Source: Palleronia rufa
Lineage (GTDB): Bacteria; Pseudomonadota; Alphaproteobacteria; Rhodobacterales; Rhodobacteraceae
Direction: 5' to 3'
DNA length: 64,000 bases
Assembly: GCF_000743715.1 (NCBI RefSeq)
Contig: NZ_JQEY01000007.1
Location: 1 to 64,000 of the forward strand
Both the position numbers and the translations under genes were made by a program. Each line of letters begins with the position of its first letter. Position 1 is the first letter of the stretch. The notes under the pieces are model-generated. The model searched no databases. It saw only the letters and a list, made by a program, of their open reading frames with translations, and had not been told where the DNA came from. Below, piece by piece: positions 1 through 64,000 of this stretch.

Positions 1-1
1 G

Positions 2-703
2 TCCGGCTTGGGTTCTGGCGGAACTGAAAAGATCGTCGCCATGTTGGCGGGGCATTTCGGCAGTCGCGGGCATGAGGTCGTCGTGCTCGCGATCCACGGG
101 TCTCCCGCGAACGGCTATTACACGATGCCGGAGCGAACGGTCGTCAGGAGCATGGAGGCGGAAGAGGGCCCCGACGCGGCCAAACGGACCATGCGTCGAG
201 TGTCATGGCTTCGGAAGACGTTCCAGGACGTCCGGCCGGACCTGATTGTATCCTTCCTGACCAAGATCAATATCCAGACCACGGCGGCGTGTTTCGGAAT
301 GTCGATTCCCCGGATCGCGTCCGAGCGGAACAATTTCAAGACGCAGCCCATGCACTGGCTCTGGCGCCTTGCAATGGCTCCGACCCTTGCGATGGCGAAT
401 GCCGTGGTGATGCTCACCAGCGGTTCTATGAACGCGCTTCCCGAATACGCACGTCGCCGCGCGCGAGTCATCCCGAACCCTTGCCCCCCGATCGTCCGGC
501 ATCCGCCGATTTCTGTGCCGCAACGCCTGATCGCCGTGGGACGCTTATGCGACCAGAAGGGCTTTGACACGCTCATCCGTGCCGTCGCGCTCGCCCGCCA
601 GAATGTCCCTGACCTATCGCTGACAATCTATGGAGAAGGTGAGAAGCGGGGTGAGCTAGAGGCCCTGCGCGACACTTTGGAACTCTCAGGGGCGGTGGCG
701 ATG
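2..703 (+). pseudogene. Glycosyltransferase family 4, 5' partial and 3' truncated by an IS
   Basis: The frame is open at the left window edge, so the true start lies outside; a TTG at 8 is only the first visible start-like codon. The visible N-terminus (GGTEKIVAMLAGHF, then RGHEV) is the nucleotide-sugar glycosyltransferase-B pattern in which a Gly-rich loop is followed by a helix and GHEV. Around residues 170-235 the second Rossmann half begins (AVGRLCDQKGFDTLIRA, a GT4 signature). A GT4 enzyme usually has 350-400 residues. Here the reading frame crosses into the IS5 inverted repeat at 704 and stops at 724, losing the E(x7)E donor-site region. Probably an envelope-polysaccharide or lipid glycosyltransferase, now inactive. 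The remainder is not found elsewhere in the window. Confidence 0.85.
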
Positions 704-1756
704 GGCGTTGTTGCAGAACTCTAGCCGTAAAGGATTCACATCGGGAATTCATGCGCTTAGACGAGCAGCATGAGCAAGCCCAAGCCCGCCCGCTACCGCA
801 CGACGAACTGGTCCACCTACAACGATGCGCTCAGGAAGCGCGGGTCGCTGCTGATCTGGCTGGACAAGGAGATGACCTGGCACGCGCCGCATGAGGGACG
901 CCCGGGGCGCCCCCCGGTCTTTTCGAATGCCGCGATACAGTTCTGCCTATCGATCAAGGTTCTGTTCAAGTTGCCGCTCAGACAGACTGCCGGGATGGTC
1001 GCCAGTCTGCTGCGACTCGCGGGGCTGGACTGGCCCGTTCCGGACTACTCGACCCTGTGCCGTAGGCAGAAGACCTTGAAGGTTCAGATCCCCTATCGCC
1101 GTGCTGGCGGGCCACTGAACCTGCTGGTTGATAGCACCGGCATCAAGTTCCTCGGCGATGGCGAGTGGCAGGCCCGGAAGCATGGCATTCAGGGTCGCCG
1201 CCAATGGCGCAAGGTGCATCTGGCGATGGACACCGCCACCTCGGATATCCTGGCCGTCGAGTTCACCCACAGCCGGGAAGGCGACAGCCCCGTCCTGCCG
1301 GACCTGTTGGGCCAGATCCCCGAAGACGAAGACATCGGCACCGTGACCGCGGACGGCGCCTACGACACCCGCCGCTGCCACGGCGCCGTCATCGCACGCG
1401 GTGGCACGGCAATCATACCCATCCGAAGGAACGGTCGGGCTTGGAAGGAGGACTGTCCGGCTGCCAAGGCACGCAACGAAACCCTGCGCGCCACGCGTCA
1501 CTACGGTCGGGCGTTTTGGAAGCGGTGGACCGGATACCACGCCCGAAGCCGCGTGGAGGCCAAGATGCGATGCCTGAAGGCCTTCGGCGAGCGCATCGCC
1601 GCGAGAGACCCAGACCGCCAGACCGCCGAAATCCACATCCGTGTCGCCCTTATCAATCGCTTCAACGCGCTCGGCACCGCCGAGGTCGTCCGCGTGGCCT
1701 GAACCCGAACGGGAAAGGGACACTCACGCCTCAGGCGGCCTTTCTGCAACAAAACC
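704..1756 (+). mobile_element. IS5-family insertion sequence (IS903-like group)
   Basis: The 1053-bp element is bounded by imperfect inverted repeats: the left end reads GGCGTTGTTGCAGAA (704-718) and the right end, read inward on the other strand, GGTTTTGTTGCAGAA (1756-1742), 13 of 15 matching. It carries one full-length transposase. The left flank is a glycosyltransferase gene and the right flank is the inside of an IS3-family transposase gene. The nine bases on either side (GTGGCGATG and TGCCCGCGC) are not duplicated, so the element did not simply insert at this junction. A deletion or recombination between IS copies has brought the two flanks together. Confidence 0.85.
770..1702 (+). CDS. 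IS5-family transposase
   Basis: 310-residue DDE transposase, full length for the IS903-like branch of IS5 (about 307 residues). The catalytic triad can be placed at D121 (LLVDSTGIK), D195 (TADGAYDT) and E263 (ARSRVEAKM), the last inside the Y-x2-R-x3-E-type motif typical of the family. The N-terminal 110 residues form the helical DNA-binding part. No frameshift or stop interrupts it, and both terminal inverted repeats are present, so the element may still be mobile. ATG start at 770, 66 bp inside the left repeat. Confidence 0.93.
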   Translation: MSKPKPARYRTTNWSTYNDALRKRGSLLIWLDKEMTWHAPHEGRPGRPPVFSNAAIQFCLSIKVLFKLPLRQTAGMVASLLRLAGLDWPVPDYSTLCRRQKTLKVQIPYRRAGGPLNLLVDSTGIKFLGDGEWQARKHGIQGRRQWRKVHLAMDTATSDILAVEFTHSREGDSPVLPDLLGQIPEDEDIGTVTADGAYDTRRCHGAVIARGGTAIIPIRRNGRAWKEDCPAAKARNETLRATRHYGRAFWKRWTGYHARSRVEAKMRCLKAFGERIAARDPDRQTAEIHIRVALINRFNALGTAEVVRVA

Positions 1757-2233
1757 TGCCCGCGCCCGTGACGGCGACATGAGCGATGATCTCGCGGTCG
1801 AAGGCGTCGATGACGAACGCCACCCGGACCTTCTCGCCGTTCCAGCAGGTGATCTCGCAGGCGTCCGAGCACCAGCGCAGTTTCGAGGCCATGACGGCGA
1901 CCTTGCCGTCGTGGACGCGGCCCTCCCGCGGCCCGTGGACCGCTCCAGCGTCAGGCCGTGCTGGCCCAGAATGCGCAGCACCCGCTTGCGGTTGACCGGC
2001 TCCAACCCTGCCGCGCTGCGCTGGCGGTTCAGCAGCGCCGTGATGCGCCGATAGCCGTAAGTCGGGCATGCGTCGACGAGGCGGCGCAGGGCGGGGAGCA
2101 GGTCGTCGTCCTCGGCCTTGCCGTAGCGCCCGCGGGGCTTCGACATGCCCGCAGCCCTGGCATGGCGCTGCGAGCGGCTCACGCCGATCGTCTCGGCCAC
2201 GGCCTTCATCGGCGGCGACAGCGGCAGCGACAT
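1757..2233 (-). pseudogene. IS2-like transposase OrfB, frameshifted and truncated
   Basis: The frame begins at ATG 2233, directly at the slippery A6 run at the end of orfA, and shows the HTH-like region of IS3 OrfB (CPTYGYRRITALLNR, then NRKRVLRILGQHGL). At about 1925-1935 the reading frame shifts: the continuation HDGKVAVMASKLRWCSD, then FVIDAFDRE, is in another frame. These residues contain the first aspartate of the DDE core and probably the second. The gene stops at the IS5 right end, before the catalytic glutamate, so it cannot encode an active transposase. Confidence 0.85.
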
Positions 2234-2589
2234 CCGTTTTTTGCCCCCGACTTGGCCAGAGCCTCCTTCAGAATCTCCACCTCCATGGTCTTGCGACCGA
2301 GCAGGCGTTCCAGGTCGCGAACCCGATCCTCGAGCTTGCGGACCTCCGAGGCACCGACCACCGGCTCGTTCTTCCCGACCGACATGGCGCCCCCCTCGGC
2401 CATCAGGCGCCGCCAGCGGAACAGCAGGTTCGGGGCCACCCCGATGCGCCTGGCGACGCCCGAGACGGACCCGCCGTGCGCCAAGCTCTCCTCCACAATG
2501 CGCAGCTTCTCCTGCGCGAGCCAATAGCGGCGACCGGCAACGCCGGTCATCACCTCGACGCGGGGTCGATCTTCGTTGGGCACAAGCAT
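2206..2589 (-). CDS. IS2-like transposase OrfA
   Basis: 127 residues from ATG 2589 (a later ATG at 2550 is also possible). It has the IS2 InsC-type helix-turn-helix (QEKLRIVEESL, GVARRIGVAPNLLFRWRRL) followed by the leucine-rich coiled coil (KLEDRVRDLERLLGRKTME, EILKEAL) used for multimerisation. The C-terminus runs through the A6 slippery heptamer that would give the OrfAB fusion by -1 frameshifting. The gene looks intact, but with orfB broken its product could only act as a DNA-binding regulator of related elements. Confidence 0.85.
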   Translation of the reverse strand: MLVPNEDRPRVEVMTGVAGRRYWLAQEKLRIVEESLAHGGSVSGVARRIGVAPNLLFRWRRLMAEGGAMSVGKNEPVVGASEVRKLEDRVRDLERLLGRKTMEVEILKEALAKSGAKNGCRCRCRRR

Positions 2590-2660
2590 GTCCCCAAGCA
2601 CAGGCTTGGGCCGTCCATCGTCATGCCAGGCTGTCCGGGCAAAATGGGGGGCAGTTCCCA

Positions 2661-2930
2661 TCGACTTTCCGGCACATGGTGCAGGACACCGACATGCCCC
2701 TCCAACCGCAAGTCGATCCCGCGCGCGAAGATCGAGGACGGCGGAACCGATGCTCCGCCGCCTACGGCCTGCGCGACAGGTCTTCGCGCTGACCACGGTC
2801 ATGTTCATCGATGCGTGGGACATGCAGTGTGCGACGTCGAACGGCGACGATCATCGCTTCCTCCGCCCTGGGTCGTCATCCCCGCCCCCAGCGCCAAGCC
2901 TGGGACGTCGCGCGCCTGGCGTGAGCCAAG
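2661..2930. other. Gene-poor stretch between IS remnant and phosphatase
   Basis: I see no recognisable gene. Open frames here (for example + strand 2576-2974) have no family resemblance and cross into the IS end. The right part carries the regulatory region of the phosphatase gene, annotated separately. Confidence 0.5.
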
Positions 2931-2986
2931 TTTTCACGCATCTGTCGCATGACGGTCACCCATCCGTTGTGTGAAACGGCTATGCT
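2931..2986 (+). promoter_or_regulatory. Candidate tandem Pho boxes and -10 element
   Basis: Four heptamers at exact 11-bp phase resemble the PhoB half-site CTGTCAT: TTTTCAC (2931), CTGTCGC (2942), CGGTCAC (2953) and CCGTTGT (2964). The last pair forms an 18-bp box at 2953-2970, followed after exactly 10 bp by a possible -10 hexamer TATGCT (2981-2986). That is the same spacing as the E. coli phoA promoter, where the Pho box replaces the -35. The middle two heptamers match best and the outer two are weak (4 of 7). Transcription would begin near 2993. The downstream gene is an alkaline phosphatase, the expected PhoB target. Confidence 0.6.
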
Positions 2987-3010
2987 CTTCCCGCGATCCA
3001 TGAACAATCC

Positions 3011-3016
3011 GGGGGA
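3011..3016 (+). promoter_or_regulatory. Shine-Dalgarno deciding the TTG start of the phosphatase
   Basis: GGGGGA sits 6 bases before TTG 3023. No ATG or GTG in frame nearby keeps the signal peptide intact, so this site supports the rare TTG start. Confidence 0.7.
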
Positions 3017-3022
3017 TATACC

Positions 3023-4585
3023 TTGACATCAAAAATTTCCGTCTCGCTGGCCGCGATCCTGTGCGCAGGCGCCGCCTCGGCCCAGGATCTGCCGCAATCC
3101 GGCAACGAGTGGTTCACGGCCGCACAGGAGACCGTGCAGGCTGTGCTCGACCGGCAGCCGAACACCAACCGCGCCAAGAACGTCATCATCATGATCTCCG
3201 ACGGCAACGGCGTCGGTACGAACTATGCGTCTCGCCTGTTCGCGGGTCAGCAGGAGGGCGGTTTCGGCGACGGCTACGTTCAGCCCCAGGAAGCGTTCCC
3301 GAACCTTGCGCTGGTCAAGACCTACAACACCAACGCCCAGACCCCGGATTCGGCGGGCACCGCGACGGCGATGATGTCGGGCATCAAGACCAAGGCCGGC
3401 GTGCTCGGCGTGACCGACGCCGTCGTGCGCAGCGATTGCGCCACGGTCGAAGGCAACACCGTCGCGTCGATGAACGATGTCATGAGCGACATGGGCAAGG
3501 CCACGGGAATCGTGACCACCGCGCGGGTCACCCATGCCACGCCCGCGGCGGCCTACGCCAAGAGCGCCGACCGCGACTGGGAGGACAGCGTGCCTGATGG
3601 CTGCACCGCCCAGAAGGACATCGCCAGCCAGCTCATCGACGCGATGGAGGCCGGCACGGTCCTGGTCGCCATGGGTGGCGGGCGCCGTCACTTCCTGCCC
3701 GAAGGCACCGCGACCGAAGAGGGCGGCGAAGGCCGCCGCGCCGACGGTCAGAACCTGATCGAGACGGCCACCGGGATGGGGGCGCAATACGTCATGGACC
3801 AGGAGACGTTCGACGCGGCCAACCTGGACGGTTCGACCCCGATCCTGGGCCTGTTCGAGGACAGCCACATGCAGTACGAGGCCGACCGCGAGGGTGAGCC
3901 GTCGCTGGCAGAGATGACCGGCGCCGCCATCGAGGCACTGTCCGCGGCGGGCGGCGACAACGGATTCTTCCTGCAGGTCGAGGCCGGCCGCGTGGACCAC
4001 GCCAACCATGCTGGCAACCTGGCGCGCACCGTGCGCGACCAAAAGGCCTTTGCGGATGCCGTCGCCGTGGCCGACGAGATGACCGACGATGCCGACACGC
4101 TGATCGTCGTCACCGCCGACCATGAGCACGCGATCGCGTTCAACGGCTATTGCGGCAGAGGCTCCGATATCCTGGGACTGTGCATGGAGATCAACGAGGC
4201 CGCCCCGGAGGCGTTGGACACGCCGACCCTGGGCGCCGACGGGCTGCCTTATACCGTCGCCGGCTACCTGAACGGTGCGGGATCGGTCCTGGTCGAAGAG
4301 ATGCCCCAGGACGACAGCACCTCGGCCCCGGCCGACATCGACACCGGAGAGGCCAGCGCCGACGCCGGAGCGGCCGTATATTCCGGCGACCGGTCGGCGA
4401 TCGAGGGAGCGGACGTGACCGATCTCGACTATCTCCAGCAGGCGCTGATCCCGATGGAGTCGGAGACCCATTCGGGAGAGGACGTGGCGGTTTACGCGAA
4501 GGGGCCGTATGCGCATCTCTTCGACGGGACGATAGAGCAGAACGTGATCTTCCATGTCATGTATCGGGCCGCAACGGCGGAGTGA
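3023..4585 (+). CDS. phoA: Alkaline phosphatase (PhoA family), periplasmic
   Basis: 520 residues. A 20-residue signal peptide ends GAASA before QDLPQ, so the enzyme is exported. Active-site elements of the PhoA superfamily are in order: metal ligand D60 (MISDGNG), nucleophile S110 (TPDSAGTATAMMSG), H171 (THATPA), E320 and D325/H329 (EAGRVDHANHAG), D366/H367 (ADHEHA) and the late histidine in ETHSGEDV. It hydrolyses phosphomonoesters to release phosphate. The start is TTG at 3023, chosen because GGGGGA (3011-3016) lies 6 bp upstream and because it gives the complete signal peptide. It is a single gene behind candidate Pho boxes, so phosphate-starvation control is inferred. A perfect hairpin lies 93 bp after the stop. 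Confidence 0.95.
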   Translation: MTSKISVSLAAILCAGAASAQDLPQSGNEWFTAAQETVQAVLDRQPNTNRAKNVIIMISDGNGVGTNYASRLFAGQQEGGFGDGYVQPQEAFPNLALVKTYNTNAQTPDSAGTATAMMSGIKTKAGVLGVTDAVVRSDCATVEGNTVASMNDVMSDMGKATGIVTTARVTHATPAAAYAKSADRDWEDSVPDGCTAQKDIASQLIDAMEAGTVLVAMGGGRRHFLPEGTATEEGGEGRRADGQNLIETATGMGAQYVMDQETFDAANLDGSTPILGLFEDSHMQYEADREGEPSLAEMTGAAIEALSAAGGDNGFFLQVEAGRVDHANHAGNLARTVRDQKAFADAVAVADEMTDDADTLIVVTADHEHAIAFNGYCGRGSDILGLCMEINEAAPEALDTPTLGADGLPYTVAGYLNGAGSVLVEEMPQDDSTSAPADIDTGEASADAGAAVYSGDRSAIEGADVTDLDYLQQALIPMESETHSGEDVAVYAKGPYAHLFDGTIEQNVIFHVMYRAATAE

Positions 4586-4677
4586 CCGCACCGTAAGGCA
4601 GGGGCGGGCGATACGTGTCCCCCGCCCGCCACCGTTCGCCCTACACGGACGGCGCCGCCGTTCCGCGGCGCTGGGGG

Positions 4678-4708
4678 AGGTACGGCCCGAGCATCACGGG
4701 CCGTACCT
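4678..4708. terminator. Perfect 12-bp stem hairpin
   Basis: AGGTACGGCCCG (4678-4689), a 7-base loop AGCATCA, then the exact complement CGGGCCGTACCT (4697-4708). It stands between the phosphatase stop (4585) and the stress-protein remnant (ends 4823 on the opposite strand). Neither side has a T-run, so it is not a classic intrinsic terminator. It could still end or stabilise transcripts, or be a protein-binding site. Confidence 0.5.
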
Positions 4709-4822
4709 GCGGCTGGCTGCCCCTAGCAGATGCGGGCGGAACGCCCGGTCCTTCCGATCCGCCGCCGCCCTGCCCACGCGACTGGTGCTGGTCGCCCCGC
4801 ACCAGAGTTCGGCGGGCCGCCG

Positions 4823-5242
4823 CTACCGGATCACATGCGCCGAACAGGACGCGCGGCGGACGATGCGCCCGTCGGTCGACCCCGGGAAGAAGTCCTGGAT
4901 GCCCGGGTTATGCGACCGCAGGACGATGACATCGTGTTTGACCTCTCTTTGGTAGGCGACGATGGCGCCTGCGGAGCTACCGGTCTCGACGGTCCCGGTG
5001 TGATCCGTCTCACCCGACAGGGCCGCGCCGAGCTTTCGCTTCACCTCGCCGCAGGCGTTTTCGTGGGCGGGATCGGGAAAGCTGACTTCGCGGTACCGAG
5101 ACGGCGCCGAGCGCCTCGACCTCTGCGCCCGGGCGACCCGAACGAACTCGGCAATGGTTTCGGGATGACCGGGCGCGACCGCGATCAGGATGCCTCCTGG
5201 CTCCTTCCGGGCCAGCCGGGCGAGGTTCTGCCTTGACCCAGA
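4823..5242 (-). pseudogene. Universal stress protein (UspA-like) remnant
   Basis: On the minus strand the last 45 codons read as the C-terminal half of a UspA domain: KHDVIVLRSHNPGIQDFF, then the phosphate-loop-like GSTDGRIVRRASCSAHVIR. This matches the family pattern G-S-x2-x-R-V-x-R-x-A-x-C-S-V-x-V-V-R. Upstream the frame stays open to an in-frame stop at 5243-5245, but no Usp N-terminus (ILVAxD) is found in any frame. It is therefore either a decayed gene or one displaced by rearrangement. It lies between the phosphatase and prs, with no obvious ribosome-binding site. Confidence 0.6.
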
Positions 5243-5298
5243 TCAACCCGTCGCGGACCTGGTTGCGCGGCCGGCGGACCGCCGCGCGTCCCGAGCGG

Positions 5299-6318
5299 TC
5301 AATCCTGGGTATAGAGACCTTCGTAGATCGGTCCCAGCGTCTCATGGTCGAACAGAGAGCTGACGCTGGTGCCGTTCCAGATATTCATGATCGCCTGGGC
5401 GAACATCGGCGCGGTGGGCACGATCCGGATGCGCTCGCTGTCGCGCACGGGCTGTGTCGGCTCGATGGAATCGGTGATGACGAGGCTCTTCATCACCGAG
5501 TCGTCGATCCTTCCCACTGCCGGGCCGGACAGCACCCCGTGCGAGATATAGGCGTGGACCTCTGACGCGCCGACCTCCAGCAGCGTCTCTGCTGCCTTGC
5601 ACAGCGTGCCGGCGGTGTCGCAGATGTCGTCCACGATCACGCAGGTCTTGCCGGACACGTCGCCGATCACCGTCATGTCCGCAACCTCGCCCGGCTTCTC
5701 GCGGCGCTTGTCCACGATGGCCAGGGGCGCGCCGATGCGCTTGGCCAGTTCCCGCGCCCGCGCCACCCCGCCCACGTCCGGAGAGACCACCATCACATCG
5801 TCCATCCGGCCGCGGAACGCGTGCTTGAGGTCCAGCGCGAAGACCGGGGACGCATAGAGATTGTCCACCGGAATGTCGAAGAACCCCTGAATCTGGGCAG
5901 CGTGGAGGTCCATGGTCAGCACCCGCTCGATCCCGGCCTCGGCGATCATGTTGGCGACCAGCTTGGCGGTAATGGGCGTGCGTGCCTTGGTGCGCCGGTC
6001 CTGCCGCGCGTAGCCGAAATAGGGGATCACCGCGGTGATCCGCGCGGCCGAAGACCGGCGCAGCGCGTCGGCCATGATCAGCAGTTCCATCAGGTTGTCG
6101 TTGGCCGGGTTCGAGGTCGGCTGGATGATGAACATGTCCTCGCCCCGGACGTTCTCATAGACCTCCACGAAGATCTCGGCGTCGTTGAAGCGCCGGACCT
6201 TGGCATCGACCAGGGTGAGGCTGGTGCCGCGGTGCATGGACATGCGCCGGGCGATGCCCTTGGCAAGCGTCTGGTTGGCGTTGCCGGAGATAAGCTTGGG
6301 ATCGGCGGAATGGGGCAT
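5299..6318 (-). CDS. prs: Ribose-phosphate pyrophosphokinase
   Basis: Makes PRPP from ribose 5-phosphate and ATP, feeding purine, pyrimidine, histidine, tryptophan and NAD synthesis. 339 residues, class I (about 315 is usual; the extra length is at the N-terminus). Visible features are the RQDRR segment (residues 105-109), the metal histidine H139 (MDLHA), [14 protein letters not shown] (179-192) and the PRPP loop DDICDTAGT (230-238). The ATG at 6318 is supported by AAGGA 6 bases upstream; the open frame extends further but without a good start. Monocistronic, divergent from the isomerase gene. Confidence 0.97.
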
Positions 6319-6448
6319 GGGCAGTCCTTGGGCGGCCGGGTGCCTGTTGGGAATCGGCACGCAGGGGCCGGGTAGCACAGGGCGCGGCGCGGCAAAACAC
6401 GAACCCTTCGGTCGGGGCCGTTTGTCGGCGGGCGGACCGGCCCGCGCG

Positions 6449-6476
6449 TTGACAGGCCCGGCGCGCGGCGTAGCTG
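6449..6476 (+). promoter_or_regulatory. Candidate sigma-70-type promoter
   Basis: TTGACA (6449-6454) and TAGCTG (6471-6476) separated by 16 bp, 35 bp upstream of the ATG at 6512. It would drive the isomerase-hydrolase pair. Confidence 0.45.
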
Positions 6477-6511
6477 TGGGCCGGACCGAAGCATCAGCCG
6501 GGAGGCGACCC

Positions 6512-7105
6512 ATGGCCCGTATCGACTATTATTTCAGCCCGATCTCACCCTTCACCTATCTGGCCGGGCAGAAGCTTGAGGAGATCGCCGGGCGGCACGG
6601 CGCCGGGATCGCCTATCGCCCGCTCGACGTGGCCCAGCTTTTCGGGCGGACGGGCGGGGTGCCGCCCCGGGACCGGCATCCGAACCGTCAGGCCTACCGG
6701 CTTCAGGACATGGCGCGCGTCGCCGCCATCGAAGGGCTGGACATCAACCTGAGGCCCGCGCACTGGCCCACCAACGCCGCCCCCGCGTCCTTTGCCATCA
6801 TCGCGGCGCAAGACGCCGGCGGGGGCGATCTGGGCGCGCTCGTCCACGGGATTTGCCGCGCCTGCTGGGCAGAGGAGCGCGACATCGCCGAGGACGCCGT
6901 GGTGGCCGAAGCGCTGGAGGCGGCGGGGTTCGACGCGGGCCTCGCTTCCGGCGGGATGCTGGCCGGCGCCGAAGGCTACGCCCGCAATCTTGAGGACGCC
7001 GTTGCCGCCGGCGTGTTCGGCGCCCCGTTCTACATCACGGACGACGATCAGCGGTTCTGGGGACAGGACCGGCTGGCGCATCTGGACTGGTATCTGGGAC
7101 GCTGA
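6512..7105 (+). CDS. 2-hydroxychromene-2-carboxylate isomerase (DSBA/kappa-GST family)
   Basis: 197 residues with the thioredoxin-fold opening [15 protein letters not shown] in which a serine (SPISPF) replaces the CxxC of DsbA. This is the hallmark of the glutathione-dependent HCCA isomerase/kappa-class GST group. The C-terminal thioredoxin half shows [13 protein letters not shown] and the WGQDRL motif. The family isomerises hydroxychromene carboxylates in aromatic degradation, but most genomic members, including this one outside any aromatic operon, have no assigned substrate. GGGAGG precedes the ATG. A hydrolase gene follows after 2 bp, so the pair is translationally coupled. Confidence 0.88.
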
Positions 7106-7107
7106 GC

Positions 7108-7902
7108 GTGGAGGGGATCCGCGCGGGGCTGCGGACGCGTTGGAGCCGGGTCGGGACGGGACCGCGACGCGGGCTGTTCCTGCACTGCTCGCTGGCCTCC
7201 GCCCGGTCCCTGCGCCCGGTGCGGGAGGCGCTGGGCGACGTGCTGACCAGCGACGCGCCGGATCTGCCGGGTCACGGCGGCAGCGGCGACTGGGACGGGC
7301 AGGGCGACTACCTGACCCGCGCATCGCAGATGGCCGAAACGTTCTGCGACGGCCCGACAGACCTCATCGGCCATTCGCTGGGCGGGGTCGTGGCCCTGGC
7401 GCTGATGGCGCGCCGCCCCGATCTGGTGCGCAGCGCGGTCCTGGTCGAGCCGGTGTTCTTCGCCGCGGCACGCGGCACCGCGGCCCATGACAGCTACCGG
7501 GCCGACCACGCGACCATGCGCGAGCGCATGGCAGAGGGCGACCGCATGGGGGCGACGCGGGCCTTTACCGGCCTCTGGGGCACCGGTACCTGGGACGGTC
7601 TGCCCGACCCGGTGCGGGAGGCGATGGCCGCGCGCATCCATCTGATCGCCGAGACGCGCCCGGGACTGGATGGCGACAGTACCGGGATCCTGGCGGATGG
7701 GCGGCTCTCATCCATCCCGGCGCCCGTCTTGCTGGTGCGCGGCGCCGACACCCATCCGGTGATTCCGGAGGTCTTCCGTACCCTCCGCGCACGGCTTCCT
7801 TCCGCGGTCGAGGCCGTCGTCCCGGGCGCGGGCCACATGGCGCCGATCACCCACGCCGGCAAGGTCGCGGCGCTGATCCGGACGCATGTGGAGCAAGCCT
7901 GA
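7108..7902 (+). CDS. Alpha/beta hydrolase
   Basis: 264 residues, GTG start 2 bp after the isomerase stop. It has the alpha/beta-hydrolase layout: an oxyanion region LFLHCSLAS (24-31), DLPGHGGS (52-59), the nucleophile elbow GHSLGG with S90, an acidic residue after the VRGADTH strand, and the catalytic histidine in GAGHMAPI near the end. The cap domain is short. Substrate unknown; the link with the isomerase suggests a small ester or lactone. No signal peptide, so cytoplasmic. Confidence 0.85.
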   Translation: MEGIRAGLRTRWSRVGTGPRRGLFLHCSLASARSLRPVREALGDVLTSDAPDLPGHGGSGDWDGQGDYLTRASQMAETFCDGPTDLIGHSLGGVVALALMARRPDLVRSAVLVEPVFFAAARGTAAHDSYRADHATMRERMAEGDRMGATRAFTGLWGTGTWDGLPDPVREAMAARIHLIAETRPGLDGDSTGILADGRLSSIPAPVLLVRGADTHPVIPEVFRTLRARLPSAVEAVVPGAGHMAPITHAGKVAALIRTHVEQA

Positions 7903-8611
7903 CGCGGGCGACGCAGAGCGAAGACCGGCGGGGAGGCCGGTGTCGTGGCGGGGTATGGTTCCGGCGCGGGGTCAAGGCGCCCGGCGCGGCCGACCGGGTG
8001 GCGCCCAGCGCATCGGTGCCGCGGCAGGCGCGATGGGATTGGCCGACGGTGCCGCGGGACGATGCGAGGCGGCGAAGATTCGGCCGCCCGCTCGGGAAGC
8101 GGACGAGGCGCCCGGTGTGTCGCATCGACCACATCCACAGGTGATCCCGAGGGATAGAAAGACCCCGGCGCGAAAAAGGCCGCCATGTGCCGCGCCCTCC
8201 ACGCCCGCGGGCCGGATTTTCGGGGGCGGTCATTCGCGGACCCGGACCGGACGCTAGGCCCGCTGCGATACGTTGGTCTGGCCGGATGTTCCCGTGCGCG
8301 TCCGACTTCCTCGGTGGCTGCGGATCGTTTCGGCACCGGGCGCGACGCGGCCCGAGATGCCGGAGGGCCGCCCGGAGCAACTCTTTCCGCCGTTCCCTCG
8401 CGCCATCCGGGACAGCGGACGGCGGCCCGGCGCGCCACTTGCCCGACTCGCCGGCAGCAGGAACCTGGCCGTCTTGGATGGCGGGGGCGAAACCGGAGCC
8501 GTTCCGGAAGCCCGAAATCGAACTGAACGGCTTCTACCCCTGCGTCGGCCGGACGACCATGTTCGCGTGGACCGCCTGTGCGAAGAGGCGCCGGATCCCG
8601 GCGATCTCCTC
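7903..8611. other. 709-bp gene-free stretch
   Basis: No recognisable gene or RNA. The open frames (for example minus 7847-8380 and plus 7886-8257) are arginine- and alanine-rich shadows typical of GC-rich noncoding DNA and match no family I know. It separates the hydrolase from the 3' end of purD, so the two flanking genes converge here. Confidence 0.5.
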
Positions 8612-9877
8612 CTAGGACAGCGCCCGCCAGCCGATGTCCCGGCGAAAGACACCTTCCGGCCAGTCCACGGCGTCGGCCATGGCATAGACCCGCTCGCGCG
8701 CCTGGCGCAGGTCGTCCCCGCGCGCGGTGACCGACAGCACCCGACCGCCGGTGGCCAGCAACCGGCCTTCGGACAGGGCGGTGCCGGCGTGAAAGACCAC
8801 TTGGCCGGAGGTGGCGGTCAGCTGCTCCAGGCCGCGGATCTCTGTTCCCCGGACCGGCTCTCCCGGATAGCCCTGTGCCGCCATGACCACGCACATGGCA
8901 TGGTCGTTGGCCCAGTTGACGCGGGCGCCCTCCAGCCGCCCCTCGGCGCAGGCCTGGATCAGGTCCAGCGCCTGGGCGCCGAGGCGGATCATCAGGCACT
9001 GGCACTCCGGATCTCCGAAGCGGGCGTTGAACTCCACCAGGCGGGGCGCGCCGTCCTCGATCATCAGCCCGACATAGAGCACTCCCGAATAGGGCGTGCC
9101 GCGGCGGGCGAGCTCTTCGACACAGGGCCGCACGATCCGGTCCAGCGCGGCGGCGGTCACCTCTTCGGTCATCACCGGAGCGGGGGAGTAGGCGCCCATG
9201 CCGCCGGTGTTGGGGCCGGTGTCCCCTTCTCCGATGCGCTTGTGGTCCTGCGCGGTGCCGATGGGCAGGATCCGGGTGCCGTCCACCAGCACGAAGAACG
9301 ACGCCTCCTCGCCGGTCAGCAGGTCCTCGACCACCACCCGCGCGGCGGCTTCGCCGAATTGGCCGGCGAAGATGTCGTCGATGGCGTCCAGCGCCTGTCC
9401 GACCGTCTCGGCCACGGTGACGCCCTTGCCGGCGGCCAGCCCGTCGGCCTTGACCACGATCGGTGCACCCCGCGCCTCCACATAGGCGCGGGCGGCGGCG
9501 GCATCCGCGAAGCTGGCGTAACCGGCGGTGGGGGCGCTGGCCGCATCGCAGAGCGCCTTGGCGAAGCTCTTGGAGGTCTCCACCATGGCCGCGTCGCGAT
9601 TGGGGCCGAAAACGGCGATCCCGGCGTCCCGGAGCGTGTCCGCGACACCGGCGGCCAGCGGCGCCTCCGGTCCGACGATCACCAGATCCACCGCGTTCTG
9701 CGAGGCGAACTCCGCCACCGCGGCGCCGTCCTCGGTGTCGATCCGCGCGGTTTCGGCGATGCCCGCGATCCCGGCATTTCCGGGGGCCACGATCAGCCGG
9801 TCGCATTTCGGGTTCTGCAGGACCGCCCAGGCCAGCGCATGCTCGCGCCCGCCGCCGCCGAGAATCAGGATGTTCAT
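8612..9877 (-). CDS. purD: Phosphoribosylamine-glycine ligase (GAR synthetase)
   Basis: 421 residues, the normal length. Catalyses the second step of purine synthesis, ATP-dependent ligation of glycine to phosphoribosylamine. The start [17 protein letters not shown] gives the N-terminal Rossmann domain. The ATP-grasp core shows [13 protein letters not shown], the GEEASFF segment, and the metal/ATP site [10 protein letters not shown]. The C-terminus RDIGWRALS closes the family motif. ATG at 9877. Divergent from xseA with 108 bp between them. Confidence 0.97.
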
Positions 9878-9985
9878 GGGCGCGCCCCCAGTCTCTTTTT
9901 CGCGGTCCGGGTTAGCGGGGCGCGGGGCGATTGTGAAGCCGCGCGGGCCTTCCGCCCGTCCGCCGCGCGCGCTAGGGTCCGGTCC

Positions 9986-11551
9986 ATGGACATGTTCGAC
10001 GACCCGCCCGGCCCCGACGACAATTCCGATGGCAACGCCCATGATTACACGGTGTCGGAGATCTCCGGCGCGGTGAAACGGGTGCTGGAGGACGAATTCG
10101 GCCGGGTTCGCGTGCGCGGTGAGGTGGGCCGGGTGTTCCAGGCCCGCTCCGGGCATCTCTATTTCGACGTCAAGGACGACCGGAACGTGCTCGCGTCCGT
10201 GGTGTGGAAGGGACAGATCCCCGGCCTCACCCAGCGCCCCGAGGAGGGACTGGAGGTCATCGCCACCGGGCGGCTGACCACCTTCGGATCGCAATCGAAG
10301 TACCAGCTCACGGTCGAGGACGTGCGCCCCGCGGGCGTCGGCGCGCTGATGGCGATGCTGGAAAAGCGCAAGGCCGCGCTTGAGGCCGAAGGGCTGTTCG
10401 CGGCCGAGCGCAAGCGCCCGCTGCCCTACCTGCCGGACGTGATCGGCGTGGTCACATCGCCCTCCGGTGCGGTGATCCGCGACATCCTGCACCGCCTGCG
10501 GGACCGGTTCCCGCGTCATGTCCTGGTCTGGCCGGTGGCCGTCCAGGGCCGGGACTGCGCCGCGCAGGTGGCCGCGGCGATCCGCGGATTCAACGAAATA
10601 GCGCCAGGCGGTCCGGTGCCGCGCCCCGACCTGCTCATCGTGGCGCGCGGCGGCGGTTCGATCGAGGATCTGTGGGGATTCAACGAAGAGATCGTTGCCC
10701 GCGCGGCGGCGGACAGCGCGATCCCGCTGATTTCGGCCGTCGGTCATGAGACCGACACCACGCTGATCGACTACGTCTCCGACCGCCGGGCGCCGACGCC
10801 CACCGCAGCGGCCGAACTGGCGGTCCCGGTGCGTGCCGAGCTTTCGGCCTGGCTGGACGGGCAGGCCGAGCGGCTCGCGGCGACGCTGGTCCGCGCGGTC
10901 GCGCTCCGCCGGCAGCGGCTCGCCGATCTGGCGCGGGCCCTGCCGCGGCCCGATACGTTGACCGCGGCGGCACGGCAGCGCCTGGACTGGGTGGATCTGC
11001 GGCTGCCCCAGGCGCTTGGCACCGGCCTGACGGCGCGGCGGGCCTATCTGGCAGAGCTGGCCGCCGGCCTCCGGCCCGCCGCGCTGCGCGACCGGGTCGC
11101 CGCCGCGCGCGAGGCCGCCGCCCGGCTGGGCGCGCGGCTCCTCCCCGAGACGCGCCGCGGGATCGAGCAGCGGCGCGGCGCGCTGGCCGCCCTGTCGGCC
11201 CGGCTGACCCCGCGGCCCATCGCACGGGACGCATTTCGCGCGCATCGCGACCTCGACGCCACCGCCGCGCGCCTCGACCGCGCCTTCGCGGACCGGCTCT
11301 CCCGCGCGCGCACGCGCCTCGATTCGGTGGGCCGGCTCCACGCCAGCCTGGGCTATGTGGAAACCCTGAACCGCGGTTTCGCCCTGGTGCGCGCCGGCGA
11401 TGCGATCGTTACCGATGCGGCCAGCGCCGGCACCTTCCCACGGCTCGAGGTTCAGTTCCGCGACGGAAAAGTTCCCGTCGCCACCGCTGGCGCGCCGCGG
11501 CGCCGGACCCCGCCGCGGTCCGAACCGCCGGAACAGGGCAGCCTGCTCTAG
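9986..11551 (+). CDS. xseA: Exodeoxyribonuclease VII large subunit
   Basis: 521 residues. Single-strand-specific exonuclease subunit acting with XseB in repair and degradation of damaged DNA. The N-terminal OB fold ([17 protein letters not shown] to about residue 110) is followed by the catalytic domain with [17 protein letters not shown], the [20 protein letters not shown] motif and [19 protein letters not shown] long Arg/Ala-rich helical C-terminal half follows. ATG 9986 chosen because it gives the standard start of the OB fold; the frame is open far upstream but antisense to purD. xseB is not in the window. Confidence 0.96.
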
Positions 11552-11569
11552 CGCGCCGCCCCTTCATCT

Positions 11570-11610
11570 TTCCAAAAATATCCCGGGGTTCGGGGCAGCG
11601 CCCCGAACGG
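11570..11610 (-). terminator. Hairpin plus TATTTTTGGAAAGATGAAG tail
   Basis: Read on the minus strand, TTCGGGGC-loop-GCCCCGAA is followed by CCCCGGGATATTTTTGGAAAG and further T-containing sequence. This serves the minus-strand gene ending at 11780. From memory, a GC stem followed by ATTTTTGGAAAGATGAA is a very common 3' element in Rhodobacterales. The tandem array begins in one stem arm. Confidence 0.6.
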
Positions 11611-11779
11611 GCAGCGCCCCGAACGGGCAGCGCCCCGAACGGGCAGCGCCCCGAACGGGCAGCGCCCCGAACGGGCAGCGCCCCGAACGGGCAGCGCCCC
11701 GAACGGGCAGCGCCCCGAACGGGCAGCGCCCCGAACGGGCAGCGCCCCGAACGGGCAGCGCCCCGAACGGGCAGCGCCC
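11595..11779. repeat. Tandem array: 11 identical copies of a 16-bp unit plus a partial
   Basis: The unit GCAGCGCCCCGAACGG repeats without a mismatch from 11595 to 11770 (11 complete copies), followed by a partial twelfth copy GCAGCGCCC. Each unit is one arm of the adjacent terminator hairpin plus its loop, so the array looks like slippage amplification of that arm. It lies at the 3' junction of two convergent genes, xseA (ends 11551) and the exported-protein gene (ends 11780). Any unit pairs with the single complementary arm at about 11589-11595. The long ORFs across it on both strands come from the repeat and are not genes. Confidence 0.95.
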
Positions 11780-12373
11780 TCAGACGCCGACCCGCGGGCC
11801 GGGGCAGAGCAGCGGCGCGTCGCTGATGCGGGTCTCGTAGAGCGCGCGGTCGGGCGCTTCCCCGTCATCGACGACGGTGGCGCTCAGCCCATCGCCGTTC
11901 CGGAAGAACAGCCAGCATTGCGGGCCGAGCCCGTCCTCATAGACGAAGCAGATCGCCGGACCTTCCGGATACCAGCGCCCGTCGTGGCAGTCGTCGCCCA
12001 GCGCAGCCCAGCGAACACGACGGTCTTCGAAATGCTGCTCGATGCCGTAGGGCGCCCCGTCAACCGAATAGACCAGGGTGCGATCCCGCGTATAGGCGTC
12101 GAACTCCTCTGCGGTGATCGGCGTCTGGGCAAGCGCCGGAGCCGCCAGGCCCGCCAACCCGGCCGCAAGATACCCGCGCAGAACCCGCCCGCCGCCCGTT
12201 CTGCGCAGGAGTGCCGTGCCCGCGGCACCGAGCGACAGCAGACGTTGTCGCGGTGACGGCGCATCCGCCAGGACCGTCCCCGCGCGACGAGGGGCCGGCG
12301 CGTTTCTGCCCGGGGTGACCCCTGGGAAAAGGAGAGCCAGAGCGGCCAGCGCCCCGCCGAGAATGACGGCCAT
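11780..12373 (-). CDS. Conserved exported or membrane-anchored protein of unknown function
   Basis: 197 residues, ATG 12373 preceded by GGGAGGGAC. The first 20 residues are hydrophobic (AVILGGALAALALLF). A second signal-like stretch ending AAPALAQ (about residues 65-83) precedes the conserved part, which has ITAEEFDAYTRDRTLVY, a DDCHDGRWYP segment, ICFVYEDG and CWLFF, with four cysteines that could form disulfides. I recall similar small periplasmic proteins in Rhodobacteraceae without an assigned role. The second hydrophobic stretch may be the real signal peptide, with the first part an extended N-terminus. The tandem-repeat array abuts its stop codon. Confidence 0.75.
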   Translation of the reverse strand: MAVILGGALAALALLFPGVTPGRNAPAPRRAGTVLADAPSPRQRLLSLGAAGTALLRRTGGGRVLRGYLAAGLAGLAAPALAQTPITAEEFDAYTRDRTLVYSVDGAPYGIEQHFEDRRVRWAALGDDCHDGRWYPEGPAICFVYEDGLGPQCWLFFRNGDGLSATVVDDGEAPDRALYETRISDAPLLCPGPRVGV

Positions 12374-12497
12374 GTGTCCCTCCCGGACCGCAATACGTAC
12401 AATTGCAGGAAACCATGGTCAGCCGGCAATACAAGCGCCGCCTTTCACACCGGGCGATTTCGGCCTATCTGGGCGGAGACCGATGCGCGGAAAACCC

Positions 12498-13664
12498 ATG
12501 TCCTTTTTCGACAAGCTGAAAACGAAGCTCTTCAAGTCGTCCTCGAAACTCGACGAGGGGCTCGATGCAATCGTGGAGGAGGGCGGCGCGGTTGCGCCCG
12601 CCGATGCACCCGAGACCGCGCCGGCACCGATCTCCGAACCGGCTCTGCCCCCCGAACCGGCGCCTTCCCCAGACCCCGCTGCGCCCCCCGCTGCCGCGCC
12701 CGCGCGACCGGATCCCGCCGGCCCGCCGCCGGAGTCCGCTCCGGACCCGTCCCCGATGCCCGATGCGCCGCGACAGGGCGGGATGGTGGGCCGGCTCTTC
12801 GGGCGCCGCGCGGCAGAGGCGCCTGCACTGCGCCGTCCCCTGGACGACGAGATGCTGGAAAGTCTGGAGGATCTGCTGATCACCGCCGACATGGGCGTGG
12901 ACACCTCCGCCCGGGTCACCGCCAACATGGCCGAGGGACGTTTCGGCCGCCGCATGTCCAGCCGCGAGATCAAGGAACTTCTGGCCCGGGAGATCGCGCG
13001 GATCATGGAACCCGTGGCGCGTCCGCTGCCGGTCTACGCCAAGACGCCCCAGGTGGTGCTGGTGGTCGGCGTGAACGGGTCGGGCAAGACCACGACCATC
13101 GGCAAGCTCGCCAGCCAGTTCCGCGCCGCGGGCAAGTCGGTGGTGATCGCGGCGGGCGACACGTTCCGCGCCGCGGCGGTGGAGCAGCTCCAGGTCTGGG
13201 GCGACCGCGCGGGCGTTCCGGTAATGACCGCGCCCCAGGGATCGGACCCGGCCAGCCTGGCATTCGACGCCATGGCGCGTGCCGAGAGGGACGGCGCCGA
13301 CCTGCTGCTGATCGACACCGCCGGGCGGCTTCAGAACCGTGCCGACCTGATGGAAGAGCTGGCCAAGATCGTGCGCGTCATCCGCAAGAAGGACCCGGAG
13401 GCGCCGCACAACACTGTCTTGGTGCTGGACGCGACCACCGGGCAGAACGCCTTGAGCCAGGTAGAGATTTTCCAGAAGCTTGCGGATGTGACCGGACTGG
13501 TGATGACCAAGCTTGACGGGACCGCCCGGGGCGGCGTTCTGGTGGCCCTGGCCGACCGGTTCGGGCTGCCGATCCACGCCATCGGCGTGGGCGAGCAGAT
13601 CGACGACCTTGCGCCATTCGACCCCGAAGAGTTCGCGGCGGCGCTGACCGGGCTCGATGCCTGA
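12498..13664 (+). CDS. ftsY: Signal recognition particle receptor FtsY
   Basis: 388 residues from ATG 12498 (MSFFDKLK); an in-frame ATG 15 bp earlier (12483), just after GGCGGAG, is an alternative. SRP receptor GTPase that docks ribosome-nascent-chain complexes at the membrane. It has an N-terminal basic helix, a 75-residue Pro/Ala/acidic linker (residues 30-105), the N domain from about 115, then the G domain: [15 protein letters not shown] (G1), [11 protein letters not shown] (G2), [16 protein letters not shown] (G3), [10 protein letters not shown] (G4) and [12 protein letters not shown]. Complete. Followed convergently by an MgtC-like gene. Confidence 0.97.
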
Positions 13665-14162
13665 TCAGTCTTTGCGCCCGTTGTCGGTCCCGAACATCTT
13701 CTCGACCGCGCCGAAGAGGGCAATCACCACAAGCGTGAGCACGGTCGCCATCGCGGCCAGGGCGATCTGTCCCGCGCCGCTGGCAAGCCCGATCGCGCCG
13801 GCCAGCCACAGCGATGTCCCGGTCGTGATGTTGCGGACCCGCCCGCCCGAGGTGAAGATCAGCCCGGCTGCCAGAAACGCGACGCCGGCGGTGACGGCCT
13901 CGATCAGCCGGATCGGATCGGCGCGCTTGGCCTGTTCGCCGCCGAAATCGAGCTGCGCCAGCTCCAGCCCGACCAGTGTGAAGAGGCAGGCGGCAATGCT
14001 GACCAGCATATGCGTGCGCAATCCCGCCGGCTTGGCGTGGGTCTCGCGCTCGAAACCGATGACTCCGCCCAGTACGAGAGCCGCGAGCATCCGCAGGAAG
14101 GCGACCCCGGCCGGAACCGCGCTGAACGACGTGACGAAATCGGGAAACAGCGGACCGGTCAT
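13665..14162 (-). CDS. MgtC/SapB-family membrane protein
   Basis: 165 residues with four or five predicted hydrophobic helices. The family signature is visible as LRMLAALVLGGVIGFERE, with charged residues inside helix 1, then AGLRTHMLVSIAACLF and a GAVTAGVAFLAAG-type segment followed by RVRNITTGTSLWLAGAIGLASGAG. MgtC proteins are linked to growth under low magnesium and, in pathogens, to intracellular survival; here the role is unknown. The C-terminal soluble domain of MgtC proper is absent, so this is the short SapB/YhiD form. Its stop abuts ftsY, 3' to 3'. Confidence 0.88.
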   Translation of the reverse strand: MTGPLFPDFVTSFSAVPAGVAFLRMLAALVLGGVIGFERETHAKPAGLRTHMLVSIAACLFTLVGLELAQLDFGGEQAKRADPIRLIEAVTAGVAFLAAGLIFTSGGRVRNITTGTSLWLAGAIGLASGAGQIALAAMATVLTLVVIALFGAVEKMFGTDNGRKD

Positions 14163-14228
14163 CGGCGTTTTCCTCTCCCTCCGGGAACCCAACATCCAGC
14201 GCCGCGCCGCGTTCCCGGGACGGGTCGC

Positions 14229-15134
14229 ATGGCAGAGCTGATCCTTTCGCTGGAAGGGACGGCCCAGGGCCGGACGCTGGCGCTGATCCTGGCGCTGACG
14301 GCGGCGGTGCTTCACGCGATCTTCGGTGCCTTGCAGAAGGGGCGGCACGACCCCTGGATCAGCCGCATGGCCATCGATAGCGCCTACGGGATCATCGCCC
14401 TGCCTATCGCGCTTTTCGTGGTTCCCTGGCCGGAGCCGCACATGTGGCCGATCTTCGCCGGCGCCTTCGCGATCCACCTGAGCTACAAGCTGGCGCAGGG
14501 GTCAACCTACGTCAAAGGCGCCTACACCGTCGTCTACCCGGTGGTGCGCGGGACCGCGCCGCTCTTTGCCGTCATCGGTGCGACCATCGTGTTCGGTGAG
14601 ACCTTCTCGGCCGGGCAGTGGCTGGGGGTGGCGGTGCTGATGTCAGGGATTTTCGGGCTGGCGGTCTACAACTTCGTCTATCTCGACGTGCAGCGCGACA
14701 CGCTGCCCGCGGCCTTGGCCCTGGCGGTCCTGACCGGCGGCCTGGTGGCCCTCTACACGACCTGGGACGCCTACGGCATCCGGTCGACCGCCAATCCCTT
14801 CACCTTCCTGATGTGGTTCTTCGCCATCGACGGGCTGACCTTTCCGCCGCTGGTCCTGCTGTTCCACCGCCGCGCCGTGGCACGGATCCACGATTGGGGC
14901 GCGCTGGCGCGGCGCGGACTGATCGGCGGGCTTGTGGCCTTCGGCTCCTTCGGGTCGATCATGATGGCCACCCGGCTCGACAAGGTCGGAGAGGCCGCGG
15001 TGCTGCGCGAGACATCGACCGTGTTCGCGGCGCTGATCGGCTGGCTGATGCTGGGTGAGAACGTCGGTCCGCGCAGGCTGGCCCTCATGGCCCTGATCGC
15101 GTTAGGAGCGGTCATCGTGGAATTCAGCGGGTAG
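14229..15134 (+). CDS. EamA/DMT-family transporter
   Basis: 301 residues, about ten hydrophobic helices in two five-helix halves, the EamA (DMT) pattern. The second half ends with the family's conserved sequence (ETSTVFAALIGWLMLGENVG, then a final helix ALMALIALGAVIVEF). Inner-membrane export or import of small metabolites is the usual role; no substrate can be deduced. The start ATG 14229 follows the divergent MgtC-like gene by 66 bp. yciB follows after 8 bp, so they are probably co-transcribed. Confidence 0.85.
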   Translation: MAELILSLEGTAQGRTLALILALTAAVLHAIFGALQKGRHDPWISRMAIDSAYGIIALPIALFVVPWPEPHMWPIFAGAFAIHLSYKLAQGSTYVKGAYTVVYPVVRGTAPLFAVIGATIVFGETFSAGQWLGVAVLMSGIFGLAVYNFVYLDVQRDTLPAALALAVLTGGLVALYTTWDAYGIRSTANPFTFLMWFFAIDGLTFPPLVLLFHRRAVARIHDWGALARRGLIGGLVAFGSFGSIMMATRLDKVGEAAVLRETSTVFAALIGWLMLGENVGPRRLALMALIALGAVIVEFSG

Positions 15135-15142
15135 CAGCAGGC

Positions 15143-15730
15143 ATGAGTAAATCGACCCTCAAGACCGTTCTGGAACTGGGCCCCATCGCGGCGTTCTTCG
15201 TGGCCTACCTGCTGCTGCGCGACCGGACGTATATGGTGGCGGGAACGGAATATTCGGGCTTCGTGCTCATCACCGCGGGATTCGTACCGCTGCTGGCGCT
15301 GTGCACGTTCCTGCTGTGGCAGCTGACCGGCGAGCTGTCGAAGATGCAGATCGTCACGCTGGTGCTGGTGGTCGTGTTCGGTGCTCTGACGGTCTGGTTC
15401 AACGACGAGCGGTTCTTCAAGATGAAGCCCACCCTCATCTACCTGATCTTCGGTGCGATCCTTGGCGTTGGCCTGCTGCGGGGCAAGAGCTACCTGCGCA
15501 GCGTGATGGGCGATGCCGTTCCCCTTGACGGAACCGGCTGGATGATCCTGACACGCCGGTTCTGCGCGCTCTTTTTCGGGCTGGCGCTGCTCAATGAGGT
15601 CGTCTGGCGCACCATGTCCACGGATGCCTGGGTGAATTTCAAGACCTTCGGGCTGACGGCGGCGATCTTCGTGTTCTTCATCCTTCAGGGGCGGCTGTTC
15701 CGCGAGCACGGGACCGGATCGGACGACTGA
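15143..15730 (+). CDS. yciB: Inner-membrane-spanning protein YciB (septation protein A)
   Basis: 195 residues with five hydrophobic helices. Family landmarks are the N-terminal ELGPIAAFFVAYLL, then MQIVTLVLVVVFGALTVWFND, FKMKPTLIYLIFGAILGVG, the WMILTRRFCALFFGLALLNE segment and a final helix. YciB is associated with envelope integrity and division, interacting with cell-elongation and division proteins in E. coli. It sits 8 bp after the EamA gene. Its last 53 bp overlap the 3' end of the opposite-strand hydrolase gene. Confidence 0.93.
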   Translation: MSKSTLKTVLELGPIAAFFVAYLLLRDRTYMVAGTEYSGFVLITAGFVPLLALCTFLLWQLTGELSKMQIVTLVLVVVFGALTVWFNDERFFKMKPTLIYLIFGAILGVGLLRGKSYLRSVMGDAVPLDGTGWMILTRRFCALFFGLALLNEVVWRTMSTDAWVNFKTFGLTAAIFVFFILQGRLFREHGTGSDD

Positions 15731-16622
15731 TCCCGCGCCCCGGCAGGTGCCGCGCAAGCATCCGCGACCAGCGCGGCTGCGTGGCTGAGGGCACATGGGC
15801 GGCCAGCAGCGGCAGCGGCAGACGGCGCGGGTCGCGCAGCAGATCCCGGTAGAGCGCGAAGACGCCGGGCCGCAGGTAGCACGACCAGTGGCAGACCCGC
15901 GCGGAGGCCGGACCGATCGGATAGCCGAGGCGGTCCAGCCCGTCGCGCGTCGCGTCGTCGTCGATCTGCAGGTCCAGCCAGTTGGACGGCGCGCCCGGCA
16001 GTCCGTCCCCGATGGTGCGGTCGGCAAAGCCGGTCAGCGCCTCGGTCAGGGCGTCGAAAAGGTCGTTCTCGCGGCTGGTGACGTTGACCACCTCGGCCCG
16101 CCGGCCCGCTGGAGAGGCCAGCGCCGCGCGCGCCTCGTGCCGGGGCACGGCACCTGACAGCAGCACGACCCGGCCGATCGCGCCCTCTGGCGCCAGCGCC
16201 AGCGCCCGCAGGCAGACCCGCGCGCCCAGAGAATGGCCGACCAGATGCACCGTGCGACCCCGCGCGGCCAGGGAGGACACCAGCCCCGCCAGTGCCAGGG
16301 CGGCGGCGCCAGACCGGCGCCAGGCCCGCCAGAAGCTCCCCCGCGCGCCCCAGCCGAAACCGATGGCCAGCGGCTCGGCCGCGGCGCCGTCGCCCACGCC
16401 CAGCCGCGCGGGCCAGGAGGCGGCGCGGCGCCCGCGGCGCTGGCTTTCCATGGCGAACAGCGTCCGATGCGGGTCCGTGGCGGCGCCTGCCGGGTCGTAC
16501 TTGTAGCCATGGACCATGGCGATGACCGGGGCCTCGGGCGGCAGTTCCGCGAGCGCCGTTCCCAGCGACCCCGCGACATCCAGCCCGCCGTCCCGCGTCA
16601 CACTCACCGAAAGTAGCGGCAT
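15678..16622 (-). CDS. Alpha/beta-fold hydrolase (DUF900-like)
   Basis: 314 residues. A hydrolase core shows VIAMVHGYKYDP (oxyanion hole), the elbow VHLVGHSLGARVCLRAL with the nucleophile serine, and a NVTSRENDLFDALTE segment. The late part contains CHWSCYLRPGVFALYRDLL, supplying a candidate catalytic histidine. The arrangement resembles the group of hydrolases that act on unknown esters. The basic C-terminal 30 residues overlap yciB in antisense. No signal peptide. Substrate unknown. Confidence 0.75.
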   Translation of the reverse strand: MPLLSVSVTRDGGLDVAGSLGTALAELPPEAPVIAMVHGYKYDPAGAATDPHRTLFAMESQRRGRRAASWPARLGVGDGAAAEPLAIGFGWGARGSFWRAWRRSGAAALALAGLVSSLAARGRTVHLVGHSLGARVCLRALALAPEGAIGRVVLLSGAVPRHEARAALASPAGRRAEVVNVTSRENDLFDALTEALTGFADRTIGDGLPGAPSNWLDLQIDDDATRDGLDRLGYPIGPASARVCHWSCYLRPGVFALYRDLLRDPRRLPLPLLAAHVPSATQPRWSRMLARHLPGRGISRPIRSRARGTAAPEG

Positions 16623-16723
16623 CTCCTGCTCTCCCGGCCGGAGCGGCCCGTGTCTTCTGTCCGGCGTCTATACAGGCGCTACGACGAACGGGTGACGGTG
16701 AGGTAAATGCCCGATGACGGTGC

Positions 16724-16752
16724 TTGACGGTTTCACGCAACGGGCCTACCGC
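16724..16752 (+). promoter_or_regulatory. metZ promoter
   Basis: TTGACG (16724-16729) and TACCGC (16747-16752) with a 17-bp spacer. The predicted start of transcription falls at about 16759, exactly where the riboswitch P1 stem begins. Confidence 0.6.
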
Positions 16753-16756
16753 TCCG

Positions 16757-16813
16757 GTCGTGGCGATTTGTTCACCGGATTGCGGGCCACGTAAAACATT
16801 TCCGCTAAAGAGG
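16757..16813 (+). promoter_or_regulatory. SAM-II riboswitch
   Basis: S-adenosylmethionine-binding leader of the metZ mRNA. P1 is CGTGGC (16759-16764) with GCCACG (16786-16791). The L1 loop contains GATTTG...ACCGGATTGC and is followed by TAAAACATT and the highly conserved CGCTAAAGAGG (16803-16813). GCGG (16782-16785) can pair with CCGC (16802-16805) for the pseudoknot. All conserved blocks of the SAM-II (metA) class are in order. The element is found mainly in alphaproteobacteria before methionine-synthesis genes. Binding of SAM would occlude expression, giving feedback repression. The metZ start is about 60 bp downstream. Confidence 0.93.
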
Positions 16814-16876
16814 TCGGTCGCCGGATGGCGCCCCGACACTTGATCGGTGGGGGCAATGGCGAGAGGACGATACCCC

Positions 16877-18058
16877 ATGGCAGACGATTGGAACACCCGG
16901 ACGAAGCTGGTTCACGGCGGCATCCGCCGGTCGCAATACGGCGAAGTGAGCGAGGCGATCTTTCTCACGCAGGGCTTCGTCTACGACAGCGCGCAGGCCG
17001 CCGCCGACCGGTTCGAGAACCTGGGCGAGGATGAGTTCATCTACGCCCGCTACGGCAATCCGACGGTCAGGATGTTCGAGGACCGCCTGGCCTCCGTCGA
17101 GGGGACCGAGGATTGCTTCGCCACCGCCTCCGGCATGGCGGCGGTGAACGCGGCGTTGATGGCGGTGCTGACGGCGGGAGATCATGTGGTGTCGTCCCGC
17201 GCGCTCTTCGGGTCGTGCCTCTATATCCTTGAGGAAATCCTGCCCCGCTTCGGGGTCGAGGTCAGCTTCGTGGACGGCACCGACCTGGAGCAATGGCGCG
17301 CCGCGATCCGCCCCGACACACGCGCCGTGTTCATGGAGACGGTATCGAACCCGACACTGGAGGTCATCGACCTGCGGGCGGTCGCGGCCCTGGCCCATGA
17401 CGCCGGCGCGCTGGTGATCGTCGACAACGTCTTTGTCACCCCCGTTTACAGCCGCGCGGCGGCGCTGGGCGCCGATGTGGTGGTCTATTCCACCACCAAG
17501 CATATCGACGGTCAGGGCCGCGCGCTGGGCGGGGCGGTCTGCGGCACGCGCGCCTTCGTCCGCAAGGTGCTGGAGCCGTTCCTGAAACATACCGGCGGCG
17601 CGATGTCGCCCTTTACCGCGTGGATCATGCTCAAGGGCATGGAGACCCTGGATCTGCGCGTCCGGGCCCAGTCGGCAAGCGCCCAGACTTTGGCAGAGGC
17701 GCTGCGCGGCCATGCGCGTCTGGCGCACGTCGCCTATCCGGGCCTGCCGCGCCATCCCCAGCACGCCATCGCGCGGGCGCAGATGACCGGCTTCGGCACG
17801 GTGCTGGCGCTGGACCTCAAGGGCGGGAGAGAGGCCGCGTTCCGGTTCCTGGATGCGCTTCGGATCGTCACGATCTCGAACAATCTCGGTGACGCCAAGT
17901 CCATTGTGACCCACCCCGCCACCACCACCCACCAGCGCCTGTCCGAGGAGACCCGCGCCGCGCTGGGGATCGGCCCGGGGCTGGTGCGGCTGTCCGTCGG
18001 GCTGGAGGACACGGACGATCTGCTGCGGGACCTTCGCCAGGCGCTGGACCACGCCTGA
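16877..18058 (+). CDS. metZ: O-succinylhomoserine sulfhydrylase
   Basis: 393 residues, Cys/Met-metabolism PLP-dependent family. Makes homocysteine from O-succinyl(acetyl)homoserine and sulfide, the direct sulfhydrylation route to methionine. Motifs: YARYGNPTV (57-64), ATASGMAAVNAAL, METVSNPT (153-160), VDNVFVTP (182-189) and the PLP-binding K208 in STTKHIDGQGR. The ending SVGLEDTDDLLRDL is typical. ATG 16877 follows GAGAGG by 10 bp; in-frame GTG 16847 and ATG 16856 would add 7-10 unconserved residues. Controlled by the SAM-II riboswitch immediately upstream. Confidence 0.96.
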   Translation: MADDWNTRTKLVHGGIRRSQYGEVSEAIFLTQGFVYDSAQAAADRFENLGEDEFIYARYGNPTVRMFEDRLASVEGTEDCFATASGMAAVNAALMAVLTAGDHVVSSRALFGSCLYILEEILPRFGVEVSFVDGTDLEQWRAAIRPDTRAVFMETVSNPTLEVIDLRAVAALAHDAGALVIVDNVFVTPVYSRAAALGADVVVYSTTKHIDGQGRALGGAVCGTRAFVRKVLEPFLKHTGGAMSPFTAWIMLKGMETLDLRVRAQSASAQTLAEALRGHARLAHVAYPGLPRHPQHAIARAQMTGFGTVLALDLKGGREAAFRFLDALRIVTISNNLGDAKSIVTHPATTTHQRLSEETRAALGIGPGLVRLSVGLEDTDDLLRDLRQALDHA

Positions 18059-18148
18059 GTCGCGGCAGATAGATGTATTTTGACGCAGTTCGTGGATCGA
18101 GGCGGCATGCGTCCCTATCTTGGGTGCGATGATCCCGGAGGGCACGAC

Positions 18149-19246
18149 ATGAACGTTCATCAACCCGGCTTCGGCCGCGAACCGGACAGCGACGAGGCGG
18201 CGGAGCTGCTCAAACGGCTGCGCCTCTGGACTGCGAGCGCCACGGTCGAAGAGATCGAGACCGTCGATCCGGCCCTCCGTGCACTGCTCGGCGGTCCGGT
18301 CGCGGAATATCCCGCCTTTCGCCGCGCCTATCCGGACGAATTCGCGGCCGATCCGGCCTACCGGCTGAGCCTTCCGGATCTGCAGAACGGTCCGGCAAGC
18401 CTGATCCGCGGCGCGCGGAAGAGCATCCAGCACGTGGGGATCTCGAACTTCCGGCTGCCCATCCGCTACCTTAGCCGCGACGGTGCGGCGCATCTGCTTG
18501 AAACATCGGTGACCGGCACGGTCAGCCTGGAGGCCGGAAAGAAGGGCATCAACATGTCGCGCATCATGCGCACCTTCTACGAACACGCCGAGGAAACGGC
18601 GTCGTTCGAGGTGATGGAGCGCACGCTGGACGCCTACAAGGAGCGGCTGGAAAGCTTCGATGCCCGGCTGATGATGCGCCTGTCCTACCCGATGCGGGTC
18701 GAGAGCCTGCGCTCCGGCCTGTCGGGCTACCAGTACTACGATCTTGCGCTGGAGGTGATCGACCGGGGCGGGGTGCGCATCAAGGTGCTGCATCTCGACT
18801 ATCTCTATTCCTCTACGTGCCCCTGCTCTCTGGAACTCAGCGAACACGCGCGGCGGGAGCGCGGCCAGCTTGCCACGCCGCATTCTCAACGGTCGGTGGC
18901 GCGGATCTCTGTGGTGGTCCAATCCGGACAGATCCTGTGGTTCGAGGACCTGGTCGAGCTTTGCCGGGCCGCCGTGCCGACCGAAACGCAGGTGATGGTC
19001 AAGCGAGAGGACGAACAGGCCTTTGCCGAGCTGAACGCCGCCAACCCGATCTTCGTGGAGGATGCCGCCCGGCTCTTTGCAGAACGGCTCCAGGCAGAGC
19101 CACGCGTCGGCGATTACCGCGTCCTGGCCAGCCACCAAGAGAGCCTGCATAGCCACGACGCGGTCAGCGTCCTGACGGAAGGCGCGACTTTCGACACCGG
19201 CAGCCTGGACCCGCGGCTGTTCCAGTCGCTCTACCAACTTGGCTGA
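18149..19246 (+). CDS. folE2: GTP cyclohydrolase FolE2 (type IB)
   Basis: 365 residues. Converts GTP to 7,8-dihydroneopterin triphosphate for folate (and queuosine) synthesis using a metal other than obligate zinc. Family marks are HVGISNFRLPI, GKKGINMSRIMR, the catalytic-cysteine segment SSTCPCSLEL, TPHSQRS and SHQESLHSHDAVS. The N-terminus has about 70 residues before the conserved core, longer than in B. subtilis. ATG 18149 follows GGAGGG by 6 bp. FolE2 genes are often zinc-regulated, but I cannot identify a Zur site. The last bases overlap the GNAT gene start. Confidence 0.95.
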   Translation: MNVHQPGFGREPDSDEAAELLKRLRLWTASATVEEIETVDPALRALLGGPVAEYPAFRRAYPDEFAADPAYRLSLPDLQNGPASLIRGARKSIQHVGISNFRLPIRYLSRDGAAHLLETSVTGTVSLEAGKKGINMSRIMRTFYEHAEETASFEVMERTLDAYKERLESFDARLMMRLSYPMRVESLRSGLSGYQYYDLALEVIDRGGVRIKVLHLDYLYSSTCPCSLELSEHARRERGQLATPHSQRSVARISVVVQSGQILWFEDLVELCRAAVPTETQVMVKREDEQAFAELNAANPIFVEDAARLFAERLQAEPRVGDYRVLASHQESLHSHDAVSVLTEGATFDTGSLDPRLFQSLYQLG

Positions 19247-19847
19247 CGACGTGCCTGAGCGGGGCGTCCGAACCCGGCTCGGGGACGGCACCCCGGCACT
19301 GATCCGCGACGTCGGTCCGCAGGACGCGGCGGCACTGGCCGAGGGCTTCGACGGGCTGTCGCGCGAAAGCCGCCTGTTCCGGTTCCTCCACGCGGTGGAG
19401 CGGCTGCCGCCGTCCGATATCGACATGTTCACCCGTCCGGACCACGTCCTGCATGAGGCAATCGGCGCCATCCTGATCGAGGGCGGCCGGAAGCAGCCCG
19501 CTGGAATCGCTCATTTCTTCCGCGGACAGGCGGATGAGGCCCGCGCGGAGATGTCGCTGGCGGTGATCGACGCGGCGCAGGGCAGGGGGCTTGGCTCTCT
19601 CCTCCTGGGCCGGCTTCTAAAGGTGGCCGCAGCGCGCGGGATCGCGCGCTTCGACGCGTTCGTGCACTCGCAGAACCGCGCCATGATCCATATGCTTCTG
19701 GCGCTCGGCGCCGACGAGCGACCAGAGGTCGGGCTGCGCGTTTTCGTCCTTGCCGTCCACCGCGATCCGGAGGCGTATCCCGCCACGCCGACCGGCGATG
19801 CGATCCGTGCGGCCTACGCATTGGAGTCTGCGCCGCTGGCCGCTTGA
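19239..19847 (+). CDS. GNAT-family N-acetyltransferase
   Basis: 202 residues, starting at TTG 19239 inside the folE2 stop region, or GTG 19251 just after it. The acetyl-CoA site is AEMSLAVIDAAQGRGLGSLLLGRLL, with the Q/R-x-x-G-x-G/A turn (QGRGLG). An upstream segment GLSRESRLFRFLHAVERL resembles the GNAT domain attached to protein lysine acetyltransferases of the acyl-CoA synthetase-like group. Here the domain stands alone. Substrate (protein lysine or small amine) unknown. Translationally coupled to folE2. Confidence 0.85.
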   Translation: MADDVPERGVRTRLGDGTPALIRDVGPQDAAALAEGFDGLSRESRLFRFLHAVERLPPSDIDMFTRPDHVLHEAIGAILIEGGRKQPAGIAHFFRGQADEARAEMSLAVIDAAQGRGLGSLLLGRLLKVAAARGIARFDAFVHSQNRAMIHMLLALGADERPEVGLRVFVLAVHRDPEAYPATPTGDAIRAAYALESAPLAA

Positions 19848-19880
19848 CACCCCCCGGCCAGGTGGCCAAGCGTTCCGCTC

Positions 19881-21329
19881 ATGATCGACCTTCGCCCTGT
19901 CGGATATGTGATCGGCCTGCTGGTCGCCAGTCTGGGGGCATCGATGCTGGTGCCGATGAGCATCGATCTGATCTACCGCAATGGCCACTGGCCGGTGTTC
20001 CTGAATGCCGCCGTGATCTCCATACTGACGGGCGGGCTGGTGGCGCTGTCCTCGGTCAATGCGACGACCGCGCGGCTGAGTTTGCAGCAGACGTTTCTGC
20101 TGACCACCCTGGTCTGGGTGGCGCTGCCGGTGTTCGGCGCCCTGCCGTTCCTTTTCTCGCCCCTCGAAGCCGATGTGACCGACGCCTTCTTCGAAGCGAT
20201 GTCGGGCATGACCACCACCGGATCGACAGCGTTCAGCGGGCTCGACGACTTCCCGGAGGGGCTGCTCTTGTGGCGCTCCATGCTGCAATGGTTCGGCGGC
20301 ATCGGCATTGTCGTCGTGGCGATGGTATTCCTGCCCGAACTGCGGGTCGGGGGGATGCAGATCTTCCGCTCGGAAGCGTTCGACACGATGGGCAAGATCC
20401 TGCCGCGCGCGGCCGAGATCGCCAGTCAGATCAGCTGGATCTACGTCGTTCTGACCATGCTGTGCTTTCTGAGCTACCTGACGCTGGGCATGTCGAGCTT
20501 CGATGCGATCAACCACGCGCTGACCACGGTCTCGACCGGCGGGTTCTCGACCACGGATGCCAGCTTCGGCGCGTTCCAGGGGCCGCCGGAGTACGTCGCC
20601 AGCATCTTCATGGTCCTGGCGAGCCTGCCTTTCGTGCGCTACATCCAGCTTGTGTCCGGTACGGCGCGGCCATTCTTCCGCGATTCACAGATCCATGCGT
20701 ATCTTTTGGTCATCACCTCCATGGCCGTGGTGCTGGCGCTGTTCCAGATCGTCGAGGACGAGCGCGGCTTCGAGGAGTCGCTGCGGGAGGCGTTCTTCAA
20801 CGTGACGTCGATCATCTCCGGCACCGGATACGCCAGTGTGGACTACCAGCTCTGGGGCAGCTTCGCGATGGTGGTGTTCTTCTTTATCGGCCTGATCGGG
20901 GGCTGCGCGGGATCGACCTGCTGCTCGGTCAAGATCTTCCGCTACCAGATCCTGATGTCGGCCATCGCCACCCAGATCCGGCGCATCCATTCGCCCCATG
21001 GCGTCTTCGCCCCGAAATTCGACGATCGCCGCGTCTCCGAGGAGGTCCTGTCATCGGTCATGGCATTCTTCGTTCTCTTCGTGGTGTCCTTGGGGGTCTT
21101 GTCCGTGTCGCTGGGGATGACGGGGCTGGACTTCGTCACGGCGACCTCCGGGGCGGCGACGGCGATCGGCAACATCGGCCCCGGTCTGGGGCCGATCATC
21201 GGGCCGTCGGGCTATTTCGGGCCGTTGAACGACGGGGCCAAATGGTTGCTGATCGCCGGGATGCTGGTCGGCCGGCTGGAACTCATGGCGGTCTACGTGC
21301 TCTTCACCACCGCGTTCTGGCGGGGCTGA
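19881..21329 (+). CDS. trkH: Trk-type potassium uptake membrane subunit
   Basis: 482 residues. Integral K+-translocating subunit with four M1-P-M2 repeats. The pore-loop filters are seen as MSGMTTTGSTAF, TTVSTGGFSTTD, SIISGTGYASVD and ATAIGNIGPGLGP, each with the key glycine. IQLVSGTARPFF and the LLIAGMLVGRLE MAVYVLF ending are typical. It would work with the NAD-binding TrkA, which is not in the window. It follows the GNAT gene by 33 bp on the same strand and converges with a peptidase gene. Confidence 0.94.
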   Translation: MIDLRPVGYVIGLLVASLGASMLVPMSIDLIYRNGHWPVFLNAAVISILTGGLVALSSVNATTARLSLQQTFLLTTLVWVALPVFGALPFLFSPLEADVTDAFFEAMSGMTTTGSTAFSGLDDFPEGLLLWRSMLQWFGGIGIVVVAMVFLPELRVGGMQIFRSEAFDTMGKILPRAAEIASQISWIYVVLTMLCFLSYLTLGMSSFDAINHALTTVSTGGFSTTDASFGAFQGPPEYVASIFMVLASLPFVRYIQLVSGTARPFFRDSQIHAYLLVITSMAVVLALFQIVEDERGFEESLREAFFNVTSIISGTGYASVDYQLWGSFAMVVFFFIGLIGGCAGSTCCSVKIFRYQILMSAIATQIRRIHSPHGVFAPKFDDRRVSEEVLSSVMAFFVLFVVSLGVLSVSLGMTGLDFVTATSGAATAIGNIGPGLGPIIGPSGYFGPLNDGAKWLLIAGMLVGRLELMAVYVLFTTAFWRG

Positions 21330-21334
21330 CCCCC

Positions 21335-22312
21335 TTACTCCCAAAGGGTTCGCCAGCAGGGCAGCGGGTCGTTCCGGGCAGGGGCGGCCAGAAACACCGC
21401 ACGGGCGATGGAGCGGGCCAGGCAGGTGGCCGCGGCATGACCCAGCGCGGCCAGCCCGGCCGGGTCGGGCGCGGGCCGCGCGCCGGTGGAGACTGCAAAG
21501 ACAAGATCGCCGTCGAACGGCGTGTGTGCGGGCAGGATCGCGCGGGCCATGCCGTCATGCGCGACGGTCGCCAGCCGGGTGGCGGTCGCGGCGTCGAGCG
21601 CGGCATCCGTGGCGACGATGGCGAGGGTCGTGGCGGTGCCGGGCGCGGACCCCTTGGTGACGGCGCAGGCGCGCTCCGGTACGCCGCGGCCGCCGAACTC
21701 CGCAGCCTCTTCGAAAGGCGCGGCCCAGAAGCGGCCCGTCCGGGGGCAGACGCAGCCGCCCATGGGATTCGCGGCGGCCAGCGCGCCCACGGTCGTGCCG
21801 TCGTCCAGAACCGCCGAGGCCGAGCCGATGCCGCCCTTCAGCGTGCCCGCCAGCGCGCCGGTTCCGGCGCCGACGGATCCCAGTTCGGGCGCGCCGCAGG
21901 CCGCGTCCAGGGCGGCGCGGCCCAGGGCGGGGTAGGGCGTGTCGATCCAGCCGGGGTCGCCGCCCGCATCCAGGTCGTAAAGGATCGCGGCCGGGACGAT
22001 GGGGATGCGCCGGTCCCTGACCGCAAAGCCCCGGCCCCGTTGCCGCAGCCCCAGCGCCACGCCGTCCGCGGACGCCAGGCCATAGGCCGACCCGCCCGAC
22101 AGCACCAACGCGTCCACCTCGCCGACCAGGGTGCCCGGGGCCAGAAGGTCGGTCTCCCGCGTGCCGGGCGCACCGCCCATGACGTGCACGCCGGCGGCCA
22201 GACGGCCCTCTCCCAGCAGCACGGTGACGCCGGATTTCAGCTCCGCGTCCTGGGCATGGCCCACCCGCAGGCCCGGCACGTCGGTGATGAGGTTTCGCTG
22301 GCCCGGTCGCAT
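21335..22312 (-). CDS. P1-family (S58) peptidase, DmpA-like aminopeptidase
   Basis: 325 residues. N-terminal-nucleophile fold family of L-aminopeptidase/D-esterase (DmpA). Conserved segments: LITDVPGLRVGHAQD, GGAPGTRETDLLAPG, ALVLSGGSAYGLASADGV, PIVPAAILYDL, and the autocleavage region GALAGTLKGGIGSAS where the serine would become the new N-terminal nucleophile. Cytoplasmic, no signal peptide. Substrate likely short peptides or beta-peptides. ATG at 22312; 5 bp from the trkH stop at its 3' end. Confidence 0.9.
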   Translation of the reverse strand: MRPGQRNLITDVPGLRVGHAQDAELKSGVTVLLGEGRLAAGVHVMGGAPGTRETDLLAPGTLVGEVDALVLSGGSAYGLASADGVALGLRQRGRGFAVRDRRIPIVPAAILYDLDAGGDPGWIDTPYPALGRAALDAACGAPELGSVGAGTGALAGTLKGGIGSASAVLDDGTTVGALAAANPMGGCVCPRTGRFWAAPFEEAAEFGGRGVPERACAVTKGSAPGTATTLAIVATDAALDAATATRLATVAHDGMARAILPAHTPFDGDLVFAVSTGARPAPDPAGLAALGHAAATCLARSIARAVFLAAPARNDPLPCWRTLWE

Positions 22313-22424
22313 GGGACGGACTGTGACACGGGTCGCATCCGGGGAGAACCCGACGCGTCCATCAATACGCTTGGCCTTTGCCCCCCGGTCGCGGCATACC
22401 GGGGCGACTCACGAAGGAACCGTC

Positions 22425-23003
22425 ATGCGGCCGATCAATATTCTCGCCCTGGTGCTGGTGATGCTGGGCGTCTTCGCCGTGCTGCACTACACGCTGCCGC
22501 AGCGCGACGTGGTGCGCATCGTGAACACCGACGTGCGGCGCATGGACTTCGGCTGGAACGCGATCTTCTACGCCGGCGCCGATGGCGGCGATGCCGCGGG
22601 CCAGAACCGCGACATCCGCTTCATCGAGACGGTGGACCCGGATGGCAGCCCGATGGTGTATCGCAACGAGGATACCGGCTGGGGCTGGCCGTTCTACTTC
22701 AAGTTCGACAGCGCCGACCTGCAGGCGCGGGCGGCCGATCTGGTGTCCAACCGCGATGCGCCGGTCTGGGTGGCGGTGACCCACTACGGCTGGCGTTCCC
22801 GGTTGCTGTCGGCGTTTCCGAACGCCACCGCGATCCGCGTGGTGGACGGGCCGGACGTGCGGTTCTTCCCCTGGCCCATGGTGCTGGCGCTGGGCGGGAT
22901 CGTGCTGGTGGTGCTGCTCTTGTGGCGACTGGCGCAGATCGTGTGGCGCAACACGGTCGGGCCGCTCTTCGGAAAGGGCCGGGGCCGGGGCGACGATGCC
23001 TGA
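22425..23003 (+). CDS. DUF1523-family membrane protein
   Basis: 192 residues with a helix at 5-22 (ILALVLVMLGVFAVLHY) and a second near 151-170 (MVLALGGIVLVVLLLWRLAQIV), flanking a periplasmic-type middle domain. That domain has RDVVRIVNTDVRRMD, a RDIRFIETVDPDG motif, NEDTGWGWPFYFKFDSADLQA and WVAVTHYGWRSRLLSAFPNA. This is the layout of DUF1523, a family common in Rhodobacterales and without known function. AAGGAAC lies just before ATG 22425. proC follows 47 bp later on the same strand. Confidence 0.85.
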   Translation: MRPINILALVLVMLGVFAVLHYTLPQRDVVRIVNTDVRRMDFGWNAIFYAGADGGDAAGQNRDIRFIETVDPDGSPMVYRNEDTGWGWPFYFKFDSADLQARAADLVSNRDAPVWVAVTHYGWRSRLLSAFPNATAIRVVDGPDVRFFPWPMVLALGGIVLVVLLLWRLAQIVWRNTVGPLFGKGRGRGDDA

Positions 23004-23050
23004 CGCGACGCCCTGTACAAACCGATGGATGGAAGGCGAGGAGACCCCCC

Positions 23051-23851
23051 ATGGACATGGACGCGTTGAAGCATCGCGGGCTGGTGATGCTGGGTTGCGG
23101 CAAGATGGGCTCGGCGATGCTGGAGGGATGGCTCAAAGGCGCGCTGGACCCCGCCGAGGTCTGGGTGATCGACCCGAACCCGTCGGATGAGCTGCGCGCC
23201 ACGGACGTGCGCCTGAACGAGGATCTGCCAGAGGCGCCGGGCATGGTCCTGATCGCGGTCAAGCCGCAGCTTCTGGACGATGCGCTGCCGCAGGTCACGC
23301 ACCTGGGCGGCGGCGACACGGTGGTGCTCTCTGTCGCGGCGGGCGTGACCATCGCCCGGTACGCGCAGGACTTCGGCGACGGAACGCCGGTGATCCGGGC
23401 CATGCCCAACACGCCCGCCGCGGTGGGCCGCGGCATCACCGCGCTGGTGGCCAACGAGGGTGGCCAGGGGTCGCTCGACCTTGCCGCGCGGCTGCTGGAC
23501 GCGGTCGGCCAGACCGTGCGGCTTGAGTCAGAGGATCAGATGGATGCGGTGACGGCGGTCTCGGGCTCGGGTCCGGCCTATGTGTTCCACATGATAGAGG
23601 CACTGGCCGCCGCCGGTGAGGCCGAGGGCCTGTCCGCCGACTTGGCGATGGCGCTGGCCAAGGCGACCGTGGGCGGCGCGGGGCAACTGGCAGAGGACAG
23701 CCCCAAGGACCCCGGCACCCTGCGCGCCGACGTGACCTCTCCCAACGGCACCACCGAAGCCGGGCTGGAGGTGCTGATGGAGAGCCTTCCCGACCTCATG
23801 CGCCGCACGGTCGCGGCCGCCGCGGCCCGGTCGCGAGAATTGGGCGCATGA
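23051..23851 (+). CDS. proC: Pyrroline-5-carboxylate reductase
   Basis: 266 residues. Last step of proline synthesis, NAD(P)H-dependent reduction of pyrroline-5-carboxylate. The N-terminal Rossmann motif is LVMLGCGKMGSAML. Then come VLIAVKPQ, VIRAMPNTPAAVGRG and the C-terminal dimer domain with AVSGSGPAYVFHMIEALAAAGE, GLSADLAMALA and the substrate loop DVTSPNGTTEAGLE. ATG 23051 behind a GGAG-containing leader. csaA overlaps its stop by four bases (ATGA), so the two are coupled. Confidence 0.96.
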   Translation: MDMDALKHRGLVMLGCGKMGSAMLEGWLKGALDPAEVWVIDPNPSDELRATDVRLNEDLPEAPGMVLIAVKPQLLDDALPQVTHLGGGDTVVLSVAAGVTIARYAQDFGDGTPVIRAMPNTPAAVGRGITALVANEGGQGSLDLAARLLDAVGQTVRLESEDQMDAVTAVSGSGPAYVFHMIEALAAAGEAEGLSADLAMALAKATVGGAGQLAEDSPKDPGTLRADVTSPNGTTEAGLEVLMESLPDLMRRTVAAAAARSRELGA

Positions 23852-24183
23852 CGGCCGGGTTCGACGATTTCCTCAAGCTCGACATCCGCGTGGGCCGGAT
23901 CGTCGCGGCCGAGCCGTTCCCCGAAGCGCGCAAGCCCGCGATCAAGCTCAGCGTGGAATTCGGCGGAGATCTGGGGGTCAAGCGGTCCTCTGCCCAGATC
24001 ACCCGGCACTACGCGCCCGAGGCGCTGATCGGCCGCCAGGTTCTGGCCGTGGTGAACTTCCCGCCGCGCCAGATCGGCCCGATGATGTCCGAGGTGCTGG
24101 TGCTGGGCGTGCCCGACGCCGACGGCGAGGTGGTGCTGATCGGCCCAGACCGGGAGGTTCCGCCGGGCGGACGGCTCTACTGA
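23848..24183 (+). CDS. csaA: CsaA-type tRNA-binding protein / chaperone
   Basis: 111 residues forming one OB-fold tRNA-binding domain, the size of B. subtilis CsaA. Features are FLKLDIRVGRIVAAEPF, ARKPAIKLSVEFG, KRSSAQITRHY, IGRQVLAVVNFPPRQIG and SEVLVLGVPD. CsaA has secretion-related chaperone activity and binds tRNA-like structures. The start ATG shares four bases with the proC stop. The 3' end overlaps tdk by 7 bp on the opposite strand. Confidence 0.93.
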   Translation: MTAGFDDFLKLDIRVGRIVAAEPFPEARKPAIKLSVEFGGDLGVKRSSAQITRHYAPEALIGRQVLAVVNFPPRQIGPMMSEVLVLGVPDADGEVVLIGPDREVPPGGRLY

Positions 24184-24767
24184 GGTGCGGCGTCGCCGGT
24201 GGCCTCGCGCCAGTGCCGGCGGCAGAGCGGCACGTAGCTCTCGTTGCCGCCGATCTGGATCTGCTCGCCGCTGGTCAGCACCCGGCCGGCGGCGTCCTGG
24301 CGCACCACCATGCTGGCCTTGCGCCCGCAGTGGCAGATGGTGCGGATCTCGCGCAGGTCGTCGGCCCAGGCCAGGAGCGCCGCCGACCCGGGGAACAGCC
24401 GGCCGCGGAAATCCACCCGGAGCCCGTAGCACATGACCGGCACGGACAGGTCGTCGGCCACGCGGGCAAGCTGCCAGACCTGTGCTTCGGTGAGAAACTG
24501 CGCCTCGTCCACGAACAGGCAGGACAGGGCCCCGCCGGACAGCCAAGCTTTCGTCCGCGCGAAAAGGTCGTCGGCCGCGTCGAATGTCTCAGCAGGAGCG
24601 CCGATGCCGATGCGGCTGCCTATCCGCCCGGCGCCGGCCCGCGCGTCGAGCCGTGCGGTCAGCAGGCGGGTGGCCATGCCACGCTCGCCGTAGTTGTGCG
24701 CGGCCTGCAAAAGCAGGGTCGATTTGCCTGCATTCATGGTGGAGTAGTGAAAATAGAGCTTGGCCAT
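24177..24767 (-). CDS. tdk: Thymidine kinase (type II)
   Basis: 196 residues. Phosphorylates thymidine in the salvage pathway. P-loop STMNAGKST (residues 9-17), the DEAQF Walker B segment, the YGLRVDFRG substrate region and the zinc-site cysteines in ICHCGRKAS and VPLCRRHW are present. The glycine-rich lasso and the tail are intact. ATG 24767 is used because it gives the canonical start AKLYFHYSTMNAGK; the open frame extends 36 bp further. It is followed downstream by csaA in convergent orientation. Confidence 0.95.
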   Translation of the reverse strand: MAKLYFHYSTMNAGKSTLLLQAAHNYGERGMATRLLTARLDARAGAGRIGSRIGIGAPAETFDAADDLFARTKAWLSGGALSCLFVDEAQFLTEAQVWQLARVADDLSVPVMCYGLRVDFRGRLFPGSAALLAWADDLREIRTICHCGRKASMVVRQDAAGRVLTSGEQIQIGGNESYVPLCRRHWREATGDAAPQ

Positions 24768-24848
24768 GTGACGCGGGGTAGCGCCGTGCCCGGACCGTGG
24801 CAAGCGTCCGGCACGGGCGCGCGGATCGGCGCGCGGATCTCCTCGGTT

Positions 24849-28178
<3,330 letters not shown>

Positions 28179-28274
28179 GTCGTCCCTCCGGGGCGTGGCG
28201 CCGGACCGAAGGGGCGGGCGCAAATCGACCGGGGTTATACGCAGCCGTGGCAGGGGTGCAAGGGCGGTCGGCGC

Positions 28275-29480
28275 TCAGGCAAGCCCGTCCGGGTACATGT
28301 AGTCCCGCGTAATCGGAACCGCGTCGTTGCGCCGGGTCAGCTGCGCCTGGAACACGACCTGCGCACCATGGACAAAACTCATCTCCGACACCACCAGGTA
28401 GTATTTCCACATACGGCAGAATCGCGTGTCATAGAGCGCCTTGGCCGTTTCCCAGCCGGCGGCGAAGCGTCTTTCCCAATGGTTCAGCGTCTTGGCGTAG
28501 TGCAGGCGCCAGACCTCGATATCGGTGGAGACCAGCTCCTGCCGCTCGATCGCTGCGGACATCTCCGACAGGGCCGGAAGATAGCCGCCGGGAAAGATGT
28601 ACTTGGCGATGAAGGGCGATGTTATGCCAGGCGGGTTCGACCGTCCGATGGTGTGGATCAGCGCCACGCCGTCCGGTGCCAGCATGTCGCGGACCTTGCC
28701 GAAATATTCATCGTAATGGGGCTGGCCGACATGCTCGAACATACCCACCGACACGATCCGGTCGAAGGTCTCCGGAATGGCGCGGTAATCCTGAAGGCGG
28801 AACGCCACCCGGTCGGACAGGTCCCGGTCGCGGGCGCGTTTCGTGGCCATCGCGTGCTGCTCGGTGGACAGGGTGACGCCCAGAACCTCGACGCCGAATT
28901 CCTCTGCCAGGGTCAGGGCCATGCCGCCCCAGCCGCAGCCGATGTCCAGCACGCGCATCCCCGGTTCCAGTTGCAGTTTCCGGGCGATATGGCGTTTCTT
29001 TTGCAGTTGCGCCTGTTCCAGCGTGTCGTTGTCGGACCGGAAATAGGCGCAGGAATACTGGCGGTCCTCGTCGAGGAATAGATCGTAGAGATCCGAAGAC
29101 AGGTCGTAGTGATGGGCCACGTTCTTGCGCGCCCGGTCCATCGGATTGAACTGCGAGAACCGCCTGAGATGACGCCCGATGGCGATCTGGGCGTCCTGGG
29201 ACCAGTGGCGGTGGCCCTTGCGCATGTTCGTCAGCACCATGCCCAGGAACCCGCGCAGGTCGTCGTTCTCCAGGGTGAGGCGGCCGTCCATGTACCCCTC
29301 TGCCGTCGCCAGATCGGGATTGGCGAGGATGCGCCTGACGGTGGCCTCGTCATGGATGGTGGCGGCGACCTCCGGCGCGCCCGATCCGGCGGCGAACCGG
29401 CGCCCCGATGGCAGGGTGATGCGGAGTGTCCCATCGACGACGATACTGCGCACAAGGCGCTCGAAAATGCGTTCCCACAT
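28275..29480 (-). CDS. cfa: Cyclopropane-fatty-acyl-phospholipid synthase
   Basis: 401 residues from ATG 29480 (MWERIFERL); an in-frame ATG at 29513 (MARNKEP) is an alternative. Methylates cis-unsaturated phospholipid acyl chains to cyclopropane using SAM. The N-terminal lipid-binding domain precedes the class I methyltransferase motif [17 protein letters not shown]. Then come [31 protein letters not shown] and the conserved [30 protein letters not shown] near the end is typical. Divergent from aspS across 154 bp. Confidence 0.95.
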
Positions 29481-29577
29481 ATCCGGACTCTTCGGTTCCT
29501 TGTTCCTTGCCATCATCTTAGGGGGCAAGGCCGCGCTGTCCACATCCTGTACGCCCGCGACGACCCGGACGGTGCGC

Positions 29578-29606
29578 TTGACTTCCCTGGGGCGGGGATG
29601 TGTATC
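29578..29606 (+). promoter_or_regulatory. aspS promoter
   Basis: TTGACT (29578-29583), a 17-bp spacer, then TGTATC (29601-29606), 28 bp before the ATG of aspS. Good spacing and the only strong pair in the cfa-aspS intergenic region. Confidence 0.55.
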
Positions 29607-29634
29607 GCGCAGGCAACCGGAAAAGGGGATCCCG

Positions 29635-31500
29635 ATGCACGCCTATCGCAGCCAGACCTGCGCCGCGCTCCGCAAGGGCGACGTGGGAGAGACCGTGCGC
29701 CTCTCGGGGTGGGTCCACCGGGTGCGCGACCATGGCGGCGTGCTCTTCATCGACCTTCGCGACCACTACGGGATCACCCAGGTGATCTGCGACCCGGATT
29801 CGCCGGCGTTTTCAGAGGCCGAGAAGGTCCGCTCGGAATGGTGCATCCGCGTGGACGGGACCGTGAAGGCGCGGGACGAGAGCCTGGTGAACCCCAGGCT
29901 GCCGACCGGCGAGATCGAGGTCTATTGCCGCGAGATCGAGGTGCTGGGCCGGGCCGCGGAACTGCCCCTGCCGGTCTTCGGTGAGCCCGACTACCCCGAG
30001 GAGACGCGCCTGCGCTACCGCTTCCTGGACCTGCGCCGCGAGAGTCTGCACGCCAACATGGTGCTGCGCTCGGACGTGGTGCGCGACCTGCGCGAACGGA
30101 TGTGGGATCAGGGGTTCAACGAATACCAGACGCCGATCCTGACCGCCTCTTCGCCCGAGGGCGCGCGCGACTTCCTGGTGCCCTCGCGGTTGCATCCGGG
30201 CAAGTTCTACGCGCTGCCCCAGGCGCCGCAGCAGTTCAAGCAGCTGATCATGGTGTCTGGCTTCGACAGGTATTTCCAGATCGCGCCCTGTTTCCGGGAT
30301 GAGGACCCCCGCGCCGACCGCTCGCCCACGGATTTCTACCAGCTCGACCTGGAGATGAGTTTCGTCGAGCAGGAGGACGTGTTCGCCACCATCGAGCCGG
30401 TGATGCGCGGCTGCTTCGAGCGGTTCGGCGGCGGCCGGAAGGTCGACCAGGTCTTTCCCCGGATCAGCTATGCCGAGGCGGCGCTGAAATACGGCACCGA
30501 CAAGCCCGACCTGCGCAACCCGATCGAGATGCAGGTGGTATCGAAGCATTTCGCGGGCAGCGGCTTTGCGATCTTCGCGAGCCTGCTGGAGAAGGACGGC
30601 ACGGAAATCCGGGCGATCCCCGCACCGGGCGGCGGGTCACGCAAGTTCTGCGACCGGATGAACAAGTTCGCCCAGGAGCAGGGGCTGCCGGGGATGGGCT
30701 ATATCTTCTGGCGGGAGGTCGAAGCAAATCAGGAAAATCGAGACAAGATCGTCGATCCGCGCTCGCGAGAAGCCGATAGCCGAGAGATCGACGAAATACT
30801 CGATCCGAGGGATCGGACCTGGATTGTCGGCGCCGGTCCTCTCGCCAAAAACATCGGCCCGAAGCGGACCGAGGAGATCCGCCGGCAGCTTGGCCTCGGG
30901 GTGGGCGACGCCGCGTTCTTCCTGGGCGGCAGGCCGTCCGAATTCGAGGTTGTCGCGGGTCGCGCGCGGACCGTGATCGGGGAGGAGCTGGGGCTGATCG
31001 ACAAGGACCGTTTCGCCTTCGCCTGGATCGTCGATTTCCCCATGTACGAGAAGGACGACGAGGGCCGCATCGACTTCAGCCACAATCCGTTCTCCATGCC
31101 GCAAGGCGGGATGGCGGCGCTGGAGGGCGATCCGCTGGGCGTGCTGGGCTATCAATACGACCTGTCCTGCAACGGGTACGAGCTGGTCTCGGGCGCGATC
31201 CGCAACCACCGGCCGGAGATCATGTTCAAGGCGTTCGAGATCGCCGGCTACCCGGAGGAAGAGGTCCGGTCCCGCTTCGGCGGCATGGTCAACGCGTTCC
31301 AGTACGGCGCCCCGCCGCACGGGGGCTGCGCGGCCGGCATCGACCGGATGGTGATGCTGCTGGCCGATGAGCAGAACATCCGCGAGGTCATCATGTTCCC
31401 GATGAACCAGCAGGCGCAGGATCTGATGATGAACGCGCCGTCGGAGCCGACGTCCGAGCAGCTCCGAGACCTTGGCCTGCGCGTCCTGCCGCGGGACTGA
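29635..31500 (+). CDS. aspS: Aspartyl-tRNA synthetase, with an extra in-frame segment
   Basis: 621 residues, against about 590 for the bacterial enzyme. Domains in order: OB-fold anticodon-binding domain ([21 protein letters not shown]), class II motif 2 ([24 protein letters not shown]), the bacterial insertion (GAD) domain, and motif 3 with [15 protein letters not shown]. The H(A/G)-region [19 protein letters not shown] is normal. Around residues 362-398 there is an extra, Asp/Glu/Arg-rich stretch not expected in the family, described separately. The frame is preserved, so the enzyme is presumably active. ATG 29635 follows AAAAGGGG by 7 bp. Confidence 0.96.
30718..30830 (+). repeat. Palindrome-rich in-frame insertion inside aspS
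   Basis: About 110 bp that interrupt the usual aspS sequence between FWRE and [11 protein letters not shown]. The segment is 54% GC by hand count over 30721-30828, visibly lower than its surroundings. It has nested palindromes: TCGTCGATC (30749-30757) with GATCGACGA (30786-30794), the self-complementary CTCGCGAG (30762-30769) between them, and CGATCC-GAG-GGATCG (30801-30815). It encodes a highly charged peptide ([12 protein letters not shown] ... [14 protein letters not shown]) in frame with no stop. Resembles in concept the Rickettsia palindromic elements found inside protein genes. Boundaries are approximate. Confidence 0.6.
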
Positions 31501-31983
31501 CCTGCTGGGGAAGGGCGCCGGCCTGCTGGGGATCGCCCGCGTGTCCGCGCAGCGCGCGCTCGACCGGGTGCCGCATCTGTCCGGCTTCGCGGCCGGGCTG
31601 GGCGATACCCGGCTGGCCCACGACATGATCGGACTCGACCAGCAACTGAGGTTCGCGATCACATTCGCCCGCCGTCCCGTCCCGGGTCCGGTCGGTCGGA
31701 CCGGGGGCGACCTGCCCCGGTCGCCGGTCGCGGAACTTGACGTCAGCGCGCGCTCGGAGATCGGGGCCATCGGCGGCCCCATGGTCACCCGGATCCGGCA
31801 CCGTGCGGGAGCGGCGGATCTGCACCAGTCGCCCCGCGATCATCCGTTGACCGTCGCACTGCCGCGCCTGTGGTTCCGCCTGTCCAGGGCCTGGGTGATC
31901 CTGCGTGTCGCGGGTGTTGCGATCGGCAAGGCCGATTGCGACGGCCTGCACATCTGCGCCCCGCCCGATGGCCTGACCTCCGT
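31501..31983. other. 483-bp gene-free stretch
   Basis: Lies between the convergent aspS and response-regulator genes. The open frames across it (+ 31472-32158, - 31391-31951) have no recognisable domain and show shadow-type composition. I see no terminator with a T-run and no structured RNA I can name. Confidence 0.45.
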
Positions 31984-32706
31984 TCAGACGGCAAGCCGCT
32001 CCGTGCCCAACCGGGCCTGCAGGATCGCGGCCAGCTTGGACATCTGTCCCATCACCGGCGCCCCGCGGTCCAGCGCTGCGTCCACGTCCTCGACCGACGC
32101 CAGAAGCTCTGCATCGCCGACCGACCGGCAGAGGCCGCGCGCGAAGTTCAGTGCATAGGCGATGGTGCTCCGGTCGCTCGACGGATCCAGCAGGTCCGCG
32201 ATCAGCGCCAGATCGTCCAGAAGCGCGTTGCGGTCCGGCTCTACCGTTTCGTCGGTCAAAAGCCGCGGGCCGAGCGGGCGCGCGGACTTCGGCAGCCGGG
32301 CCAGAAGCGCGCTGTGGAACGACGACACGGATCCGAATGGTTTATCCAGGAAATCGTCGGCGCCGGCGTCGATGGCGTTGTCGCGCAGGTCGGGATCGCC
32401 AGAGGCCGCCAGCAGCGCCGGCACCCGCGGCACGGCCTTGGACAGTTGCGAGATGAGCGACAGCCCGGACCCGTCCGGCAGGCCGAGATCCACGATCACG
32501 ATGGACGGGCGGTAGGAGGTCAGGTGCCGGGCCGCGGCGCGCAGGCTGTCGGCCCGCCGGATCCGGGCGCCGCCGCGCAGACACATCAGGCGCATCGTCT
32601 CTCCCGCGTGACGACTGTCCTCGACGACAAGGACGGTCTGGCCCAGAAGCGGCCGGTCGGCCGTCGGGCGATGGGCGAAGACGAAGTCGTCGGACAGATC
32701 GGTCAT
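31984..32706 (-). CDS. Response regulator with receiver domain and helical C-terminus
   Basis: 240 residues. CheY-like receiver at residues 22-135: acidic pocket D30 (VLVVEDS), phosphoacceptor D73 (VIVDLGLPDGSG), a conserved Ser/Thr region (LLAASGD) and K122 (FLDKPFG). The final 90 residues are helical, with no helix-turn-helix or enzyme motif I know (YALNFARGLCRSVGDAELLASVEDVDAAL), so it may signal by protein contact. No histidine kinase lies next to it. ATG 32706. Confidence 0.85.
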   Translation of the reverse strand: MTDLSDDFVFAHRPTADRPLLGQTVLVVEDSRHAGETMRLMCLRGGARIRRADSLRAAARHLTSYRPSIVIVDLGLPDGSGLSLISQLSKAVPRVPALLAASGDPDLRDNAIDAGADDFLDKPFGSVSSFHSALLARLPKSARPLGPRLLTDETVEPDRNALLDDLALIADLLDPSSDRSTIAYALNFARGLCRSVGDAELLASVEDVDAALDRGAPVMGQMSKLAAILQARLGTERLAV

Positions 32707-32835
32707 GGCGGTCCTCCAATTTGCGACTCACTAGGCACGAACGAGGCTAATATCGGGTTAACCGCGGCGACCGGCGGCCTTGCGGGCGGGGCGGCGCCGC
32801 GATACTCCGGCGCGCGCCGCATGAGGGAGAGGCAG

Positions 32836-33240
32836 ATGATCGGACGACTGAACCATGTGGCCATCGCGGTTCCGGACCTTGCCGCCGCCGCCGCGCAGTA
32901 TCGCGACACCCTGGGCGCGAAGGTCGGCGCCCCCCAGGACGAGCCCGATCACGGTGTCACGGTGGTCTTCGTCGATCTGCCGAACACCAAGATCGAGCTG
33001 CTGCATCCGCTGGGCGAGGACAGCCCGATCGCCGGGTTCCTGGCGAAGAACCCTTCGGGTGGAATCCACCACATCTGCTATGAGGTCGAGGACATCGAGT
33101 CCGCTCGCGACCGGCTGGTGGCGTCGGGCGCGCGGGTGCTGGGGGACGGCGCGGCGAAGACCGGCGCCCATGGCAAGCCGGTGGTGTTCCTCCACCCCAA
33201 GGATTTCAACGGCTGCCTGATCGAACTGGAGCAGGTCTGA
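32836..33240 (+). CDS. mce: Methylmalonyl-CoA epimerase
   Basis: 134 residues, glyoxalase/VOC fold. Interconverts (2R)- and (2S)-methylmalonyl-CoA in propionyl-CoA assimilation. The metal ligands lie in GRLNHVAIAVPDL (H7), KIELLHPLGEDSPI, SGGIHHICYEVEDIE and GCLIELEQ, in the family order. ATG 32836 behind GGGAGAGG. Its stop overlaps the start of the DUF1467 gene by one base (TGATG), so they form a coupled pair. I recall this same pairing in other Rhodobacterales. Confidence 0.95.
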   Translation: MIGRLNHVAIAVPDLAAAAAQYRDTLGAKVGAPQDEPDHGVTVVFVDLPNTKIELLHPLGEDSPIAGFLAKNPSGGIHHICYEVEDIESARDRLVASGARVLGDGAAKTGAHGKPVVFLHPKDFNGCLIELEQV

Positions 33241-33536
33241 TGGGTCCGACGTCGGCACTGGTCCTCTATTCGGTCACCTGGTTCATGGTATTTTTCGTGA
33301 TCCTGCCCATCGGACTTTCGACCCAGGGGGACGAGGGGCGGGTCCTCCGCGGCACCCACGCCGGCAGTCCGGCGCGTTTTCCGCTGAAGCGCAAGGTGAT
33401 CCAGACGACGATCTGGGGCACGCTGATCTGGGCGATCCTGTCGGCGGTGATCCTGTCGGGCAAGATCTCTGTCCGGGATATGGATGTCTTCAACCGGATG
33501 ACGCCGATCCCGGAAGCCGGTGATACAGGTGGGTAA
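33240..33536 (+). CDS. DUF1467-family membrane protein
   Basis: 98 residues with two hydrophobic helices (LVLYSVTWFMVFFVILPIGL and TIWGTLIWAILSAVILSG), separated by a short loop containing STQGDEG, the DUF1467 signature. Function unknown. Coupled to mce by a TGATG overlap. The final 47 bp overlap the 3' end of the opposite-strand EI24 gene. Confidence 0.9.
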   Translation: MGPTSALVLYSVTWFMVFFVILPIGLSTQGDEGRVLRGTHAGSPARFPLKRKVIQTTIWGTLIWAILSAVILSGKISVRDMDVFNRMTPIPEAGDTGG

Positions 33537-34191
33537 AGGTCGCCGCCCCGAGTAGCGGCACCAGCAGGTTCACGATCGGGATGGTCAGCGGCACCGCCAT
33601 CAGACAGCCCGCCAGCCAGATCCGCGCCGCGTGACGCTTTCGCAGCGCGGCCGCCCCCTCTCGCCCCAGCCGCCGCGCGGCGATCAGTTGGAAATACTCC
33701 CGCCCCAGCAGGAAACCGTTCAACGCGTAGAAAATCAGCGGCGCGAAGGGTGGCAGCAGCAGATAGGCCGCGAAGGCGGCGAGGTTGGCCAGGACCAGCA
33801 CACCCAGAAAGCCAAGGCCATCGCGCAGCGCGTCGGGGATCGACAGGCGCGGGGCGGGCGGCAGATGCGGATAGTGCCGGTCCTCTACCGCATCGGTCAC
33901 ATCGTCGAGAAAGAGCGACGTGAAGGCCGAGGCGACGGGCACCATCATCAGACCCGACAGGAACACAAGGCCCAGCAGGGACGCGCCAGAGGCGATATCG
34001 TCCAGCCATGTCACCGGACCGATCCAGGGCAGGCGCACGCTGTCGGGCAGAAGCCAGTTCAGCCCCCAGAGAAACGCCGCCGAAAATGCCGCCAGCAGCG
34101 CCAGGGTCAGACCCAGCCCGGTCCAGAGGACCCGCTGGAAGCGCGGATCGGACAGTTGTCGAACGGCCTTCAGCGTGTCGGTCAGGATCAT
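33490..34191 (-). CDS. EI24-domain (CysZ-like) membrane protein
   Basis: 233 residues with four or five hydrophobic helices. Layout of the EI24/CysZ family: an N-terminal amphipathic segment (LKAVRQLSDPRFQRVLWTGL), helix 1, a SGLMMVPVASAFTSLFLDDVTDAVE motif, PPFAPLIFYALNGFLLGREYFQLIAARRLG, and a last helix. CysZ imports sulfate in enterobacteria, but here there are no sulfur-assimilation neighbours, so the role is open. ATG 34191 overlaps the nitroreductase stop (ATGA), so they are one operon. Confidence 0.85.
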   Translation of the reverse strand: MILTDTLKAVRQLSDPRFQRVLWTGLGLTLALLAAFSAAFLWGLNWLLPDSVRLPWIGPVTWLDDIASGASLLGLVFLSGLMMVPVASAFTSLFLDDVTDAVEDRHYPHLPPAPRLSIPDALRDGLGFLGVLVLANLAAFAAYLLLPPFAPLIFYALNGFLLGREYFQLIAARRLGREGAAALRKRHAARIWLAGCLMAVPLTIPIVNLLVPLLGAATFTHLYHRLPGSASSG

Positions 34192-34766
34192 TCGCGGATC
34201 CAGGCGATCTTGGTCGCGGGGTCGGGACGGGGACGGTCGGGCGGGGCGGCGGTCTCTGTCCCGATGTGGATCACCCCGGCGACGAATTCGCGCGGCGCCA
34301 GGCCCAGCCCGTCCTGCTGGAACACGCGGTCGTGGCAGGCCCAGCCGGTCAGCCACTGCGCCCCCCAGCCCGCCGCCAGCGCCGCGTTCAGAAGGGCGGT
34401 GCACACGGCGCCCGCCGACAGGATCTGCTCGACCTCCGGGACGGCGGGATTGTCCACCGGCGCGCAGATCACCGCCACGGCCAGACCGCCGGTCGCATAG
34501 GCGGCACGCTGTTTTTCGATCTCCTCGGGCGTCCGGCCCAGGGCGGTGCCGCGCTCTGTCGCCAGTTCCGCAAGACGGCGCAGGGCGGGACGCTCAAGCA
34601 CGATCAATCGCCAGGGTTCGAGCTTCTTGTGATCCGGAGAGCGCAGGGCCGCGGTGAGGATCGGCCCGAGCTGTTCGCGGTCCGGCACCGGCGCGGCCAG
34701 CGTCTTGGACGGGCGCGACCGGCGGTTCAGAAGGAAATCGAGGGCAGCTTCGTCGGGCGCGGGCAT
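34188..34766 (-). CDS. Nitroreductase-family protein
   Basis: 192 residues, FMN-dependent nitroreductase fold. It opens with LDFLLNRRSRPSKTLAAPVPD (flavin phosphate site). Then RSPDHKKLEPWRLIVLERPA corresponds to the NxQPW region of the family, with GLAVAVICAP and AALAAGWGAQWLTGWA. The short form is typical of YdjA-like members, which reduce unknown substrates. First gene of a two-gene operon with the EI24 protein. Confidence 0.88.
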   Translation of the reverse strand: MPAPDEAALDFLLNRRSRPSKTLAAPVPDREQLGPILTAALRSPDHKKLEPWRLIVLERPALRRLAELATERGTALGRTPEEIEKQRAAYATGGLAVAVICAPVDNPAVPEVEQILSAGAVCTALLNAALAAGWGAQWLTGWACHDRVFQQDGLGLAPREFVAGVIHIGTETAAPPDRPRPDPATKIAWIRE

Positions 34767-35003
34767 CGGCGGTCTCCTCTATCGCTGCCCTGATGTCGGG
34801 TGGCCCGGCGGGCGCGTCAAGGCGCTGCGCGCGCGCCACGGCAACGGTCGCGCGGGGGGGGAATGGAGGTCCCGCCCATCTGCCGGCGTCCGGCGCCGTC
34901 CTCGCGTGGGCCGGCGTGCCTGCCCACGGGATGGGGCTCGCCGGTCGCGGACCACTGGCGCGCGGGGCCGGGATCGGGAACAATGCGGGCGGGAGGTTGC
35001 CCC

Positions 35004-36428
35004 ATGACCCTGCTCGACACTCTTGCCGGCATCGTCGGCCCCGCGCATGTCCTGACCGGAGACGATGCCGCCCCGTTCCGCCGCGACTGGACCGGAAAAT
35101 ATTGCGGTGAGCCGCTTTGCGCCGTGCGGCCCGGCTCCACCGCCGAAGTGTCCGCCGTGGTCCGCGCCGCCGTCGATGCCGGGGTGCCGCTGGTCCCGGT
35201 CGCCGGCAACACCGGGCTGATGGGCGGCACCCATGCGCCCGGCGCCGTCGCCCTGTCGGTCGAGCGCCTGACCGCCATCCGCGACATTCGGCCCGCCGCG
35301 CGCATCGCGGTCGTCGAGGCCGGCGTGGTGCTGGCACAGCTTCATGCGGCGGCGGAGGCGCGGGATCTGGTTTTTCCGCTGACCTTCGGGGCGAAGGGAT
35401 CGGCGCGGGTGGGCGGCGTACTGGGCACCAATGCGGGCGGATCGAACGTCCTGCGCTACGGCAGTACGCGGGGCCTCTGCCTGGGGCTGGAGGTCGTCCT
35501 GCCGGACGGGCGGGTGCTCGACACCATGGCGGAACTGGCCAAGGACAACTCCGGCTACGATCTGCGCGACCTGTTCATCGGAGCGGAGGGCACGCTGGGG
35601 ATCATCACGGCCGCGGTCCTGAAGCTGTTTCCCAAGCCGCTTGCCTACGCGACGGCCATGGTCGCCGTGCCTTCGGTCGGTGAGGCGCTGGTGCTGCTGA
35701 ACCGCCTGCAGGAGGCGACGGGCGGCGCGGTGGAGGCGTTCGAATACATGCCCGGCAGCTATTTCGGGGCGCTCGCGGCCCACATGCCGCAGATGCGCCA
35801 GCCGTTCAAACGCCTCCATGACCATGCGGTGATGGTCGAGGTCGGCGCCACCGCGCCGCGCGACGCGACACCCGGACCGGACGGTGCGGTGCCCGTGCAG
35901 GCCTATCTGGAGGAGGTGCTGGGCCAGATGATCGAGGCCGGCGCCGCGCTCGACGCGACCGTGGCGCGGTCAGAGGCGCAGCGGCGCGCGATCTGGGCCC
36001 TGCGCGAGATCGCCGGTGAGCTGACCGTCGCCGGCGGCCCGTCCATGTTGACCGACATCTCCGTTCCGCTGGACCGGGTCGAGACGTTCCTGGACCGCGC
36101 CTATGCCGCGCTGGAGGCGGACGATCCCGACGTGCGCCACCTCGTCGTCAGTCACCTGGGCGACGGCAATGTGCATCTGGCGATCTGGCCCTCCGAAGGG
36201 GTCGCGGGGCACGAGCGGGTTCTGGAGATCGTCGAGGACATCACCGCCGACCTGGGCGGGTCGTTTTCGGCCGAGCACGGGATCGGGCTGGGCAAGCGCG
36301 GCGCCATGGCCCGGCGCAAGGATCCGGTGGCGCTGGACGTGATGGGCCGGATCAAGGCGGCGCTCGATCCCGGGGGACTGATGAACCCGGGCAAGGTCCT
36401 GCCCGGGCGCGGGGGGATGTCAGGCTGA
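35004..36428 (+). CDS. FAD-binding oxidase (GlcD/D-2-hydroxyacid dehydrogenase family)
   Basis: 474 residues. PCMH-type FAD domain at about residues 35-215: VPLVPVAGNTGLMGGT, GVLGTNAGGSNVLRYGSTR, LAKDNSGYDLRDLFIGAEGTLGIIT. The C-terminal substrate domain has LREIAGELT, the conserved VSHLGDGNVHLAIWP and the ending SAEHGIGLGKRGAM ... DPGGLMNPGKVLP. Such enzymes oxidise D-lactate, D-2-hydroxyglutarate or glycolate; the single-gene context without glcE/glcF favours a D-2-hydroxyglutarate or D-lactate type dehydrogenase. ATG 35004 behind GGGAGG. Confidence 0.92.
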   Translation: MTLLDTLAGIVGPAHVLTGDDAAPFRRDWTGKYCGEPLCAVRPGSTAEVSAVVRAAVDAGVPLVPVAGNTGLMGGTHAPGAVALSVERLTAIRDIRPAARIAVVEAGVVLAQLHAAAEARDLVFPLTFGAKGSARVGGVLGTNAGGSNVLRYGSTRGLCLGLEVVLPDGRVLDTMAELAKDNSGYDLRDLFIGAEGTLGIITAAVLKLFPKPLAYATAMVAVPSVGEALVLLNRLQEATGGAVEAFEYMPGSYFGALAAHMPQMRQPFKRLHDHAVMVEVGATAPRDATPGPDGAVPVQAYLEEVLGQMIEAGAALDATVARSEAQRRAIWALREIAGELTVAGGPSMLTDISVPLDRVETFLDRAYAALEADDPDVRHLVVSHLGDGNVHLAIWPSEGVAGHERVLEIVEDITADLGGSFSAEHGIGLGKRGAMARRKDPVALDVMGRIKAALDPGGLMNPGKVLPGRGGMSG

Positions 36429-37205
36429 CTGGATTGCACGATGCACGCCATCCGGTGGGCAAGTCCGTCGACCGGGTTTTCCGCCCCCTGATGGACAGAT
36501 TCCGGTCCCGACCCGGACCTTGAAAGGCGTGGTCTTGCTGGACCGCTCCGGCGGTCCCGACCGACCAGGCAAGGCTGTCCGCGCCGTGATCCGCTGGGTA
36601 CGCGCGCATCTGCGCCTGCCGCCGCGCCGCCGCCGACCGTGGAACACGGTCGACGGAGTTCGCCAATTTCAGGGGGGTGCCGGAGGAACCGCCGACCGCG
36701 GGCGGGCGGCGGCCTGGCGTCGGATCGACACACTGCACGGCGGCGCAACTCGACAGGATGGCGCGGTCATGCGGGATGCGCGCCGGACCGGCCTTGTCGG
36801 TCCTGCGCGTCTGCGCGGCGCAGGAGGCGACGGCCTCGCGCACCGGGCGGCGATCACGCTTAACCGCGTACGGCAGGCCTGTTTCCGCGTCGGTCCCTTG
36901 CAGTATCGTCCGCCCCGCGATGGCGGATGCGGGATCGGATGCGGCGCCCGCGCGAGGCGGTGCCCGATGTCCCGTTCCCCGCGCGCAGCTGCTGCGGCAG
37001 CTCGACCCGTCCGGCGATGCTGTCCTACGCCACATCGCCCTTCGGGGAGGGGTAATGGGCCCTTGCCGACGGTCCGCCGATGATGTCGCCAGCGCACCGG
37101 CCGCATGGTGGCTTTGCCAACGATCCGACCGCAAGCGGGCCCGCGCGGGGATCTGTTGCGCGCGGCACGTGCCGATGCGACATGGCGCTCCGAAAGGAGC
37201 CGGCC
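36429..37205. other. 777-bp gene-free stretch
   Basis: Between the flavoprotein and MFS genes, both on the plus strand. On the minus strand 36352-37134 stays open and contains less biased segments (for example TDAETGLPYAVKRDRR), but I match them to no family. The plus strand has only shadow frames. Possibly decayed coding DNA. The last 50 bp contain GAAAGGAG, the ribosome-binding site of the MFS gene. Confidence 0.4.
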
Positions 37206-38405
37206 ATGCGTGCGCTCGCCCTCATCCTGCGCGATCCGGCGCTGGCGCTGATCGCCGTGGCGATATTGGCGTTCGGCTCCTTCGCGGCCTCCATCGCGCC
37301 CTACCAGTCGCTGATGGCGGTGACGTGGTTCGGCCTGCCGGACGCGGCGTTCTCGGCGATCTATGCCGCCGGCTCGGCGTTGAGCCTGCTCTGCGCGATC
37401 GGCGTGGGCGTGCTGACCGACCGCACCGGGCGGCGGCGGAACGCGGCACGGCTGGCGGCGCTGGCCGGGATCGTGGGACCGCTGCTGGTATGGACCACCG
37501 GAGCCACATGGGCCTATGTCCTTGCCCACACCCTGATCTTTCCCGTCAGCGCGACGCTCTTCGCGCAGCTCTTCACCCTGGCGCGGCTCGCCGCCTCGAC
37601 CCAGCCGGAGGAGGACCGCGCCGCGATCCTTGTGACCATCCGCGCGCTCTTCGCGGTGCCCTGGGTGACGGTGCTGCCGCTCTGGTCCTGGGCCTTCGGA
37701 CAGGGGCTGCCGTTGATCTCGGTCTATCTGGCCTGCGCCGCCGCCTCGGCGCTGACCTTCACGGTTTTCGTGGCGTTCTGGCCGCAGGACGGCCGGACGC
37801 GGTGGTCGGACGCCGCGTCTGGCCTGTCGGTCGGCGCCGCCCTGTCGGAACTCGCGGCAGGCGCGATCCTGGTCAGGACGGCGCTTCTGGGTGCGACACT
37901 CTCCGGCATCCAGCTCTACCTGATCCTTACCGGGCTGGTCCTGACGTCCATTCCGGGTCGCGACACCGGCGATGTCGCGCTTTTCGCCGGTGCGGTCGCG
38001 GGGCTGGAAATTCCGTTCATGCTGGCGCTCGCCGCCCCCCTGCGCCGTTTCGGCAAGGTGCGGATCATCGCGGCCGGCGCGCTGATCCATGCCGTCTTCC
38101 TGGCCGTCTTTCCGGTGCTGGGCGCCACGCCGGCGGTCTGGGCGCTGCCTCTGGTCGCGGCCATGGGTGCGTCGGCGATCCTGACCGTGCCGCTCCAGTA
38201 TCTCCAGGATCTGCTGGACGCGCGGCCAGGCGCGGGCGGATCGCTCATCGCGCTCTGCACGCTCAGCGCGCAGATGCTCAGTGCGGCCGTATTCGCGCTG
38301 GGCACCGCGCTGGGAGGCTACGCGGCGGTCTCCTGGATGGGGGCCGCGATGGTGGCGTCGGGCGGGCTGGGGCTGCTCTGGGTGGACCGGGACCGGCGGG
38401 CATAG
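37206..38405 (+). CDS. MFS transporter (sugar-efflux SetA-like)
   Basis: 399 residues with about twelve hydrophobic helices. The motif-A equivalent between helices 2 and 3 is GVGVLTDRTGRRRNAARLAAL. The first half contains PYQSLMAVTWFGLPDAAFSAIYA and IRALFAVPWVTVLPLWSWAFG, which resemble the Set sugar-efflux group. Substrate not deducible. ATG 37206, preceded by GAAAGGAG. The tyrA-like gene follows 58 bp downstream on the same strand. Confidence 0.85.
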   Translation: MRALALILRDPALALIAVAILAFGSFAASIAPYQSLMAVTWFGLPDAAFSAIYAAGSALSLLCAIGVGVLTDRTGRRRNAARLAALAGIVGPLLVWTTGATWAYVLAHTLIFPVSATLFAQLFTLARLAASTQPEEDRAAILVTIRALFAVPWVTVLPLWSWAFGQGLPLISVYLACAAASALTFTVFVAFWPQDGRTRWSDAASGLSVGAALSELAAGAILVRTALLGATLSGIQLYLILTGLVLTSIPGRDTGDVALFAGAVAGLEIPFMLALAAPLRRFGKVRIIAAGALIHAVFLAVFPVLGATPAVWALPLVAAMGASAILTVPLQYLQDLLDARPGAGGSLIALCTLSAQMLSAAVFALGTALGGYAAVSWMGAAMVASGGLGLLWVDRDRRA

Positions 38406-38463
38406 GGCCATTGTGTTCGCGCCCCACCCCTGTAAGACGGAGACCGGATTTCGAGGGGACCCC

Positions 38464-39315
38464 ATGGACGCGCCCAAGCGCATCGGCATCGTCGGCACTG
38501 GCCTGATCGGCGCGGCTTTCGCGGCACTCGTCGCCCGGCGCGCGCCCGGCGTCACGATCGAGGCGGTCGAGCCCAAGGGTTCCTACCGCGAGGCCGTGGG
38601 CGCACGGCTTCCCAATCTCAGATGGCAGCATTGCGCGTCCGAACTCGACCGCTGCGACATGGTGTTCCTGGCCTGTCCGCCCGATACGGTCGTGCCCGTG
38701 GCGCGACAGGTGCTGGAGGCGGGCAAGGGGCTGGTCGTCGATTTCGCCTCGACCAAGGGGCGCATCGTCGCCGACCTGTCCGACGCGCCCCGTTTCATCG
38801 GCGCGCACCCATTGGCGGGCGGCAACCGGCCCGGTCCGTTCCGTGCCGAACCGGACGCGCTGACCGCCGCCAAGGTCGTGCTGACCCCCCATGACGGCAA
38901 CGACGAAGCCGACGTCGAACGGGTGGAGCGGTTCCTTGCCAGCCTCGGCTGCACGGTCGTGCGGATCGATGCGACGGCGCATGACACGCTGCTGGCGCGG
39001 ACCTCCCATCTGCCGCACCTTCTGGCCTATGGCTATGCCGGTCTGTTGGCGCGCATGGATGAGGGCGAGCTTGGCGCCTTCGCCTCCCGCTCGACCCGTG
39101 AGATCAGCCGCTTCGCCAGCCTCAACACGCGCATGTGGGCGCAGATCTTCGACCAGAACGCCGAGGCCGTGTCCTCGGCGCTCGACGAGCTGATCGTCGA
39201 ACTGATGGACCTCAGAAACGCCTTTGCCGGGGCGCGGGCCGGGCGGGTCGAGCCATCGCTCGCCGACGCCGCGCGCATCTCGGAGATACTCAACGGGAGC
39301 AACGACGATGACTAG
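38464..39315 (+). CDS. Prephenate/arogenate dehydrogenase family protein
   Basis: 283 residues. NAD(P)-binding motif GIVGTGLIGAAFAAL, then MVFLACPPDTVVPV, VVDFASTKGRIV and the substrate-region FIGAHPLAGGNRPGP, equivalent to the conserved GxHPMAG of TyrA. Later SHLPHLLAYGYAGLL and RSTREISRFA follow the TyrA helical domain. Converts prephenate (or arogenate) toward tyrosine. The stop overlaps the pheA start by 8 bp, so the two branch-point enzymes for tyrosine and phenylalanine are made from one operon. Confidence 0.9.
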   Translation: MDAPKRIGIVGTGLIGAAFAALVARRAPGVTIEAVEPKGSYREAVGARLPNLRWQHCASELDRCDMVFLACPPDTVVPVARQVLEAGKGLVVDFASTKGRIVADLSDAPRFIGAHPLAGGNRPGPFRAEPDALTAAKVVLTPHDGNDEADVERVERFLASLGCTVVRIDATAHDTLLARTSHLPHLLAYGYAGLLARMDEGELGAFASRSTREISRFASLNTRMWAQIFDQNAEAVSSALDELIVELMDLRNAFAGARAGRVEPSLADAARISEILNGSNDDD

Positions 39316-40159
39316 GATCGGCTATCTCGGCCAGCCGGGCAGCTACTCGCACAACGCCGCGACCCTGCTGCGGCCCGACAGCGACCATGTGAGCTACCCC
39401 AGCTTCGAGGATCTTGTCGCCGCCTGCGAGCGCGAGGAGGTGACCGAGGCCGTGCTGCCGCTGGAGAACTCCGAGTCCGGCCGGATCCCCGACGTCCATC
39501 GCCTGGTGGTCTCCATGGAACTGTTCGTGGTGGGCGAACTGCTGCTCGACGTGTCGCACTGCCTGGTGACCTGCGGCCCGGCCGTGGAGGCCGAGATCCA
39601 CTCGATCTTTTCCCACCCCCAGGGGTTCCTGCAATCGTCGCGGTTCCTCAAGGAGCGCTTTCCCGACGCGCAGCGCCGGACCCGCTCGGACACCGCCAGC
39701 GCGGTCAAGGAGGTCGTGGCCTCCGGCGACCGGCACCTTGCGGCGATCGGCTCTCCGTTCGCGGCCGAGCATTACGGGGCCACGATCCTGCACAAGAACA
39801 TCTCGAACCGCGAGGATAACATCACTCGCTTCGTGATCGTCGGAAAGGACGCGGTCACCGATCCGGGCCATGACATGTCCTCGATGATCATCCAGGTGGG
39901 TCACAAGCCCGGCAGCCTGGTGCAGGCGCTGGCGGTGTTCGGCAGCCACGCCGTGAATATCACCAAGCTGGAGACCTACATGATCTCGGAGCGGACAGAG
40001 CTTCCGACCTTCTACCTCGACATCGGTTGCAGCGGCGAGGCCGAGAACCTCATCGCCGCCATGCGGGACATGGAGCCGCATATCTCCTACTCCAAGTTCC
40101 TCGGCTCCTACAAATCCGACCCGCGCCGAAACGGCCGCAACGGCTTCCTCAGGCCCTGA
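39308..40159 (+). CDS. pheA: Prephenate dehydratase
   Basis: 283 residues, monofunctional. Converts prephenate to phenylpyruvate for phenylalanine. PDT domain: IGYLGQPGSYSHNAA, the EAVLPLENSESG segment, SHPQGFLQSSRFL, RSDTASAVKEV and the active-site DNITRFVIVG. The C-terminal ACT regulatory domain is HKPGSLVQALAVFGSHAVNITKLETYM, expected to bind phenylalanine for feedback inhibition. There is no chorismate-mutase domain. Translationally coupled to the tyrA-like gene. Confidence 0.96.
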   Translation: MTRIGYLGQPGSYSHNAATLLRPDSDHVSYPSFEDLVAACEREEVTEAVLPLENSESGRIPDVHRLVVSMELFVVGELLLDVSHCLVTCGPAVEAEIHSIFSHPQGFLQSSRFLKERFPDAQRRTRSDTASAVKEVVASGDRHLAAIGSPFAAEHYGATILHKNISNREDNITRFVIVGKDAVTDPGHDMSSMIIQVGHKPGSLVQALAVFGSHAVNITKLETYMISERTELPTFYLDIGCSGEAENLIAAMRDMEPHISYSKFLGSYKSDPRRNGRNGFLRP

Positions 40160-40689
40160 GTTCCGGTGCCACGATCCCAGATCCGGACCGTTGCGGCGTC
40201 GATCCCGGCCGTCCTCACCGCCCGGGTGGCGGTGTTCGGCTGGCCGCGGGTGGCCAGGGCCGGTCTGATCGAGCGGACCGCCGAGGCTGTTCCGAAAGCG
40301 GTGGGGCTCGTTCCGGTTTTCCCGCTGGCCGGGTCCCGGCTGAAGTCGCAACACGACCGCAAGATCCCGGACGACCGTCACCATGTGGCCCTGACCAACA
40401 GCCCGCACCGCAACGAGAAATACGGCTGGTTGCGGGTCCTCTCCGGCAACGCGCTGGGCGATTGCACGCGGCGGGACGGGATCAATATCCCTTGCAGCCT
40501 GACCCTTTACGACGACTCCGGTCCCGGCGCCGCTGGCCGGTCATCGCCAGCGAGCATGACGGCCGGCGTCGGCGCACCTGGGCGCGGGGGGTGGACGACA
40601 CGTCGGTGTCCCGCGGCAGGATGTATGCCGCACGCCCTCGCAGCACGCCAAGAGACCTGGATCCGCCGGGAACCCGAAAGGACCATGTG
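40160..40689. other. 530-bp stretch without an intact gene; possible gene remnant at 40298-40516
   Basis: A plus-strand frame reads through 40298-40516 with mixed, protein-like composition (KIPDDRHHVALTNSPHRN, then EKYGWLRVLSGNALGDC, then GINIPCSLTLYDD). It has no start site with a ribosome-binding site and matches no family I know. It may be the relic of a gene. The rest appears noncoding. AAAGGA at 40678-40683 serves the next gene. Confidence 0.4.
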
Positions 40690-41430
40690 ATGAGAAATCC
40701 GAAATATGACGAAATCCCCTTTTTCATCCCCGAGGAGAGCGCCAAGTTCGACCGCTTCGCCCGCGGCAGGCCATTGACAGAGCTGGGAAAGCTGGTGCTT
40801 TCCGTGCGCAACGCAGAGCATCTGGGCGCGGCTGCTGAGCCGATGGCCGCGGCGTTCCTGGTGACCAACCTGCTGCTGATGAGCCAGGCGCAGAGGCGGA
40901 TCGCCAAGCTGGTGATCCTGGACATGGAGGGCACCGACCGCGCCGCATTGTTCCCTGTTACCAACGCGTTGCGCTACTACCTGATGGAGGATTACACCCA
41001 GCTCGACAATTTCGACACCTGGGTTGCGTCGGTGGGATCGGTGGCGCGGGTGTCGGACCGGCTCCGGGCGGAACTGAGCGATCTGTCTGATTTCATGACC
41101 TCGTCCGAGCTGGGCGACGCCGGTTCCAGCCAGCGCAAGGCAGAGACGATGCTGGCCGTGCGCTCACCGGAATTCGCGGAAGATCAAGGGTTTGCGGCCG
41201 ATGTGTCGAACCCGTTCTTCGCCCGCTTCCGGGCCGGGGCGGATGCCAGCACCGATGTGGTCAGCCAGTCCGTCTATGGCGAGTCGTTCTCGCTCCGGGT
41301 CGCCAATTCGCGCGATGTGATCGTCATCGAGATCGACGGCCGCCACGCCGAGACCGCCATTGCCCAGTGGATCGCCCGGCTCGACGCGGTGCTCGACAAG
41401 GCCCTATTGGGGCTGAAACCGGCCGGCTGA
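40690..41430 (+). CDS. Protein of unknown function
   Basis: 246 residues, ATG 40690, 6 bp after AAAGGA. Not recognised. It opens RNPKYDEIPFFIPEESAKFDRFARG. The central part is helical, with conserved-looking segments LGAAAEPMAAAFLVTNLLLMSQ, KLVILDMEGTDRAALFPVTNALRYYLMEDY and VFFARFRAGADA-like sequence. The C-terminus ends with an amphipathic helix (AQWIARLDAVLDKALLGL). No signal peptide or membrane helix. Its balanced amino-acid composition and good start support a real gene. No operon partner. Confidence 0.65.
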   Translation: MRNPKYDEIPFFIPEESAKFDRFARGRPLTELGKLVLSVRNAEHLGAAAEPMAAAFLVTNLLLMSQAQRRIAKLVILDMEGTDRAALFPVTNALRYYLMEDYTQLDNFDTWVASVGSVARVSDRLRAELSDLSDFMTSSELGDAGSSQRKAETMLAVRSPEFAEDQGFAADVSNPFFARFRAGADASTDVVSQSVYGESFSLRVANSRDVIVIEIDGRHAETAIAQWIARLDAVLDKALLGLKPAG

Positions 41431-41660
41431 CGGCTGTCGGATTCCTGTAAGAGAAATGTAAGAGTCCTGTCGGAGTCCGGCGCGGACTGCGGGGCCGTCG
41501 CCGGCCGGGCAGGGGGGCGCGATCACCGCGCGCGATACTCCGCGCCGTGACGATCCGGGGCATCCGGTCCCATCCGGTTGCCCCGCTTGCAGAGCCATGT
41601 CGTGTCCGCCTGACAGGGGGGGGCGACCGCCACAGCCTCCGGTTCAGGGGGGGGCGCCGC

Positions 41661-42138
41661 GTGATCCTCCGCACCACCCATGCGATCAACCGGATGGTCG
41701 GTCGGATCGTCGCCGTCCTGGCGGGCGTCATCGTCTGCGGCGTCGTGATGCGCTGGACCTTCGACGCGCCGAAGAGATGGGCGTTCGGCCTGTTGCGGCA
41801 CCTCCGGGGGTTCTGTGTCATCCTGCTGGGCGGTGAAGCCCTGCGCCACCAGTCCCATGTCCGGTCGACCTGCCGATCGGGCGGGTCTCTCCGGGCCTGA
41901 CCCGGATCGTCGCGTTGCCGGGATGCCGGATCCTCTTCGCTCCGTTCGCCTGGGTGTTCATGACCCGGTCCTGCGACTTCGCCGCCACCTCATGGGCCCG
42001 GCGCGCGACGACCTGGGGCGCGCTGGCGTTGCCGGTCTATCCGCCGAGGGCCGCGCTCTGCCTGGCGGCGGTGCTGCTGCTGATCCGGGGCGTCGCCGAC
42101 GTGCCGAAGATCGCCCTGGACCGCCAGCAGGACGCCGA
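41661..42138 (+). pseudogene. TRAP transporter small permease (dctQ) remnant
   Basis: From GTG 41661 the frame reads AINRMVGRIVAVLAGVIVCGVVMRW, then a conserved DctQ middle with FCVILLGGEALRHQSHVR, and ends in a stop near 41900. The continuation is in another frame: APFAWVFM ... TSWARRATTWGALALPVYPPRAALCLAAVLLLIRGVADV, the DctQ C-terminal helices with their TTWGALALPVYP motif. At least one frameshift, so not functional. Two 8-G homopolymers just upstream may mark slippage-prone DNA. Confidence 0.75.
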
Positions 42139-42149
42139 TGCCGGCCCGG

Positions 42150-42950
42150 GCGGCGGATCCATCGCGCCGGTGATGTTCGGCCTGCCGGTGCCGGGGCCGA
42201 TGACGGTCCATCCGCTGGCCTTGGTGCCGGGCGAAACGGCGGTGCCGGGCGCGTTCATGGCCGGCAAGCCGACGGTCCTTGGCATCGTCCTCAACCGGAC
42301 CTTCGGCGATGTGCTGGACGACGACGCCCGGACCGCGATCCCGTTTTTCGTGCTCATGGCGCAGGTCCTGAGCAATTCGGGCGTCACCGACGAGATGTTC
42401 GAAAGCCTCAGGATGCTCATGTCGAACGTGCGCGGCGGGCTGGCGCTGGCGGTGGTGTCCATCTCTATCCTGCTGGCGGCCACGATCGGCATCATCGGCG
42501 CGTCGATCACCGTCACGGGCGTCATGGCGCTGCGCCCGATGCTGCAACGCGGCTATTCGCCGACCCTGACGAACGGGGTGATCGCGGCCTCGGGCTGCCG
42601 GGGGGCCCTGATCCCGCCGTGGATCGTGCTGAACCCCTTGGCGCCTGTTCCACGCTGTCGGTCGGAGAGCTTTTTGCGTAAGCGATGATCCCCGGCGTCA
42701 TGCCGGTGCCGCTCGACGCGGGCTGGGTGGCCGTACTGGCGGCGTTTCGCCCCGACATGGGTCCGTCCGTCCAGCCACGGGACATGTCGCCGCGCGGCCA
42801 GTTCTGCCTGATGCCGATAAAAGGGGCCGTGCCGACGCTGTTGCCGGTCGTCGGTATCCTCGGCTCTCTGCTGGCCGGAATCGCCACGGCGGCGACCGGG
42901 GCATCGGTGCGGCCCTGGCACCGGTCATCGTGCTGGCGTTCCATGACGAC
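42150..42950 (+). pseudogene. TRAP transporter large permease (dctM) remnant
   Basis: Reads GSIAPVMFGLPVP, then AIPFFVLMAQVLSNSGVTDEMFESL, VRGGLALAVVSISILLAAT, GIIGASITVTGVMALRPML and GVIAASGCRGALIPPW, the DctM core. A segment normally between the first helices and AIPFF is missing. After about 42640 the frame shifts (SVGELFA) and meets a TAA, then resumes IPGVMPVPLDAG ... PTLLPVVGILGSLLAGIATAATGA. Transport of C4-dicarboxylates or similar acids is lost. No dctP substrate-binding gene is present in the window. Confidence 0.8.
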
Positions 42951-43319
42951 CCGTTCTGCCACGAGGACCGCGGCCGCGGCGCTTGCCGCCGGGCTGGCCA
43001 GTGCGGCCCATATCCGCTGTCGTCGCTGGAGCCGATCGGGTTCGGCCGCTCCTTCGTGGATCTGGCCAACAAGCTGACCGGCGACGACCCGACCATCGCG
43101 TTCTTCGGGGGCGGCCGCCTGGTCCCTGCCGGAGAGAGTATCCCGACAACGACGCCAAGTGGCGCGAGGGCTCGGCGCCCTACAACCGGGGGCGTACCGC
43201 CGACGGCCCCTCCGCCGAAGGGCCCAGCGCCTGCGCCGAGGGCCCCTGACGGCCGCCGCCCGTCCGGTCCGTCCGCCTTAGCGCGGCGCGGACGGGCGGT
43301 CCGCGTCGGGCGGCGCGGG
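42951..43319. other. Gene-free stretch with a coherent fragment at 43008-43145
   Basis: One plus-strand frame contains YPLSSLEPIGFGRSFVDLAN, then KLTGDDPTIAFFGGGRLVPAGESIP, which looks like genuine coding sequence. The continuation DNDAKWREGSAPYNRG is in the next frame. I cannot assign a family. It is probably another relic beside the decayed TRAP genes. The remainder up to the hemC stop at 43320 looks noncoding. Confidence 0.4.
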
Positions 43320-44264
43320 TCATGCCGCCTTCCAGTCGAAGAACCCCTCTCCGGCCCGGGACAGAAGGCCGCGGGCCAGGGCGCGGCCCAGGTCGGCGCC
43401 GTCGGATGCCGGGCCGGTGACCTCATCGGCCAGGCATTCCGAGCCGTCGGTGCGCAGGATCTCTCCGCGGAGGCGGAGCGTGGTTCCGGTGAGTTCGGCC
43501 AGCCCGGCGATGGGGGTCTCGCACGAGCCGTCGAGCGCCGCGAGATATGCGCGTTCGGCGGCCAGGCGCGTGCCGGTGTCGGCGTCGTGGATGGCCGACA
43601 GCATCTCTGCGGTGGCCGTGTCGTCGCCGCGCCGCTCTATGCCGATGGCGCCCTGGGCCACGGCGGGAAGCATCTGCCCCTCCGGGATCGGCGCGCGGGG
43701 CACGTCGTCCGCGCCCAGCCGGTTGAGGCCGGCCATGGCCAGGAAGGTGGCGGCGGCGACCCCATCGGCCAGCTTGGCGAGCCGGGTCTGCACATTGCCG
43801 CGGAACTCGACGATGGTCAGGTCCGGGCGGCGGTGCAGAAGCTGGGACTTGCGGCGGAGCGAGGACGTGCCGACCTGCGCGCCCTGCGGCAGATCCGCCA
43901 GCGCGCCGCCGGTCAGGGAGATGAAGGCGTCGCGGGGATCCTCACGCGGCAGGTAGGTGTCGAGCACCAGGCCGCCGGGCTGGTCCACCGGCATGTCCTT
44001 CATCGAGTGAACGGCGATGTCGATGGCGCCGGACAGCAGCGCGTCCTCGATCTCGCGGGTGAAGAGGCCCTTGCCGCCGATCTCCTTGAGGGGCCGGTCG
44101 ATGATCCTGTCGCCGGTGGTCTTGATGACCACGATGGAGAAGGACTCGAACGGCAGGTCGAAGGCGGTGGCCAGCCGGTCGCGGGTCTCGTTCGCCTGGG
44201 CGAGCGCCAGGGGGGAGCCGCGGGTGCCGATCTTGAGCGGGGACAGGGGCGTGGGCATCTGCAT
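43320..44264 (-). CDS. hemC: Porphobilinogen deaminase (hydroxymethylbilane synthase)
   Basis: 314 residues from ATG 44264 (a second ATG two codons later is equally possible). Polymerises four porphobilinogens to hydroxymethylbilane in haem and bacteriochlorophyll synthesis. Motifs: KIGTRGSPLALAQA, VVIKTTGDRI, GKGLFTREIEDALL, IAVHSMKDMP, VGTSSLRRKSQL and FRGNVQTRLAKL. The dipyrromethane-cofactor cysteine is in the LDGSCETPIAGLAEL loop. Divergent from hemE, with which it shares a 151-bp intergenic region. Confidence 0.97.
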   Translation of the reverse strand: MQMPTPLSPLKIGTRGSPLALAQANETRDRLATAFDLPFESFSIVVIKTTGDRIIDRPLKEIGGKGLFTREIEDALLSGAIDIAVHSMKDMPVDQPGGLVLDTYLPREDPRDAFISLTGGALADLPQGAQVGTSSLRRKSQLLHRRPDLTIVEFRGNVQTRLAKLADGVAAATFLAMAGLNRLGADDVPRAPIPEGQMLPAVAQGAIGIERRGDDTATAEMLSAIHDADTGTRLAAERAYLAALDGSCETPIAGLAELTGTTLRLRGEILRTDGSECLADEVTGPASDGADLGRALARGLLSRAGEGFFDWKAA

Positions 44265-44316
44265 GGGCCATGGGTAGCGGCGGGCGCGGCCATGGGCAAA
44301 CCATAAACGCCCCGCG

Positions 44317-44363
44317 GTCGGAAGCGCCCGGCTGTCGGAAGCGCCCCGGCTGTCGGAAACGCT
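44317..44363. repeat. Short tandem repeat, about 2.7 copies of 17-18 bp
   Basis: GTCGGAAGCGCCCGGCT (44317-44333), GTCGGAAGCGCCCCGGCT (44334-44351) and GTCGGAAACGCT (44352-44363) lie head to tail between the divergent hemC and hemE genes, ending at the -35-like TTGACA of hemE. Confidence 0.8.
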
Positions 44364-44391
44364 TGACACCGGCGCCGGGCGACCCGACCAA
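44363..44391 (+). promoter_or_regulatory. Candidate hemE promoter
   Basis: A perfect -35 hexamer TTGACA (44363-44368) with a weak GACCAA 17 bp later. The -35 is good but the -10 is poor, suggesting help from an activator. Confidence 0.35.
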
Positions 44392-44415
44392 ACGGCGACG
44401 CCAGGGGAGGGCAGG

Positions 44416-45444
44416 ATGGCCGGAAAGACACTGTTGCGCGCGCTGGCCGGCGAGGTGCTGGAGGTGCCGCCCGCGTGGATGATGCGCCAGGCGGGACGCT
44501 ACCTGCCGGAATACAAGGCGACGCGGGCGCAGGCGGGGGATTTCCTGTCGCTGTGCTACACGCCGGATCTGGCGGCGGAGGTGACGCTGCAGCCGATCCG
44601 GCGCTTCGGCTTCGACGCGGCGATCCTGTTCGCCGATATCCTTCTGGTGCCCCAGGCCCTGGGCGCGGACCTGTGGTTCGTGACCGGAGAGGGGCCGCGC
44701 CTGGGGCCGGTGGACACGGCCGCCGGGGTGGCGGCGCTGAAACCGGCCGGGGACGTGCATGAGGTGCTGTCGCCGGTCTATGAGACGCTGCGGATCCTGT
44801 CGCGGGAGCTGCCCCGGGACGTGGCGCTGATCGGCTTTGCCGGGGCGCCCTGGACGGTGGCGACCTACATGATCGCCGGACGCGGCACCCCGGACCAGGC
44901 CCCCGCCCACGCGCTCAAGGACGGCGACCGGGCGACGTTCGAGGCGCTTCTGGAGCGGATCACGGCGGCGACGGTGGAGTATCTGTCCGCCCAGATCGAC
45001 GCCGGGGCGGAGGTGGTGAAGCTTTTCGACAGCTGGGCCGGATCGCTGGGGGCCGAGGATTTCCGCCGCTACGCCCTGGAGCCGGCCAGGCGCATCATCG
45101 CCGAGCTGAAGGCGCGGCATCCCGGCGTTCCGGTGATCGCCTTTCCGCGCGGCGCGAAAGACGCCTATGCGGGATTCGCGCGGGCGACCGGCGCGGATTG
45201 CGTGGCGCTGGATCAGGGCGTGGACGCGGAATGGGCCGCGAGGCGGGTGCAGGTGGACGGCTGCGTGCAGGGCAATCTGGACCCGTCGCATATGGTCACC
45301 GGCGGGCAGGCGCTGGTCGACGAGGTGCTGCGCATCCGGCAGGCGTTCGGGGGCGGACCGCATGTGTTCAACCTGGGACACGGGATCACGCCCGATGCGG
45401 ATCCCGACAACGTGGCCCTGATGCTGGAGACGCTGCGCAGCTGA
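44416..45444 (+). CDS. hemE: Uroporphyrinogen decarboxylase
   Basis: 342 residues. Removes four carboxyl groups from uroporphyrinogen III to give coproporphyrinogen III. The signature [16 protein letters not shown] is present, followed by [44 protein letters not shown] and the C-terminal [19 protein letters not shown] 44416 behind GGGAGGG. Its product feeds the coproporphyrinogen oxidase encoded nearby by hemF. A 6-bp stem hairpin follows the stop without a T-run. Confidence 0.97.
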
Positions 45445-45670
45445 GGCGGGCCGCTTCGGCCCGATCCCGGCCGATCATGCGTGAAGCCAGGCCCGGTCCG
45501 CAGACCCGCGGACACGCCCTTCGCAGACGGTTCCCGCCCGGGCCGCGTGCGCCGCAGCGGTCCGCGACGGCTCCGGCGCGTGCGGCCCGGGGCCGGCGCC
45601 CCGGCGCCGTTCGGGCGGAGGGCCGGGCGCCCTGACGATCCGCTTCGCGGATCGGCCGGGAGGCGGCGGA

Positions 45671-46090
45671 TCAGCCGTCCTGGGGCGCGTTGAAGGTTTC
45701 CGCCCAGTCGCCCGACCGGATGATCTGACGCGGATCGACGTCGTGGAGGTAGATGTAGGCCCAGGCCTCCACCGGGCCGGAGCGGGTGCTGATCCGGCGA
45801 CGCTCTCGCTTGTATTCGGGGGGGCCGTCGTCGAACAGCCCCTCGTAGTCGTCGAGGACGTCCATCAGCCCCGGGGTGGAGAGTTCCCAGACCTCTCCGT
45901 GCGCCTTGCCGGGCGCGCCTTCGACCAGGGCGGGATACCAGCCGACGGAGTAGAGCGTGCCGGGCAGTGTGCCTTCGCACAGGAACGTGGCGCCGTTGCG
46001 GAAGGCGAGCGTCGCCTCGTTGTTGATGAAGCCGCGACGCAGGGTTCCGTAGACGAAAACCTTGTCGCCGAGATAGGGGTCCGTGCTCAT
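45671..46090 (-). CDS. Gamma-glutamylcyclotransferase-family protein
   Basis: 139 residues, GGCT/AIG2 fold. It opens VFVYGTLRRGFINN with the family's YGTL(R/K)xG loop, then TLYSVGWYPALVEG, VWELSTPGLMDVLDDYEG, containing the putative catalytic glutamate in DDYEG, and AWAYIYLHDV. Such proteins cleave gamma-glutamyl bonds to 5-oxoproline in glutathione or side-chain metabolism; the substrate here is not known. ATG 46090. Convergent with hemE, separated by 226 bp in which I see nothing. Confidence 0.9.
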   Translation of the reverse strand: MSTDPYLGDKVFVYGTLRRGFINNEATLAFRNGATFLCEGTLPGTLYSVGWYPALVEGAPGKAHGEVWELSTPGLMDVLDDYEGLFDDGPPEYKRERRRISTRSGPVEAWAYIYLHDVDPRQIIRSGDWAETFNAPQDG

Positions 46091-46578
46091 CGCCCGCGAC
46101 CTAAGGCCCGGGCGCGCGCTGTCCACGGCGGACATGGCCCGCCGCGGCGTCCCGGAGCGGCGCGCAGGGGCGGTGCCGGTCAGACCGGCGCTTGACCCGC
46201 GGCGCCGCGGTCGTGGCCTCTGCATCGGCGCCCGAAACGGTGCCGCCGGAGTTGTCGAACCCGTGCGTGAGCGTCTCCGTGCCCGCGGAGGCTGTGCCGA
46301 CGGGAAAGACCTCATGCCCGGCGCCGCAGCAGCATCCGTCGCTGCCGTCGGAGCCGCCGTCGGCCGGGGTTCGCGTCTGCCCTGGCGTCGCCGCCGGGAA
46401 GGTCGTCGAGGTTCCGCCCGCTTTCGAAACCAGCGCGCAGACCCGCCCGCATGACCGTATCCACATCCGCCGCCGCCGGTTTCGAGGTCGGTCCGGGCGG
46501 GACTCTCCGTGACGTTCGATAGGCCCAAACGCTCAACTCGGGGTCAAGGTGGCGGCAGGCGGGACCCGCGCTGTCGCG
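46091..46578. other. 488-bp gene-free stretch
   Basis: Open frames on both strands (for example + 46192-46512 and - 46312-46536) show no recognisable domain, and none has a convincing ribosome-binding site. It lies upstream of the cyclotransferase gene and downstream of hemF. No terminator or RNA structure recognised. Confidence 0.45.
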
Positions 46579-47493
46579 TCAGGTCCACTTTGCCAGGGGC
46601 GGCAGGCTCATCAGGACGGCATCGGCGTCGTGGCCGGTTTCCAGCCCGAACCTGGTGCCCCGGTCGTAGACCAGGTTGTATTCGGCGTAGAGCCCGCGAT
46701 GGACAAGCTGCGCGTCGCGGTCGGCAGCCGTGAACGGCGTGGCGCGCCGCCGCTCGGCCAGCGGAAGCCAGGCCGGCAGGAAGGCCTGGCCGATGTCGCG
46801 GGTCAGGGCGAAATCGGCCTCCCAGTCGCCGGTGCAGCGGTCGTCCATGAAGATGCCGCCGACGCCGCGCGCGCGGCCCCGGTGGGGGATGAAGAAATAC
46901 TCGTCCGCCCAGGTCTTGAGCCATGGGTAGATGTCGGTCCCGTGGGGGTCGAGATGGGCGCGGAGCGTGTCGTGGAAATGGGCGGTGTCCTCTGGATGGT
47001 CGAGGCAGGGGTTCAGGTCCTCTCCGCCGCCGAACCACCAGGCGTGCGGCGTCCAGAACATGCGGGTGTTCATGTGCACCGCGGGGACATGCGGGTTCTG
47101 CATATGCGCCACCAGGCTGATTCCGGCGGCCCAGAAGCGCGGATCCTCGGCCATGCCGGGCAGACCCTTGCGCGCGGCCATGGCGGCCTGCGCCCGTTCG
47201 CCAAGGGTGCCGTGGACCTCCGACACGTTGACGCCGACCTTTTCGAACACGCGGCCGCCGCGCATGACGCTCATCAGCCCGCCGCCCGCGTCGCTGCCGT
47301 CGTCCGACGCGCGCCGCGTCCGGGACAGCGCGAAGCGGCCGGGGGCCATGTCGGCGAACGGACCGGCGGTGTGGCTGTCCTCCAGCGCCTCGAAGGCAGT
47401 CACGATACGGTCGCGCAACTCCCGGAACCAGGCGCTGGCGCGGGACTTTTCGGCGGCCATCCCAGGGCTTCCGGCGGGGCTTTCGTCTGTCAT
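46579..47493 (-). CDS. hemF: Oxygen-dependent coproporphyrinogen III oxidase
   Basis: 304 residues. Oxidatively decarboxylates coproporphyrinogen III to protoporphyrinogen IX. Family blocks: GGGLMSVMRGGRVFEKVGVN, AAGISLVAHMQNPHVPAVHMN, the WWFGGGEDLNPC motif, [26 protein letters not shown] and the C-terminal RGLYAEYNLVYDRGTRFGLETG. ATG 47493 is the first in frame after the upstream divergent region; no strong Shine-Dalgarno is visible and a later ATG (MAAEKSRAS) is possible. Together with hemC and hemE this forms a dispersed haem cluster. Confidence 0.96.
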   Translation of the reverse strand: MTDESPAGSPGMAAEKSRASAWFRELRDRIVTAFEALEDSHTAGPFADMAPGRFALSRTRRASDDGSDAGGGLMSVMRGGRVFEKVGVNVSEVHGTLGERAQAAMAARKGLPGMAEDPRFWAAGISLVAHMQNPHVPAVHMNTRMFWTPHAWWFGGGEDLNPCLDHPEDTAHFHDTLRAHLDPHGTDIYPWLKTWADEYFFIPHRGRARGVGGIFMDDRCTGDWEADFALTRDIGQAFLPAWLPLAERRRATPFTAADRDAQLVHRGLYAEYNLVYDRGTRFGLETGHDADAVLMSLPPLAKWT

Positions 47494-47571
47494 GGCGACG
47501 GTCGTAACAGGTCGGTGATGGGGCGAAAAGCGTGGATTGCGCGGCGCCGTGCGGCGTTCTACCGTCATGGG

Positions 47572-47970
47572 ATGAAGTCGCTTCTTGCCCTGTCCGCGCT
47601 GACCCTCCTTGCCGCCTGCGCCACCCCGCGAGAGGCCTGCGTCGCCCAGCAGACCCGCGACCTGCGGGTGGTGGACGGGCTGATCGCCGAGGAGGAGGCG
47701 ACGCTGGCCCGCGGCTATGCGCTGGACCGGCGGACCGAGCTGCGCCCGCGCCTGACCCTGTGCACCGGCCTCAGCCGCGGCAACGACGGGCTGTCCACCG
47801 GTGTCCGCTATTGCAGCGCCCCCGAAACCCGGACCCGCGTGGTGCCCCAGGCGGTCAACCTGGCAGAGGTGCAGGCGCGTCTGGACGGGCTCAGGGCCAA
47901 GCGGGCGGAACTGTCGGACCGCGCGTCCCGGGGCGCGGCGGCCTGCCGGGCGCGCTATCCGCAGGGCTGA
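47572..47970 (+). CDS. Small lipoprotein of unknown function
   Basis: 132 residues with a lipoprotein signal peptide: a KSLLALSALTLLAAC lipobox with C16 as the lipidation site. The mature part is highly charged with paired cysteines (REACVAQQTR, LTLCTG, RYCSAP, AACRARYPQG), suggesting disulfides, and a coiled-coil-like stretch VNLAEVQARLDGLRAKRAELSDRA. No known domain. Probably anchored in the inner or outer membrane facing the periplasm. ATG 47572, divergent from hemF. The 26-bp repeat array begins 38 bp after its stop. Confidence 0.78.
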   Translation: MKSLLALSALTLLAACATPREACVAQQTRDLRVVDGLIAEEEATLARGYALDRRTELRPRLTLCTGLSRGNDGLSTGVRYCSAPETRTRVVPQAVNLAEVQARLDGLRAKRAELSDRASRGAAACRARYPQG

Positions 47971-48007
47971 CGGGGCGGATTCGGCGGGTCTGGACGTCCG
48001 GTTCCGC

Positions 48008-48137
48008 CCGGCGGCGGGGACCGCCCCCGACGAGCTGGCGCGGACCCGCCCCTGACGATCCTGGCGGGGGCCCGCCCACGACGCGCCTGGCGCGGGCCCG
48101 CCCACGACGCGCCTGGCGGGGGACCGCCGCCGACGCG
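48008..48137. repeat. Tandem array: five degenerate copies of a 26-bp unit
   Basis: Units start at 48008, 48034, 48060, 48086 and 48112. The best copies read CCTGGCGGGGGCCCGCCCAC, then GACGCG. Copies 3 to 5 are nearly identical and 1 and 2 are diverged. Each contains a GGCGGG...CCCGCC arm pair able to form a small hairpin. The array fills the gap between two convergent genes (stops at 47970 and 48139), like the 16-bp array at 11595. Confidence 0.88.
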
Positions 48138-48138
48138 C

Positions 48139-48945
48139 CTAATGCGCGGAGGATTCCACCGTGTCGAGCAGCGAGCGGCCGCCATCCACGGTCAGGATCT
48201 CACCGGTGACGAAACCGGCCCCGTCGGAGGCCAGGAACTGCACCGCCTCCGCCACCTCGGAGGGCGAGGCGATGCGCTGGAGGGGCGTCGCCTCTATGAT
48301 CTCCTCGCGCAGGTCCGACTGTTCCTTGATCGCGCCCTTGAGCGACGCCGACATGACCGACCCGAAGGCGATGGCGTTGACCCGGATCCGGCGCGGGGCG
48401 AGCGCCACGGCCAGGTTGCGCGTCGCCTGGTCCAGCGCGGCGGTCGAGACGGAATAGGCCATCAGATCGGGCTGCGTGCGCCGCGCCGCGATCGACGAGA
48501 GATTGATGATCGAGCCGAGAGGCCCGTCGCCGTCGTCGCCCTCGCGCTGCTTGATCATCCGCCGCGCCACATGCTGGCTGAGCCTGAGCGCCGTCATCAG
48601 GTTCTGGTCCATCAGCGTGTCGATGGTGGTGTCGTCGGGGTCGAGCGGGTCGCAGACCTCCATCTGGCGGGAGGCGTTCACCAGGATGTCGATGCGGTCG
48701 AACGCATCCACGGTGGCCGAGAGCAGGTTCGCCATGGTCAGCTTTTCGCGCAGATCGCCCGCGTAGTAGCGCGCGGTGCCGCCGTCGTCGTCCATCTCTC
48801 CGATCTCGTCCTGAAGGCGCGCCTCGTCGAGGTCGGTCATCATGACGTTGGCGCCCTTGTCGATGAAATGGCGCGCAACGGCGAGACCGACGCCATTGGC
48901 CGCCCCGGTGACGATGGCGGTCTTGCCGGCGATGGAAAGCGACAT
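48139..48945 (-). CDS. SDR-family protein lacking the catalytic lysine
   Basis: 268 residues, classical short-chain dehydrogenase/reductase fold: TGAANGVG cofactor loop (13-20), D at the end of strand 2 (MTDLDEA; NAD preference), INLSSIA with S151 and Y164. The YxxxK motif reads YSVST: position 168 is Thr (codon ACC), so the lysine that lowers the tyrosine pKa is missing. The NNAG motif is also altered to VNAS. The C-terminus is normal (GEILTVDGGRSLL). May be a non-catalytic SDR or use another residue. ATG 48945. Confidence 0.88.
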   Translation of the reverse strand: MSLSIAGKTAIVTGAANGVGLAVARHFIDKGANVMMTDLDEARLQDEIGEMDDDGGTARYYAGDLREKLTMANLLSATVDAFDRIDILVNASRQMEVCDPLDPDDTTIDTLMDQNLMTALRLSQHVARRMIKQREGDDGDGPLGSIINLSSIAARRTQPDLMAYSVSTAALDQATRNLAVALAPRRIRVNAIAFGSVMSASLKGAIKEQSDLREEIIEATPLQRIASPSEVAEAVQFLASDGAGFVTGEILTVDGGRSLLDTVESSAH

Positions 48946-48954
48946 GGCGGATCC

Positions 48955-49869
48955 TCAGCGGGGCCGGCGCGGGCGCGCGGCGCGGAACAGTTTGTAGGCC
49001 GGGCTGCCCGACAGCTCCTCGATCTCTGCGAAGAGGCCGGACAGATGCCTTTCGTAGGGCAGGTGGCGGTTGGCGACCAGCCACAGCGTGCCGCGCGGCG
49101 TCAGGCTGGCCGCCGCCGTGTCGAGGAAGGCACGCCCAAGGCCGGGATCGCCCGCACGGCCCCGGTGGAACGGCGGGTTGGCGACGACATGATCGGCGCG
49201 GGCAGCGGGGCGCCAGGCGGTCGCGTCGGCCCAGTGGAACGCCGCGCGGGGATCGGCCAGGTTGGCGCGCGCGCAGTCGAGCGACGGGCGATGCGATTCG
49301 ACCAGGTCCAGCCGGGTCACGGCCGCATGGGAGAGAACGGCGCGGGACAGCGCGCCCCAGCCCGCGCCCAGGTCGATCGCATGGCCCTTGAGCGGCGGCA
49401 GTGCGGCGATCAGCGCGGCGGAGCCGGGGTCGATCCCGTCGGTCGAGAACCCCCCCGTCGGCACGGCGAAGCCGTCCACCCGGCCGGGCGCGGCTTTCCA
49501 GCCGGAGAAATCGCCGCCCTCGATCACGAAGAGTTTGCCGTGAGCCTTGGAGATCACCGCCCCGACCCGCCCCACGGCGCGGGCGGCCCTTAGCGCCGTG
49601 TCGATACCGTCGGTCTTCTGCCCGTCCACCAGCACCGGCACGCCCAGCGCCGCGGCCTGCGCGATCCGGTCGCGCTGGGCGGCGCGGGACCGGGGCAGGG
49701 ACAGCACCACGCCGCCCGCGGGACCGGCGATGGCGTCCCGCATCGGGTGCCGGCGCGCCAGCATGTCGTGATCGGGCTGATGGTCGTGAAAGATCGCCAC
49801 CGGGCCCGGCAGTTCGGTCAGGTCGGTGTCCGCCGGCGGGTCGATCAGCAGGACCGGCCCCGTCAGCAA
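48955..49869 (-). CDS. rRNA guanine-N2 methyltransferase, RsmC-like
   Basis: About 304 residues from TTG 49869, though the frame is open further upstream into the clpS end without an ATG, so the start is uncertain. The C-terminal class I methyltransferase domain has AIDLGAGWGALSRAVL (SAM site), DLVESHRPSLDCARANL and the catalytic VVANPPFHRG, the N-P-P-F/Y motif of N2-guanine/adenine-modifying enzymes. The N-terminal half resembles the inactive duplicated domain of RsmC/RlmG (GVVLSLPRSRAAQRDRIAQAA, VLVDGQKTDGID). Probably modifies 16S rRNA. It lies between clpS and the SDR gene. Confidence 0.87.
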   Translation of the reverse strand: MLTGPVLLIDPPADTDLTELPGPVAIFHDHQPDHDMLARRHPMRDAIAGPAGGVVLSLPRSRAAQRDRIAQAAALGVPVLVDGQKTDGIDTALRAARAVGRVGAVISKAHGKLFVIEGGDFSGWKAAPGRVDGFAVPTGGFSTDGIDPGSAALIAALPPLKGHAIDLGAGWGALSRAVLSHAAVTRLDLVESHRPSLDCARANLADPRAAFHWADATAWRPAARADHVVANPPFHRGRAGDPGLGRAFLDTAAASLTPRGTLWLVANRHLPYERHLSGLFAEIEELSGSPAYKLFRAARPRRPR

Positions 49870-49912
49870 CCCGTCCCGCAGCGCCAGCGGAAGGCGCGCG
49901 CCCAGCAGCCGC

Positions 49913-50227
49913 CTATTCCTTTTCCATGGTGCATTGCAGCGGATGCTGATGGCGGCGGGCGAAATCCATCACCTGAGTCACCTTCGTCTCCGCCACCTCG
50001 AACGAGAACACGCCGACCACGGCCAGCCCCTTCTTGTGCACGGTCAGCATGATCTCGAACGCCTGGGCGTGGTTCAGCCCGAAGAACCGCTCCAGCACGT
50101 GGACGACGAATTCCATCGGCGTATAGTCGTCGTTGAGCAGCATCACCTTGTAGAGCGGCGGCCGCTTGGTCTTGGGCTTGGTTTCGAGCACGACATCGGC
50201 ATCGCCGTCGCCGGGTTTCGTCGCCAT
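49913..50227 (-). CDS. clpS: ATP-dependent Clp protease adaptor ClpS
   Basis: 104 residues from ATG 50227, with GAAGAG just upstream; ATG 50290 (125 residues) is also in frame. Adaptor that delivers N-degron substrates to ClpA(P). Conserved core: [31 protein letters not shown], then [28 protein letters not shown] and HPLQCTME. The residues that bind the N-terminal hydrophobic side chain (NDDYT/M region) are present. The HAD gene begins 35 to 98 bp upstream on the other strand. clpA is not in the window. Confidence 0.95.
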
Positions 50228-50324
50228 GCTCTTCAGATCTGTGGTCACGTCTGGCCCGCCGCGGTTACTCGTGAAGTCCGAAGCTGTCATATAACCAGAC
50301 CTGCGTGCGGGAAAAGAGGGTGCG

Positions 50325-51023
50325 ATGACACGGCTCACCACGATCGGCTTCGATGCGGACGACACGCTGTGGCATAACGAACGGTTCTACAAGCTGACCG
50401 AGGCGCGGTTCGCGGCGCTTCTGGCCGACCACGCGCCGCCCGGCGACCTGGCCGCGCGGCTGCTGGCGGCAGAGCGGCGCAACATCGGCCGCTACGGGTT
50501 CGGCATCAAGGGGTTCATGCTGTCGATGGTGGAAACCGCGCTGGACGTGACCGACGAGCGCGTGCCGGGGGAGGTGATCCGCGGCATCCTCGACGCGGGC
50601 CAGGAGATGCTGGCCCATCCGGTCGAGATCCTGCCCCATGCGGCCGAGACGGTGGCGGCGCTGCACGGGCGCTACCGGCTGGTGCTGGTGACCAAGGGCG
50701 ACCTGCTGGACCAGGAGCGCAAGCTGGCCCAATCGGGTCTGGGGGAGTGGTTCGACGCGGTGGAGATCGTATCCGACAAGGACGCGGCGACCTACGCGCG
50801 GATCTTCGCGCGCCACGGCGACGGGGCGGCGGCCGCGTTGATGGCCGGCAATTCGATGAAATCCGACGTGCTGCCGATGATCGCGGCGGGGGGACACGGC
50901 GTGTTCGTGCCCCATGACGCGGCCTGGGCGCTGGAACATGCCGACCCGCCCGTGTCCCAGCCGCGGTTCCATCGAATCGCGGATCTGCGTGAACTGCCCG
51001 ATCTGGCCGCGTCGCTGAAATAA
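50325..51023 (+). CDS. HAD-superfamily hydrolase
   Basis: 232 residues. Motif [10 protein letters not shown] with nucleophile D10 and acid/base D12; motif II in LVTKGD; motif III lysine in SDKDAATY; motif IV is weak (AGNSMKSD). The helical cap is about residues 15-90. It acts as a phosphatase of an unknown small phosphate ester. GAGGGTGCG lies before ATG 50325. It shares a short divergent region with clpS. Confidence 0.85.
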
Positions 51024-51200
51024 GGTAATTTTGTGGCGCGATCCGGTATCTAGCGGAGATGCGCGGCCCGACGCCTACATCTATGGTTGACGCGGCATCG
51101 GACAAATGTTCGAAAAATGAAGCGGTTCCCGGACGACGCTGGTTGTGTTAGGGAATTGTTCATGCGGACCGACCATTGAAGAGTGGGCCGCAAGAGGCAG

Positions 51201-51206
51201 AAAAGG
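51201..51206 (+). promoter_or_regulatory. Shine-Dalgarno for the GTG start of the carboxypeptidase
   Basis: AAAAGG lies 10 bases before GTG 51217. It decides the start over the upstream open frame, and the resulting N-terminus is a proper signal peptide. Confidence 0.6.
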
Positions 51207-51216
51207 CAGTGGTTCC

Positions 51217-52518
51217 GTGGCATTTCTACGGTCGTTTCCCGATATTCGGGCAATCTTCGTCTGCGTGGCCCTGACCTTCTCCGCTGCGGCGGCGACGGCG
51301 GCCCCCTACGCGGCCATGGTCATCGACGCGCGCTCGGGAGAGGTGCTGCACGCGCGCAACGCCGACGCCCGGCTTCATCCGGCGTCCCTGACCAAGATGA
51401 TGACGCTCTACATCGCGTTCGACGCCATTCGGCGGGGCGAGATTTCGCTCGACACGCAGGTGCAGATCTCGCGGTTCGCGGCGTCCGAGCCGCCGTCGAA
51501 GCTGGGCCTGCGCGAGGGGCAGAAGATCGCCTTTCGCTACCTGGTGCGCGCGGCGGCGGTGAAATCGGCCAATGACGCCGCGACCGCCATCGGCGAGGCG
51601 CTTTCCGGGTCGGAGTCCGCGTTCGCGCGCCGGATGACCGAGACGGCGCAGGCGCTGGGCATGACCCGGACGACGTTCCGCAACGCCCACGGCCTGACCC
51701 AAGAGGGGCACCTGTCCACCGCGCGGGACATGACCAACCTGGGCCGGCGGCTGCTCTACGACTTTCCCGAATACTACAACCTCTTCTCTCGCCAGAGCAC
51801 CGACGCCGGGATCAAGACGGTGAACAACACCAACCGCCGCCTTCTGGCCGCCTATCGCGGCGCCGACGGCATCAAGACGGGCTACACACGCGCGGCGGGG
51901 TTCAACCTGGTCGCCTCGGCCGAGCGGGGCGGCGAGCGGGTCATCGCCACGGTCTTCGGCGGCCGGTCCACCGCGACACGCAACGCGCGGGTGGCGGAGC
52001 TGCTGGACATGGGCTTCGCGCGCGCGCCGTCCTACGTCGCGGTGGCCAAGCCCGCGGCGCCGGACCTTGGCAGGGCATCCGGCGCCGCGGTGGCCGTCGT
52101 CGCGCGGTCCCTGCGCCCGACGCCGCGGCCCGCGACGGCGGCGCCGGCACCGGCCCCCGTGGTCGTGGCCTCCAACGGGGCGATCCCGCTGACCGCGCTG
52201 CCGGCGCCGGCCACGGCGCTGGTCCCGCCCGCGCGGCCCAGCGACGGGCTGCAGGTCGTCACCCGGATGTCGAGTTCCGGCGGGCGGCACTGGGGGATCA
52301 ACATCGGCAGCTTCAACTCCCGCTACCAGGCCGAGCAGGTGCTTCTCCAGACCGCCCTGACGGAGATCGGGACCCTGGACGAAGCGCTGCGCAAGGTGGT
52401 CCAGGGCAACCGGGGATGGGAGGCGAATTTCGTAGGCATGACCGAGGACCGCGCCCAGCTTGCCTGCCGGCGGCTCCAGGCGCGGGACATGGCCTGCACG
52501 CCCCTCGGACCCGGCTGA
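51217..52518 (+). CDS. D-alanyl-D-alanine carboxypeptidase with C-terminal SPOR-like domain
   Basis: 433 residues, GTG start at 51217. A signal peptide (AFLRSFPDIRAIFVCVALTF, cleavage after ATAA near residue 29) exports it. The penicillin-binding-protein active site is complete: SLTK (S57, K60), SAN (S117-N119) and the KTG triad DGIKTGYT (K220). An Ala/Pro linker (residues 280-340) leads to a C-terminal domain HWGINIGSFNSRYQAEQVLL ... ACRRLQARDMACTPL, with SPOR-like layout, which would bind denuded septal peptidoglycan. It trims the pentapeptide stem. Conserved DacC-type in alphaproteobacteria. Confidence 0.93.
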   Translation: MAFLRSFPDIRAIFVCVALTFSAAAATAAPYAAMVIDARSGEVLHARNADARLHPASLTKMMTLYIAFDAIRRGEISLDTQVQISRFAASEPPSKLGLREGQKIAFRYLVRAAAVKSANDAATAIGEALSGSESAFARRMTETAQALGMTRTTFRNAHGLTQEGHLSTARDMTNLGRRLLYDFPEYYNLFSRQSTDAGIKTVNNTNRRLLAAYRGADGIKTGYTRAAGFNLVASAERGGERVIATVFGGRSTATRNARVAELLDMGFARAPSYVAVAKPAAPDLGRASGAAVAVVARSLRPTPRPATAAPAPAPVVVASNGAIPLTALPAPATALVPPARPSDGLQVVTRMSSSGGRHWGINIGSFNSRYQAEQVLLQTALTEIGTLDEALRKVVQGNRGWEANFVGMTEDRAQLACRRLQARDMACTPLGPG

Positions 52519-52649
52519 GGGGGCAGAGCGGTCGGTCCGGGCGTCCTGGACCGACGCGCGCTGCCTTTCTTGCTGCCTTTTGCGGATGCCGACGGGCGGT
52601 CCGCCACGCGGCATCGCGGCACACGGGGGTGGTAACGGGGGGGGGCGGG

Positions 52650-53438
52650 TCAGTCCGCGGTCCAGCCGGACACGGCGGACCGGGAGAAGGACAGCGCGCG
52701 GTCCCGCTGGAACGTGGCATCCGTGCCGGCCGAGAACGTCTCGACCTCGATGCGGCCGGGGGTGCAGCTCAGCAGGTTGAACGTGTTGTCCTCTCCCCTC
52801 AGGCGGGTCGAAAGGCCGGTGCCCGCCTGAACGAAGAGACAGCCCGGCGAGATCGCGAAAGGCCGCGTGACCGTATTGTGCAGATGGCCCGACAGCACCA
52901 CGTCGGCGCCCGCCCCGCGCAGCGCGGCAAGGGCATGGCGCGCGCCGCGCATCAGCCGTTTTTCCACCTCCGGCCCGTGTTCCAGGGGATGGTGCAGGAC
53001 GGCGATCCGGAGCCGGGCGTCGCCCCGCGCGAAGGCCGCCGAGAGCCGGCGGATGGTGCGCGGCGACATCCGCCCCCGCTGCCAGGAGAACCGGTTCACC
53101 GTGTTCACGCCGACCACATGCATGTCCGGGGTTTCCAGCTCTGGCTCCAGCACCGGGTCGATGGCACGGCGGTAGCGCCGGAACGGCACCACGAAACGCA
53201 GCAGCAGATTGTCCAGGGGGGTGTCGTGGTTGCCGGGCACCGACAGGGTGGGCGGCGCCAGCCGGTCCAGAAAGGCGCGGGCGCGGGCGAACTGCGCCAC
53301 CCGCGCCCGCTGGGTGAAGTCGCCCGAGATCGCCACAAGGTCCGGGGCCAGGCCGTTGACCGTCTCGACCAGCGGGGTTTCCAGCTCTGGCCGGTCGCGG
53401 CCGAAATGCAGGTCCGACAGGTGGAGGATGCGGATCAC
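52650..53438 (-). CDS. Metallophosphoesterase
   Basis: 262 residues, GTG start at 53438, sharing GTGA with the stop of the upstream lipid-kinase gene. The five calcineurin-like metal motifs are in order: ILHLSDLHFG, AISGDFTQRARV, SVPGNHDTPL, AVLHHPLE and LSGHLHNTVTR. It is probably a phosphatase or phosphodiesterase. Overlap with a diacylglycerol-kinase-like gene suggests a linked role in lipid phosphate metabolism, for example opposing kinase and phosphatase steps. No signal peptide. I see nothing in the 131 bp to the carboxypeptidase stop beyond a nine-G run near 52637-52645. Confidence 0.88.
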   Translation of the reverse strand: MIRILHLSDLHFGRDRPELETPLVETVNGLAPDLVAISGDFTQRARVAQFARARAFLDRLAPPTLSVPGNHDTPLDNLLLRFVVPFRRYRRAIDPVLEPELETPDMHVVGVNTVNRFSWQRGRMSPRTIRRLSAAFARGDARLRIAVLHHPLEHGPEVEKRLMRGARHALAALRGAGADVVLSGHLHNTVTRPFAISPGCLFVQAGTGLSTRLRGEDNTFNLLSCTPGRIEVETFSAGTDATFQRDRALSFSRSAVSGWTAD

Positions 53439-54340
53439 GGCGCCGGCTCCTGTCTGTCCGGAAGGAGGATGGTCAGCAGATCGTCGGACATGCGAAAGCG
53501 GTAAGGACCCGGCAGGCGGGCCTTTTCGCCGTCGAAGGCGACAAGGGTCCGGGCCCGCCGCGTGGTCACGACCAGCGACCGCGTGGCGATGAGGTCGTAG
53601 TCCCGGCCGCGCTTGGGCGCGCGCAGCGCCAGCCGCAGCGTCATCGCCAGCAGTGCCCGGCGCCCGGAGGCGCGCGCGATCAGCACGGCGAAGCGGTCCC
53701 GGTCTATCGCCTCCGCCCCGTCGAGCCCGAAACTGCGGAGCTGGTAGGCGGAGCGCGCCGCGAAGACCAGCGGCGTGCGCCGGGTCTCGGTCCCCGCATC
53801 CGTCTCGATGGTCAGCTTCATCGGCTTGCGGAACCGCAGGAACACCTTGAGCACCGACCAATGCGCCGCCAGGCGGAACCGCCCCCAGCGGGAATAGACC
53901 GTCTCCCGCTCCTTCAGGATCGCCGGGTAGATGCCGATGGAGGCGTTGTTCAGAAACGCCCGGCCGTTGACCGTGCCGACGCGGATCGGGTGCGGCCGGG
54001 CATCGAGAAGCTGTCTGGCGGCCTCTTCCGGCACCTCGCTGAGGCCAAGTCCGCGGGCGAAGAAATTGAACGTGCCCATCGGCAGGACGCCCATCGGGAC
54101 CTCGCGCCCCAGAAGCGCGCCGGCGACGGCCATCACCGTTCCGTCGCCGCCCGCCGCCACGATGAACTCCGGGCGATGGGCCAGCGCGCGGTCGATGGCG
54201 GTTTCGATTGGCTGGCCGGAGGTCCATTCGATCCGGTGCGCGCCGTCGCCCAGCACCGCCATGGCGCGCGCGACGGCGTCCTGGCCGCGCCTGTTCCGGC
54301 CGGACCCGGCATTGCAGATGAGGCAGATGGTGCGGGACAT
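53435..54340 (-). CDS. Diacylglycerol kinase family lipid kinase
   Basis: 301 residues, DAGK catalytic-domain family. ICLICNAGSGRNRRG opens the fold, followed by the nucleotide loop FIVAAGGDGTVMAVAGALLGREVPMGVLPMGT with GGDGT and the ARGLGL segment. NNASIGIYPAI is the substrate-region motif and YRFRMSDDLLTILLP closes the domain. It phosphorylates a lipid such as diacylglycerol or a sphingolipid analogue using ATP. No membrane helix, so peripheral. It is first in a two-gene operon with the metallophosphoesterase by a 4-bp overlap. Confidence 0.9.
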   Translation of the reverse strand: MSRTICLICNAGSGRNRRGQDAVARAMAVLGDGAHRIEWTSGQPIETAIDRALAHRPEFIVAAGGDGTVMAVAGALLGREVPMGVLPMGTFNFFARGLGLSEVPEEAARQLLDARPHPIRVGTVNGRAFLNNASIGIYPAILKERETVYSRWGRFRLAAHWSVLKVFLRFRKPMKLTIETDAGTETRRTPLVFAARSAYQLRSFGLDGAEAIDRDRFAVLIARASGRRALLAMTLRLALRAPKRGRDYDLIATRSLVVTTRRARTLVAFDGEKARLPGPYRFRMSDDLLTILLPDRQEPAP

Positions 54341-54399
54341 GCGGAGCCTGAGCGGAGCGTTGACCGTAAAACGCGCGAGGGCGCGTGCGGGTCCGTGCC

Positions 54400-56013
54400 T
54401 CAGGCGGCGGAACCTGCCGCCGCGCCGAAGGCCGCGGCCATGAGTTCGCGCGTATAGGCGGTGCGGGGCCGGTCGAAGATCTCATCGACGGGCCCGGCCT
54501 CGACCACATCGCCTTTCTGCATCACCATCACCTTGTGGCTCAGGGCGCGCACCACCTTGAGGTCGTGGCTGATGAACAGATAGGCAAGGCGGTATTTCTG
54601 CTGCAAGTCGCGCAGCAGCGTCACGATCTGCACCTGCACGGTCATGTCCAGCGCCGAGGTCGGCTCATCCAGCACCACCAGGCGGGGGCGCAGGATCATG
54701 GCGCGCGCGATGGCGATGCGCTGACGCTGTCCGCCGGAGAACTCGTGCGGATAGCGATGCATCGTGGCGGGGTCGAGCCCCACTTCGGCCATGATGTCGG
54801 CCACCATCTGCCGCTTGTCGCGCCCCTCGCGGGTGCCGTGGATGCCCAGCCCCTCGGCGATGATCTCCTCGACCGTCATGCGGGGCGAGAGCGATCCGAA
54901 CGGATCCTGGAACACGATCTGCATGTCGGCGCGCAGCGGACGCATGGCGCGACCCTTCAGCCCCTGGATGTCGCGGCCCAGGAACACGATCGGCCCCTCG
55001 GAGGAGATCAGCCGCATGATCGCCAGCGCCAGGGTGGTCTTGCCGGAGCCGCTCTCGCCGACGATGCCCACCGTCTCACCCTCGCGCACGCTGAGCGTCG
55101 CGGCGTTCACCGCCTTCACGTGGCCGACCGTGCGGCGCATGAGACCCCGCTGGATCGGGAACCAGATCCTCAGATCCTCGGTCCCGGCGATCGGCTTGGC
55201 ATCGGCGGGCACGGGCGCGGGCGTGCCGGTGGATTCGGCGGCCAGGAGCATCTGCGTATAGGGATGGCCCGGCGCGTCGAAGATCTCCGCCGTGGGGCCG
55301 GTCTCGACGATCTCGCCGTCCTTCATCACGCAGACCCGGTCGGCGATCTGCCGCACGATGGTCAGGTCGTGGGTGATGAACAGCATCGACAGGCCCTGCG
55401 CCACCTTCAACTCGCGCAGGAGTTCCAGGATCTGGGCCTGGATCGTGACGTCGAGCGCGGTGGTGGGTTCGTCCGCGATCAGCAGCTCCGGCCCGTTGGC
55501 CAGGGCCATGGCGATCATCACCCGCTGGCGCTGCCCGCCCGAAAGCTGGTGCGGATAGGCGCCCAGCCGGCTTTCGGGATCGTTGATACCGACCTGGGTC
55601 AGCAGCTCCAGGATCCGCGCGCGGGCCTTGTCGCCGGTCAGGCCCTGGTGCAGCGCCAGGCTTTCGGCCAGCTGCTTTTCCAGCGTGTGCAGCGGGTTGA
55701 GAGAGGTCATCGGCTCCTGAAAGATGAAGCTGATGTCGTTTCCGCGCACCTTCCGCAGCAGACGCTCGTCGGCCCCGACCATCTCCTGCCCGGCGTAGCG
55801 GGCCGAGCCGGTGATCCGCGCGGAGCCGGGGAGCAGATCCACGGTCGACAGCGCCGTGACCGATTTGCCGGAGCCGGATTCGCCCACCAGCGCCACGGTT
55901 TCCCCGCGCGCCACGGTGAAGGAGACGCCGCGGACGGCGCGGGTTTCCGCCCCGTCCTGGCGGAAGTGCACGTTGAGGTCACGGACCTCCAGGACGGGTG
56001 GGGTGTCGCTCAC
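54400..56013 (-). CDS. yejF: Peptide ABC transporter, fused ATP-binding protein (YejF-type)
   Basis: 537 residues with two complete ABC cassettes. First: GESGSGKS Walker [29 protein letters not shown] signature, [12 protein letters not shown]. Second: [48 protein letters not shown]. The D/H switch loops follow each. GTG start at 56013, sharing GTGA with the yejE stop, so strictly coupled. It powers uptake of oligopeptides through YejB/YejE from the periplasmic binding protein YejA; E. coli Yej imports microcin C-type peptides. Last gene of the four-gene operon. Confidence 0.94.
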
Positions 56014-57227
56014 TGGAAGGTCTTTCGCGGGTCGAAGGCGTCGCGGATGCCTTCGAAGATGAACACCAGCAAAGACAGCATCACCGCGAAGGTGACGAAG
56101 GATGTGAAGGCCAGCCAGGGCGCCTGGAGGTTCTGCTTGGCCTGGAGCGTGAGTTCGCCCAGCGACGGGGCGCTGGACGGAAGCCCGAACCCCAGGAAAT
56201 CGAGCGAGGCCAGCGTCGAGATCGTGCCGGTGATGATGAACGGCAACATGGTGACGGTGGCGACCATGGCGTTGGGCAGCATGTGGCGGAACATGATCGT
56301 GCTGTTGGACACCCCCAGCGCGCGGGCGGCGCGGACGTATTCGAAGTTGCGCGCGCGCAGGAATTCCGCGCGCACCACGCCCACCAGCGCCGGCCAGCCG
56401 AAGAGGACGGTGACGAACACCAGCAGCCAGAACCCCCGCCCCAGGATCGCGAACAGGATGATGATGACGTAGAGCGACGGGGTCGAGACCCAGATCTCGA
56501 TCACCCGCTGAAAGATCAGGTCGGTCCAGCCGCCGAAATAGCCCTGCACCGCCCCGGCGAGGATACCGATGACAGAGGTCAGCACGGTCACGATAAGGGT
56601 GAACAGGATCGACAGGCGGAAGCCGTAGATGACCCGCGCCGCCACGTCGCGGGCGGTGTCGTCGGTGCCCAGCAGGTGGTCGGCGTCCGGCGCGGAGGGG
56701 GCCGCGCCGCCGATGTCGTTGATCGTGTCGTAGCTGTAGGGGATCGGCGGCCAGAGAAGCCAGCCGGCGCTGGCGCCGTCCGCCACGGCGCCGCTCTCGA
56801 TCAGGTCCCGGGGCGTGTCGAAGCACTCCTCCAGCCCGCCGGTGCGGATCAGGCACTGCACCTCGACGTCGGTATAGATCGCCTCGGTCCGGAAATCGCC
56901 GCCGAAGGCGGTCTCCGGGTAGAAGTTGAATACGGGCATGTAGATCTCGCCCCGGTAGCTCAGCGCGATGGGTTTGTCGTTGGCGATGAACTCCGCAAAC
57001 AGGCTGAGGCCGAAGATCACGCAGAACAGGATCAGCGACCAGAAGGCGCGGCCGTTGCGGCGGAAGTTGCGCCAGCGCCTCTCATTCAGCGGGCTGAGAT
57101 AGCGGCGGCGGCGCGCCGGCGCCACGGGGGGCGGCGCGTCATGGCCGGGAGAGGGCAGGGGTGCGGGGCTTTCCAGTCCCGGATCCGTCGGGCCGTGGGC
57201 GCGCGAGGCGGGGTCGGGGCGGCTCAT
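56010..57227 (-). CDS. yejE: Peptide ABC transporter permease (YejE-type)
   Basis: 405 residues. A Pro/Ala-rich N-terminal tail (about 45 residues) precedes a first helix WSLILFCVIFGLSLFAEFI, then a large periplasmic loop typical of YejE (YRGEIYMPVFNFYPETAFGGDF). The transmembrane domain shows the EAA-loop signature ARALGVSNSTIMFRHMLPNA and IRDAFDPRKTF at the end. HLLGTDDTARDVAARVIYG is the conserved segment of dipeptide permease C-type proteins. ATG 57227; the stop of yejB lies one base upstream, so the genes are coupled. Confidence 0.94.
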   Translation of the reverse strand: MSRPDPASRAHGPTDPGLESPAPLPSPGHDAPPPVAPARRRRYLSPLNERRWRNFRRNGRAFWSLILFCVIFGLSLFAEFIANDKPIALSYRGEIYMPVFNFYPETAFGGDFRTEAIYTDVEVQCLIRTGGLEECFDTPRDLIESGAVADGASAGWLLWPPIPYSYDTINDIGGAAPSAPDADHLLGTDDTARDVAARVIYGFRLSILFTLIVTVLTSVIGILAGAVQGYFGGWTDLIFQRVIEIWVSTPSLYVIIILFAILGRGFWLLVFVTVLFGWPALVGVVRAEFLRARNFEYVRAARALGVSNSTIMFRHMLPNAMVATVTMLPFIITGTISTLASLDFLGFGLPSSAPSLGELTLQAKQNLQAPWLAFTSFVTFAVMLSLLVFIFEGIRDAFDPRKTFQ

Positions 57228-57228
57228 C

Positions 57229-58320
57229 TCAGCCCTCCCGCGTCTCGAAGTCGATGCGCGGATCGACGAAGACATACATCAGGTCCGACAGGATCCCCAC
57301 CACCAGACCGATCAGGCCGAAAAAGAACAGCGTGCCGAAGATCACCGGGTAGTCGCGGGCGACCGCGGCCTCGAACCCCAGCCGGCCCAGACCGTCGAGC
57401 GAGAAGATCGTCTCGATGATGAGGCTGCCGCCGAAGAACACGCCGATGAACACCGACGGGAACCCGGCGATGACGATCAGCATGGCGTTGCGGAAGACAT
57501 GGCCGTAGAGCACGCGGCTTTCCTTCAGCCCCTTGGCGCGGGCGGTGACGACATACTGCTTCTTGATCTCGTCCAGAAACGAGTTCTTGGTCAGCAGGGT
57601 CAGCGTGGCGAAGGCAGAGATGGTGGAGGCCATGACCGGCAGCGCGATGTGCCACAGGTAGTCGCCGGCCTTGCCCAGCAGCGACAACTGGTCGAAATTG
57701 TCGGAGGTCAGCCCCCGCAGCGGGAAGATCTGCCAGTAGGAGCCGCCCGCGAACAGCACCAGCAGCAGGATCGCGAAGAGAAAGCCCGGGATCGCGTAGG
57801 CGACGATGATCAGCGCCGAGGTCCAGGTGTCGAAGCTGGAGCCGTCGCGCACCGCCTTGTTGATGCCCAGCGGGATCGACACCAGATAGGCGATCACCGT
57901 GGACCACAGCCCCAGCGTGATCGACACCGGCAGCTTTTCCCAGACCAGCTCCAGCACGCCGATGGAGCGAAAGTAGCTCTCGCCGAAATCGAGGCGGATG
58001 TAGTTCCACATCATCGAAAAGAAGCGTTGCAGCGGCGGCTTGTCGAAGCCGAACTCCTTTTCCAGCTCGGCGATGAAATCGGCCGGCAGCCCGCGCGCGC
58101 CCGCGTAGTCGGAGCTGCCGGAGCCTGCGTCCATCTCCGCCGCCCCGGTCGATCCGCCACCCGAAAAGCCCTCGAACACGTTGCCGGAGCCTTCCATACG
58201 GGCGATCACCTGCTCGATCGGCCCGCCGGGGACGAACTGCGTCAGCACGAAGTTCACCACCATGATCCCGAAGAGCGTGGGGACGATCAGCAGCAGCCGC
58301 CGAAGGATATAAGAGCCCAA
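57229..58320 (-). CDS. yejB: Peptide ABC transporter permease (YejB-type)
   Basis: 363 residues from a TTG start at 58320: [24 protein letters not shown] (58327-58330), overlapping the stop of yejA, stands 6 bases upstream and decides this start. Permease motifs: [22 protein letters not shown]-like segment [24 protein letters not shown] and the EAA loop [22 protein letters not shown]. Ends [13 protein letters not shown]. It forms the membrane pore with yejE. Confidence 0.94.
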
Positions 58321-58326
58321 ACCGGA

Positions 58327-58331
58327 CCTCA
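58327..58331 (-). promoter_or_regulatory. Shine-Dalgarno of yejB overlapping the yejA stop
   Basis: On the minus strand TGAGG combines the yejA stop TGA with the GAGG that precedes the TTG start of yejB by 6 bases. This couples translation of the binding protein and permease. Confidence 0.65.
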
Positions 58332-60245
58332 GTATGCGCCGGCGGCGCGCAGGTCGGCGGCGGCGTCGGCGTCGTACCACCAGAAGTCGAGCACGCCGAC
58401 GGCCAGCGGCGGCAGCTCCTCGGGGTGCTTGTAGACGTTGTAATAGGCCACCCAGTTGTCGGGATTGTAGAAGAACGGGATGTCGAAACCGATGCTGCGC
58501 AGCGTCCGGTCGAAGGCATGTGTCGCGGTGGTGAGTTCCTCCAGCGTCCGGGTGTCTTCGGTGATGACGTCGATGAGGCGGTCCACGGCCTCATCGCGCA
58601 GGCGCATGATGTTGCGGGACGAATCGTCCGCGACCTCAGACCCGAACCACTGTTCGAGGCCGGTGGAGGGTTCGAACCCCATCTGGAAGGCCTGGTTGGT
58701 CAGGTCGAAATTGCCCGCGCGGCGGCGTTCGACATACTGGGCGGTATCGACCTTTTCCAGTCTGCCGTCGACGCCCAGCTGCCTGAGATTGCTCAGGAAC
58801 GGCGTGATGACCTTGTCGTAGGTCGGGTTGAACTGGATGAAGGTCAGGGTCAGCCGCTCGCCGTCCTTGACGCGGATACCGTCGTCGCCGGATTCCCAAC
58901 CCGCCGCGTCCAGAAGCGCGCCGGCGGCGCGGACGATCCGCCGTCCGGGCTGGTTGGTGGACGCGTCATGCTCTACCGGCACGGCCGCGGGTTCCGTCAG
59001 GATGCTGGCGTCCAGCAGCCCCTCATCCACCAGCGGTTGCAGGATGGCCGCCTCTGCCGCATCCGGAACCCCGGTCGCGGCCAGATCGGTGCCGGTCCAG
59101 AAGCTTTCGGGCTGGCCGTAGGCGTCGTAATAGAGCGTCTTGTTCGACCAGGCGAAGTTGAACATCATCGCGATGGCCTTGCGCACCCGCGGATCCTGCC
59201 ATTTCTCCTTGTCGAGGTTGAAGTTCCACGAGAACCGCTGCGCCACGGTGCCGTCGGGGATCTCTTCCTTGGTGACGTAGCCGTTCTGCATGGCGCGGAA
59301 ATCGTAGCCGGTGTTCCAGTCGGCGGGGTCGGTTTCGGTCCGGTAGAGGTATTCGCCCGCCTTGAACGCCTCCAGCGCGGCGGAACTGTCGGCGAAATAC
59401 TCGATCCGGATCCGGTCGAAATTGTTGCGCCCCCGGTTCATCGGCAGGTCGTTGCCCCAGTAATCCTCATTCCGGGTATAGACGATCTGGCGGCCGAAAT
59501 CGGCGCTGCCCAGCACATAGGGGCCGGTAGACATGAACGGTTCGGTCTGGCTGTCGTCGAGCCGGACCTCGTTCGCCTCGAACCAGGCCTTTGAGAACAC
59601 CGGGCTGGAGCCGGCCTGCTGCACGCGCACGCGCTCCGGCATGTAGTCTGAGAAGTTGAAGCGGATGGTGTAGTCGTCGATCACCTCGACGCTGTCGTAG
59701 AACTGCGCGGCGGAGCGGCGGAATTCCGGGATGCCCTGCTCGACGAACAGCTGCTGGGTGAACTTCACGTCCTCTGCGGTCATCGGCGTGCCGTCGGAAA
59801 AGGTCACGTCGTCGCGCAGCGTGAAGGTGGCGTAGGTCCGTGCGTCGTCGTATTCCACGCTGGTGCACAGAAAGCAGTACATCCCGTAGGGGTCGTCCGC
59901 GACCTCCGTCATCAGCCGCTCCGTGCCGATCGACGCCAGGGACGCCGCGACCCCGACGCGGGCGTAGGGGTTGAAACTGTCGTAGGTTCCGATCGACCAG
60001 GTGGACAGCTCGCCGCCCTTGGGCGCGTCGGGGTTGACGTAGTCCAGCTGTGCATCGGGGCCGTATTTCAGCTCTCCGTAGTTCGTGTAGCCGTGCGAGA
60101 CGGTGACGCCCTGGCCAGCCGCCTCTGCCGGGACCTGGGGGGCCGTCGCTGACAGCGCCGTTCCGGCCAGCACGATTGCGGTCAGGAGCGGCCGGAGACC
60201 GGGCAGCGTGCGGGCCCTGGCGCGGGCGGGTCTGGCAGGCGTCAT
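58329..60245 (-). CDS. yejA: Extracellular peptide-binding protein (YejA-type)
   Basis: 638 residues, solute-binding family 5. The signal peptide ends AEAA before [14 protein letters not shown]. Characteristic YejA features: [22 protein letters not shown], the [12 protein letters not shown] signature, [24 protein letters not shown], and the C-terminal [16 protein letters not shown]. Periplasmic receptor for oligopeptides or microcin C-like compounds, delivering to YejBE. ATG 60245 is chosen because GGAGAGA stands 4 bases upstream; an ATG 12 bp earlier is weaker. First gene of the operon. Confidence 0.95.
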
Positions 60246-60404
60246 GTCTCTCTCCATCACGGATCGGGGGGAACAGGGAAAGCTAAGGGGGCGCGGCGGC
60301 AACGTTCAAGTTGAAAACGCGTGATGCGCCGGTGAGCCGCGCGCCGCAACGAACGACGCCGGCCACGCGGGACCGGCGTTCGGCGTGCTGACCTGGACGG
60401 GCGC

Positions 60405-60926
60405 TCAGCCCCCGAGGCTGTCGAGATAGGCGATCAGGTTGGCGCGGTCGTCGACCTTGGGCAACCCGTTGTAGCTCATCGCCGTGCCGGGCGCGGTTCC
60501 CTGCGGATTCTCCAGGAAGGTGTTGAGGCTGGCCGGGTCCCAGACCTCGAAGTTTTCGGACAGGGCGCCGGAGTAGTTGAAGCCGGCGATGGACGCGACC
60601 TCCCGGCCGACGACGCCGTTCAGATACGGCCCCACGGCATTCGATCCGTCGACCTTGTGGCAGGCGCGGCATTTGGTGAACACCCGCTCGCCGGCGCTGG
60701 CATCGGCCGAGGCGAACACCTCCTCGAACGGAACCGCCTCTTCCTGCTGGCCGTCCCCGCCCCCGTCGGCGCCTTCGGGCACCTCGATCGAGTAGGCCTG
60801 CTCTTCCTCGCCGTGCTCGCTGCCGACGCTGTAGATCGCCTCCGCCGCCCAGCTGCCCAGCAAAAACACCAGCAGAGTGCCGCCGAAGCCGCCGACGATC
60901 TTGGTCACGGTCATGGTATCGAACAT
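60405..60926 (-). CDS. Membrane-anchored cytochrome c (CycM-like)
   Basis: 173 residues. An uncleaved N-terminal helix (IVGGFGGTLLVFLLGSWAAEAI) anchors it. An acidic, Gly-rich spacer (residues 34-66) leads to a class I cytochrome c domain with the haem site FTKCRACHKVDG (C86, C89, H90), GPYLNGVVGR and the axial methionine M150 in TAMSYNG. This is the layout of membrane-bound c552 (CycM), which carries electrons from the bc1 complex to cytochrome oxidase in Paracoccus and relatives. ATG 60926 with AAGG upstream. Divergence from the Yej operon start is not applicable, as both lie on the minus strand, 159 bp apart. Confidence 0.93.
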   Translation of the reverse strand: MFDTMTVTKIVGGFGGTLLVFLLGSWAAEAIYSVGSEHGEEEQAYSIEVPEGADGGGDGQQEEAVPFEEVFASADASAGERVFTKCRACHKVDGSNAVGPYLNGVVGREVASIAGFNYSGALSENFEVWDPASLNTFLENPQGTAPGTAMSYNGLPKVDDRANLIAYLDSLGG

Positions 60927-61027
60927 ATATCGCCTGCCTTGCATCGGATGTCGCGCTTTCTCTAGCCGCAAGCGGGCGGCATGTTCAAGCGTCATGGGGT
61001 GCGACGAACGGGCCTTCGGCGGCCGCG

Positions 61028-61942
61028 TCAGCCGTGGGGGTGCGCTTTTTCATAGACCGCCATCAGCCGGGAGGCGTCGACGCCGGTATAGGCCTGGGTG
61101 GTGGACAGCGACGCATGGCCCAGCAGTTCCTGGATCGTGCGCAGGTCGCCGCCGGCGGCCAGCAGATGCGTGGCGAAGGAATGGCGCAGCGCATGGGGCG
61201 TGGCGCTGGCGGGCAGGCCGAGCTGCAGGCGGGCGCGCTCCATGGTCAGGGCGATCTGGCGCGGGTTCAGTGCGCCGCCGCGCACGCCGCGAAAGAGGGC
61301 GCTGCCGGGCGACAGGTCGAACGGGCAGAGCCGGCGGTAGGCCTCGACCGCGGCGCGGGCGGCGGGCAGGACCGGCACCAGCCGCTCCTTGCCGCCCTTG
61401 CCCGCGATGCGCAGCGTGTCGGGCAGGGGGGCCTTGCCCGCGTCCAGCCCCAGCGCCTCCGAGATCCTCAGCCCGCAGCCCCACAGCACCGTCAGCACCG
61501 CCGCGTCGCGGGCCGCCACCCAGGGCGTGTCGTGCTGGAGGGCGGCGGTGGCGAGCATGTCGCCCGCCGCCTCCACGCTGAGCGGGCGCGGCAGTTTGCG
61601 GACGAATTTCGGCGCGCGCGCCGACAGGATCGGGGTGGGATCGAACCCCTCGCGCTCGGCCATCCAGCCGGCAAAGCCCTTGACCGCCGACAGCGCGCGG
61701 GCGAGCGAGCGCGCCGACAGACCGTCCGCCCGTTCGCGCGCCATCCAGGCGCGCATGTCCGTCAGGCGCACGGCGGCCAGCAGCGCGGTGCCGGTCTCCT
61801 CTCCCAGATGTTCGGACTGGAACGCCAGAAACCCCACCAGATCGGTGCGATAGGCCTCGATCGTCGCGGCAGAGGCCGCCTCGACCCCCCGCAGGTGATC
61901 GAGCCAGCGGCCCAGCGCGTCGGCCAGGCCCGCGGAGATCAT
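61028..61942 (-). CDS. xerC: Tyrosine recombinase XerC
   Basis: 304 residues. Resolves chromosome dimers with XerD at dif. The N-terminal SAM-like domain (residues 10-95) precedes the catalytic domain with the RKHRHY set: R in GLRISEALGL, K in GKGGKERLVPVL, HALRHSFATHLL (H-x2-R), LGHASLSTTQAYTG (H and nucleophile Y). The start ATG overlaps the DUF484 stop (ATGA), the DUF484-xerC order common in proteobacteria. Confidence 0.93.
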   Translation of the reverse strand: MISAGLADALGRWLDHLRGVEAASAATIEAYRTDLVGFLAFQSEHLGEETGTALLAAVRLTDMRAWMARERADGLSARSLARALSAVKGFAGWMAEREGFDPTPILSARAPKFVRKLPRPLSVEAAGDMLATAALQHDTPWVAARDAAVLTVLWGCGLRISEALGLDAGKAPLPDTLRIAGKGGKERLVPVLPAARAAVEAYRRLCPFDLSPGSALFRGVRGGALNPRQIALTMERARLQLGLPASATPHALRHSFATHLLAAGGDLRTIQELLGHASLSTTQAYTGVDASRLMAVYEKAHPHG

Positions 61943-62646
61943 GCCAGGAACCGCCGCAGGCTCCGTTCCAGCACACCGGCGAAGAAGGCCAGCAGATCGG
62001 ACCCCTGGCCGGGCGCGAACTGCTGCGGATCCTCGGCGCCCAGGATCAGCAGCCCCGGCAGGCGCCCCTTGCCCAGGTCCAGCGCCAGGCAGGCCTCTGA
62101 CCGGATCGCGGGGGCACGGTCGCCATAGACATCGGCATCGCCCCCCTCCACCCGGCGCAGGGTCACCTGACGCGGCGCGCCGCCCTGCGACAGACCGACG
62201 AAGAGGCTGGTATAGCCCATCTCCGCCAGACCCATCACGTCCTCCAGGGCGCCCAGATGCGCGGTGGAGCGGTCGCCCGCCGTCTCCAGGACCAGCCGCA
62301 TCCCGTCCACCCTGAGCGTGTCGGCGACCGGGCCGGCGAGCGCCCCCATGAAGGCGTCGAAGGCGTCGTGCTCCAGCAGGGTCAGGATCGCGCGGTGGAT
62401 CATGTTGGTCCCCGCCAGGTTTTCATAGGCCGCGGCGATCACGTTGCGATGGGTGTCCTCCAGCCGGTCGAGCCGCGCCTCCAGCCGCTCCATGGCGACG
62501 GCGCGCATGTCCACGACATTGCCGCCGCGGGTGTTGTCGGCGGCATCGGCCAGCGCGCGCATCAGGTCGGGATCGTCGAGGATCCGGTCGGGTTCGGACA
62601 GAAGTTTGCCGCGCACCGCGGGGTCCGCCAGGGGATGGGATGTCAT
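61939..62646 (-). CDS. DUF484-family protein
   Basis: 235 residues. An N-terminal helical part, with MRALADAADNTRGGNVVDMRAVAM and a coiled-coil-like ERLEARLDRLEDTHRNVIAAAYENLAG, leads to a GAF-like domain (AILTLLEHDAFDAFMGAL ... LALDLGKGRLPGLLILGAEDPQQF ... DLLAFFAGVLERSLRRFL). Function unknown, but genetically linked to xerC in many proteobacteria; here by a 4-bp overlap. ATG 62646 behind GAGAGCAGG. Divergent from priA by 202 bp with no clear motif. Confidence 0.9.
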   Translation of the reverse strand: MTSHPLADPAVRGKLLSEPDRILDDPDLMRALADAADNTRGGNVVDMRAVAMERLEARLDRLEDTHRNVIAAAYENLAGTNMIHRAILTLLEHDAFDAFMGALAGPVADTLRVDGMRLVLETAGDRSTAHLGALEDVMGLAEMGYTSLFVGLSQGGAPRQVTLRRVEGGDADVYGDRAPAIRSEACLALDLGKGRLPGLLILGAEDPQQFAPGQGSDLLAFFAGVLERSLRRFLA

Positions 62647-62848
62647 TTGCCTGCTCTCTTCGGTTTTTCTTCCGTCTACCAGAGCGCGACTTGCCCGGCC
62701 TAGCGGCAAATTCCGCACAGCCGCCCGACGATGCCGGAAAGCGACAGCGCGCCTTGCGCCGCCGCCGGCGGCAGCGGCCGCGGCCGCGCCAAGGGTTGCG
62801 CGGGACGCGGCAAGGGCGCATCTCAACCCAACCCCAGGACCCGCCTCG

Positions 62849-64000
62849 ATGACCGACGATCTCTTTGCCCGTCCCGACCCCGCCGCGCCGCCCTGCCCGC
62901 AGACCGGCCGGGCGCGATTCGCTCCCGGCGCGCTGGTGTCGGTGCTCACCACGCAGCCGCTGGACCGCACGCTGGACTACCGTGCGCCCCAGGCCGGCTG
63001 CGCCAAGGGCGATTTCGTGGAGGTGCCGCTCGGCCCCCGCCGGGTGCTCGGCGTGGTCTGGGGCGCGGGAGAGGGCGGCTACGATCTGTCGCGCGTGCGG
63101 CCCGTGCACCGGGTGCTCGACGTGGCGCCGATGCGCGACGAGATGCGGCAGTTCCTGACCCGCGCCGCCGAATACACGCTGACCCCGTTGCCCGCGATGC
63201 TGCGGCTGGCGACCCGGTCGCCGGGCCTGGGTCAGGACGTGTCGCTGCGGCGCGTCTATGCGCGCGGCGCGGCCGACCCCGACCGCATGACCGACGCCCG
63301 TGCCCGTGTCCTGGCGGTGTTCGACGACGCGCCGGGCCTGTCCTTCACCATGGCCGAACTGGCGGAGCTGGCGGGCTGCGGCGCCTCCGTGGTCAGGGGG
63401 CTGGTCGCCCAGGGCGCGGTGGAAGAGCGCGAGGCGCCGCGCGACACGGCCTATCCCCGGCTCGACCCCGACCTGCCCGGCAAGCCGCTGACCGACGACC
63501 AGGCGCCCGCCGCGGCGCAGCTGACCGGGGCCGTCGCCGCCGGCCGCTACGGCACGACCATGCTGCGCGGCGTCACCGGGTCGGGCAAGACAGAGGTCTA
63601 TCTGGAGGCCGTCGCCGCCTGCCTGCGCGCCGGCCGCCAGGCGCTGGTCCTGCTGCCCGAGATCGCGCTGACCTCCGAATTCCTGTCCCGGGTCGAGGCG
63701 CGATTCGGCGCGCGGCCCGCAGAATGGCACCATGGCGTGACCCAGACGGAACGCCGCCGCTGCTGGAAGATGGCCGCAGAGGGCGGCGCGTCGCTGGTGG
63801 TCGGCGCCCGATCCGCCCTGTTCCTGCCGTTCCGGGATCTTGGTCTCATCGTCGTGGATGAGGAGCACGACACATCCTACAAGCAGGAGGACGGCGTGCT
63901 CTACTCGGCCCGCGACATGGCCGTGCTGCGCGCGTCGCTGGCGTCCGCGCAGGTGGTCCTGGCCTCCGCCACGCCGTCGCTGGAGACCTGGGCCAACGTG
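62849..64000 (+). CDS. priA: Primosomal protein N' (replication restart helicase PriA), 3' partial
   Basis: 384 codons visible to the right edge, no stop. Restarts stalled replication forks by loading DnaB. The N-terminal 3' DNA-binding domain starts VSVLTTQPLDRTLDYRAP and shows GDFVEVPLGPRRVLGVVWG. A winged-helix part is at about residues 150-200. The helicase core has Walker A GVTGSGKTEVY (241-251), LVLLPEIALTSEF, HHGVTQTERRRCWKM, VVGARSALFLPFRDLGLIVVDEEHDTSYKQ with Walker B DEEH, and VLASATPSLET. Zinc-binding cysteines lie beyond the window. ATG 62849 has no strong Shine-Dalgarno. Confidence 0.97.
   Translation, partial: MTDDLFARPDPAAPPCPQTGRARFAPGALVSVLTTQPLDRTLDYRAPQAGCAKGDFVEVPLGPRRVLGVVWGAGEGGYDLSRVRPVHRVLDVAPMRDEMRQFLTRAAEYTLTPLPAMLRLATRSPGLGQDVSLRRVYARGAADPDRMTDARARVLAVFDDAPGLSFTMAELAELAGCGASVVRGLVAQGAVEEREAPRDTAYPRLDPDLPGKPLTDDQAPAAAQLTGAVAAGRYGTTMLRGVTGSGKTEVYLEAVAACLRAGRQALVLLPEIALTSEFLSRVEARFGARPAEWHHGVTQTERRRCWKMAAEGGASLVVGARSALFLPFRDLGLIVVDEEHDTSYKQEDGVLYSARDMAVLRASLASAQVVLASATPSLETWANV

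What the first reader, a model, noticed from the sequence alone, without database searches (positions are those of the whole stretch)
30718..30830. Palindromic, lower-GC element inserted in frame in aspS
Seen: about 110 bp between FWRE and [11 protein letters not shown], with nested palindromes (TCGTCGATC/GATCGACGA around CTCGCGAG, and CGATCC-GAG-GGATCG), 54% GC by hand count, coding a charged 37-residue stretch without a stop. Known: bacterial AspRS is about 590 residues; this one is 621. Known concept: Rickettsia palindromic elements enter genes in frame and are tolerated. Inference: a small mobile palindromic element, or a surface loop acquired by the insertion domain. It is a plausible undescribed selfish repeat in this lineage.
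Basis: partly seen in the sequence, partly recalled or inferred. Interest (0 to 1): 0.75.

Follow-up and report, generated by a model that had tools for sequence, protein, structure and literature searches.

The report
Swappable extra loop in aspartyl-tRNA synthetase
The extra stretch in this essential enzyme gene is not a palindromic mobile repeat: it sits at a spot where Rhodobacteraceae bacteria carry very different protein loops whose relationships do not follow those of the gene around them, a pattern that suggests the loops are exchanged between species.

Summary
The insert is real: this AspRS has 621 residues, and 12 of the 13 other genomes of its genus have a short loop there. Its palindromes are at chance level; it has no second DNA copy in its genome and no peptide relative in 393 sampled family genomes, so the "palindromic selfish element" reading fails. 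Comparison revealed something larger: this point of the GAD (insertion) domain is an insertion hot spot in Rhodobacteraceae. In a 235-sequence set enriched for long forms, 157 loops are short, 41 are of a related 35/36-residue kind, and 37 are long and very different; no other internal site has an insert of 8 or more residues. Long loops are scattered over the tree (34 changes for 37 tips), differ within genera, and their mutual similarity is uncorrelated with that of the flanks (Mantel r -0.01). All 37 have low GC3 (mean 0.49 versus 0.84), yet homologous pairs keep pN below pS, so they look translated and constrained. Best reading: a translated helical loop repeatedly replaced by recombination from a diverse pool. 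The selective cause is unknown, and the window's own loop has no detectable relative.

The parts
29635..31500 (+). aspS, aspartyl-tRNA synthetase, 621 aa
   Evidence: translation; Pfam tRNA-synt_2 (1.4e-109), OB-fold (1.2e-18), GAD (6.6e-4)
30577..30717 (+). first half of the GAD (insertion) domain, ending at ..GMGYIFWRE, the left border of the hot spot
   Evidence: PF02938 matches residues 315-361, profile positions 2-50 of 95 (20.3 bits, below the 23.4 cut-off)
30718..30828 (+). the insert: codons 362-398, 37 residues (net +31 against the 590-residue congener L010)
   Evidence: alignment; GC; no relative; helices 366-372 and 380-388 between strands 355-363 and 395-400
30829..30870 (+). right border, [14 protein letters not shown] (residues 399-412), in relatives mostly (EAA)[12 protein letters not shown]
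30749..30794 (.). inverted repeat TCGTCGATC/GATCGACGA (arms 30749-30757 and 30786-30794), not above chance
30742..30807 (+). weak internal direct repeat (30742-30759 and 30790-30807, 14 of 18 nt), peptide KIVDP/EILDP; possible internal duplication
   Evidence: 8 of 300 codon shuffles as good

Best explanation
The segment is an in-frame, translated peptide loop at the tip of a beta-hairpin in the GAD (insertion) domain of AspRS. In Rhodobacteraceae this position is an insertion hot spot where the short loop (about 9 residues, the usual state) is repeatedly replaced by longer helical loops of several families. Shown: near-constant borders, extreme patchiness, different loops within a genus, similar loops in distant genera, no correlation with the tree of the flanks, low GC3, pN below pS between homologous loops, and no other such internal site in the 235 proteins compared. 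Inferred: replacement is by homologous recombination between the conserved aspS flanks (allele exchange between species, from a lower-GC pool), not by a self-mobile element, and loops are kept or swapped because they change a surface contact of AspRS without touching catalysis. The window's own loop is one occupant of this site; it has no detectable relative and may be a newly made or degenerate one.
For: Same site: among 114 genes read, a set chosen to include long forms, loops of 7-12 residues in 61, 35/36 in 31 and 41 or more (up to 98) in 22. Patchiness: 55 S/A/H changes on a 235-sequence flank tree (100 label shuffles: 65-77) and 34 changes for 37 long tips; 32 and 23 after collapsing nodes under 0.95 support. 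Genera: g1 2 of 14 long with two different loops, g235 1 of 5, g24 1 of 4, g296 one long and one 35-residue loop with flanks 73-95% identical per 60 nt. Decoupling: Mantel r -0.012 for 37 long loops (553 of 999 permutations as high) against 0.40 (0 of 999) for the 35/36-residue class. GC3 0.485 versus 0.839, lower in 37 of 37, while GC1 and GC2 differ little. pS 0.69-0.88 against pN 0.25-0.48 in 9 long-loop pairs. Profile of 10 long loops: all 21 hits at E <= 8.5e-4 in 394 genomes lie in AspRS at this site, 9 of them rows of the profile itself. In 235 rows the rest of the protein shows inserts of 8 or more residues only at its ragged ends. Structure models put helices there.
Against: No recent transfer was caught: the compared homologous long loops are near or at saturation at synonymous sites, so exchange is inferred from patchiness and decoupling, not from identical tracts. 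pN is biased down because pairs were aligned as proteins; this matters most for the least similar pairs. Long loops diverge fast and many share only a C-terminal motif, which weakens any Mantel correlation. The flank tree is a single-gene tree with weak deep nodes. Low GC3 could reflect relaxed codon selection or selection for rare codons, not a foreign pool (the 35/36-residue class is also lower in 31 of 41, though slightly); no pool was found in plasmids, phages or viral contigs for the loops tried. The window's own loop shows no similarity to the others, so its membership rests on position and composition alone.
Confidence: 0.7

Rival explanations
1. Tolerated junk: the loop tip accepts almost any in-frame insertion; insertions arise by duplication or illegitimate joining, drift, and are deleted. 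No function and no exchange. (The 'no function' part is compatible with exchange, so this overlaps with the best explanation and the odds need not sum to 1.)
For: The site or its edge also bears unrelated inserts outside the family: a low-complexity repeat in L329, a glycine/aspartate-rich stretch in L367, and another insert in a viral-collection contig with a non-Rhodobacteraceae-like AspRS (L347). The own loop has a weak internal repeat and no relatives. Long loops sit at tips of the tree.
Against: Homologous loops recur in distant genera with pN below pS and a shared C-terminal motif; no other internal site in 235 proteins has an insert of 8 or more residues; the 35/36-residue kind is kept in 12 of 12 species of five genera (loops read).
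Confidence: 0.3
2. Ancestral domain: one long loop was present in the family ancestor, evolved very fast, and was lost many times.
For: Many long loops share the C-terminal motif I...xSGD...A.FL..A.FG..EAAG.
Against: Short loops are the rule across the class: 30 of 30 best-scoring class loci read have loops of 4-9 residues; of four more opened for odd spans or gaps, two have extra residues, neither resembling these loops. Losses would have to be very numerous; Mantel r is -0.01; low GC3 in 37 of 37 is not expected of an old resident.
Confidence: 0.12
3. Rickettsia-palindromic-element-like selfish DNA inserted in frame.
For: In-frame, lower GC, 9-nt inverted repeat.
Against: No second copy in the own genome; palindrome at chance in the own insert and at p <= 0.05 in 1 of 36 other long inserts; loop profile found at confident scores only in aspS.
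Confidence: 0.03

Closest known systems
GAD / insertion domain of bacterial-type AspRS (Pfam PF02938)
   Same: The insert lies inside it; this domain is described as helping to position tRNA in the active site (PMC4237437, passages seen).
   Different: No extra exchangeable loop in it is described in the passages seen; the bacterial AspRS chains listed from the PDB are 580-620 residues long, and the two alignments shown have no such insert.
Rickettsia palindromic elements
   Same: In-frame segment tolerated inside a protein gene (concept recalled; the PMC2635572 passages seen mention proteins with such elements).
   Different: Not palindromic beyond chance, not repeated in the genome, confined to one site of one gene.
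Conserved signature indels in housekeeping proteins
   Same: The 35/36-residue class resembles one: 12 of 12 species of five multi-species genera carry it, one subtype per genus. A 4-residue AspRS deletion in the region 343-391 is reported as such a signature in Xanthomonadales (PMC3568101, passages seen).
   Different: The long loops differ between species of a genus and do not follow the flank tree; the 35/36-residue class is itself scattered among short forms between genera.
Exchanged specificity regions with trans-species polymorphism (e.g. restriction specificity domains; recalled)
   Same: Hypervariable segment in constant borders, swapped between lineages.
   Different: Here in an essential cytosolic translation enzyme, with no known partner.

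Membership tests
Rickettsia palindromic element-like repeat | multiple dispersed copies in the genome | tested here: not met
   only the locus itself; next match 20 nt, E 0.058
Rickettsia palindromic element-like repeat | palindromic structure above chance | tested here: not met
   35 of 500 shuffles; z -1.66
Rickettsia palindromic element-like repeat | in-frame residence in a gene | tested here: met
   open frame through the insert
Rhodobacteraceae AspRS GAD-loop hot spot (defined here) | position between FWR and (EAA)GPLAKN | tested here: met
Rhodobacteraceae AspRS GAD-loop hot spot (defined here) | GC3 well below the rest of the gene | tested here: met
   0.59 in the loop, 0.89 in the gene; group test
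Rhodobacteraceae AspRS GAD-loop hot spot (defined here) | sequence similarity to another long loop | tested here: not met
   best E 0.84; no hit in own genome
Intein | splicing domain and nucleophilic junction residue | tested here: not met
   insert of 37 aa, no Pfam match for it, residue after it is G
Translational bypassing element | segment not translated | tested here: inconclusive
   homologous loops show pN below pS, which speaks for translation of those; the own loop has no relative to test

The most novel reading that the evidence does not exclude
The AspRS GAD loop is a recognition-variable cassette: an outside agent (phage protein, contact-dependent or secreted toxin, or mobile-element product) binds AspRS at this surface, and Rhodobacteraceae escape by swapping the loop from a shared pool, giving an essential housekeeping enzyme the population genetics of an immunity locus.
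Probability: 0.2. Interest if true: 0.85.

Novelty: new variant of a known kind. Interest (0 to 1): 0.6.

Why it matters
Aminoacyl-tRNA synthetases are often used as vertical markers (recalled). Here the flanks form a gene tree while one loop has a history of its own, with foreign-like codon use. No AsnRS was found in 295 family genomes (the same search rang in 11 of 14 control genomes), so AspRS very probably charges tRNA-Asn too and works with GatCAB (inference). If the loops are under diversifying selection, something targets or docks on this enzyme, and the loop collection is a ready-made set for finding it. If they are neutral, the site is a natural permissive insertion point.

Tried and rejected
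Palindromic selfish repeat: rejected. DNA-level target site: synonymous positions beside the junctions are not unusually conserved (mean percentile 0.61 over 36 columns), and no target-site duplication was seen by eye in the 15 pairs printed. Donor elsewhere: of the 30 loci kept from the profile search, eight are not in AspRS and score E 0.0013 or worse; in the class survey 5 of 289 genomes hit at E 0.002-0.005, and the two opened are GreA-like proteins by recognition from sequence, taken as chance. One long loop (L069) gave no match in plasmids or phages; two (L069, L101) gave none confirmed in viral contigs. AspRS in four viral-collection contigs is 58-65% identical to the query and not Rhodobacteraceae-like by sequence. 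Pfam, PHROGs and PADLOC gave nothing better than E 0.049 for the loops; eight queries each, one of the Pfam queries being the whole enzyme. AsnRS as a correlate of loop class: none found. Eight paper searches listed no description of this loop that I could see from titles and abstract starts; the library lacks most subscription papers.

Limits: the 235-sequence set is not a random sample: it includes the 41 one-piece long forms and profile hits. Left out of the tree: 17 repeats of genomes already in the set, two truncated (L205, L216), two more with short flanks (L119, L172), exact duplicate flanks of the same class, L218 (a long loop missed by my range of locus numbers), loci whose borders did not fit the pattern (mostly outgroup; also L329, L330, L332), and the loci. 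Classes in the tree were set by loop length. Correction made on checking: the second 'insert' is a C-terminal tail, so no internal one remains; one more non-family insert was found beside the site (L367).

Full report
Observation. The window encodes a 621-residue aspartyl-tRNA synthetase at 29635-31500 (+). The segment 30718-30828 is in frame, 54-55% GC against 69% for the window; only 0.5% of 113-nt stretches are as low. Congeners show it is extra: of the 13 other genomes of the genus, 12 have a 9-residue loop such as FWR-DGENGLEAA-GPLAKN and one has a different long loop. The palindromes exist, but equally long inverted repeats occur in 35 of 500 shuffles and 30 of 500 random stretches of the window, and the RNA fold is not notable. 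The segment has no second copy in the genome, and its peptide finds nothing better than E 0.035 in 393 other sampled genomes of the family. A palindromic mobile repeat is therefore rejected.

What the relatives show. The long congener (G007, L021) has a 63-residue loop at the same point. A survey of the family, nearly one genome per genus (295 searched, 287 with a match at the threshold), and reading of 114 genes gave loops of 7-12 residues in 61, 35/36 residues in 31, and 41 or more (up to 98) in 22; this set was chosen to include long forms. The family is Rhodobacteraceae: the Oceaniglobus ichthyenteri contig coincides in length and position with that of G195 in the same family. In the class survey 111 of 115 genomes had a match. 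I read the 30 best-scoring class loci: all 30 have loops of 4-9 residues. Four more opened for a gap or a long span gave two with extra residues at or beside the site (L329, about 30, low-complexity; L367, 13) and two without. The other class genomes were not read. The insert falls inside the GAD domain (Pfam match residues 315-361, profile 2-50 of 95, below the curated cut-off).

The long loops are not one frozen insertion. Ten of them align weakly except for a C-terminal motif. A profile of these ten, run on 394 family genomes, gave 21 hits at E 8.5e-4 or better, all in AspRS at this site; 9 of the 21 are rows of the profile itself. L218, at 0.0023, is a further AspRS loop; the eight other loci kept, from E 0.0013, are not in AspRS. 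So this module is confined to aspS as far as the search can see. The own loop does not match the profile.

History. I built a tree of 235 AspRS proteins with the loop removed: 157 short (S), 41 of 35/36 residues (A), 37 long (H, the window's included). It needs 55 changes of class; 100 label shuffles need 65-77. H against the rest needs 34 changes for 37 tips. Collapsing nodes under 0.95 support leaves 32 and 23. Genus labels do not depend on this tree: of 18 genera with two or more species, the four with a long loop are all mixed (g1 2 of 14 with two different loops, g235 1 of 5, g24 1 of 4, g296 one long and one A), nine are uniformly short (partly by match span), and five are uniformly A (12 of 12 species read: g294 4, g299 2, g56 2, g210 2, g249 2). 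Similarity among the 37 long loops is uncorrelated with distance of their flanks (Mantel r -0.012, 553 of 999 permutations as high), while the A class is correlated (r 0.40, 0 of 999). Loops of L021 (g1) and L069 (g235) are 65% identical, although the other sampled species of both genera lack them.

Composition and selection. GC3 of the long loops averages 0.485 against 0.839 in the rest of the same genes, lower in 37 of 37; GC1 and GC2 differ little. The A class is 0.686 against 0.740, lower in 31 of 41. Between homologous long loops pS is 0.69-0.88 and pN 0.25-0.48 in nine pairs, which points to conserved protein; the figure is biased towards low pN by protein alignment, and synonymous sites are near saturation, so none of these pairs is a recent transfer. 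Apart from this site, the 235 aligned proteins show inserts of 8 or more residues only at the ragged ends. Outside the family other sites do take inserts: 18 residues in L170 and 9 in L366.

Mechanism. Close pairs place the borders almost constantly between TTCTGGCGN and the codons for (EAA)GPLAKN, with no target-site duplication seen. Synonymous sites beside the borders are not specially conserved, so a DNA-recognising element is not indicated. Homologous recombination in the flanks is the simplest way to replace a loop; this step is inferred. AlphaFold2 models of moderate confidence (mean pLDDT 79.7 and 76.4) place the own insert as helices 366-372 and 380-388 between strands 355-363 and 395-400 (block pLDDT 60-83), and a long loop (L279) as a group of helices between strands 361-366 and 438-441 (block pLDDT 56-78). 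A paper passage describes the insertion domain as helping to position tRNA (PMC4237437). No AsnRS was found in 295 family genomes, so AspRS probably also serves tRNA-Asn with GatCAB; this is common to all loop classes and does not explain the variation.

Verdict. The finding as titled is not supported, but its place is a hot spot of loop replacement in an essential enzyme. For the window's own loop only position and composition tie it to the others; a weak internal repeat (8 of 300 codon shuffles as good) may mean it grew by local duplication. Whether the variation is adaptive is open: neutral tolerance remains a serious rival.

Noticed in passing
L329 (G364, another alphaproteobacterial family), aspS GAD loop: An insert of about 30 residues at the same AspRS point made of a low-complexity repeat (SGSGRDS units).
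   Followed up: partly
L367 (G423, another family), aspS GAD loop: Thirteen extra residues, glycine- and aspartate-rich, beside the same point.
   Followed up: no
L347, 2683-4563: AspRS in a viral-collection contig, unlike those of Rhodobacteraceae, carries another insert at the same GAD loop; it may be host DNA in the contig.
   Followed up: partly
L349, 97-2004; L170: Inserts at other points of AspRS: about 40 residues further on in the GAD region of L349, 18 residues after reference residue 271 in L170.
   Followed up: no
L122 (G071) in the flank tree: AspRS of a different genus nests inside the window's genus, which may be whole-gene transfer of aspS or a genus-boundary matter.
   Followed up: no
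the 35/36-residue loop class (41 sequences in the tree, e.g. L036-L049): A loop like EKTADAVAQELGISVKEAQAKLKSGEVEGGMEAA that resembles a small helix-turn-helix by eye; at least two subtypes (EKTADAVAQE and KQSADSIAQE).
   Followed up: partly
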